DNA of 37,300 nucleotides from Devosia equisanguinis (GTDB taxonomy: Bacteria > Pseudomonadota > Alphaproteobacteria > Rhizobiales > Hyphomicrobiaceae): positions 1 to 37,300 of the forward strand of contig CAMAYR010000014.1 in the NCBI GenBank assembly GCA_945862355.1, in the 5' to 3' direction. Both the position numbers and the translations under genes were made by a program. The stretch's first letter is position 1. Every line of letters starts with the position of its first letter. The notes under the pieces were generated by a model, which worked only from the letters and a program-made list of their open reading frames with translations, did not search any database and was not told the DNA's origin. Below are positions 1 to 37,300 of this stretch, piece by piece.

Positions 1-312
1 CGAACGAGCGGGTCGAGGGCCGCGGCCATTATGCCGAAGGCATGCATTCGCATGACGTCGGGGTTGCAAGGGGCGAGGCCCCTTGCTGGCCGCAGGCCAT
101 CCGGCTGCCGCGCGGTGATACCATTGGTCTTCGCCACGGCTGCCGCCCCTTCGCTCCATCTCATCCTCTTTCGCTTCTGGTGGATACTGACGGGGCGACG
201 GCTTCTGGCGCAGACGCTTTTCGCCAAGGCGCGGCTCGGATAGAAGCTTGATGCGAGACTGCGGCGATGGTGGGCCATCGCCCGATCGTCCAGCGAAGCG
301 CGGGGAAGCACG
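1..312. other. Left-edge region without a supported gene
   Basis: No convincing gene is visible. One frame stays open from the window edge to a TGA at about 249-251 and could be the 3' tail of a gene entering from the left, but its predicted residues match nothing I recognise. A second frame stays open to about 243 with equally unspecific content. The only clear structure is a perfect 9-bp inverted repeat at 66-86. The last 15 bases before 313 hold the ribosome binding site of the SDR gene. Confidence 0.5.
66..86. repeat. Perfect 9-bp hairpin (GCAAGGGGC / GCCCCTTGC)
   Basis: GCAAGGGGC at 66-74 is followed by a GAG loop and its exact reverse complement at 78-86. There is no T-run on either side, so a Rho-independent terminator is not supported. 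The preceding GGGTTG and the GC-rich palindrome resemble another hairpin at 23850-23868, so the two may belong to one dispersed palindromic repeat family. Confidence 0.6.
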
Positions 313-1086
313 ATGACCACACTGCGCACGGGCGGACAGGGCGTCTACGATCTTTCGGGCAAGGTCGCCGTAGTGACAGGCGGATCGAGCGGCATCGGGG
401 CGGCGGTCGCGCGGCGGCTGGCGGAGGGCGGGGCCAAGGTCGTCGTCGGCTATAACGACGGTGCTGATCGCGCGGCTGCGCTCGTCGGGGCGCTGCCGGG
501 TGGCGAACACCTTGCGCTGCGCATACCGATGGAGGATAGCGCCGCCATCCGGCAGGCGGCGGGGCAGGTGGAGGCGCTGCATGGCGCGGCGCACATCCTC
601 GTCAACTCCGCCGGTGTCACCGCAGCCGTGCCGCACGGCGACCTCGACGCGCTCGACGACGAGACGTTCGACCGGATCATGCGAGTGAACGTGCGCGGTC
701 CCTTCGCGACGATCCGCGCGTTCGCGCCGCTGCTCCGAAAGGGCGGGGATTCGATCATCGTCAACATCTCTTCGCTGTCGGCGACGACCGGGCTCGGCAG
801 CTCGGTCGCTTATTGCGCATCGAAGGCTGCCGTCGACACGATGGGGATGTCGCTCGCCCGCGTGTTGGGGCCTGAAATCCGCGTGATCGGCATCTCGCCG
901 GCCGCGGTGGCGACGGATTTCGTGCCGGGTCGGGGACGGGCAGGCGTCGAGAAGCAGGCGGCGGCAACGCCCTTGAAGATCGTATCGGAGCCCGACGACG
1001 TGGCGCTTGCCGTGATGTCGGCGATCACGCATCTGCGGCTGTCGACGGGCACGACGATCATGGTCGACAGCGGCCGGCACTTGTAG
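313..1086 (+). CDS. SDR family NAD(P)-dependent oxidoreductase
   Basis: This is a classical short-chain dehydrogenase/reductase of 257 residues, the normal family length. The cofactor motif TGGSSGIG is at residues 22-29, the NSAG motif at 98-101, the catalytic serine in NISS near 153-154 and the active-site YCASK at 167-171, so the enzyme looks intact. It should catalyse NAD(P)-dependent interconversion of a hydroxyl and a carbonyl in the cytoplasm; the substrate cannot be read from sequence. The start is supported by GGGGAAG just upstream of the ATG. It faces and nearly touches the ring-hydroxylating oxygenase operon on the other strand, so it is not co-transcribed with it. A role in dihydrodiol or hydroxy-acid oxidation in the same pathway is possible, but only by proximity. 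Confidence 0.9.
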   Translation: MTTLRTGGQGVYDLSGKVAVVTGGSSGIGAAVARRLAEGGAKVVVGYNDGADRAAALVGALPGGEHLALRIPMEDSAAIRQAAGQVEALHGAAHILVNSAGVTAAVPHGDLDALDDETFDRIMRVNVRGPFATIRAFAPLLRKGGDSIIVNISSLSATTGLGSSVAYCASKAAVDTMGMSLARVLGPEIRVIGISPAAVATDFVPGRGRAGVEKQAAATPLKIVSEPDDVALAVMSAITHLRLSTGTTIMVDSGRHL

Positions 1087-1108
1087 TGATCGATTTGTAG
1101 TGATCGAT
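1081..1108. repeat. Perfect 14-bp tandem duplication between convergent stop codons
   Basis: The 14-mer TTGTAGTGATCGAT occurs twice without a gap (1081-1094 and 1095-1108). The first copy contains the last codon and TAG stop of the SDR gene. The second runs into the palindrome TGATCGATCA (1101-1110), whose end supplies the TGA stop of the oxygenase beta subunit on the other strand. Confidence 0.8.
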
Positions 1109-1575
1109 CACAGCGGAATGACCAGCAGCGTATCCACGCGGGAGCTGTCGCAGACGACGAGGCGGCTCTCGATCCGGGCCTGGCCGGCCTCGATCACATA
1201 GGTGTCGATGTACTTGCCCGTCGCGAACAGCGCCGTTTCCCCGGTGTGCATGATGCGCGCGACCATGAACGCCGTCTCGCTGTCGACGTGGCTGCCGCGT
1301 TCGGCGACGATATAGGGCGCGCCGAGGATGTGGCGATAGCTGTGCCGCTCGTAGATATTGGCCTCGCGCAGCGCCGAGATGCGGTCCTTCAACATGCCCC
1401 GCGAGGTGCAATAGACGATACCGCCGGGCAGGCCATCGCGATGGCTTGCGGCGCTGGTGACGCGATACGTGCAGGGATCGGCGAAGAAGTCGGACCATTG
1501 CTCGAGCTGGTCGTCGTCGATGGCGCGCGCATAGGCGGCTTGTGTCTGGCTGATGAGGCGATAGGGGTCGGTCAT
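1108..1575 (-). CDS. Aromatic-ring-hydroxylating dioxygenase, beta (small) subunit
   Basis: This 155-residue protein has the character of the SnoaL/NTF2-like small subunit of Rieske non-heme iron oxygenases. In alpha-beta enzymes of this family the subunit has a structural role in the hetero-oligomer. Visible family features are the early acidic/aromatic helix with WSDFFADPCTYRV and a mid-region around SYRHILGAP. It lies three bases downstream of the alpha-subunit stop, so the two are certainly co-transcribed and probably translationally coupled. It is slightly short for the family (usually about 160-180 residues) but not obviously truncated. The substrate is unknown. No ferredoxin or reductase gene follows. 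Confidence 0.87.
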   Translation of the reverse strand: MTDPYRLISQTQAAYARAIDDDQLEQWSDFFADPCTYRVTSAASHRDGLPGGIVYCTSRGMLKDRISALREANIYERHSYRHILGAPYIVAERGSHVDSETAFMVARIMHTGETALFATGKYIDTYVIEAGQARIESRLVVCDSSRVDTLLVIPL

Positions 1576-1578
1576 GGG

Positions 1579-2838
1579 TCATAGCCCCATCGTGCTGCGA
1601 TACTGCTTCCAGAAGCCCCGGATCGAGGCCTCGTTGACGCGGCTGTCACTCGACTTGGCCTCCGCGCCGCCCATCTCCAGCACGGCGCGGGCGTTGGGCA
1701 CGGCCTTTACGCCGCGTTGCACGAAGCCGCCGACGCAGCCGTCCTCCATCGAGATGAAGCCGGCCGGGCCGATCAGATTGGCCTGCTTCAGGCGCACCAT
1801 GTGCTGTTCGGGCGTATCGGTCTCGAAGCCGATGATGGTCCAGTGGAGATCGGTCTCCTCCGTCGAGCGCGGCACGATGCGGCGCAGCGCGACCGAGTTC
1901 TGGATCTGCTGCAGCACGAACGTCGGGAACACCGATAGGATCTGCAGCGTGATGCCGTCGTCCCACTCGTGGAAGCCGGCGAGTAGGGAGGGATCTGCGA
2001 GCTGGTACTTGCTGTCTGAACGGAGCTGCTGGGCAGCGTAGTCCTTGTTGATGGCGGCCTTGGTATCGAGCTGATTGTAGCTGATGTGGCTGCCGCCCGC
2101 CTCGCTGACGACGATGCCGCCCTTGTAGGAGAGCTGGTTGAGCTGGAACGTCGTGAAGAACAGGTGCAGAATCGAGGCGTGATAGCTGTCTTTCACGTTC
2201 TCGATGTAGAGCTTCCAGTTGTTGGGCAGTACCTGCGTCACGCGATTGAGCACGACGGGCTTCTTGCCCGCGAGCACGCGGGCGATGCGCGGAACGATCT
2301 CCGGGCCGAGATAATCCTCGAGTGACGGCGCCTCCGCCGAGAACGTGCCGAACACGAGACCGTGCAGCGTGGCAAGACGAACTTTGCGCGGATGGTGGTC
2401 CTCCATGCGGAAGGTCTTGGGCATACCGCCCTGGCCCTTCACGCCGTTCTTGAAGGCGACGCCGGTGAGGTTGCCGGCGAGGTCGTAGCTCCAGCCGTGA
2501 TAGACGCACTGGAAGTCGCGCTGGCCCTTGCCGTGCTCCTCCAGGCAGATCAGCGCGCCGCGGTGCGAGCAGCGGTTCTCGAAGGCATTGAGATTGCCGC
2601 TGCCGTCGCGCACGACGACGACGGGGGCGTCGCCGATCGAGGTGGCACGATAGTCGCCTGACGCTGCCACCTCGCTGTCGAGACAGAGATAGCTCCACGT
2701 CGGTCCCTGGAACAGGCGCTCTTGCTCGGCGGCGTAGACGTCCTCGCGCTGGAACACCCAGTAGGGGATGCGTGTCAGCCCTTCGGAAGGCCAGGGAGGG
2801 ATGGCGTCGGCGGCTGCAAGGCCTGTGTCTTGTGGCAT
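1579..2838 (-). CDS. Aromatic-ring-hydroxylating dioxygenase, alpha (large, Rieske) subunit
   Basis: This is the catalytic subunit of a Rieske oxygenase, about 419 residues. The [2Fe-2S] ligands are seen as CSHRG followed by CVYHGW (C-x-H and C-x2-H). The mononuclear iron site is seen as DSYHASILH (D-x2-H-x4-H) after NWKLYIENV, with a distal acidic ligand likely in SMEDGC. The family inserts both atoms of O2 into an aromatic ring. The general layout is of the benzoate/anthranilate/salicylate type, but I cannot name the substrate. I chose the ATG at 2838 because a GGGAGAG-like site precedes it. The reading frame stays open upstream only because it runs through the tRNA-Asn gene. The beta subunit follows immediately; no reductase or ferredoxin is adjacent. 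Confidence 0.92.
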   Translation of the reverse strand: MPQDTGLAAADAIPPWPSEGLTRIPYWVFQREDVYAAEQERLFQGPTWSYLCLDSEVAASGDYRATSIGDAPVVVVRDGSGNLNAFENRCSHRGALICLEEHGKGQRDFQCVYHGWSYDLAGNLTGVAFKNGVKGQGGMPKTFRMEDHHPRKVRLATLHGLVFGTFSAEAPSLEDYLGPEIVPRIARVLAGKKPVVLNRVTQVLPNNWKLYIENVKDSYHASILHLFFTTFQLNQLSYKGGIVVSEAGGSHISYNQLDTKAAINKDYAAQQLRSDSKYQLADPSLLAGFHEWDDGITLQILSVFPTFVLQQIQNSVALRRIVPRSTEETDLHWTIIGFETDTPEQHMVRLKQANLIGPAGFISMEDGCVGGFVQRGVKAVPNARAVLEMGGAEAKSSDSRVNEASIRGFWKQYRSTMGL

Positions 2839-3082
2839 GGAGATCTCTCCCGCATTCACCCGCGATCCGACGATGCGGCACGTCGACATCTTAGATATCT
2901 CAGGTTCTAGCTGCGCCGGTAGGCGTGTCAATGCGCGTGGCCGCACAGGGGGCGAGTAAAGAAAGTAGGAGGCGCGAGGGGAGACTTGCTGGTGCGAGTA
3001 GCAATCGTCGGGAGTGCGCGTGCCGAACCTTGAAGGTCGTGCGCGACCGCGGAGGAGCGCTAAGGCATCATCTAAGCGCTTG

Positions 3083-3088
3083 AAAAAA
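3083..3088 (-). terminator. T-run downstream of tRNA-Asn
   Basis: Directly after the encoded CCA, the minus strand reads AATTTTTTC. This is a plausible transcription stop for the tRNA, with the tRNA's own acceptor/T-arm helices as the upstream structure. Confidence 0.45.
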
Positions 3089-3089
3089 T

Positions 3090-3164
3090 TGGCTCCGGGA
3101 GTAGGATTCGAACCTACGACCAACCGGTTAACAGCCGGTTGCTCTACCGCTGAGCTATCCCGGA
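3090..3164 (-). tRNA. tRNA-Asn (GTT)
   Basis: A complete cloverleaf can be folded on the minus strand. The acceptor stem is TCCGGGA with TCCCGGA and a G discriminator. The D arm is GCTC/GAGC. The anticodon stem is ACCGG/CCGGT around the loop CTGTTAA (anticodon GTT, Asn), and the T arm is GTAGG/CCTAC around TTCGAAT. The CCA end is encoded. It sits between the Rieske alpha subunit and a PcfJ-like gene, a location type often used by integrating elements, though I see no att-like repeat of its 3' end in the window. Confidence 0.97.
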
Positions 3165-3209
3165 TCACCTGCTCAGGCACAACGAGGGGGTGCATAACAG
3201 AAAGGCAGC

Positions 3210-3229
3210 GGGGCTTGAAGCCCCTTTTT
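3210..3229 (+). terminator. GC hairpin followed by T5
   Basis: GGGGC at 3210-3214, loop TTGAA, GCCCC at 3220-3224 and TTTTT at 3225-3229 form a textbook Rho-independent shape reading on the plus strand. No plus-strand gene lies upstream within 2 kb. It may protect the tRNA promoter region, or end the minus-strand PcfJ-like transcript inefficiently, since on that strand the run is on the wrong side. Confidence 0.5.
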
Positions 3230-3246
3230 CACTTATCCATCCACCA

Positions 3247-4497
3247 TCACCGCGCGCTGTCGTCGTCAGCCGCTACCCGTTGAGCCGGTTTGGGCTTGCC
3301 GGTGTATTGCATCATGAATGCCGACTGGACATAGGCAGGCAGCGCGTCGAGGAAGGGCTTTCGCAAGGCGAGCTGCCGGCGGATTTGCGTCGGCTTGCTG
3401 AGCTTCAACTCCAGCTGCTTGTCGGCGAGCCTCCGGGGCTGTGAGCCGAGCCAGATGTAGGCCGCCTGCCAGATTGCGAGAGGTGCCCGACGGTTGTGGG
3501 CCCCGCGCAACTGGCCGATCGTTGGATGCCCCGGCTCGTGCTCGTGGGGCACGATTTCGATGTTGGCGACACTCTGGCCGTCGCGGCGGATGCTGAACAC
3601 ACGCGCGGTCCGGCCCACGAGACGGTTTGCATAACGGTCGAGGCAGTTGTCCATGGCCTCGGCCTCGGCGATGAAATCATGCGCCGTGCGTAGAGCCACG
3701 AACTGGAACCCGTCGACCGCCCCTTCCCTCAGCCAGATGTCGCGAATGCCATTGCCCAGGCAGACCGACAACGCCAGCTTCTCCTGCCAGAGCCTCGCCA
3801 CCTCGATGGCGCGTTTGGCGCCGATGCCGGGCGACCAGGGCGTGGTTAGGAAGGTAGCTGCTGGATGCTTGCGCTCGAGCGAGAACCAGGCCCAGGCAAG
3901 GACGCCGAGAAACGTGAGTGACTGCGCCGCAGGTGTCCCAGCTCGAAACTGCTGCGCCGTCCATAGCGCCAGCTCCGGGTGGCCGGTGTGGTGGGCTACC
4001 AGAACGCGCTCCAGCCAGCAGGTGGCAACGCCGCGCGTCGAAGGGGCGAGGCCGACCAGACGGCGGCCTAATTCCGGGTCGTCCGGGGGAGCCACGATGG
4101 GAGCGAAGAAAGCGACCGGGGGGAGCCTGCGCATCCAGAACGGGAGACCGAGCCTGCGGGCGGCTTCCTTGAGCGGCATGCCTCGGTCGATGGCCTCGAG
4201 GGTCTGTTTGCGCTCTTCCGTCGTGCCGAAGCCCGACGCCAGGGCGAACAGCATCGCCGGGAAGCTCTCCGCCAGATCTTCGAGGGCCGGTGACAACTTC
4301 GCAACCTTCTCGACGGCAGGTCGAGTGCCGTAGGGAAAAGCATCGATGCGGCGGCGGAGGCGCTGCTCACGCTCTATCGCCGAGTACCCGCGCGAGGAGG
4401 ATTGGGTGGTTTCAAGCCGCATGAGCCGAACTCGCTCTACTGGTGCGGCCCCGGTATGGTCCAGGGCTCTGCAAAGCCGGATCGAGTTCCGGCCCAT
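3247..4497 (-). CDS. PcfJ-like domain protein
   Basis: This is a soluble protein of about 416 residues. The C-terminal half carries a PcfJ-like signature: a D-N-C-L-x2-Y motif (EAMDNCLDRYANRLV), then a VFSIRRDGQSVANIEI strand, then IGQLRGAHNRRAP. PcfJ proteins are named from a conjugative-plasmid gene of Enterococcus, but homologues are widespread on chromosomes and their biochemical activity is not established. The N-terminal half has no domain I recognise. The start is uncertain: an ATG at 4422 (codon 26) is an alternative, and neither has a strong ribosome binding site. The gene stands alone beside tRNA-Asn. No other conjugation gene is present, so a conjugative role is not supported here. 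Confidence 0.7.
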   Translation of the reverse strand: MGRNSIRLCRALDHTGAAPVERVRLMRLETTQSSSRGYSAIEREQRLRRRIDAFPYGTRPAVEKVAKLSPALEDLAESFPAMLFALASGFGTTEERKQTLEAIDRGMPLKEAARRLGLPFWMRRLPPVAFFAPIVAPPDDPELGRRLVGLAPSTRGVATCWLERVLVAHHTGHPELALWTAQQFRAGTPAAQSLTFLGVLAWAWFSLERKHPAATFLTTPWSPGIGAKRAIEVARLWQEKLALSVCLGNGIRDIWLREGAVDGFQFVALRTAHDFIAEAEAMDNCLDRYANRLVGRTARVFSIRRDGQSVANIEIVPHEHEPGHPTIGQLRGAHNRRAPLAIWQAAYIWLGSQPRRLADKQLELKLSKPTQIRRQLALRKPFLDALPAYVQSAFMMQYTGKPKPAQRVAADDDSAR

Positions 4498-4692
4498 GGC
4501 AGAGAGTTAACCCGGCATCGTGGCTAAACGCTGGAGATCGTTCCTCGCGCAACTGTGCAGGCAACTCAAGCGTTGCCGAATCTCGTTCGCCGAAAATAGC
4601 GAAAAATCAGCAACCTGACCGGCGCGCGTCAGGGGTGCTGCCAGGAGTGTGTGGCGGCGGCGGGGCGTTCGGAGTTGGCGCGGCGGGCCCGG

Positions 4693-5277
4693 CTACTTCA
4701 GGGCCGCGAATGCCTGGTTGAAACCGGTCAGCGAGATCGGGATGCCGACACCCTGCTCGGTCGTGCGGTGGATCACCAACAGCATGCTCTTGCCCGCCTT
4801 CAGTCTCGAGCGGAATTTGTCGTCGATCTCGATCTGCGCTTGGCAACCCAGGACATAGCAGCGCAGGAAGGGGGCCTCGCCGAGGTAATCGCCGTCGACC
4901 TTCACAGCCAGATTGTGGGTCAAAAGGACGCCGAGGGGGGCAATTACCCGCAGGATGTGCTCACCGCCGGGCAGCCTTTGAATGTGGACGCTGACCCCGA
5001 TGTCGGCGTTACTCTCGTCGCTGACATCCTGCGTGATGGCGCAAAGCTCGTTCTTCGACCCCGGCGGCTTGGAGCATTCGTGCTTCCAATCGCCGAATTG
5101 CGCTTTGACCGTGCTGCCCGGCCGTGGGCTCACAAGCTGGCCTGCGGCCTTGGCGCTGGCCTGCTGAGCTTGTCCAGGCTCTCCGAGCGCGGCCATCGAC
5201 AGTGCCAGTACGGCCGCGACGAGCAGCAGGCGTCGCGTGCTATCGGCTTTGATGTCGCACTTCAGCATCAGCGGCAT
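4693..5277 (-). CDS. Invasion-associated locus B (IalB) family periplasmic protein
   Basis: A 194-residue protein with a signal peptide (charged KADSTRR, then a LLLVAAVLALSMAALG core and an AQA-type cleavage site). The mature part has the IalB-family hallmarks FGDWKHEC near its start and paired cysteines later (LRCYVLGCQ). The family was named in Bartonella, where IalB is linked to erythrocyte entry. In free-living alphaproteobacteria the role is unknown and probably envelope-related. The start at 5277 is chosen because it places the signal peptide at the N-terminus and has GAGGAG about 10 bases upstream. The frame is open further upstream to 5427, but that extension would bury the signal peptide. 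Confidence 0.83.
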   Translation of the reverse strand: MPLMLKCDIKADSTRRLLLVAAVLALSMAALGEPGQAQQASAKAAGQLVSPRPGSTVKAQFGDWKHECSKPPGSKNELCAITQDVSDESNADIGVSVHIQRLPGGEHILRVIAPLGVLLTHNLAVKVDGDYLGEAPFLRCYVLGCQAQIEIDDKFRSRLKAGKSMLLVIHRTTEQGVGIPISLTGFNQAFAALK

Positions 5278-5696
5278 GGACAGTTGGCTCCTCGGATGGC
5301 GACGGACGCATGAGAACGTGCGCGCATCCGAATCATTGTCGCGGCTCATACGGGGGTTGGGCCGATCACGACTTTGCTCACTCGGTGATGATTGGGGCTG
5401 TTTTGCGACTTGGACGGCCTGACGCACAGGTTTTGGGGCCGCTGGTCAGGAATGCGGCAGAACGCCTGCTTGAGCACGGCGGAGGCTTCATGCTCTGTCG
5501 AACACAGGAAGACTTGCGCCGACCGGCTCATGCCCGCCGGGGCGGCGGTCGGCAGTTCTTGCGGGTTCGTGAGCTAATGGCCGAAATGTAGGGCTTGGGA
5601 AGTGTTGGGCTCGCTCTCGGCACGCCTTCCTTGCACAGGGTCGCACAGCCGGTCGCCTTCGAGCGACGGTTCGGAATTTGACGAAGGCAGCCAAGC
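5278..5696. other. Divergent intergenic region between the ialB-like gene and coxB
   Basis: About 420 bases separate two divergently transcribed genes, so both promoters should lie here. I see no protein frame worth calling, no strong hairpin and no clear -35/-10 pair. The last 20 bases contain GAAGG, nine bases before the coxB ATG. Confidence 0.5.
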
Positions 5697-8485
<2,789 letters not shown>

Positions 8486-8520
8486 TCGCCCTCGGGCCGG
8501 GCCAGCGTCGAGGGTGAAAG

Positions 8521-9477
8521 ATGTCCAGCGGTGATACGAGTTCGGGGACCGCGGCGCTGCCGTCCGCACCTGTCGACGGGTTCGGCGGGGACGTGGGGGA
8601 TTTCGTCGCCCTGATGAAGCCGCGTGTCATGTCGCTCGTCGTGTTCACGGCGCTGGTCGGCATGGTGGCGGCTCCCGGAGGCATCCATCCCGTGCTCGGC
8701 GCCATCGCAATCCTGGCGATCGGCGTCGGCGCAGGGGCCTCCGGCGCGCTCAACATGTGGTTCGATGCCGATATCGACGCACGAATGACACGGACAGCCG
8801 GCCGGCCGAGTCCTCGCGGGCGGGTGACACCGCAGGAGGCCTTGAGCTTCGGTATCATCTTGTCCGTGTTGTCCGTGCTGACACTCGGCGCGATCGTGAA
8901 TTGGGTGGCCGGTGCGCTACTCGCGATGACGATCGCGTTCTATCTGCTGGTCTATACGATGTGGCTGAAGCGGCGAACACCGCAGAACATCGTGATCGGC
9001 GGCGCTGCCGGTGCCTTCCCGCCCATGATCGGATGGGCTGCCGTGACGGGCGACGTCAGCCTCGAGAGTGTGCTGCTGTTTCTCATCATCTTCATCTGGA
9101 CGCCGCCACACTTCTGGGCATTGGCGCTCTATCGCTGCAAGGAGTACGAGCGGGTCGGCGTTCCGATGCTGCCGGTCGTTTCCGGCCATCTCGAGACGCG
9201 GCGGCAGATCCTGCTCTATTCGGTGCTGCTGGTGCCGCTGGGTGCAGCGCCGGCGCTGATCGGCCTGGGGGGGCGTGCCTATCTGGCGGTGTCGCTGGTG
9301 AGCGGTGCGATATTCCTGTCGCTGGCTTGGCGCGTCTATCGCGACGGCACAGCGGCGACTGTGGAGGAGGACCGTGAGCGTTCAGCGAGGCGGCTGTTCG
9401 GTTTCTCCATCCTCTATCTTTTCCTGCTGTTCGCGGCTCTGCTGGTAGAGCGTGTGGTGGGAGCCCTCATCGGATGA
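8521..9477 (+). CDS. ctaB: Protoheme IX farnesyltransferase (heme O synthase)
   Basis: This polytopic UbiA-superfamily prenyltransferase transfers a farnesyl group to heme b to give heme O, the precursor of heme A for subunit I. The first aspartate motif is N-x3-D-x3-D in [12 protein letters not shown] (residues 78-86), followed by the conserved RTAGRP. The second loop motif is seen as [15 protein letters not shown]. About eight hydrophobic segments and 318 residues fit the family. It lies 35 bases after coxA, and its TGA overlaps the next ATG (ATGA at 9474-9477). Confidence 0.95.
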
Positions 9478-9707
9478 CCCTGTCGATGTCAGCCCAGGTT
9501 CCAGGTAGCGCGGAGTGGTTGCGGCGGCGGCGGGCGCGGTCGCTTGCTATTGCGCTTGGTTTGGCGGCGCTGGTCGTGATCTTCTACGTCGCGACACTGG
9601 TTCGGCTCGGTCCCAATGCGCTGCGCCGCGACGGTGCTCCCTTGCCCCCGAACGTTACGGTTCCCGCGAGCGATCTTTCCGTCTGCAAGAAGGCCGGCAC
9701 ATGCTGA
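9474..9707 (+). CDS. Small single-pass cox-operon protein (CoxF-like)
   Basis: A 77-residue protein with a positively charged N-terminus (WLRRRRARS), one membrane helix ([20 protein letters not shown]) and a short periplasmic tail ending in cysteines. Position and shape match the small CoxF-like gene found between ctaB and ctaG in alphaproteobacterial oxidase operons. Its molecular role is unsettled; oxidase assembly is assumed. It overlaps ctaB by 4 bases and ctaG by 7, so it is certainly in the operon. An internal ATG a few codons in could be the real start. Confidence 0.75.
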
Positions 9708-10273
9708 GAAATCCCAACATGCGCGTGGGCGCGATCATGGGCCTCCTGGCGGCTTCGATGCTGGGCATGGCCTACGCGGCGGTGCCGCTCTACCAGATCT
9801 TCTGTCAGGTTACGGGCTACGGTGGCACGACGCAGCGCGTGACGGTGCCATCCGCAGTCGTTCTCGACCGGAAGATCACGGTTCGCTTCGACGCCAACGT
9901 GTCCAACCTCGCCTGGGATTTCGCGCCGGTCGTGCGGACGATGGAGGTTCGGATCGGCGAGAATGCGCTGGCGATCTATCGGGCCACCAACACGTCAGGC
10001 CGGCCGCTTGTGGGGACCGCGAGCTTCAACGTGAGCCCCGACATCGCAGGCTCGTTCTTCAATAAGCTCGAATGCTTCTGCTTCACCGAGCAGAGGTTGG
10101 AGCCGGGCCAGAGCGTGGACATGCCGGTCAGCTTCTATGTGGATCCCACGCTCGTCGACGACAAGGACGCGCGCAAGCTCCAGGAGATCACGCTGTCGTA
10201 TACGTTCTATCCCGTCGATAAGCCGCGTGAGGCAGCTCAGTCGAAGCGCCCGGTCGGTGCCACCGGCGGGTGA
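9701..10273 (+). CDS. ctaG: Cytochrome c oxidase assembly protein CtaG (Cox11)
   Basis: A 190-residue Cox11/CtaG-type copper chaperone that delivers copper to the CuB site of subunit I. It has one N-terminal membrane anchor (VGAIMGLLAASMLGMAYAA) and the family sequence VPLYQIFCQVTGYGG. The copper-binding CFCF motif is in NKLECFCFTEQ, followed by PGQSVDMPVSFYVDP. I chose the ATG at 9701 because GAAGG precedes it and it gives the standard N-terminus. The open frame extends upstream only through overlap with the previous gene. Confidence 0.95.
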   Translation: MLRNPNMRVGAIMGLLAASMLGMAYAAVPLYQIFCQVTGYGGTTQRVTVPSAVVLDRKITVRFDANVSNLAWDFAPVVRTMEVRIGENALAIYRATNTSGRPLVGTASFNVSPDIAGSFFNKLECFCFTEQRLEPGQSVDMPVSFYVDPTLVDDKDARKLQEITLSYTFYPVDKPREAAQSKRPVGATGG

Positions 10274-10371
10274 GAAGTCGATGTGAATTCCACAGGTGCG
10301 CGATCATGGCGTTGCCGCCATTCGGGCGCCCGCAAGATTGACGAAGAGGACGGAAGGGGAGACTGCACGAC

Positions 10372-11337
10372 ATGGCCGACGGTCACGCCAAGCCAAATCA
10401 TGACTATCATCTGGTCGACCCCAGCCCTTGGCCGGCTGCGGCCTCGCTGGGCGCGTTCATCATGGCGATCGGAGCCATCGCGTGGATGCGGACGAATGCT
10501 GGAGGGTTCGAGCTGTTCGGCACGACGCTCAAAGGGCCGGCCATGTTCTGGGTCGGCGCTGCGATGGTGTCCGCCGTCGCCTTCATGTGGTGGCGCGACG
10601 TGATCAAGGAGGCCCACAAGGGCGATCACACGCCGGTCGTGCAGTTGCACCTGCGCTACGGCATGATCCTGTTCATCGCCTCCGAGGTGATGTTCTTCGT
10701 CGCTTGGTTCTGGGCTTATTTCGACGTTGCGCTGTTCCCCGGCGGCGTGTCGCCTTTGCCAATCTACGGTCCGGAAGGCATGACGCCGTCCGACAAGTCG
10801 GTAGTCGGCATGGTCGATCGCAATACGCTGACGGGTGGGCATTGGCCGCCGGCGGTCGTGGACCAGACGACGGCGACGATTCCAGGCAATTTCAAGGGGA
10901 CGTTCGACCCCTGGGGGCTGCCCTTCATCAATACCCTGATCCTGCTGCTGTCGGGCACGACGGTGACCTGGGCGCATCATGCTCTGCTCAAGGACGACCG
11001 TCAGGGCCTGATCTGGGGCCTCGTGTGCACCGTCGTTCTGGGCGCCCTGTTCACGGCCTGCCAAGTCTACGAGTACATGCACGCCGGCTTCAGCTTCGCT
11101 GGCCATATCTACGGCGCCACCTTCTACATGGCGACAGGCTTCCACGGGGCGCATGTGCTGATCGGCACGATCTTCCTGTTTGTGTGCCTCATGCGCGCAC
11201 TCGCCGGGCATTTCACATCGAGGCAGCACTTCGGCTTCGAGGCCGCGGCATGGTACTGGCACTTCGTCGACGTGGTTTGGCTGTTTCTGTTCGCCGCCAT
11301 CTATGTCTGGGGCGCGGGTACGCCGGCCCCGCACTGA
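10372..11337 (+). CDS. coxC: Cytochrome c oxidase subunit III
   Basis: A 321-residue membrane protein with seven predicted helices. Family landmarks are the N-terminal [12 protein letters not shown], the conserved Glu in [23 protein letters not shown] and the C-terminal [14 protein letters not shown]. Subunit III stabilises subunit I and shapes the proton and oxygen routes. AAGGGGAG lies about 11 bases before the ATG. About 100 bases separate it from ctaG, and the hairpin at 11367-11392 follows, so it is the last gene of the cox transcript. Confidence 0.96.
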
Positions 11338-11366
11338 CAGGCCGCACCGAGTGTCGCGCGCGTTCA

Positions 11367-11392
11367 AAAGGGCAGCCCCAGGGCTGCCCTTT
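11367..11392 (+). terminator. Perfect 12-bp-stem terminator hairpin after coxC
   Basis: AAAGGGCAGCCC at 11367-11378 pairs perfectly with GGGCTGCCCTTT at 11381-11392 (nominal 2-base loop, 4 or more in practice). The stem begins with A3 and ends with T3, the usual form of an intrinsic terminator, 30 bases after the coxC stop. Confidence 0.85.
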
Positions 11393-11643
11393 CTGCGTCC
11401 AGTGCCCAAAGTCACAAGCCTCTGGCATGTATGGCGATCCTTCGTCGCTGATGCTGGGCGCCCGGTTCGTCGAGCGCCTCGTCCGTAGATGCGGCTACGT
11501 TCGTCGGCACGCTTCTACCCGTTCGCCGCAGGCTCAGCGATCAGACGTACCAGGGGCCTGTGGCTCTGGGTACAAGGGACAAGGGACAAGTCAAGCGGTG
11601 CTGCTTCTGCTAATGCAGGATCACAGGCGTGCAGGAGTTGACG
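11393..11643. other. Intergenic region before the YiiX-like gene
   Basis: No gene is seen in these 250 bases. There is a small tandem repeat, ACAAGGG-ACAAGGG-ACAAG, at 11572-11590. The ribosome binding site AGGAG at about 11633-11637 sits six bases before the ATG at 11644. Confidence 0.5.
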
Positions 11644-13041
11644 ATGGAAAGGGCGAGGACCATGCAGCAGCTTGGGCAGACGCGTCTCGATGTCGTGATC
11701 AACGAGTGGCGTTCGATCGTAGCGAGACCTGCGGCGACGGCCGGCGAGCTGGCCGGCAACATGGATGCGCTCTACCGCGCGGTATACGGCACGGATTTCG
11801 GCAGCCTGGACGTGGCTGACGTGAAGGCCAGCGCCGAGGCCGCCAAGCTCGAGCTTTTCGACCTCTATCTGACGCTACGCGACCGGGTGGGAGATTGGCG
11901 CACTCTGGGCTTGATGGATGGCCCGGCGCCAGGCGCAGTTCGCCATGCGATGCGCGTGTTGCGATACACCATCGACATCGTCGGTGAGGTCGCGATCGAT
12001 CATTCCCGTCCGCGAGCGGGCGAGGCTCCCATGATCGCTTTCGCCGGACCGCCGGAATGGACGCTGCTGCATCCCGCCCTTGCTGCCGGCACGGGGGCGG
12101 AGCCGCGCGCCGGTGACCTCTTGTTGATGCGCGGACATCTGCACAATAGCGCCGCGATCGCTCGGATCGGCGATGTCGACGGCCAGTTCAGCCATGTCGG
12201 CATCGTGCACATCGATCGCAACGGCCGACGCTGGCTCGTCGAAGCTCTGATCGAGGAAGGCTCGGTGTGGACCCCGCTCGATGACGTGCTGTCGCACAGC
12301 CTCGTGCGTGCCGTGCTGCTTCGCCACCGTGATGCGGGGCTGGCCCGCCGTGCCGCGCAAGTGGCCGCCGAGCGGGTCGCCAACGGGCGCCGGGGACTGC
12401 TCGGCTGGATGCCTTACGATTTCAGCATGGAGCTTCGAGGGGACGACACGTTCTTCTGCTCGAAGCTCGTCGGATATGGCTACGCGCGCGCCAGCGGCGG
12501 CGAATTGACGATGCCGAGCTTTCCGACCCGACTGTCGATGCGCAACCGGGATTTCTTCGATCGTCTCGGCGTGACGGCAACCACGACGTTCGCGCCGTCC
12601 GACCTCGAGTTGGAACCTGCCTTCGATTGGATCGCGGAATGGCGCGACTATCGGGTGACGTCGACGATCAGGATGCAGGACATCTTGATGTCCAAGCTGT
12701 TCGATTGGATGGACGAGCACGACTATCGGTTCCGGGAAGGATTGGGCATCGCGGTCATGGCGCTGCTCGGGCGCTTCTCCAGCGTGTGGCCGGCCTTCGC
12801 CAAGGACGTTCTCGTGCGGCTGGGGCTTCCGAAGGTTCCCGCGAACATGCCGGTCCGAACGATTGCCACCATCGGTATGCTGCACAAGACCGCCCAACCC
12901 GTCCTCGAGCGTCTCGTCAGCCTCGACCGGCAGCGGATCGAGACGACGCGACGGCCGATGCATCCCGCCCACGTTCAAGATGAGCTCGAGCGTTTTCGCG
13001 CCGCCAGCGGCGACAGCATCGGTTATCTCGTGAGGGGCTGA
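11644..13041 (+). CDS. YiiX-like permuted papain-fold (NlpC/P60 superfamily) protein
   Basis: A 465-residue soluble protein. The central part fits the circularly permuted NlpC/P60 group that includes YiiX. GDLLLMRG (about 157-164) begins the domain, and QFSHVGIVHI gives the histidine H184. WLVEALIEEG gives the acidic E200, and TFFCSKLVGYGY gives the presumed nucleophile C272. Enzymes of this group act on amide or ester bonds in peptides or lipids; the substrate here is unknown. An N-terminal helical segment (1-150) and a C-terminal helical part (about 330-465) flank it and are not recognised. No signal peptide is seen. The start at 11644 is set by AGGAG six bases upstream. It interrupts the oxidase genes, between the coxC terminator and DUF983/SURF1. 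Confidence 0.75.
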   Translation: MERARTMQQLGQTRLDVVINEWRSIVARPAATAGELAGNMDALYRAVYGTDFGSLDVADVKASAEAAKLELFDLYLTLRDRVGDWRTLGLMDGPAPGAVRHAMRVLRYTIDIVGEVAIDHSRPRAGEAPMIAFAGPPEWTLLHPALAAGTGAEPRAGDLLLMRGHLHNSAAIARIGDVDGQFSHVGIVHIDRNGRRWLVEALIEEGSVWTPLDDVLSHSLVRAVLLRHRDAGLARRAAQVAAERVANGRRGLLGWMPYDFSMELRGDDTFFCSKLVGYGYARASGGELTMPSFPTRLSMRNRDFFDRLGVTATTTFAPSDLELEPAFDWIAEWRDYRVTSTIRMQDILMSKLFDWMDEHDYRFREGLGIAVMALLGRFSSVWPAFAKDVLVRLGLPKVPANMPVRTIATIGMLHKTAQPVLERLVSLDRQRIETTRRPMHPAHVQDELERFRAASGDSIGYLVRG

Positions 13042-13100
13042 GGGCACCTGCGCTCATTGGCGGACTTGCGTCTACGCGCAACGCACGCAAGAAAGGGCTC

Positions 13101-13481
13101 ATGAGCATCGAGACCCCATCCGGCCCCGTCTCACCCTATGCTGCAGGCCTTCGGTGCCGCTGTCCGCGTTGCGGAAAAGGCGCACTCTTTGCCGGCCCCT
13201 TCTCCCTGGCACTGCGCGAGGGGTGCGATTCGTGTGGGCTCGATTTCGAGTTCGTAGACCCGGGCGATGGTCCGGCTGTGTTCGCGATCATGATTCTCGG
13301 GGGCATCATCTTGGGAGCGGCGCTGATCGTGGAGTTCCGCCTCTCGCCGCCGCTGTGGGTGCATGTCGTGCTATGGGGGCCTGTCACGCTAGTCGTGGCG
13401 TTCGGCCTGTTGCGGCTGCTGAAGGGCCTGCTCATCGCCCTGCAGTTCCACCACAAGGCGGAGCAGGGGCACCTCGATTAG
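13101..13481 (+). CDS. DUF983 family zinc-ribbon membrane protein
   Basis: A 126-residue protein. CRCPRCGKGALF and a second CDSCGLDF form a four-cysteine zinc-ribbon-like site, followed by the family's DPGDGPAVF and two membrane helices (MILGGIILGAALIVEF and VVLWGPVTLVVAFGLLRLL). DUF983 genes are commonly found next to SURF1 and subunit III in alphaproteobacterial oxidase clusters; the function is unproven and an assembly role is inferred from position. AAGAAAGGG precedes the ATG. Confidence 0.9.
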   Translation: MSIETPSGPVSPYAAGLRCRCPRCGKGALFAGPFSLALREGCDSCGLDFEFVDPGDGPAVFAIMILGGIILGAALIVEFRLSPPLWVHVVLWGPVTLVVAFGLLRLLKGLLIALQFHHKAEQGHLD

Positions 13482-13545
13482 AAGTAGAGGCGGCGCGAGT
13501 GGGACGCTGGTGCCCCGCCGCAGGCTCGGGAGGTGTAGCTTCGTC

Positions 13546-14325
13546 ATGCTGAAACGTCTACGTGACGCGGGGCTCCTCTGGCCGACGCTGCTCGCTCTGC
13601 CGGCATTGGGCCTGTTGATCGGTCTCGGGGCGTGGCAAATGCAACGCAAGGCATGGAAGGATGGGCTTCAACGCCAGATTTCGGAGCGGGTCGACGCCGC
13701 GCCGGAGATCATCGCTGGACGTGCTTCCTTGAGAGCCGATGCCACGTCGATCGACTATCTGCGCGTTCGCGCCAGGGGGCGCTTTCTTCATGGTCAGGAG
13801 CGCCTCTTCTACTGGCCGACGAGCGGTGGCCCGGGCTGGCTCGTTCACACGCCGCTCGTCATGGGCGATGGCTCGGTGCTCGTGGTCAATCGCGGTTGGG
13901 TGCCGGACGCACTGAAGGACCCAGCACGCCGGTCTGCGGGCCAGGTGCCGGGCGAGACCGAGGTGGTGGGCCTCGTGCGGACGCCGGAACAGCCTGGGAC
14001 GTTCACGCCGGCCAATGAGCCCGGCCGCAACATATGGTTCTGGCGGGACCTGTCGGCGATGCTGTCATGCCGCGGGGCCGATCCGGCCACGCCCGATTGT
14101 AAGGCTCTCGGAGGGGCGCCACCGGCTGGACGCGCGGGAATCTATGTCGATGCGGAAGCCACGCCGGCCAACCCGGGCGGCTGGCCAAGAGGTGGTGCGA
14201 CGAACCTGACACTCGCCAACAGGCACCTCGAGTACGCCGGCACCTGGTTGGGATTGGCCGCGACCTTGGTCGGTGTCTACCTCGCTTTCGCACTGGGTCG
14301 GTTGCGGCAGTCGAAAGGCGATTGA
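13546..14325 (+). CDS. surf1: SURF1 family cytochrome oxidase biogenesis protein
   Basis: A protein of about 259 residues with the SURF1 topology: one N-terminal and one C-terminal membrane helix around a periplasmic domain. The signature GAWQMQRKAWKDGL follows the first helix. VVNRGWVPD lies mid-domain, and NRHLEYAGTWLGLAATL leads into the last helix. SURF1 assists heme A insertion into subunit I. The ATG at 13546 follows a GGGAGG by about 13 bases. A GTG at 13510 would add 12 residues and cannot be excluded. It is 64 bases after DUF983, likely in the same transcript. Confidence 0.93.
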   Translation: MLKRLRDAGLLWPTLLALPALGLLIGLGAWQMQRKAWKDGLQRQISERVDAAPEIIAGRASLRADATSIDYLRVRARGRFLHGQERLFYWPTSGGPGWLVHTPLVMGDGSVLVVNRGWVPDALKDPARRSAGQVPGETEVVGLVRTPEQPGTFTPANEPGRNIWFWRDLSAMLSCRGADPATPDCKALGGAPPAGRAGIYVDAEATPANPGGWPRGGATNLTLANRHLEYAGTWLGLAATLVGVYLAFALGRLRQSKGD

Positions 14326-14567
14326 TCGGCCAGAAGCTGGAGATTTCGCGGCAGATTTCGCCCTGGATTTCGCGTCTGGCGTGGAGCCTGGCAGGCCGGA
14401 CGCTAGCCCGTTCGGCATCAATGCGGCGGTGATCCCCACATTACCCTCACAATCCACCGCGACAACGTCCTTCCCGCTGCCCGTTTGCCTTGTTCCTGCG
14501 GCCGCCGGGCACTACGGTGCGCCAGCTTGTAATCAGTAAAAACACAACCTGAGCATAAAGAGCGATC
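14326..14567. other. Intergenic region between SURF1 and thrC
   Basis: About 240 bases with no gene. The octamer GATTTCGC occurs three times at exact 12-base spacing (14342, 14354, 14366). A loose promoter-like pair, TTGTTC and TACGGT with a 17-base spacer, lies about 75-100 bases before the thrC GTG; I rate it weak. Confidence 0.5.
14342..14377. repeat. Three 12-bp tandem units starting with GATTTCGC
   Basis: GATTTCGC begins at 14342, 14354 and 14366. The remaining four bases of each unit differ (GGCA, CCTG, GTCT). The array lies just after the SURF1 stop, in the thrC upstream region. Confidence 0.7.
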
Positions 14568-15971
14568 GTGCAGTACATCTCAACCCGAGGCGAGGCGCCC
14601 CAGCTTGGGTTCGCCGACGTCACGCTCGCAGGGCTCGCGCGCGATGGCGGCCTGTATGTTCCCCAGACGTGGCCCCGGTTGTCACCGGAGACCATCGCAG
14701 GCTTTGCCGGCCGGCCGTTCCACGAGATCGCCGTCGAGGTGATAGCGCCGTTCACGGGCGGCGATATCGCGCGCGCAGATCTCGCCCGAATGTCGCGGGA
14801 GGCTTATGCGCAGTTCGGGCACCCGGCAGTCACGCCGCTCGTCCAGATCGGGCCGGACCGCTGGATACTGGAGTTGTTTCACGGGCCGACGCTGGCGTTC
14901 AAGGACGTAGCGATGCAGCTGCTTGCCCGGCTGCTCGACCACATTCTGATGCAGCGCGGCGAGCGCGCGACGATCGTGGGGGCGACGTCGGGCGATACGG
15001 GCGGGGCCGCGATCGAGGCGTTTCGCGGCTCGAAGCGCGTCGACGTCGTAATCCTTTATCCCCACGGCCGTGTGTCGGACGTTCAGCGTCGCATGATGAC
15101 GACGCCGACCGAGGCCAACGTCCATGCGTTGGCGATCGAAGGCACGTTCGACGATGCCCAGGCGCAGGTGAAGGCGATGTTCAATCATCTGGCCTTTCGC
15201 GACCGGCTGAAGCTATCGGCCGTCAACTCGATCAACTGGGCACGGATCGTAGCCCAGGTGACGTACTATTTCGCAGCCGGCGCCGTGCTCGGTGCGCCGC
15301 ATCGCAAGCTGTCCTTCATCGTGCCGACAGGTAACTTCGGCGACATTCTCGCAGGATGGGTAGCCCGGCAGATGGGCCTGCCGATCGCGCAGCTCGTCAT
15401 CGCCTCCAACGAGAACGACATCCTGCCGCGTACCGTTGCGGCGGGGATCTACGAGACCCGCGGCGTCGTGGCGACGACCTCGCCGTCGATGGACATCCAG
15501 GTGTCCTCGAATTTCGAGCGCTATCTGTTCGAGGCAGTCGGACGCGATGCCGGGCTGATAAGGGCGCAGATGGCATCGCTGGCGCAGTCGGGGCGGTTCG
15601 ACCTCGGCGGGGCAAAGGCGCGTTTGCAAGCGGATTTCGCCGCCGCATCCGCCAGCGAGCGCGAGGTGGCCGATACCATCAGGACCACCGAACAGTCGGC
15701 GGGCTATCTGGCCGAACCGCATACGGCTTGCGGTATCTTCGCGGCGGCGAAAGCGCCGCCGGGTTGCGCACAGGTCGTTCTAGCGACGGCACATCCGGCC
15801 AAATTTCCCGACGCTATGCAGGATATCACAGGACGCCGTCCCGGCTTGCCGGAGCGTCTGGCCAGTTTGTTGAGCGATACGGAACGCACGAGCGTGCTGC
15901 CCAACGACCAGGGCGCCATCGAGCGCTTCATCGAGGCACGGGCACGCGTCGTCGCAGGAGAGAGTGCATGA
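14568..15971 (+). CDS. thrC: Threonine synthase
   Basis: A PLP enzyme of 467 residues that converts O-phosphohomoserine to threonine. The N-terminus YISTRGEAP and DGGLYVP is typical. The PLP lysine is K112 in HGPTLAFKD, and the phosphate-binding ATSGDTGGAA loop and PTGNFGD are intact. It starts at a GTG with AAAGAG upstream; there is no ATG alternative. It shares ATGA with the M16 peptidase gene (15968-15971), so the two are coupled. Its position after the oxidase-assembly genes is a conserved arrangement, not a functional link. Confidence 0.95.
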   Translation: MQYISTRGEAPQLGFADVTLAGLARDGGLYVPQTWPRLSPETIAGFAGRPFHEIAVEVIAPFTGGDIARADLARMSREAYAQFGHPAVTPLVQIGPDRWILELFHGPTLAFKDVAMQLLARLLDHILMQRGERATIVGATSGDTGGAAIEAFRGSKRVDVVILYPHGRVSDVQRRMMTTPTEANVHALAIEGTFDDAQAQVKAMFNHLAFRDRLKLSAVNSINWARIVAQVTYYFAAGAVLGAPHRKLSFIVPTGNFGDILAGWVARQMGLPIAQLVIASNENDILPRTVAAGIYETRGVVATTSPSMDIQVSSNFERYLFEAVGRDAGLIRAQMASLAQSGRFDLGGAKARLQADFAAASASEREVADTIRTTEQSAGYLAEPHTACGIFAAAKAPPGCAQVVLATAHPAKFPDAMQDITGRRPGLPERLASLLSDTERTSVLPNDQGAIERFIEARARVVAGESA

Positions 15972-17236
15972 GTACCGAGATCACGACCCTGCCGTCGGGC
16001 TTGCGGGTTGTCTCCCATGCGATGCCGCACCTGGAGACGGTATCGCTCGGCGTGTGGGTGGCGGCGGGCGCGCGCCACGAGACGGCGGCCGAGAACGGCA
16101 TCTCGCACATGCTCGAGCACATGGCGTTCAAGGGCACATCGCGGCGTACCGCGCGCGCGATCGCCGAGGAGATCGAGCAGGTCGGCGGCGAGCTCAACGC
16201 GGCGACGAGCCTCGAGATGACGGCCTACTACGCGCGCGTCCTGAAGGGTGACGAGGCGGTGGCGCTCGATATTCTCGCCGACATTCTGCAGAACTCCAGC
16301 TATGCGGACACCGAGATCGAACGTGAGCGGGAGGTCATCCTGCAGGAGATCGCGGGCATCAAGGATTCGCCCGACGAACTGGCCTACGACTTGCTGCAGG
16401 ACGCCGCCTATCCCGATCAGCCCGTGGGCCGGCCGGTGATCGGAACGCCGGAGACGGTGGCAAGTTTCACCGCCGCGGATTTTCGCCGGTTCCTGCAGGC
16501 CCGCTACGTAGCGCCGTCCATCGTCGTGTCGGCCGCCGGTGGTGTGGACCATCAACAGCTCGTGCGCCACGTTGAGGCCCAATTCGGCAGCCTCAATGGC
16601 GTGGTGGGAATCGGGGCAGCGGGGGCGAGCTACGTTGGTGGGGTGCGGTCGGCGCCGAAGGCGTTCGAGCAATCCCATCTGCTGCTTGGCTTTTCGAGCC
16701 CGTCCTACCGCGATCGGGACTTTCTGACCGCCCAGGTGTACTCGGGGTTGATGGGCGGGGGTATGTCGTCGCGGCTGTTCCAGGAAGTGAGGGAGGAGCG
16801 CGGCTTGTGCTACGCGATCTACTCGTCGGCCTGGGGTTTGTCTGACGGCGGCATGTTCAATGTTCATGCCGCGACGGGAGCCGACATGATGGGGGACCTC
16901 ATCGAGGTGGTGACGGGCGAGCTCAAACGTTCCGCTGGCGACCGGCCGAGCGAGGTCGAGGTCGATCGCGCCCGTGCCCAGCTGAAGGCAGGCTTGATGA
17001 TGAGCCTGGAAAGCTCATCGGCGCGCGCCGAACAGATGGCGCGGCAGTTGCTGCTGCATGACCGCCTGCTAACCCCGCGCGAGTTGATCGAGCGGGTCGA
17101 CGCGGTGACGCCGGAGGGCGTTCGGGATTTCGCTGCCGCCATGCTGTCGTCTGGCACGCCAGCCCTGACCGTGGTCGGCGCAGGAAAAAGCTCGCAGCGA
17201 TGGGCCGAGCTCGCCGCGCGGCGGATGGCGAGCTGA
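15968..17236 (+). CDS. M16 family zinc metallopeptidase (mitochondrial processing peptidase-like)
   Basis: A 422-residue pitrilysin/M16 protein close to the mitochondrial processing peptidase beta-subunit type. The inverted zinc motif is HMLEH at 47-51, with the third ligand E127 in REVILQEI. The glycine-rich loop GGGMSSRLFQEVREERGL and the C-terminal half-barrel are present, so the length is that of the single-unit M16 family. It should be an active cytoplasmic or periplasmic peptidase; no signal peptide is visible and its natural substrates are unknown. It overlaps thrC by 4 bases and is followed 12 bases later by the GNAT gene. Confidence 0.93.
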   Translation: MSTEITTLPSGLRVVSHAMPHLETVSLGVWVAAGARHETAAENGISHMLEHMAFKGTSRRTARAIAEEIEQVGGELNAATSLEMTAYYARVLKGDEAVALDILADILQNSSYADTEIEREREVILQEIAGIKDSPDELAYDLLQDAAYPDQPVGRPVIGTPETVASFTAADFRRFLQARYVAPSIVVSAAGGVDHQQLVRHVEAQFGSLNGVVGIGAAGASYVGGVRSAPKAFEQSHLLLGFSSPSYRDRDFLTAQVYSGLMGGGMSSRLFQEVREERGLCYAIYSSAWGLSDGGMFNVHAATGADMMGDLIEVVTGELKRSAGDRPSEVEVDRARAQLKAGLMMSLESSSARAEQMARQLLLHDRLLTPRELIERVDAVTPEGVRDFAAAMLSSGTPALTVVGAGKSSQRWAELAARRMAS

Positions 17237-17248
17237 AGAGGAGACCCG

Positions 17249-17854
17249 ATGGCGTTTCTCAGATCAGGCATTGGTCTCGATGACGCCGTGTGCATTCGCG
17301 GCCAGGGCGTGTACCTGCGTGCGCCGGCCGCTTCCGATTACGTGGAATGGGCTGAACTGCGTGCGTTGTCGCGGGCCCATCTGACGCCGTGGGAGCCGCA
17401 ATGGACCAGCGATGAGCTCTCGCGCGGCTCCTTCAAGCTGCGGCTGCGCTATTACGCGCGTGAGGCGCGGGAGGATCTCGGCTACGCTTATTTCCTGTTC
17501 CGCACGGTCGACGACACGCTCATCGGCGGCCTTACGCTCAGCAATATCCGGCGTGGCGTGGCCCAGAGTGCGGCGCTGGGCTACTGGATGGGGCTGCCGC
17601 ACGTCCGGCGCGGTTACATGAAGACAGCGGTCACGGCCGCGACGCATCACGCATTCTCCGCATTGTGCCTGAATCGCATCGAGGCGGCCTGTCTGCCGAC
17701 CAACGCCGGCTCGATCCGCGTGTTGCAGAGCTGCGGCTTCCAGCGCGAAGGCCTTGCGCGACAGTACCTGCGGATCGCCGGTGTGTGGCAGGATCACGTG
17801 CTCTACGCCCGACTGGCGGCGGATGCCGACGAGGGCAGGGGAGTGGCCGGATGA
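17249..17854 (+). CDS. GNAT family N-acetyltransferase (RimJ/RimL-like)
   Basis: A 201-residue GNAT protein of the RimJ/RimL type, which acetylates protein N-termini or related amines from acetyl-CoA. VYLRAPAASDYVEWAELR marks the start of the domain. LGYWMGLPHVRRGYMKTAV contains the acetyl-CoA-binding Q/R-x2-G-x-G/A-like loop. CLNRIEAACLPTNAGSIRVLQSCGFQREG is the conserved C-terminal half. The start follows a GAAGAGGAG ribosome binding site. Its stop overlaps the EAL protein's start (ATGA at 17851-17854). The target protein is unknown. Confidence 0.9.
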   Translation: MAFLRSGIGLDDAVCIRGQGVYLRAPAASDYVEWAELRALSRAHLTPWEPQWTSDELSRGSFKLRLRYYAREAREDLGYAYFLFRTVDDTLIGGLTLSNIRRGVAQSAALGYWMGLPHVRRGYMKTAVTAATHHAFSALCLNRIEAACLPTNAGSIRVLQSCGFQREGLARQYLRIAGVWQDHVLYARLAADADEGRGVAG

Positions 17855-20800
17855 CCGCGCTTGTCCTTGGAACTCCAGCGGAGCGTCGTGCTCGAGGGCT
17901 GTGCCGGTCGCAGCGGCTCATGGTGTGGCTCGTCGCGATTGTGGTGATGCTGCTCGGTGTCGGCTCGGATGCACACGCGCTCAAGGCTATCCTGCTCAAC
18001 GGTGAGCAGGACGTCGTCGAGATCACGGTGGACGCCGAAATTCTCGGAGCACGCGGAGATTCCATCCAGGTCGAGACGGCGCCCGACACCGATGGCATGG
18101 CGGGCCGCATGTCGGTGCGCGCATCGGTCCAGGGGCTGAGCCCGAACTGGATGTTGTTCGCGCTGCGCAACACGAGCGCGCGACCGATCGAGAGATGGGT
18201 CACCGCGGAACGCTACTCGATCATCGGGTCGGGCATCGTTTGGCCAAACCTCGATTCGCGGCGGCTCGAAGCGCTGACACCGTCGCTGGGCTTCCTGCCC
18301 GAGCGCGTCAAGAGCGATCGTGCAGATATTTTCAGGATCACGCTAGAGCCCGGCCAGACCGTGACCTACGTCGCAGAGCTGGCGTCGGACAGGTTCGCGC
18401 GCGTCTACGTATGGAAGCCGATCGAATATGAACTCAAGGCCCGGGACCGGCAACTCTACAACGGTATCCTGCTCGGCATCACGGGCGTCCTCGGCATCTT
18501 CCTGACCGCCGTATTCGCCGCGAACCACAAGCCGATTTTTCCTTCGGCAGCGCTCGTCACATGGTGCGTGCTGGCCTACCTGTGCGTCGATTTCGGGTTC
18601 TGGCACAAGCTGTTCCAGCTCAGGCCCGAGGACAACGCCGTCTACCGTGCCGCGACCGAGGCTGCGATGGCAGCGTCGCTTCTCGTGTTCATCTACATTT
18701 TCCTGCGGCTGACCGCGCTGCCGAGCCTGGCGCGGATGCTGCTGGTGGTGTGGATCATCGTGCAGATTGCGCTGGTGGGTCTGGCGGTCATAGACGCGCG
18801 GCTCGCGGCCACGTTCGCACGCGCTTCCTTCGCCGCGATCGGGGTGTTGGGGATGCTGCTGGCCGGCGTTTTGGCGTTGCGCGGGCAGGATCGTGCGCTC
18901 GCGCTTCTGCCGAGCTGGATACTCTTTCTCGTGTGGCTGCTCGCCGCGACTGTGACGTTGACGGGCCGGCTGCAAGGCGATGCCGTGGTCTCCAGCCTGT
19001 CGGGCGGCCTCGTGCTGATAACGGTTCTTCTGGGGTTCACGGTTACGCAGTTCGCGTTCCGCTCGCTCGATCAGCAGCACGGTGCGGCCCCCGGGGAGCA
19101 ACACGTGCGCTCCCTCGCGATCGATGGTGCGGGCGCCTCGATCTGGGAATGGGGGGTGCGCGGCGACGTAGTTCAGACCGGTCCCCTTATCGAGGCGGCG
19201 CTCGGCCTCAATGCGGGCGAACTCAGTTGCAAGTCCGAGGAGTTCTGCGCCCATCTGCATCCAGCCGACCGGGAGCGCTTCCGGCTCTTGCTTTGGAGTG
19301 TCAAGGAGACGGGCGGAGGCGAGATCCGGCTCGAGTTCCGGATGCTGCATACCGACAACTCCTATCGCTGGTTCGATCTGGAGGCGGCCGCGGTGCCCTC
19401 GTCGGACCGGCGAAAGCTGAAATGCGTCGGCTTGATACGTGACATCACGGAGGACAAGCGGGCGCAGGAGCGGCTGCTGCACGATGCGGTCCACGACAGC
19501 CTGACGGGATTGCCCAATCGCGAATTGCTGATCGACAGGCTCGGTGTCGCGGTGATGCGGGCGCAGAACGAGCCGATGGTCAGCCCCGCTGTCATTCTGA
19601 TCGACGTAGACAAGTTTCGTAACGTCAACGCGACGTTCGGGCTCGTGGTGGCCGACAGCCTCTTACTGACGCTGGCGCGGCGGCTGCAGCGGCATTTGGG
19701 AACGCAGGACTCGCTGGCCAGGATCGGCGGCAATCAATTCGCGATTCTGGTGATGCAGGCGCACGAGGCAGCCGAGTTGGCGGTGCTGGCGGAGAATGTG
19801 CGCCGGGCGGTACGTGCGCCGATCGGTATCGCGGGCCAGGAAGTGGTACTGACAGCCGCAATCGGTATTGCGCTATGGGACCGGAAGATCACCAAGGCGG
19901 AGGACCTCATCAAGGATGCCGAGGTCGCGATGTACCGGGCCAAGCGCGGGGGGGCCGACACCGTCGAGACGTTCCGGCCGGAGATGCGGCAGGAAACCGA
20001 CAACCGGGTCGCCGTCGAGAGCGAGCTCAGGGCAGCGTTGGAGCGGCGCGAGTTGATCGTGCAGTATCAGCCGGTGGTGGCGCTGGCCACGGAGAAGCTG
20101 GCAGGTTTCGAGGCGCTTGTGCGCTGGCAGCATCCTCGGCTCGGACTGCTGGGGCCGGGCGATTTCGTGCCGATCGCCGAGGAGAGCGATCTCATCGTGA
20201 AGCTGGGCTCGTTCGTGCTGGCGCGGGCCGCCGAGGATGCGGTCGCCTGGCAGAAGCAACTGCCGCGGACGGATCGGCAACTGTTCGTTTCGGTGAACAT
20301 ATCGAGCCGCCAGCTGTTCAGGGCCGATCTGGTTCAGGAGATCCGGCAGGTGCTGGGCCGCACGCTGCTGCCGCCGGGTGGTTTGCGGCTCGAGCTGACC
20401 GAATCCCTCGTGATGGAGAACCCCGAGCGGGCCGTCGAGGTGCTCGAACTGCTGAAGGCGACGGGCGCGGGCTTGTCCCTCGACGATTTCGGCACGGGCT
20501 ATTCATCGCTCGCGTATCTGAACCGCTTCCCCTTCGACACGATCAAGATCGACAAGGACATAGTCCAGGCGAGCACGATGGGCGGGAACGGCGCGGCGAT
20601 CCTGCGGTCGATCGTGGCGCTCACGCACGAGCTCGGAAAGAAGGTGGTAGCGGAGGGGGTCGAGCTGCCCGAGGATGTCGCCCTGCTGCGGTCGATCCAC
20701 TGCGAGTATGCCCAGGGCTACTACTACGGCGAGCCGATGACGCAGCGCGACGCGGAACGAATGGTCCGCGCGATCCGCAAGAACGAACGGCGCGTGCATC

Positions 20801-21564
20801 GCACGAGCTTCTTCTCCGGCCGCAGCCGGCGCACCAAGGATACCGGCCGCAGTGGCAAGCCGCAGACTTCGCCAGCGGCTGCAGCGGCCGCAGCTGCTGC
20901 CACGGCGCCGCCGGCACCTTTAACGCAGCCGCTCGCGCCGATCTCATCTCCCGGCGGAGCGCCGCCGCCTTACGCGCCTGTTGCCGCACCCGTCCACGCC
21001 CCTGCCCATATGCAGCCGGCGATCCCGAACGGATCTCCCGACCGTGCCGCAGAACCGCCGATACCTATGACACCACTGCGGCCCGCGCTGGTCCCGTCGT
21101 CGGTTTTCCCGGGGGGATCGCACGTGAATGGACACGATCCCTACGCCACGCCGCCACCGAATGGTGGCTGGCCCGCGCCGGAATACGGTCAAGTGCCGCC
21201 ATTGCCGCCGGGCGCAGCACCCCCTGGAGCGTCAGCTCCGCCCTCGATACTCCCAGGCCTCGCCGAGCTGATGGCGGCGACGGACGCGGTGCGGTCCGGC
21301 GCCGGCGATGCTGCTGCCGGCCACATGCCGCCGGATTTCGCCACTATGGCTCCCGCAAACGAGACCACGGCAAATGACGGCAGAGCCGCGCCCGCCTCGG
21401 AGGTGTCGACTGGCGGTGGCGTGCCGACCAGTGGTGATGGTGAGGCCCCCCCGACGCGGCCGACGCGCCAGCCCCAGCGTTCGGCCGATCTTTCGAATTT
21501 GCCGCCCGCCATCGCGGCAAGTCTTCAGCGTCTCGCCCGCGGCAAGCAAGGCAGCGGCAACTGA
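17851..21564 (+). CDS. Membrane PAS-GGDEF-EAL protein, probable c-di-GMP phosphodiesterase
   Basis: A protein of about 1237 residues in five parts: an N-terminal membrane/signal segment; a periplasmic domain to about residue 200; a block of about seven helices (about 204-405) resembling 7TM sensor modules; a PAS fold (about 420-540); and GGDEF then EAL domains. The GGDEF signature reads GGNQF (626-630), so cyclase activity is doubtful. The EAL domain keeps E754-A755-L756, ELTES (848-852), DDFG (878-881) and IKIDKD, so it should hydrolyse c-di-GMP. Residues about 987-1237 are a Pro/Ala/Gly-rich tail, probably disordered. The start at 17851 overlaps the GNAT stop; the frame is open further upstream only through that gene. 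Confidence 0.9.
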   Translation: MTALVLGTPAERRARGLCRSQRLMVWLVAIVVMLLGVGSDAHALKAILLNGEQDVVEITVDAEILGARGDSIQVETAPDTDGMAGRMSVRASVQGLSPNWMLFALRNTSARPIERWVTAERYSIIGSGIVWPNLDSRRLEALTPSLGFLPERVKSDRADIFRITLEPGQTVTYVAELASDRFARVYVWKPIEYELKARDRQLYNGILLGITGVLGIFLTAVFAANHKPIFPSAALVTWCVLAYLCVDFGFWHKLFQLRPEDNAVYRAATEAAMAASLLVFIYIFLRLTALPSLARMLLVVWIIVQIALVGLAVIDARLAATFARASFAAIGVLGMLLAGVLALRGQDRALALLPSWILFLVWLLAATVTLTGRLQGDAVVSSLSGGLVLITVLLGFTVTQFAFRSLDQQHGAAPGEQHVRSLAIDGAGASIWEWGVRGDVVQTGPLIEAALGLNAGELSCKSEEFCAHLHPADRERFRLLLWSVKETGGGEIRLEFRMLHTDNSYRWFDLEAAAVPSSDRRKLKCVGLIRDITEDKRAQERLLHDAVHDSLTGLPNRELLIDRLGVAVMRAQNEPMVSPAVILIDVDKFRNVNATFGLVVADSLLLTLARRLQRHLGTQDSLARIGGNQFAILVMQAHEAAELAVLAENVRRAVRAPIGIAGQEVVLTAAIGIALWDRKITKAEDLIKDAEVAMYRAKRGGADTVETFRPEMRQETDNRVAVESELRAALERRELIVQYQPVVALATEKLAGFEALVRWQHPRLGLLGPGDFVPIAEESDLIVKLGSFVLARAAEDAVAWQKQLPRTDRQLFVSVNISSRQLFRADLVQEIRQVLGRTLLPPGGLRLELTESLVMENPERAVEVLELLKATGAGLSLDDFGTGYSSLAYLNRFPFDTIKIDKDIVQASTMGGNGAAILRSIVALTHELGKKVVAEGVELPEDVALLRSIHCEYAQGYYYGEPMTQRDAERMVRAIRKNERRVHRTSFFSGRSRRTKDTGRSGKPQTSPAAAAAAAAATAPPAPLTQPLAPISSPGGAPPPYAPVAAPVHAPAHMQPAIPNGSPDRAAEPPIPMTPLRPALVPSSVFPGGSHVNGHDPYATPPPNGGWPAPEYGQVPPLPPGAAPPGASAPPSILPGLAELMAATDAVRSGAGDAAAGHMPPDFATMAPANETTANDGRAAPASEVSTGGGVPTSGDGEAPPTRPTRQPQRSADLSNLPPAIAASLQRLARGKQGSGN

Positions 21565-21594
21565 GGCGGCGCGAACGCGTTTGCGCGGGGTGGT

Positions 21595-23679
21595 TTACCG
21601 CAAGATGGCGACACCATCGGCGGCTCTGACGCCTCGACCCGCCGGCAGGACGAACAACGGGTTGATCTCGGCCTCCATCAGGCGATCCCCGAGTGCGGCT
21701 GCCATCTCGGAGAACGCGACGATGGCCTCGGTCAGCGCGTCCACGTCGGCCTTCGGGCGGCCGCGATAGCCGTCGAGCAGCGGCCAGACCTTCAGTTTGC
21801 GCGGCAGGTCGGCGGCTTGCTCGCGTGACAGTCGACCGGTCAGCGGGAGCATGACCAGTGCTGTGTCGGCGTAAAGTTCAGCCGTGACGCCGCCGAGCCC
21901 GAGCAGAATGGCGCTACCCAGGTTGTCGCGCCTCAGGCCGACGATCAGCTCGACACCATCTGCGATCGTTTCCTGCACGATGAAGCGGTCGATGCGGTGG
22001 CCCGTCCGCGCGGCGACGATGGCGCGCATTGCTTCGAGCTCGGCGCCGATCCCGTCGGCGGACAAACCGATCGCGACGCCGCCGACATCGGATTTGTGCA
22101 TGATCGCCCCCGACAGGATTTTCAATGCCACGGGACCCGCGATTGCGCGTGCAGCCGCCTCGGCCTCGGCTGCGGTCGTGACCACGGTCTCGTGAGCGCA
22201 TTGAATTCCGTACCGCGCGAACAGTGCTTTCGCGGCGGCCTCGTCAAGCGATCCGGCGATGGGCGGATCGGTTACGACAGCGCTTCGCAGGCGGAAATCG
22301 GGTCGTGGGGGCTGCCATGTGCGGGCGTGCAACATGCCGGCGAGGGCGACGGCGCAGCTCTCCGGCGCAGCGAATGCAGGAACCTTGCGCTCGGTGAGCA
22401 GCGCGGCTGCGGCCGGCGCATGGGGGCTGACGTAGGCGATCACCGGCTTGTCGCTGCGCGCGAGGCAGGCGTCGATGGCGTCGGCCATGAGAGCGGGTTG
22501 GGCGACGCCGGATGAGCCCACGACGATCACGAACGCATCGTAGGTCGGGCTGTCCTGCAGCACCTCGATGGCTCCGCGCAGCACCGCGGGCTGGAGCCCG
22601 GCGAGCGTCACGTCGATCGGGTTGCGATCCATCGAGGCGAAATCGCCGGGCAGGAGCGCGCGAAGCCGGACACCGGTATTCTCGTCTGGATGGGGCGTCT
22701 GGAGGCCCGCGAGGTTGAGGCTGTCGGCGACCAGAGTTCCCGCCCCGCCCGTCGAGGTGAGGATCGCCACGCGTGGTCCTTTCGGCAAGCGACCGGTGGC
22801 GAGGGCGGCTGCTACGTCGAGTAGATCACCAAAGGCTTCGGCGCGGATCACGCCGCAATCCTCGAACAAGGCGTCGTACATGCGGTCCGAGCCGGCCAGC
22901 GCGCCGGTGTGGGAGGCGGCAGCTGCTGCCCCGGCCTCGGAGCGGCCGACCTTGAAGGCGACGACGCGCTTGCCGGCGGCGGCAGCCTTTGAAGCTGCCG
23001 CGCGAAATTTCGCACCGTTGCGAATGCTTTCGATATAGAGCGCGATGACCTGGGTGTCGGCGTCATCGGCCAGATGATCGACGAAGTCGGCGATCTCTAG
23101 ATCGACCTCGTTGCCGGTGGCGACGAGCTTGGACAGGCCGATACCGCGGGCGGCCGCGCGCGACAGGAGCGAGCCCAGAACACCACCGGACTGGGAGACG
23201 ACGCCGATCGCGCCGACCGGGAAGCGGTCCATTTCCAGCACGCCGGACACCGCGAGGGTCATGCTGTCGGTGACGTTCACGAGGCCAATTGTGTTCGGGC
23301 CCAGAATGCGCATGGCACCGGCCGCTTCGCGCAGTGCGCGCTGGCGCTGTGCGCCGTCGTCCCCAGTTTCGGAAAATCCGCTGGCGACGACGATGGCCGC
23401 CCTGGTGCCCATCGCGGCGAGCTCGCGGACGGCGTCGGCTGCACGCGCCGCTCCTAGCAGCACGATGGCGACATCGGGCGTCTCGGGCAGCGCGGCGACG
23501 TCAGGGTAGCAGGTCAGGCCGTCGATATCGGCGAGGCGCGGGTTCACCGGATAGATCGCGCCGGGAAAATGGTGCTTGCGCAGAAAGCGCACGGGCAGGC
23601 CTGCGGTTTTCCTGGGATCGGACGAGGCCCCGATCACGGCGACGCTGCGGGGCGAGAGAAGGCTGGCGATGGCAGTCAT
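21595..23679 (-). CDS. ADP-forming acyl/acetyl-CoA synthetase (fused alpha-beta)
   Basis: A 694-residue NDP-forming acyl-CoA synthetase with fused subunits. The N-terminal CoA-binding Rossmann domain begins SVAVIGASSDPRKTAG, followed by succinyl-CoA-synthetase-like domains with VSQSGGVLGS. The phosphohistidine is H257 in SHTGALAGSD. The C-terminal ATP-grasp domain shows KILSGAIMHKSDVGGV, ELIVGLRRD and EAEINPLFV. No GNAT domain is attached, unlike the Pat-type lysine acetyltransferases. It couples an acyl-CoA to acid plus ATP, or the reverse; the acyl group is unknown. The ATG at 23679 is chosen because it gives the standard TAIASLLSPRSVAV N-terminus. It converges on the EAL gene with 30 bases between stops. 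Confidence 0.9.
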   Translation of the reverse strand: MTAIASLLSPRSVAVIGASSDPRKTAGLPVRFLRKHHFPGAIYPVNPRLADIDGLTCYPDVAALPETPDVAIVLLGAARAADAVRELAAMGTRAAIVVASGFSETGDDGAQRQRALREAAGAMRILGPNTIGLVNVTDSMTLAVSGVLEMDRFPVGAIGVVSQSGGVLGSLLSRAAARGIGLSKLVATGNEVDLEIADFVDHLADDADTQVIALYIESIRNGAKFRAAASKAAAAGKRVVAFKVGRSEAGAAAAASHTGALAGSDRMYDALFEDCGVIRAEAFGDLLDVAAALATGRLPKGPRVAILTSTGGAGTLVADSLNLAGLQTPHPDENTGVRLRALLPGDFASMDRNPIDVTLAGLQPAVLRGAIEVLQDSPTYDAFVIVVGSSGVAQPALMADAIDACLARSDKPVIAYVSPHAPAAAALLTERKVPAFAAPESCAVALAGMLHARTWQPPRPDFRLRSAVVTDPPIAGSLDEAAAKALFARYGIQCAHETVVTTAAEAEAAARAIAGPVALKILSGAIMHKSDVGGVAIGLSADGIGAELEAMRAIVAARTGHRIDRFIVQETIADGVELIVGLRRDNLGSAILLGLGGVTAELYADTALVMLPLTGRLSREQAADLPRKLKVWPLLDGYRGRPKADVDALTEAIVAFSEMAAALGDRLMEAEINPLFVLPAGRGVRAADGVAILR

Positions 23680-23969
23680 GGGTGGGTTTTCCGGTGAGGG
23701 CTTGAGTATGCCTACGCCAGGCATGATGGCGGGGGCAACTGATGTACAGAGGAGGCAGGCGCTTGGCGTGGGCGTCGCACGACAGTTTCACGATGCGTTG
23801 AGCGCATCACGCCTGTTCTTCGGCGTGCTATGTCGTAAAAGAAGGGGTTGTCAGGGGTGTCCCCTGACGGGGCGCGCAGGTCGGCAGCCCTGCTCGCGAA
23901 GCGCACACCACGGTCCCCACGACGCACGCCGACATCTCAGGCCCACATCCTCCCAGCCTTCGAGGCTCG
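23680..23969. other. Divergent intergenic region between acyl-CoA synthetase and MFS gene
   Basis: About 290 bases between divergent genes, so both promoters should lie here. A perfect hairpin sits at 23850-23868. I see no protein frame worth calling and no unambiguous promoter boxes. Confidence 0.5.
23850..23868. repeat. Perfect 8-bp hairpin (GTCAGGGG / CCCCTGAC)
   Basis: GTCAGGGG at 23850-23857, loop TGT, CCCCTGAC at 23861-23868. It is preceded by GGGGTTG, as is the hairpin at 66-86, and both are followed by GC-rich sequence containing GCAGG. There is no T-run. Confidence 0.6.
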
Positions 23970-25154
23970 ATGCCATCTCGAACCTTCGCGCTGTGCCTTG
24001 CGGCGGTCGTTCTCATCGGGCCGCTTTCGCTACATCTTTTCCTGCCGGCGATTCCTGCCGTGAAGGCGGAGTTCGGCCTCAGCGAAGGCATGGCGCAACT
24101 GACCTTCACGGGCGGCATATTCGCGATGGCGGTGTCGACGCTCGTCTACGGCACGCTTTCCGACCGGTACGGCCGGCGGCCGGTGCTGCTTTCGGGGCTT
24201 GCGCTTTTCCTCGCAGGCACGGCGATCGTGGCGTTTGCCGGCAGCCTTTCGATGCTTCTGTTCGGGCGGTTGGTGCAGGCGGTCGGTGCTGGATGCGGCA
24301 CGACGCTGGTTCGCACCATCGCGCGGGACGCTTACGGCCAGGCGCAACTCGCCAAGGCGATCGCGTATCTCACCATGTTCTACACGATGGGCCCGATGAT
24401 CGCGCCCCTGATAGGTGGGGTCCTGATCGATGCCTACGGGTGGCGCGAGGCGTTCATGGCCGCATTCGTCTTTGGGGCGGTGATCACGTTCGGTGCGTGG
24501 GCGATCATCACCGAGACGCACAGCCCGAAGCCTTCGCGATTCGATGCCGTCGCGGTTCTGCGCAGCTACGTCCAGCCCTTCGGGAATGCCCGGTTCGCTG
24601 CATTCGTGCTGCAAACCGGGTTCTCGAGCGGCGTTTTCTTAACGCTGGCGGCAGCGTCTGCCGTGATCATGAAGGAGACGCTCGGTAGGCCATCGACCGA
24701 GTATGGGCTCTATTTTCTAGTGTTTCCGATCGGGTTTCTACTGGGAACCCTGGTCTCGAGCCGGCTCGTCAACCGCGTAGCGGGGGAAACGCTGGTGTTG
24801 GCCGGATCTGTGATGGCTTTCGTGACGGTGCTTGTTCAGTCGCTGTTCTTGCTGACGGGTTTCGTGAACCCGCTCGTTCTGTTCGCGCCTGGCCTCTTCC
24901 TGACGGTTGCTCAGGGGATCGCGCTACCTTCCGCTCAGTCAGGCGCCATGGCACTGGTTCCCTCGAGTGTGGGGACGGCGGCGGGTCTTGGTGTCTTCAC
25001 GCAGTTCTTCATCGGCGCGACGATTGCGCAGATCTATGGGATGATTGCGGGTGGGAGCGTCCTGGCGCTGGTTGGCGTATTGTTGGTGACGTCGGCGATC
25101 GTGCTCGGATTGGGCCTCGTCCCCTATCGCCTCGCCGCTCGCAATCAGCGCTGA
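23970..25154 (+). CDS. MFS transporter, Bcr/CflA (multidrug efflux) type
   Basis: A 394-residue major facilitator with 12 predicted helices. The MFS loop-2/3 signature is GTLSDRYGRRPVLL. The helix-4 region GRLVQAVGAGCGTTLVRTIARD and the motif-C-like MGPMIAPLIGGVLIDAYGWRE are characteristic of the Bcr/CflA drug-resistance subfamily, which are proton-coupled exporters. The substrate is unknown. The N-terminal FLPAIPAVKAEFGLSEG also fits that subfamily. The ATG at 23970 has only a weak upstream GAGG. It is divergent from the acyl-CoA synthetase. Confidence 0.9.
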   Translation: MPSRTFALCLAAVVLIGPLSLHLFLPAIPAVKAEFGLSEGMAQLTFTGGIFAMAVSTLVYGTLSDRYGRRPVLLSGLALFLAGTAIVAFAGSLSMLLFGRLVQAVGAGCGTTLVRTIARDAYGQAQLAKAIAYLTMFYTMGPMIAPLIGGVLIDAYGWREAFMAAFVFGAVITFGAWAIITETHSPKPSRFDAVAVLRSYVQPFGNARFAAFVLQTGFSSGVFLTLAAASAVIMKETLGRPSTEYGLYFLVFPIGFLLGTLVSSRLVNRVAGETLVLAGSVMAFVTVLVQSLFLLTGFVNPLVLFAPGLFLTVAQGIALPSAQSGAMALVPSSVGTAAGLGVFTQFFIGATIAQIYGMIAGGSVLALVGVLLVTSAIVLGLGLVPYRLAARNQR

Positions 25155-25169
25155 GCAGTCGACGAAAAT

Positions 25170-25194
25170 GACCCCGACCATAATGGCCGGGGTC
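25170..25194 (-). terminator. Terminator hairpin for the small minus-strand gene
   Basis: GACCCCG at 25170-25176 pairs with CGGGGTC at 25188-25194, with an inner CCAT/ATGG pairing. Read on the minus strand, the hairpin is followed by ATTTTCGTC, so it fits a Rho-independent terminator for the gene ending at 25231. It lies about 15 bases after the MFS stop and may also serve that transcript. Confidence 0.6.
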
Positions 25195-25230
25195 GAGTTG
25201 GGGGTAGAAGGACAGAAGAGAGTTGCTGGA

Positions 25231-25500
25231 TCAGGCTGCGCGCCGCATGGGGGTGCGGCACATACTTTCGGCGATCAAAGTGACTGCGCGGCTCCAGTCG
25301 ACATTGGCTGTGGCTGGCAGGTCGAAAATGCGGATCGCGTCGGCAGCCGTGCCGCCGTCGCGGAAGATTCTGGCGCAGGCCTGCCGCGCAATGCCCACCG
25401 ACTGGTGCCACTGGGCAGGATCGCGCTCCATGGCTGGAGCAATCTCGACGGGAGCGGAATTGGTAATGACCTCGAAGCTCGGTGTGCGGGTCATGGGCAT
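25231..25500 (-). CDS. Small conserved-type hypothetical protein (89 residues)
   Basis: An 89-residue basic/acidic protein with a core pattern ARQACARIFRDGGTAADAIRI followed by WSRAVTLIAESMC and a basic RTPMRRAA end. I recall this pattern in small rhizobial hypothetical proteins but know no function. There is no signal peptide or membrane helix. A terminator-like hairpin follows at 25170-25194, which supports it as a real transcript. The start is uncertain: the ATG at 25500 or 25494 fits best, and a longer start at 25578 is possible. Confidence 0.6.
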   Translation of the reverse strand: MPMTRTPSFEVITNSAPVEIAPAMERDPAQWHQSVGIARQACARIFRDGGTAADAIRIFDLPATANVDWSRAVTLIAESMCRTPMRRAA

Positions 25501-25881
25501 ATCTCGGACGTATCCCTGTGTATGTTTGACTGGATCAGGCACGGCCAGATGGAAGGCGGCAAGCGCTCCAGCGTCCATGCTCCACGACGCGAAACCTGTT
25601 CTGCGGAGCTGGAAGTTGACGCTGGGTCGGCGCTGGTAGCGCTTGCCTTTCCGGTACGGAGCGGGTGTTTACCCGCGCCGCGAAATCCTGTGCCGCGAAA
25701 ACCTGTGGCTTTGGCCGATGGGGATCAGCAGCGGGTTGCCGCTTTGCCCTGGGTCTTCGACTGTCTGGTCGTCGGCGGGGGGCCCGATTTGATCGACTGG
25801 ATCTCGATCGATTGGATCAGGGTTCCCACCACGTCACTCAACTGACGCCACGCATACTGGTTGCCGGTCATGGTGCTGGTC
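25501..25881. other. Intergenic region with short repeats
   Basis: No secure gene. It contains a small hairpin GCGGGT-GTTT-ACCCGC at about 25669-25684. An imperfect direct repeat CCGCGAAA-CCTGTG lies at about 25678-25706. Clustered GATCGA/GATC words lie at about 25785-25820. A 48-codon minus-strand frame (25725-25871) is open from an ATG, but its start lacks a convincing ribosome binding site. Confidence 0.4.
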
Positions 25882-26613
25882 TCAATGAAGCCGCCATGCC
25901 CTGGCGTGGGACGCGGGACGCTCTTCTTGACGCAACGAAACAACGCGAACTGGACCAACGCGAACTCTGACGACGCAGTCCTCGGCGACTCTGACTGAGG
26001 GGGTGAGCCCGGTGGTAGGCCCACCGTCCTCGGTCCTGCCCAACCTGCGGGACATACGCTCCGACACATTGTCCCGCGCCGCTTCGGCCAACTCCTGGAA
26101 CGCTTTACGCAACACGATACGCGGTGAGCACTCGACACCCTGCAACGCAACAATACGGGGGCCTGATCGACGCAGCCCTACGCAACCCGACGCGACCGAA
26201 CGCAACAAAACCGAACGCTGACGCAACTGACGACTGACCAACGCAACTGGACCAAGGCTGCCGACGCTCGACGCTAAACCCGCGCCTGCCAGACTCGATG
26301 ACGCCACAAACGAACGCGATACTCGAACTGAACGCGACACTGTGGGCAGAAGATTGGACGCGCCCGACTTGGAAGACTTGGAACCAGATGCCGACGCTAC
26401 GAACTCTGACGCAACTGAACGCGACGCTTTACGAACGCACGCAACCTGCGGGGACGCACAACTCGGGACTGACGCAACTGACCCCGTTACCGCGGCGATG
26501 AAATTCGCCGCATTCATTCCGGTCGAACCGGCGCCGGCAGTACGCAAACAACTCGAACTCAATCTCTGCCTGGGCGACTTGCTCGAGATCGTGGTCCTGG
26601 AGATCTCTCTCAC
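25882..26613 (-). CDS. Possible repeat-containing low-complexity protein (doubtful)
   Basis: A 243-codon frame opens at a GTG at 26613 with a good ribosome binding site (AAGGGAG, about 6 bases upstream). The predicted protein is rich in Ser, Val, Arg and Ala (for example VASEFVASASGSKSSKSGAS) and matches no family I know. The DNA is the ACGCAAC repeat cluster, whose repeats encode Val-Ala-Ser-like or Leu-Arg-like words depending on phase. The repeats do not keep one reading phase across the whole region, which argues against selection on this frame. It may be a decayed gene or not coding at all. Confidence 0.22.
   Translation of the reverse strand: MREISRTTISSKSPRQRLSSSCLRTAGAGSTGMNAANFIAAVTGSVASVPSCASPQVACVRKASRSVASEFVASASGSKSSKSGASNLLPTVSRSVRVSRSFVASSSLAGAGLASSVGSLGPVALVSRQLRQRSVLLRSVASGCVGLRRSGPRIVALQGVECSPRIVLRKAFQELAEAARDNVSERMSRRLGRTEDGGPTTGLTPSVRVAEDCVVRVRVGPVRVVSLRQEERPASHARAWRLH
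25930..26478. repeat. Cluster of ACGCAAC / ACGCGA(A)C motifs
   Basis: Exact ACGCAAC starts at 25930, 26107, 26145, 26180, 26200, 26221, 26241, 26409, 26439 and 26472. Related ACGCGAAC or ACGCGAC copies start at 25943, 25958, 26190, 26332 and 26419, with further variants (ACGCAGC 26170, ACGCGAT 26314). One run (26170, 26180, 26190, 26200) is spaced exactly 10 bases, and one pair exactly 15. All copies are on the same strand. Local GC is lower than in the flanking genes. Confidence 0.8.
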
Positions 26614-26842
26614 CCGCCGCTCCCTTACTTGCCGCTGCTTGTCCGCCGGAAGTTCGTTCCACTCGTGTTCTGCGAACGAGGGAGACTAAATAGGCCGGGC
26701 GTGGCGGAAATGTGTCACGTCCGCGCAAAATGCGGAACCTTCCACATATTGCAGCTTGACACCGGAATTTATCGCAAATTGCGCCCGCTTCGAGCGGAGT
26801 GATCGAGAGGGATCAACCTATTGATAAAACATAAAATAATAA
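26614..26842. other. AT-richer intergenic region
   Basis: About 230 bases, clearly AT-richer than the rest of the window near 26815-26860. It holds a TTGACA at about 26756 on the plus strand without a convincing -10 partner, and a short palindrome GGAACCTTCC at about 26732-26741. No gene is seen. Confidence 0.4.
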
Positions 26843-27370
26843 TCAAAGGTAGTGTTTTTGATCGCGACAGGAGATGGCCGCCTTGAGCAGGCCTGTGGAC
26901 AACAATAGGCTGGCGCCAACGTTCCATCCGGCAAAGGAGAGGCCCAGGAAGCGCCAGGGAGCTTCGTCGCAACGGACGATTCTCGGCGTATTCTTCAAGG
27001 ATTCCAATAGATTGCCGGATATCTGGAGGCCGGTTCCACCGGCAGAGCAGGTTTCGGGGCCGAGCCAGAAGCCCCATTCGACGCCGGCGTGGTAGGCGCC
27101 GAGCGCTCCATTGGCTAGGAATGCCAGGGCGACGAAGCTGAATATGACCGCTGCCGGACGGGGATGGCTGGCGCTCAGCAGTACCAGACCCAGGAAGATG
27201 GCCGGCACGCCGAAGTAGTAGGCCCAGCGCTGTTGGAGGCACAGCGGGCAGGGCTGGATGCCGCCGATGTGCTGATAGCCGAGCGCGGTCAGAATCGCTG
27301 CAGTGGACACGAACAGGGCCAATGCGCCCCACTTGTATGCGGTACTGCCTGATATACGCTGCCGCAACAT
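26843..27370 (-). CDS. DsbB-like disulfide bond formation protein
   Basis: A 175-residue inner-membrane protein with four helices. The first periplasmic loop follows GYQHIGGIQPCPLC (C41 and C44, the CxxC pair), then QQRWAYY. The second loop holds C108 (GPETCSAGG) and C134 (RIVRCDEAPWRF). This four-cysteine arrangement is that of DsbB, which reoxidises DsbA and passes electrons to quinone. No dsbA is nearby. The ATG at 27370 is chosen to begin just before the first helix; its ribosome binding site is weak. It follows the DedA-like gene by 26 bases, so the two are probably one operon. Confidence 0.88.
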   Translation of the reverse strand: MLRQRISGSTAYKWGALALFVSTAAILTALGYQHIGGIQPCPLCLQQRWAYYFGVPAIFLGLVLLSASHPRPAAVIFSFVALAFLANGALGAYHAGVEWGFWLGPETCSAGGTGLQISGNLLESLKNTPRIVRCDEAPWRFLGLSFAGWNVGASLLLSTGLLKAAISCRDQKHYL

Positions 27371-27396
27371 CTCGACTACCGGATGATCTCCGGCCT

Positions 27397-27978
27397 CTAG
27401 AGCAGAAACCTGACGGCAACGAAGCCGCCGACCAGCAGTGCCACGCCTACTGTCGTCACGAGCGTGAGCCGCCTCTCGATGAAATCCCGTATGGGGGGTC
27501 CGAACCAGTAAAGCAATGCTGCAACGAGGAAAAAGCGCATGGAGCGGGCAACGATGCTCGCCAGTATGAATGGCACCAACGGCATGTGGGTAACGCCGGC
27601 GGTGATGGTGAGAACCTTGTATGGTAGCGGGGTCATGCCCTTGATGATCAGGATCCAGACGCCCCACTCGTTGAACAACTGCTTGAACTGCTCGAACCCC
27701 TGGGTCTTCCCGTAGAACTCCAGGATGGATGCGCCCACGGTATCCATGAAGAAGAAGCCGATGGCATAACCCGCCATGCCGCCGATCACCGAGGATATCG
27801 TGGCCAGGAGCGCGTAAGCCCAGGCCTTCGATCGCTGCGCGAGAATCATCGGCACGAGCATCACGTCGGGTGGAATGGGAAAGAACGAGCTTTCCGCGAA
27901 CGATACCCAGAACAGGGCATGCGGGGCCCGCCGGTCCCCCGCCATTCGCATCATCCAGTCATAAGTTTTTCTCATCAT
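27397..27978 (-). CDS. DedA/YqaA family membrane protein
   Basis: A protein of about 193 residues of the YqaA/DedA-like (SNARE-associated) family. Landmarks are ALFWVSFAESSFFPIPPDVMLVPM at the N-terminus and GGMAGYAIGFFF in the middle. The re-entrant-type motif WILIIKGMTPLPYKVLTITAG is near the centre, and a final helix ends in AVRFLL. Family members act in membrane lipid and proton homeostasis; lipid flippase activity is known for some DedA proteins, not shown for this one. The ATG at 27978 (or 27975) gives the normal length; a GTG at 28032 would add an uncharacteristic leader. It sits upstream of dsbB-like on the same strand. Confidence 0.88.
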   Translation of the reverse strand: MMRKTYDWMMRMAGDRRAPHALFWVSFAESSFFPIPPDVMLVPMILAQRSKAWAYALLATISSVIGGMAGYAIGFFFMDTVGASILEFYGKTQGFEQFKQLFNEWGVWILIIKGMTPLPYKVLTITAGVTHMPLVPFILASIVARSMRFFLVAALLYWFGPPIRDFIERRLTLVTTVGVALLVGGFVAVRFLL

Positions 27979-28128
27979 GCCGGTTCGTGCCTTGGGCGCG
28001 GAGGGGGGCACTGTAAATGACTGAAAAGCCACGCCCGGCGCGAAATGCGACGACGATGAAGGATCGAGTGCCGATGGGCGGGAAGCGTTGCGGGCTTTGC
28101 TCTGTTGCGACGCTGGGTACCAGGGTGG

Positions 28129-29334
28129 CTATGCGGGCGATAACGGCAGGAGATCGTCGGCGAGCTGGCGAACGAGCTCGTTGAGCACCATGCGACCCGC
28201 TGCCGTGGCGCGCACCCGGCCTGGGCCGGCGGCTTCGAGCATTCCCTGCATGGTGAGCCGGCCGAGTGCCCGGCCGCGGGGCGCCAAACCGCCGACGCGA
28301 GCGAGGCGGTCGAGTGGCAATCCCTCCACCAGGCGCAGGCCCATCAGAAGTGCCTCGTCGGCCTGCTCGGCGGCGGCCAGCGGCTCATCCTCGACGATGC
28401 CGCTGCCGCTGGTCTCGACGCGCTGCAGCCATGCTTCGGGCTGGCGCTCGGCGAGGGTGGCGCGGCGGCCGCTCGCCAGGAGAAGGCGTCCGTGGGCTCC
28501 AGCCCCGATGCCGGCGTACTCGCCGTACCGCCAATAGAGCAGGTTGTGGCGGGATTCGCCGGTTGGCCGGGCGTGGTTGGAGATCTCGTAGGCGGGCAGT
28601 CCCGCAGCGGCGGTTAGCTCCTGGGTGAGCGCGTAGAGGTCGTCGGCGGCCTGATCCTCGGGAATCCGCAGCTTGCCGTTGGCGTGCAGCGTGGCGAACG
28701 GCGTCCCGCTCTCGATGGTGAGCTGGTAGAGCGAGATGTGATCGCTGGCGAGGTCGAGCGCCTGAAGCAGCTCCTCGCGCCAGGCTGCCAAGGTCTGGCC
28801 AGGTCGCGCATAAATGAGGTCGAAGGAGGTGCGCGGGAAGGTTCGCTCCGCGATCGCGACGGCTTGGCGGGCTTCTGCTGCAGAGTGCAGCCGGCCGAGT
28901 GTCGCGAGGATGTCGTCCGACAGCGATTGAACCCCGAGCGAGACGCGGTTCACGCCTGCGCTGCGATAGCCAGCGAAGCGGTCTGCTTCCACGCTGGAGG
29001 GGTTGGCTTCCAACGTAATCTCGCAATCGGGGGCGACCGAAAAGTGGCGGTCGATCCGCTCGAGGATTGCCGCGACCGTCGCGGGGCTCATGAGGGAGGG
29101 GGTGCCGCCACCGAAGAATATGCTGTCGGCTCGGCGCGGCCCGATTCGCGCCGCTGTGGTGTCGAGGTCGGCCAGATAGGCGCTCAGAAAACGGGTCTCG
29201 TCGATGCCGCCGTGCCGGACGTGGCTGTTGAAGTCGCAGTAGGGGCATTTGGACGCGCAGAACGGCCAGTGTACGTAGACGCCGAAGCCGGCCTCGGGGG
29301 CTGGGGCTTCTGGCTCGCTGGGATTGGACGTCAT
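28129..29334 (-). CDS. hemW: Radical SAM heme chaperone HemW
   Basis: A protein of about 401 residues in the HemN-like radical SAM group. The [4Fe-4S] cysteines are C26, C30 and C33 in FCASKCPYCDF (CxxxCxxC). FFGGGTPSLM and LEANPSS follow as SAM-binding elements. The HemW-specific HNLLYWRYGEYAGIGAGAHG is present, so the protein is better called HemW (heme transfer to respiratory enzymes) than coproporphyrinogen oxidase. The start is uncertain: the ATG at 29334 gives the usual short leader before VYVHWPFC, while the frame is open to 29460. A heme chaperone fits the oxidase genes elsewhere in the window, but it is not in their operon. Confidence 0.92.
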   Translation of the reverse strand: MTSNPSEPEAPAPEAGFGVYVHWPFCASKCPYCDFNSHVRHGGIDETRFLSAYLADLDTTAARIGPRRADSIFFGGGTPSLMSPATVAAILERIDRHFSVAPDCEITLEANPSSVEADRFAGYRSAGVNRVSLGVQSLSDDILATLGRLHSAAEARQAVAIAERTFPRTSFDLIYARPGQTLAAWREELLQALDLASDHISLYQLTIESGTPFATLHANGKLRIPEDQAADDLYALTQELTAAAGLPAYEISNHARPTGESRHNLLYWRYGEYAGIGAGAHGRLLLASGRRATLAERQPEAWLQRVETSGSGIVEDEPLAAAEQADEALLMGLRLVEGLPLDRLARVGGLAPRGRALGRLTMQGMLEAAGPGRVRATAAGRMVLNELVRQLADDLLPLSPA

Positions 29335-29416
29335 GGCGCTCGCCGATTGGGCCGGCGCAGCAGGCATGGCCCGGCAGGGAGCATGCATGGCCCGACGGGA
29401 TGGGGGCGGTGGGCTG

Positions 29417-29749
29417 TCACCTGCGCCGCAGATAGATGAGCAGGCCCTGCTCCTGACCACCTGGGCCGGCCTGGGCCTCCCAGAAATCTACGGTTTCGGC
29501 TCTCAGGGTCTCCGCGCAACTGCGTTTGCAATAGATCCATGCCCCGCCGGGAAGCTGAACCTGCGGTCCCAGCGACGTAGGCCGCACTGCGCCGCGCACG
29601 GTGGCGTTGCCGAAGAGGCTTTCTGCGACGACGTAGCCGCTACCCCGACGCTGGCCGTAGCCTTGTGCCGTAGCGGCGTCGAAGGTCAGGGCTGCTGCGA
29701 GCGTTGCGGCGAAGCCGCACGCGAACCAACGCGCTGAAATCAGTCTCAT
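29417..29749 (-). CDS. Small secreted hypothetical protein
   Basis: A 110-residue protein with a clear signal peptide (ARWFACGFAATLAAALTF, cleavage near ATAQG). The mature part contains SGYVVAESLFGNATVRGAVRP and an ALIYC-like GGAWIYCKRSCAETLRAETVDFW with two cysteines three residues apart. I believe similar small periplasmic proteins occur in other Rhizobiales but know no function. GGAAGAGAG lies about six bases before the ATG, a strong ribosome binding site. It precedes hemW by 82 bases on the same strand. Confidence 0.78.
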   Translation of the reverse strand: MRLISARWFACGFAATLAAALTFDAATAQGYGQRRGSGYVVAESLFGNATVRGAVRPTSLGPQVQLPGGAWIYCKRSCAETLRAETVDFWEAQAGPGGQEQGLLIYLRRR

Positions 29750-29983
29750 GACGGCTCTCTTCCAATGTGTTCGACGGTTCGTTGCCAGGCTCCGAGGCGG
29801 CGGCGCACGCGATACTCGGCTCGCGGCGCCTCGGGGCGGTTCTAAAGTCGGGCATCATAGCTTGCCGCCGACCTGTCCTGGTTGCGCAAAGGCAACGGGG
29901 CACTGGCCGCAGAAAGGGTTTCAACCTGGGCTCAATTAAGGCAGATTCAGGTTTCCAAATCCGAACCAAAGAGCAAAGTCCTC

Positions 29984-30874
29984 ATGTCGACACCGTCGAA
30001 TCTACCTCGTGGGCCCGTTTCGCGGACCTTCATGTCCCAGCGATTGCGACTGCATTACGCCGACTGGGGCAATCCGGACGCCCCCCCGCTCATCCTGCTG
30101 CACGGGGGGCAGGATCATTGCCGGAGCTGGGACTGGGTCGCAGCCCGCCTTTGCGATCGCTACCACGTCATCGCGCCCGACCTGCGCGGCCACGGCGACA
30201 GCGACTGGTGCAACGGCAGCACCTACATGATCAACGGCTACATTTATGATCTGGCCCAGCTGATCCATCAGATGAAGCTCGCGCCGGTGACGTTGGTGGC
30301 CCACTCTCTCGGCGGGAACGTGTGCGTGCGTTATACAGGCCTGTTCCCCGAGAACGTCGCCCGGCTGGCGACCATCGAAGGGCTCGGCCAGACGCACAAT
30401 GCGGAGCGCAACAAGAAGTCCACCATCGAGCGGACCTGCGAGTGGGTCGAGGCCGCGCGCAAGCTCGCCTCCTACGTGACGTGGCGCTACGAGAGCCTGG
30501 AGGCAGCCGTCACGCGCATGAAGGAGGCCAACAAGCATTTGAGCGACGAGCAGGCGCAGCACCTGACCGAGTACGCCGTCCGCCAGAACGAGGATGGCAC
30601 CTACACCTGGAAGTTCGATCCCTACGTGCGGCCGTTCCCGCCCTACGACTTGACACGCGAGGACGTGGAAGCTCTGTGGGCGCGTATCAAATGCCCCACG
30701 CTGCTCATGTGGGGGACGCAGAGCTGGCACACCAACCCGGCCGAGGACGGTCGGGCAGCGAAGTTCCCCAACGCACGCGTCGAGGGGTTCGAAGGCGCTG
30801 GACATTGGGTCCACCACGATAAGTTCGAACAGTTCATGGCAGTTCTCGAGGGGTTCCTCGCGGAAGCCCGGTAG
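29984..30874 (+). CDS. Alpha/beta hydrolase
   Basis: A 296-residue alpha/beta hydrolase. The oxyanion motif is LHGGQDH (39-45), PDLRGHGDSDW follows, the nucleophile is S108 in AHSLGG, and the catalytic His lies in GAGHWVHHDKFEQF near the C-terminus. The acid is likely in the WGTQSWHTNP region. It resembles the epoxide-hydrolase/C-C hydrolase branch, but the substrate is unknown. There is no signal peptide. The ATG at 29984 has a modest AAAGAG upstream. It is followed by 220 bases containing an 11-bp inverted repeat before the molybdenum enzyme. Confidence 0.9.
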   Translation: MSTPSNLPRGPVSRTFMSQRLRLHYADWGNPDAPPLILLHGGQDHCRSWDWVAARLCDRYHVIAPDLRGHGDSDWCNGSTYMINGYIYDLAQLIHQMKLAPVTLVAHSLGGNVCVRYTGLFPENVARLATIEGLGQTHNAERNKKSTIERTCEWVEAARKLASYVTWRYESLEAAVTRMKEANKHLSDEQAQHLTEYAVRQNEDGTYTWKFDPYVRPFPPYDLTREDVEALWARIKCPTLLMWGTQSWHTNPAEDGRAAKFPNARVEGFEGAGHWVHHDKFEQFMAVLEGFLAEAR

Positions 30875-30911
30875 GCAAGGTTTCACCTCAGGGCGGGGCG
30901 GTGGACCACTC

Positions 30912-30962
30912 ATACCGGCCCAGATAAGGATCGACTAGAGTGTCGAGGCGGTGGGCCGGTAT
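30912..30962. promoter_or_regulatory. 11-bp perfect inverted repeat upstream of the molybdenum hydroxylase
   Basis: ATACCGGCCCA at 30912-30922 is the exact reverse complement of TGGGCCGGTAT at 30952-30962, with 29 bases between. A second, nested pair TCGAC (30931-30935) and GTCGA (30942-30946) lies inside. It could be a terminator for the hydrolase gene (though no T-run follows), an operator or a leader RNA structure. I cannot decide which. Confidence 0.5.
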
Positions 30963-31094
30963 CACACTTTTGCTTGCGCGCAGCCGCCACCCCAACCCTG
31001 CGCGCGCATACCTCCAAACCGAATGCCCGACGAAGGGTCGAACATTCGGCTTTCCGGTATCAGCCGAGGCTTGGGGATTTTTGTGTTCAACTGG

Positions 31095-33446
31095 ATGAGG
31101 GATGGCGTGGAAGCTAAAAGGGTGATCGGCAAGCCGGTGCGACGCATCGAGGATGCGGCGCTGCTGGCGGGCAAGGCGCGTTTCGTCGACGACCTCGAGC
31201 AGCCCGGCATGCTGCATGCCGCTTTTCTGCGGAGCCCGCACGCCCATGCGTTGATCCGCGGTGTCGACACGACAGCCGCGAAGGCAGCACCCGGAGTTGC
31301 TGCAGTTCTGACCATCGACGATCTGCGCCGCGTGCTGGTCGACGACCGCTTGCCGTTGCAGTTCCGGGCGGCCAAGCTGCCCCCCGACGTGACGCCTTTC
31401 GTGCTGGCGCGCGAGGAGGTGGCGTTCGTCGGCGAGGCCGTGGCGGTGGTGCTGGCGGATAGTCGTTACGCCGCGGAGGATGCGGCAGCCCTGATCGAGG
31501 TCGACTACGAGGCGCTGGCTGCGGTCTCGGATTGCCGGGCTGCGGCTCGTCCGGGTGCGCCGCAGGCGCGCTGTGTGCGCGCCTCGAACGTGCTTCTCAC
31601 CCTGCACCAGTCCTACGGCGACATCGCCGAGGCATTCCAGAACGCGCCGCATCGGGCGAGCGTCAGCCTGAAGCAGCATCGCGGTGTCGCCCATTCGATC
31701 GAGGGTCGCGGCGCGCTGGCCGCCTACGACGCCAACGAGGACCGGCTCACGCTGTGGTCGTCGACACAGCTCGCCCACGAGTTGCGTGCGTTCCTGATGA
31801 CTTTGCTGGGGCGCGACGAGAACCAGCTTCGCGTCGTGGCGCCCGAGGTCGGCGGCGGCTTCGGCACCAAGTTCGTGATGTACCCCGAGGAGGTGGTCGT
31901 CGCCACCGCCAGCCTTCTCCTCGAGCGCCCGGTCAAATGGATCGAGGACCGGCGCGAGCATTTCCTGTCCGCCGTGCAGGAGCGCGATCAGTATTGGGAT
32001 CTCGAGGTAGCTTTCGAGACGGACGGTCGCCTGCGCGGGGTCCGCGGCCACATGATCCACGACAACGGCGCCTACACGCCGCAGGGCACGAACCTGCCCT
32101 ACAACGCATCGACCGCGCTGCCCGGGCCCTACATACTTCCGGCCTACGATCTCGAGGTGTCGATCGTCGAGACCAACAAGGTGCCGACAATGCCGGTTCG
32201 TGGTGCTGGCTATCCCGAGGGCGCGTTCGCGATGGAGCGGCTGCTCGACCGCATCGCCGACGAGCTCGGCATCGACCGCGCCGAGGTGCGGCGGCGAAAT
32301 CTCGTCAGGCCCGAGCAGTTGCCGTATGTCACGCCGCTCAAGACGCGTGCCGGGACGCCGATCACGCTGGACAGCGGCGACTACCCCGGCTGCCTCGAAC
32401 AGGCGCTGACCGCCATCGATTATGCGGGATTTTCCACGCGGCGGCGGGCGGCGATGGCCGAAGGTCGTCATCTCGGCATCGGCATCGGCGTGGGCGCGAA
32501 GGGTACCGGCCGAGGGCCGTTCGAGAGCGGTATCGTTCGTGTCGGCCGGTCGGGACGGGTATCGGTCTATACGGGCGCGATGCCGATGGGGCAGGGCATC
32601 AAGACCGCCCTCGCCCAGATCTGCGCCGAGCAACTCGGCATCGAGGCGAGCGACGTCTCCGTCATCGCTGGCGATACGTCGGTGATCCCCTATGGCCAGG
32701 GCGGCTTCGCGAGCCGGCAGACGGTGACGGCAGGCTCGGCGGTTCACATGGCCGCCAAAGCCGTGCGCGAGAAGGCGATCGACGTCGCCGCGTTGCTGTT
32801 GGAGACGAACGCGGGCGATCTCGTTCTCAGGGAAGGACGCGTCGAGGTGGCCGGCGCGCCGGGCAGCGGCATGAGCCTGCGCGACATCGCCGAGGCCGTG
32901 GCCGGCGTTCCGGGATATGCACTGCCGGGCAACTTCGAGCCGGGCCTCGAGAGCACCCAGAGCTTCCTGCCGAGCGCGCTCACCTACGGTTTCGGCTGTC
33001 ACGTCGTAGAAGTCGAGGTCGACCCCGAAACGCTTGCTGTGCGCATCGTCCGCTACGTCGTGGTCAACGACAGTGGCCGCGTCATCAATCCACTGATCGT
33101 GAAGGGCCAGCTCGTCGGCGGCGCGGTGCACGGCATCGGTAACGCGCTGTACGAGTGGATGGCCTACAGCGACGAGGCCCAGCCGTTGTCGACGACGCTG
33201 GCCGAGTACACCATGGTGACCGCGATGGAGGTGCCCTCGATCGAGGTCATCATGTCGGAGCATCCCTCGCCGCTGAACCCGCTCGGTGTGAAAGGCGTCG
33301 GCGAGGCCGGCTGCGTCCCCGCTGCCGCCGCCGTCGTCTCCGCTGTCGAGAGCGCGCTGGCCGAGCGTGGGCTGCGGATCGGCGAGTATCCGATGATGCC
33401 GGGGCGGCTTCATGCATGGCTGGCCGAGCGACCGGCAGCGGACTGA
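31095..33446 (+). CDS. Xanthine dehydrogenase/CoxL-type molybdopterin-binding subunit
   Basis: This is the large catalytic subunit of a molybdenum hydroxylase (xanthine oxidase/CO dehydrogenase large-subunit family), about 783 residues. PVRRIEDAALLAGKARFVDD opens the first domain and APEVGGGFGTK is the molybdopterin-binding glycine motif. MPMGQGIKTALAQI follows, and the catalytic Glu is E737 in GVKGVGEAG. The loop that in CO dehydrogenase carries the selenium/copper cysteine reads VRGAGYPEGAFAMERL, with no Cys, so this is not form I CODH; the substrate is unknown. Start uncertain: ATG 31095 or GTG 31107 (which has GAGGG upstream). No FAD or [2Fe-2S] subunit gene is adjacent. Confidence 0.9.
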   Translation: MRDGVEAKRVIGKPVRRIEDAALLAGKARFVDDLEQPGMLHAAFLRSPHAHALIRGVDTTAAKAAPGVAAVLTIDDLRRVLVDDRLPLQFRAAKLPPDVTPFVLAREEVAFVGEAVAVVLADSRYAAEDAAALIEVDYEALAAVSDCRAAARPGAPQARCVRASNVLLTLHQSYGDIAEAFQNAPHRASVSLKQHRGVAHSIEGRGALAAYDANEDRLTLWSSTQLAHELRAFLMTLLGRDENQLRVVAPEVGGGFGTKFVMYPEEVVVATASLLLERPVKWIEDRREHFLSAVQERDQYWDLEVAFETDGRLRGVRGHMIHDNGAYTPQGTNLPYNASTALPGPYILPAYDLEVSIVETNKVPTMPVRGAGYPEGAFAMERLLDRIADELGIDRAEVRRRNLVRPEQLPYVTPLKTRAGTPITLDSGDYPGCLEQALTAIDYAGFSTRRRAAMAEGRHLGIGIGVGAKGTGRGPFESGIVRVGRSGRVSVYTGAMPMGQGIKTALAQICAEQLGIEASDVSVIAGDTSVIPYGQGGFASRQTVTAGSAVHMAAKAVREKAIDVAALLLETNAGDLVLREGRVEVAGAPGSGMSLRDIAEAVAGVPGYALPGNFEPGLESTQSFLPSALTYGFGCHVVEVEVDPETLAVRIVRYVVVNDSGRVINPLIVKGQLVGGAVHGIGNALYEWMAYSDEAQPLSTTLAEYTMVTAMEVPSIEVIMSEHPSPLNPLGVKGVGEAGCVPAAAAVVSAVESALAERGLRIGEYPMMPGRLHAWLAERPAAD

Positions 33447-33491
33447 GCGTGCTCGATCTGCATCGACGCGTTTGAAGGGCTGGAGGCGCAC

Positions 33492-34220
33492 ATGACCGAG
33501 ACGGTGTTCCTGGCGGGCGCTGCCGGAGTGATCGGCCAGCGCCTCGTGCCGCTCCTCATTGCAGCCGGTTGGCGCGTCTTCGGCACGACGCGGTCCGCTG
33601 AGCGCGCCGAAGCGCTTCGCGTTGCCGGGGCCGAGCCGGTGCTGGTCGATGTCTACGATGCCTCTGCGCTGACCGCTGCGGTTGTCGCGGCCAGGCCTCG
33701 CGTCGTCATGCACCAGTTGACGGATCTGCCCCGCGGGCTCGAGCCATCACACATCGACGAGGCCCGCGCGCGCAACGCCCGAATGCGAGAGGAGGGCACG
33801 CGCAATCTGGTGGCCGCCGCCGTCGAGGCGGGCGCTGAAAAGTTGGTCGCGCAGAGCATCGCGTTCGCCTGCGCGCCGGGACCAAAGCCCTACCTCGAGA
33901 CGAGCCCTCTGGACGTGCACGCTACCGGGGGCGCGGGCATCAATGCGCGCGGAGTTGCGAGCCTGGAGGCGCATGTCCTCGCCGCGCCACTCGTCGGTAT
34001 CGTGCTGCGTTACGGCCGCTTCTATGGACCCGGAACCGGGGTCGATGCGCCGGCTGGTCCGGGATCGCTGCACGTGGACGACGCAGCGCAGGCAGCGCTG
34101 GTGGCGATGACCACAGGTGAGCGCGGCATCTACAATATCGTCGAGGACGACGGCTTCGCGAGCGTGGAGAAGGCAGCTCGTGGGCTTGGCTGGCGCGCGA
34201 GGGGCTGCGACCTGCGATAG
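33492..34220 (+). CDS. NAD(P)-binding SDR/epimerase-like protein
   Basis: A 242-residue extended/atypical SDR. The dinucleotide motif is GAAGVIG (9-15, GxxGxxG). The middle follows the epimerase pattern (ARNARMREEGTRNLVAAAVEAGAEKLV). LRYGRFYGPGTG and LHVDDAAQAALVAM are conserved in epimerase-like proteins. The classical YxxxK is not seen, so catalysis by the usual SDR mechanism is uncertain. At 242 residues it is shorter than typical epimerases (about 300 or more) and may lack the C-terminal substrate domain. It starts 45 bases after the molybdenum enzyme, probably in the same transcript. Confidence 0.82.
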   Translation: MTETVFLAGAAGVIGQRLVPLLIAAGWRVFGTTRSAERAEALRVAGAEPVLVDVYDASALTAAVVAARPRVVMHQLTDLPRGLEPSHIDEARARNARMREEGTRNLVAAAVEAGAEKLVAQSIAFACAPGPKPYLETSPLDVHATGGAGINARGVASLEAHVLAAPLVGIVLRYGRFYGPGTGVDAPAGPGSLHVDDAAQAALVAMTTGERGIYNIVEDDGFASVEKAARGLGWRARGCDLR

Positions 34221-34320
34221 CAGCGCTCACGAACAGCGCGATGGCGCACGCTTGCCTCTCGTTCGTTTTCCCTGGAATGTGAGGGCAGGGGAAACGCGAG
34301 AAAAAAGCGGAGTTGGTGCC

Positions 34321-36024
34321 ATGGCAGATGGGCAGCGCAATTATCTCGACGGCGGCGAGGCGGTGATCGAAGCGCTGCGGCGTCTGAAGGTCGATTACAT
34401 CATGTCCTCGCCCGGCTCCGAGATGAGCCCGATCTGGGAGGCGATCTCGCGCCAGAAGGTGTCGGGCACACCCGGACCTGCCTTCATCGACGTGTGGCAC
34501 GAGATGGTCGCGGTCGACATGGCGCTGGGCTACTCGTCCTACACCGGGCGGATGCAGGCCGTGATGCTTCATGCCGGCGTCGGGCTGATGCAAGGCGCGA
34601 TGGGCATCATGAGTGCGTTCTCCTCGGAGACGCCGATGGTCGTGATGTCAGGCGAATCGATCGGCTTCGGCGAGCAGCCCGACTTCTACATGGAGCCGCA
34701 GTGGTACGGGGGCGTGAGTGTCGGCGGGCCGGACCGCTTCATCGCCCCGTGCGTGAAGAAAGCGAGCGTCGTCGGCCACGTCGATACGCTGTTCGAGCAG
34801 GTGATCCGCGCAGGCGAGATGGCCCAACGCGAGCAGAAGGGGCCGGTATATCTCGGCGTTCCGATCGAGATGATGATCGCGGAGTGGCGCAAGCCGGGCG
34901 ACATCCGCGACATTCCCGCAGCGCCGAAAGTGCGCGCTATGGACACCGACATCGACGCGGTGGCGCGGCTCATCGAGGGGGCGAAAAACCCGGTGATCGT
35001 GGCCGAGACGGTGGGGCGCGATGCAGCATCGTTCGAGGCGCTGCGCGATCTCGCCGAGAAATGCGCGCTTCCGGTGTTCGGCGCGCGCAGCTCCGTAACT
35101 TACGCGAGCTTCCCGACGAGCAACAAGCTCTACCAGGGTTTTTACACGCACGAGCAGATCGCGGACGCCGACCTGATCCTTCTCGTCGGTGGACGCGCGC
35201 CTTGGTATCCGCCGTCGCGTCGGCCCGGATGCGGCAGGATCGTCTCGATCGGCGACAACCCGATCAAGCGCCAGTTCGCCTATCAGGTGCTGCTGGCGGA
35301 CACGTACATCGAGGGCGATACGGCCGAAGCGCTGACGTTGCTTGCGAAGGCGGCCAAGCCAGCGGCCAAGAGTGTGAAGACGCGCCGCGAGCGCTGGGCG
35401 AAAGCGCACGACGCCTGGAAGGCGAGGCTCGCGGAGGAGGCTGCAAAGGCGCGCTCCGAAAACGGCATCAACGCTGTGGCGCTGGCGTCGGTTGCGGCGG
35501 AGAAGTTGCCCGCCGACACGATCTACGTCGACGAGACGATCACTCACATGGCCTTCATGCGACCTCACCTGGACCTCGATCGTCCCCAGAGCTTCTATCG
35601 CATGATGGGCGGCGGCCTCGGCCAGGGCATCGGCGTCTCGCTCGGCCTCAAGCTTGCCGCCAAGGAGCGGCCGGTGGTGCTGTTCGTCGGCGATGGGTCT
35701 TTTCTCTACAACCCGATCGTGCAGGCGCTGGGCGCCGGCCAGAAGTACGAGCTGCCGATCATCATCGTCGTGTGCAACAATGCGAAGTATGCAGCGATGC
35801 GGCGGGGCCATCTCAACTACTATCCCGGAGGGGCGTCCGAGACGCACGATCTGCCCTACGGCTGGCGCATCGAAGGCCCCGAGTATCACGAGCTCGGCCG
35901 CGAGTTCGGCGTCCACGGTGCGAAGGTGGAGAGTGTCGAGGCGCTGGCGAGAGCATTCCGGGAGGCGCTGGCCGCCACGAGCGAGGGCAGGACTGCGATC
36001 CTCAATGTGGTTTTGAAGTCATGA
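34321..36024 (+). CDS. Thiamine pyrophosphate-requiring enzyme (acetolactate synthase/decarboxylase type)
   Basis: A 567-residue three-domain ThDP enzyme. The catalytic Glu is E61 in VWHEMVAVDMA. The C-terminal ThDP/Mg site runs from GDGS (457-460) to NN (486-487), the normal spacing of about 28. The middle domain (about 190-350) is the FAD/ADP-fold type, but no evidence of FAD binding can be read. The family includes acetolactate synthase, benzoylformate decarboxylase and related 2-oxoacid enzymes; this is one of the unassigned members. GCGGAG lies about eight bases before the ATG. The frame is open to 34117 upstream, but that stretch overlaps the preceding gene and lacks family sequence. 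Confidence 0.9.
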   Translation: MADGQRNYLDGGEAVIEALRRLKVDYIMSSPGSEMSPIWEAISRQKVSGTPGPAFIDVWHEMVAVDMALGYSSYTGRMQAVMLHAGVGLMQGAMGIMSAFSSETPMVVMSGESIGFGEQPDFYMEPQWYGGVSVGGPDRFIAPCVKKASVVGHVDTLFEQVIRAGEMAQREQKGPVYLGVPIEMMIAEWRKPGDIRDIPAAPKVRAMDTDIDAVARLIEGAKNPVIVAETVGRDAASFEALRDLAEKCALPVFGARSSVTYASFPTSNKLYQGFYTHEQIADADLILLVGGRAPWYPPSRRPGCGRIVSIGDNPIKRQFAYQVLLADTYIEGDTAEALTLLAKAAKPAAKSVKTRRERWAKAHDAWKARLAEEAAKARSENGINAVALASVAAEKLPADTIYVDETITHMAFMRPHLDLDRPQSFYRMMGGGLGQGIGVSLGLKLAAKERPVVLFVGDGSFLYNPIVQALGAGQKYELPIIIVVCNNAKYAAMRRGHLNYYPGGASETHDLPYGWRIEGPEYHELGREFGVHGAKVESVEALARAFREALAATSEGRTAILNVVLKS

Positions 36025-36066
36025 GGTCGTCGCGGCAGTCGTGACTTTGCTCGTGCAGGCTCGGCC

Positions 36067-37005
36067 ATGGCGATTTCTTCTTCGAGCGGGGCTGGGCCGG
36101 GAAAGGCGCCCGTCGGGGGCGGACGGATGAACGACTTTCCCGAGCTTTCCTACGCTAATCCGGGCGATCCCTGGCACGTCAGGGCCATCATCGGAGTGAT
36201 GGAGCGGTGGGCGGGACGGGGCTATTTCGTCCCGCTCTATCGACGCTGGCGGGAGGAGGTGATCCCGCGCGGTCCGCCGGTGATGCGTCCAGTACTCGAT
36301 CTTTGCGATGTGGACCTGCAAACCTTCGGCGCCTGGCCGGCCGTGATCGCGGAGGGCGTGCCGCTCGTCATCGTCGCAAATCATCCCTTCGGCATTCTCG
36401 ATGGGTTCGCGGCTCTGACATTGGCGGAGGAGATCGGCCGGCCGTTTCGCGTGCTGATCAACAAGGATCTAATGAAAGTACCGGAGATCCGGCCCTACTC
36501 GCTGCCGGTCGACTTCGCCGAGACGAAGGCTGCGCAAGCCGCCAACCTGCGCATGCGCAACGAGGCCATCGCGCTCTTGAAGCAGGGCGTCACCATCGTC
36601 GTTTTTCCCGCAGGTGGGGTGGCGACGGCGCCCTCCGCTTTCGCCCGCGCGGTCGACCTGCCGTGGAAAACGTTCACGGCACGCATGATCCAGGCCTCGG
36701 GTGCCCAGGTGCTTCCGGTGTTCTTCGAGGGGCAGTGCAGTCCGCTGTTCCATGTCGCCAGCCGCATCAACCTCACGCTGCGCCTGTCGCTGATGATCCG
36801 CGAGTTCCGGCGCATGGTGGGGGGAACGGTGAAGGCGCATGTCGGGAGTGTCATTCAGCCGGCGGAGCTGGCCGGATCGAAGGACCGGCTCATGCTGAAC
36901 GAGATGCTGTTCGAGCGGGTGCATATGCTCGGCGGCGTGTCGCCGGAGGCAGCCCGCGCCCAGGCAGAGTTGTTGCCGGATCACCTCACAGGGCGGGATC
37001 GGTGA
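36067..37005 (+). CDS. Lysophospholipid acyltransferase family (PlsC-like) protein
   Basis: A protein of about 312 residues of the PlsC/LPLAT superfamily, which transfers acyl chains to glycerophospholipids or similar. The acyltransferase histidine motif reads VANHPFGILDG (H106 to D112). The usual PlsC motif is H-x4-D; here it is H-x5-D, as in some branches of the superfamily. A second block FPAGGVATAPSAFARAV corresponds to the FPEG-like motif, with PVFFEGQCSPLF later. There is no obvious N-terminal membrane helix. The start is 36067 or the internal ATG at 36127. It is separated from the ThDP gene by 42 bases. Confidence 0.85.
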   Translation: MAISSSSGAGPGKAPVGGGRMNDFPELSYANPGDPWHVRAIIGVMERWAGRGYFVPLYRRWREEVIPRGPPVMRPVLDLCDVDLQTFGAWPAVIAEGVPLVIVANHPFGILDGFAALTLAEEIGRPFRVLINKDLMKVPEIRPYSLPVDFAETKAAQAANLRMRNEAIALLKQGVTIVVFPAGGVATAPSAFARAVDLPWKTFTARMIQASGAQVLPVFFEGQCSPLFHVASRINLTLRLSLMIREFRRMVGGTVKAHVGSVIQPAELAGSKDRLMLNEMLFERVHMLGGVSPEAARAQAELLPDHLTGRDR

Positions 37006-37071
37006 GGCGGGCATTACCGATCCGCGCGCTCAGCAGGGGTGAGAGTATCATAATACAAGTTTCAGATCAGC
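37006..37071. other. Short gap before the IS remnant
   Basis: About 65 bases after the acyltransferase stop, GC-poorer near 37046-37066, with no structure I can name. Confidence 0.4.
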
Positions 37072-37148
37072 CTAGTGTTCCGGTTCTGACATTTGTTTCC
37101 CGTTGCGGCGAGGCTCGGTGCAAATGTCAGAACCATTAGGAACACTAG
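37072..37148. mobile_element. 77-bp imperfect palindrome, possible MITE or fused IS ends
   Basis: Outer arms CTAGTGTTCC (37072-37081) and GGAACACTAG (37139-37148) are exact reverse complements. Inner arms GGTTCTGACATTTG (37082-37095) and CAAATGTCAGAACC (37121-37134) are too. The only asymmetry is ATTA at 37135-37138. The loop is 25 bases. CTAG at both ends is compatible with the 4-base CTAG target used by IS5-family elements, though CTAG is itself palindromic. There is no protein of its own. It looks like a pair of terminal inverted repeats with almost no interior. Confidence 0.65.
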
Positions 37149-37300
37149 CAACTCGCCGCAGAAGTATTGGAAATACGGGTTCTCGACCCAGCGGCGCACC
37201 AGCTCCTCATCGGACAAATCGAACGTGTGCTTGAGGATCGACAACCCCGCCATCAACCGGGTCGGCAACGGTGGCTGACCCGGTCCATCCGTGTACATGT
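37149..37300 (-). pseudogene. Truncated IS5-type transposase, N-terminal fragment
   Basis: Reading from the right window edge on the minus strand, the frame encodes GQPPLPTRLMAGLSILKHTF followed by DLSDEELVRRWVENPYFQYF and CGE, the N-terminal DNA-binding part of a common IS5-family transposase of Rhizobiales. The match stops at 37152; one codon later the 77-bp palindrome begins, and the frame then runs meaninglessly to 37062. The DDE catalytic domain is therefore missing. The true start is beyond the window. Confidence 0.8.

Follow-up and report, generated by a model that had tools for sequence, protein, structure and literature searches.

A conserved one-strand array of GTTGCGT repeats between dsbB and a small gene in Hyphomicrobium relatives that may act within a leader RNA

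What could require one seven-base word to be repeated, always in the same orientation, in the gap between two genes? In the window, the 37,300-nucleotide stretch of Devosia equisanguinis DNA analyzed here, ACGCAAC was found at 25930, 26107, 26145, 26180, 26200, 26221, 26241, 26409, 26439, and 26472, always on the plus strand, and the 549 bases that contain them (25930 to 26478) include 30 copies of ACGC and five related words of the form ACGCGA(A)C. This recount agreed with the original prediction of ten exact heptamers and at least five relatives in one orientation. The window has an eleventh ACGCAAC at 31781 on the minus strand, a total that is unremarkable, as whole-window shuffles averaged 5.26 copies and 4 of 100 reached 11; the anomaly is the clustering on one strand and not the number of copies in the window. 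The 493 copies (244 plus 249) in the 5.05-Mb genome predict approximately 0.05 ACGCAAC in the array span, counting both strands, and triplets of the heptamer with gaps of no more than 31 nt occur in the genome at this locus only (five overlapping places). Read from the other strand as GTTGCGT, the ten copies compare to a mean of 0.3 and a maximum of 3 in 2,000 shuffles of the window's interval between dsbB and the downstream gene, so the predicted chance expectation of well below one copy held by either measure. The array is also marked by a strand skew: its minus strand is rich in G and T and poor in A, and the plus strand, which carries ACGCAAC, is A/C-rich. The lower GC content that had been proposed for the region proved a weak claim, with values of 0.60 to 0.66 along the array versus 0.59 to 0.65 in most adjoining segments.

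Conservation of the locus

The array lies between two minus-strand genes, as had been described, and the features of the locus are all on that strand. Upstream is a gene at 26843 to 27370 (start taken from the open reading frame; relatives located by tblastn) which we take to be dsbB, encoding the disulfide bond oxidase DsbB. The array itself has GTTGCGT copies at 25930 to 26478 and G[CA]GT units from approximately 25911 to 26557. Downstream, at 25231 to 25494 with an uncertain start codon, is an unnamed gene whose small product, a three-helix protein, has approximately 70 to 90 amino acids and the motif CARIFRDGG. This protein matched no Pfam (E < 0.2), NCBIfam, or PHROG family and had no match in the PDB by fold (E < 4.3) or by sequence (E < 0.8); its AlphaFold model had a mean pLDDT of 77.7, with 75 to 96 in the helical blocks. 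An intrinsic-terminator-like hairpin follows the gene at 25170 to 25194 but is weak, because the consensus scan gave 2 sites versus 1.8 in shuffles.

The family of Hyphomicrobium, Filomicrobium, and their relatives was represented by 103 genomes, of which 91 carried the small gene. Ninety of these, with 24 genera in the final set, were analyzed, and one (G003) was excluded because its contig stops before the gap. The tblastn search placed dsbB ahead of the gap in 76 of the 90 stretches and did not find it in the other 14 fetched stretches, for which up to 1,300 nt preceding the small gene was used as the gap. The array belongs to a conserved non-coding locus that precedes the small unnamed gene and, in at least 76 of the 90 genomes, follows dsbB, with its parts in this order on one strand: a promoter region, a pentamer-periodic array, a small open reading frame (ORF) (64 of 90), a structured element termed R1, and the unnamed gene. 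Two contigs (L018 and L019, from genomes G003 and G001) stop inside the interval, one approximately 150 nt before the small gene and the other near the end of the interval at which the LexA box lies, a pattern that would fit an assembly break at the array. By title and abstract, no paper listed in a literature search treats this locus, although such a paper may exist.

Read toward the small gene, TTGCGT occurs 615 times in the forward and 15 times in the reverse direction in the 90 gaps, versus 61 and 49 times in the flanks of the same loci. The forward excess was present in 89 of the gaps, and the last (G035) has TTGCGT in neither direction. Every one of the 24 genera has the full GTTGCGT, as do 88 of the 90 genomes, with 469 forward and 2 reverse copies. 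Gaps from 25 chosen genomes contain 22 to 60 G[CA]GT units on the sense strand versus 2 to 15 on the complement, with GCGT commoner than GAGT in array contexts (1686 versus 655). One genome (G053, locus L107) has 25 perfect tandem copies of GAGTT within its array, at gap offset 329, and two others have 7 (G049) and 5 (G011). A DNA search with positions 26480 to 26860, beside the array, gave matches in the window's own genus alone (3 of 103 genomes), and a conserved block, CGTATGTCC..GGTT, was limited to two genera (2 genomes of g1 and 15 of g24) and had no third-position excess of changes (33/46/46 and 32/31/27 by codon position). Beyond the genus, conservation is visible in motif, structure, and position rather than in alignable DNA at 26480 to 26860.

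Clusters of three heptamers were sought in 297 genomes of the order, and 16 had one: 8 of the 13 genomes within the family and 8 of the 284 outside it. As a control, the reversed pattern was found in no family genome and in 5 genomes of other families, so the excess outside the family is small, and these counts argue only weakly for a genome-wide role of the heptamer there. In three loci from other families (L202, L206, and L207), short arrays of GTTGCGT, GTGGCGT, or GTCGCGT were seen by eye no more than approximately 40 nt past stop codons, followed in L202 and L207 by terminator-like hairpins. The RNA word proposed for the main locus may recur in these arrays, which may also be partly due to chance, since the reversed control occurred in 5 genomes. 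A second short GTTGCGT cluster, apart from the main locus, was seen in genome G009 (L195, contig 1, near 659083).

Spacing, folding, and coding capacity of the array

Distances between units were compared to those of jittered positions in one genome per genus for 23 of the 24 genera; g9 was absent because three microsatellite-bearing genomes had been removed. Distances from GCGT to GCGT peaked at 5, 10, 15, 20, and 30 nt; the peaks had shoulders at ±1 nt, and a period of 5.0 gave a z score of 7.1 for GCGT and 8.4 for G[CA]GT. Among GCGT distances in these 23 genomes, periods of 3 and 10.5 gave z scores of -0.7 and 0.0. Multiples of 5 accounted for 247 of 764 GCGT pairs, or 32% versus 20% in shuffles; none of 200 shuffles was as high, the best reaching 31.9%, close to the observed value, with few pairs in the shuffles. 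Short G[CA]GT spacings numbered 17 at 4 nt, 83 at 5, 67 at 6, 35 at 7, and 26 at 8.

These results support neither codon nor DNA-helix phasing of the array, and the helical-turn phasing originally proposed for the copies finds no support across genera in the z score for a 10.5 period. The 10- and 15-base spacings on which it had been built are two and three steps of the 5-nt period. The ladder of four copies at 26170, 26180, 26190, and 26200 is real for ACGC, although ACGCAGC and ACGCGAC make up half of it; the 15-base spacing of one pair is present at 25943 and 25958. A single reading phase from 26241 onward is kept by the exact heptamers but not by the relatives lying between them.

Predicted folds gave no sign of an exposed motif. 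On the sense strand its predicted unpaired fraction was 0.30 versus 0.41 for matched 6-mers, lower in 24 of 24 genomes, and the antisense copy had a value of 0.61. The folding energy of the array did not differ from that of shuffles (mean z of +0.36, with 14 of 21 above 0). As far as these predictions go, the exposed-motif test went against the idea that the array is a platform for a protein.

Coding capacity was examined by codon position in 44 aligned genomes from four genera. Changes in the array were spread evenly over positions 1, 2, and 3 (84/80/80, 101/105/109, 83/72/76, and 92/95/85), and the segment length was not divisible by three in 6 of 21, 3 of 8, 3 of 7, and 6 of 8 genomes. No Pfam family matched the array as a repeat protein. 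A protein-repeat gene in the array was rejected, as there was no third-position excess and insertions and deletions did not preserve the frame in these four genera.

Elements on either side of the array

In the promoter region, GAAC-N7-GAAC was found on the sense strand in 39 of the 90 genomes and 18 of the 24 genera, and in 29 of these genomes it lies 150 to 260 nt past dsbB. The window is included, with a predicted LexA (SOS) box, GAACACGAGTGGAAC, at 26656 to 26670. The other orientation was present in 13 of the 90 genomes, once at 150 to 260 nt from dsbB, and the background for both orientations was 0.098 per 1,400 nt. Two published sources give the alphaproteobacterial LexA motif as GTTC-N7-GTTC (PMC3323433, PMC8565304), which is this box. 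As a control, GAAC-N7-GAAC was found upstream of lexA in 10 of 10 chosen family genomes and upstream of recA in 1 of 10, and the lexA gene of the window's genome carries the box GAACACGTAAAGAAC. At the array locus, no box was found in 51 of the 90 genomes, including all those of g7, g22, g23, g24, g26, and g33 and 8 of 9 of g21; g7, g22, g23, g24, and g26 lacked it in all 41 genomes. The Hyphomicrobium-like genera are among those without the box. In box-less genera, lexA still has its own box where tested. Since whole genera are without the box, LexA control of the locus is not universal. In the 18 genera that have it, we infer with good support that LexA represses this promoter, and DNA damage would therefore raise the transcript.

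A second word near the start of the gap resembles the DnaA box consensus, TT[AG]TNCACA. It was found on either strand in 41 of the 90 genomes versus a background of 0.0065 per 600 nt (an approximately 70-fold excess); the copy in the window, TTGTCCACA, lies inside the end of dsbB at 26894 to 26902 on the minus strand. The word, at or just past the dsbB end, is commoner in genomes without a LexA box. Counted in slightly different intervals, 27 genomes had the LexA box without the DnaA word, 33 the DnaA word alone, 11 both, and 19 neither, a negative association (Fisher p = 0.0015) that ignores relatedness. The DnaA words prompted us to consider an origin of replication at the locus, which was rejected for the genomes tested by GC skew and by the distance to hemE, the usual neighbor of the alphaproteobacterial origin. 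In seven genomes, 114 to 494 kb separate the locus from hemE. In G054, the one genome profiled for skew, both the GC-skew step and hemE are at 3.35 Mb and the locus is at 3.46 Mb. The replication site that the original prediction had listed among its possibilities was thus not found at the locus in the genomes tested.

Between the array and R1 in the window is a small ORF of 48 amino acids (MTGNQYAWRQLSDVVGTL...; 25725 to 25871, minus strand) with a peptide resembling W-R-x-L-x-D-V-V. Such a peptide was found on the sense strand in 64 of the 90 gaps and 16 of the 24 genera and on the antisense strand in 0 of the 90. Changes in the small-ORF segment by codon position (70/60/86, 35/24/47, 23/22/37, and 23/17/32) were most frequent at the third position in each of the four genera, but the segment length was not divisible by three in 5 of 21, 4 of 8, and 5 of 7 genomes of three genera, perhaps because the tested segment extends before the start codon. 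Because the peptide and the third-position excess stand beside these off-frame lengths, the small ORF is likely rather than proven.

R1, a structured RNA element of approximately 90 to 97 nt, lies at 25558 to 25647 on the minus strand and has a 17-bp outer helix and an 8-bp inner hairpin. The model was built from 32 sequences picked by a shared loop word, in which 95% of cells were paired and 15 of 25 pairs had double changes, versus 26 to 51% pairing in slid controls. It gave sense-strand matches at all 90 loci, none weaker than E = 4e-6, and 31 weaker matches were the same hairpins on the opposite strand. A second set was drawn from the 58 loci outside the model; five duplicates of model sequences were dropped, and the remaining 53, located by the model and aligned blind to structure, had 92.0% of cells paired and double changes in 21 of 24 pairs (slid controls, 28 to 48%). 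Rfam gave no match at its cutoff for window positions 25100 to 27000, the loci of eight relatives, or the L066 gap, the best subthreshold match having an E value of 1.2. Across the 297 genomes of the order, strict filters retained R1 in 12 of the 13 genomes within the family and in 4 of the 284 outside it.

The small gene is also present in 20 of the 284 other-family genomes of the order. In 18 stretches around it from other families, R1 was found at E < 1e-5 in 6, and dsbB was upstream in 11 of the 16 examined. A sense excess of GCGT of at least two-fold was present in families f9, f16, f18, f25, f39, and f46 and absent in f11 and f48. By eye, R1 ends some tens of nucleotides before the start codon of the small gene in many genomes, and in one other-family locus (L285) a hairpin and a T-run follow an R1-like hairpin. 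A search for an intrinsic terminator between R1 and the small gene gave a match in 5 of 45 stretches, all at least 92 nt past R1 and taken as being inside the small gene. With no terminator between the two, R1 was treated as a leader and not as a transcript end, and it is probably a cis-regulatory domain of the small gene.

A proposed leader RNA and its alternatives

The layout of the locus recalls E. coli tisB, in which a LexA box and a long untranslated leader precede a very small ORF, and also dinQ. The locus differs from both in that its small ORF is not membrane-helix-like by eye and its box is absent from 6 of the 24 genera; the likeness is in the layout.

Two well-known kinds of RNA with many protein contacts were compared to the array. 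A TRAP site consists of 11 GAG or UAG triplets separated by 2 or 3 nt, or 5 to 6 nt center to center (PMC3913778). The site in the Bacillus trp leader resembles the array in having many short G-rich units at 5- to 6-nt steps with variable spacers in an operon leader, and (G/U)AG is somewhat enriched on the sense strand (29.6 per kb versus 18.2 and 24.0 in the flanks). The array differs in being longer and gapped and in having GCGU, rather than GAG or UAG, as its commonest unit. The TRAP gene (PF02081) was found in 0 of 20 genomes, with a positive Bacillus subtilis control. A TRAP-binding leader was rejected: the spacing fits, but the triplet identity does not (GCGT over GAGT) and the protein is absent from the 20 genomes. 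CsrB/RsmZ-type sponge RNAs (PMC4347634) resemble the array in repeating a protein-recognition word over a few hundred nucleotides of RNA, whereas the array looks like part of an operon leader rather than a separate small RNA. A CsrA sponge would carry GGA, preferably in hairpin loops, but on the sense strand GGA was no commoner in the gaps than in the flanks (12.4 versus 12.8 per kb), and a CsrA-type sponge was rejected on this and on the lack of array structure beyond that of shuffles.

A protein-binding array, one of the possibilities originally raised, is still the best class of answer, with the evidence favoring a minus-strand RNA over a duplex-DNA site because of the 615-to-15 asymmetry, the period of 5 rather than 10.5 nt, and the position between the LexA box, where present (39 of 90 genomes), and R1. 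An RNA function appears most likely given strand, period, position, and the RNA structure downstream, and the repeats probably form the front part of an RNA that is controlled by DNA damage in many family members. We infer, less certainly, that the array acts in an untranslated leader RNA, where it may be a docking strip for an RNA-binding protein. Because its spacing is TRAP-like but its unit is different and TRAP is absent, we propose a platform for another oligomeric protein. In full, the array would belong to the untranslated leader of an often SOS-type operon and offer an oligomeric RNA-binding protein a platform spaced in pentamers, a tentative reading to which we assign a probability of roughly 0.45. 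LexA would repress the promoter, and DNA damage would lead to more transcript. The G[CA]GU units, interrupted and 5 or sometimes 6 nt apart, would then offer repeated contacts for the protein through multi-site binding in the manner of TRAP or CsrA RNAs. Binding could regulate both the small ORF and the gene that follows R1; alternatively, the abundant leader could titrate the protein.

The main rival is that the leader is a long transcribed spacer in which GU-rich pentamers arose by slippage on an A-poor strand, with selection acting on the promoter, the small ORF, and R1 instead. It owes this rank to the genome with (GAGTT)25, and the shorter runs, (GAGTT)7 and (GAGTT)5, and the absence of a secondary-structure signal in the array fit it as well. 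Slippage alone, however, would not yield mixed GCGT and GAGT units, the same heptamer is found in 24 of 24 genera while the spacers vary, and the 5-nt period persists in one genome per genus without the microsatellite genomes. We regard this origin as possible but unlikely. The platform reading can also be extended: the order may have an undescribed oligomeric RNA-binding protein, separate from TRAP, around which leader RNA is wrapped through its G[CA]GU pentamers. The array would be the main hub of this protein, turned on through LexA in many genera and perhaps linked to DnaA in the others, with the short arrays behind stop codons elsewhere as potential targets. This extension is speculative, and we think that it probably does not hold.

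Quite unlikely, in our judgment, is a device that sets transcription speed, in which close pause sites slow the polymerase or G-rich, Rho-resistant RNA lets it escape termination. The pause consensus has pyrimidine-G steps with a G approximately 10 nt upstream; the 5-nt period does place a G 10 nt before many such steps, and the sense RNA has more G than C in most arrays. Spacings of 15 and 20 nt are favored about equally with 10, so the period is 5 and is not specific to pausing geometry. We consider it improbable that the array binds protein as duplex DNA for replication control or segregation, proximal to the origin and joined to a DnaA box. The DnaA-box-like word in 41 of the 90 genomes and the location 114 to 494 kb from hemE point that way, but 10.5-bp phasing is absent, the G054 skew step is at hemE instead, and the strict strand bias and downstream RNA structure would go unexplained. 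An antisense role is highly improbable. In such a role, the A/C-rich, unstructured plus-strand RNA, with its predicted unpaired value of 0.61, would load Rho and stop read-through toward dsbB from the convergent gene at 23970 to 25154, which does point at the array. Rho sites are degenerate and could not account for a fixed heptamer, a 5-nt period, or a LexA box and R1 on the opposite strand. Finally, we give almost no credence to a decayed or frame-shifted repeat protein gene, as had also been suggested: the minus-strand ORF at 25882 to 26613 stays open across the array and 20 of 21 g24 gaps have frames of at least 90 codons, but the even codon-position changes in four genera, off-frame lengths, and lack of a Pfam match stand against it.

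An RNA-type locus with a strongly covarying structure and a pentamer-spaced array, both foreign to the family libraries used here, is thus kept throughout a family to which Hyphomicrobium and Filomicrobium strains belong, and R1 is a candidate new RNA family whatever the array does. If a protein reads the array, the array would be bait for a new class of bacterial RNA-binding protein, and if the LexA link is true, the locus would add an RNA-level layer to the alphaproteobacterial DNA-damage response.
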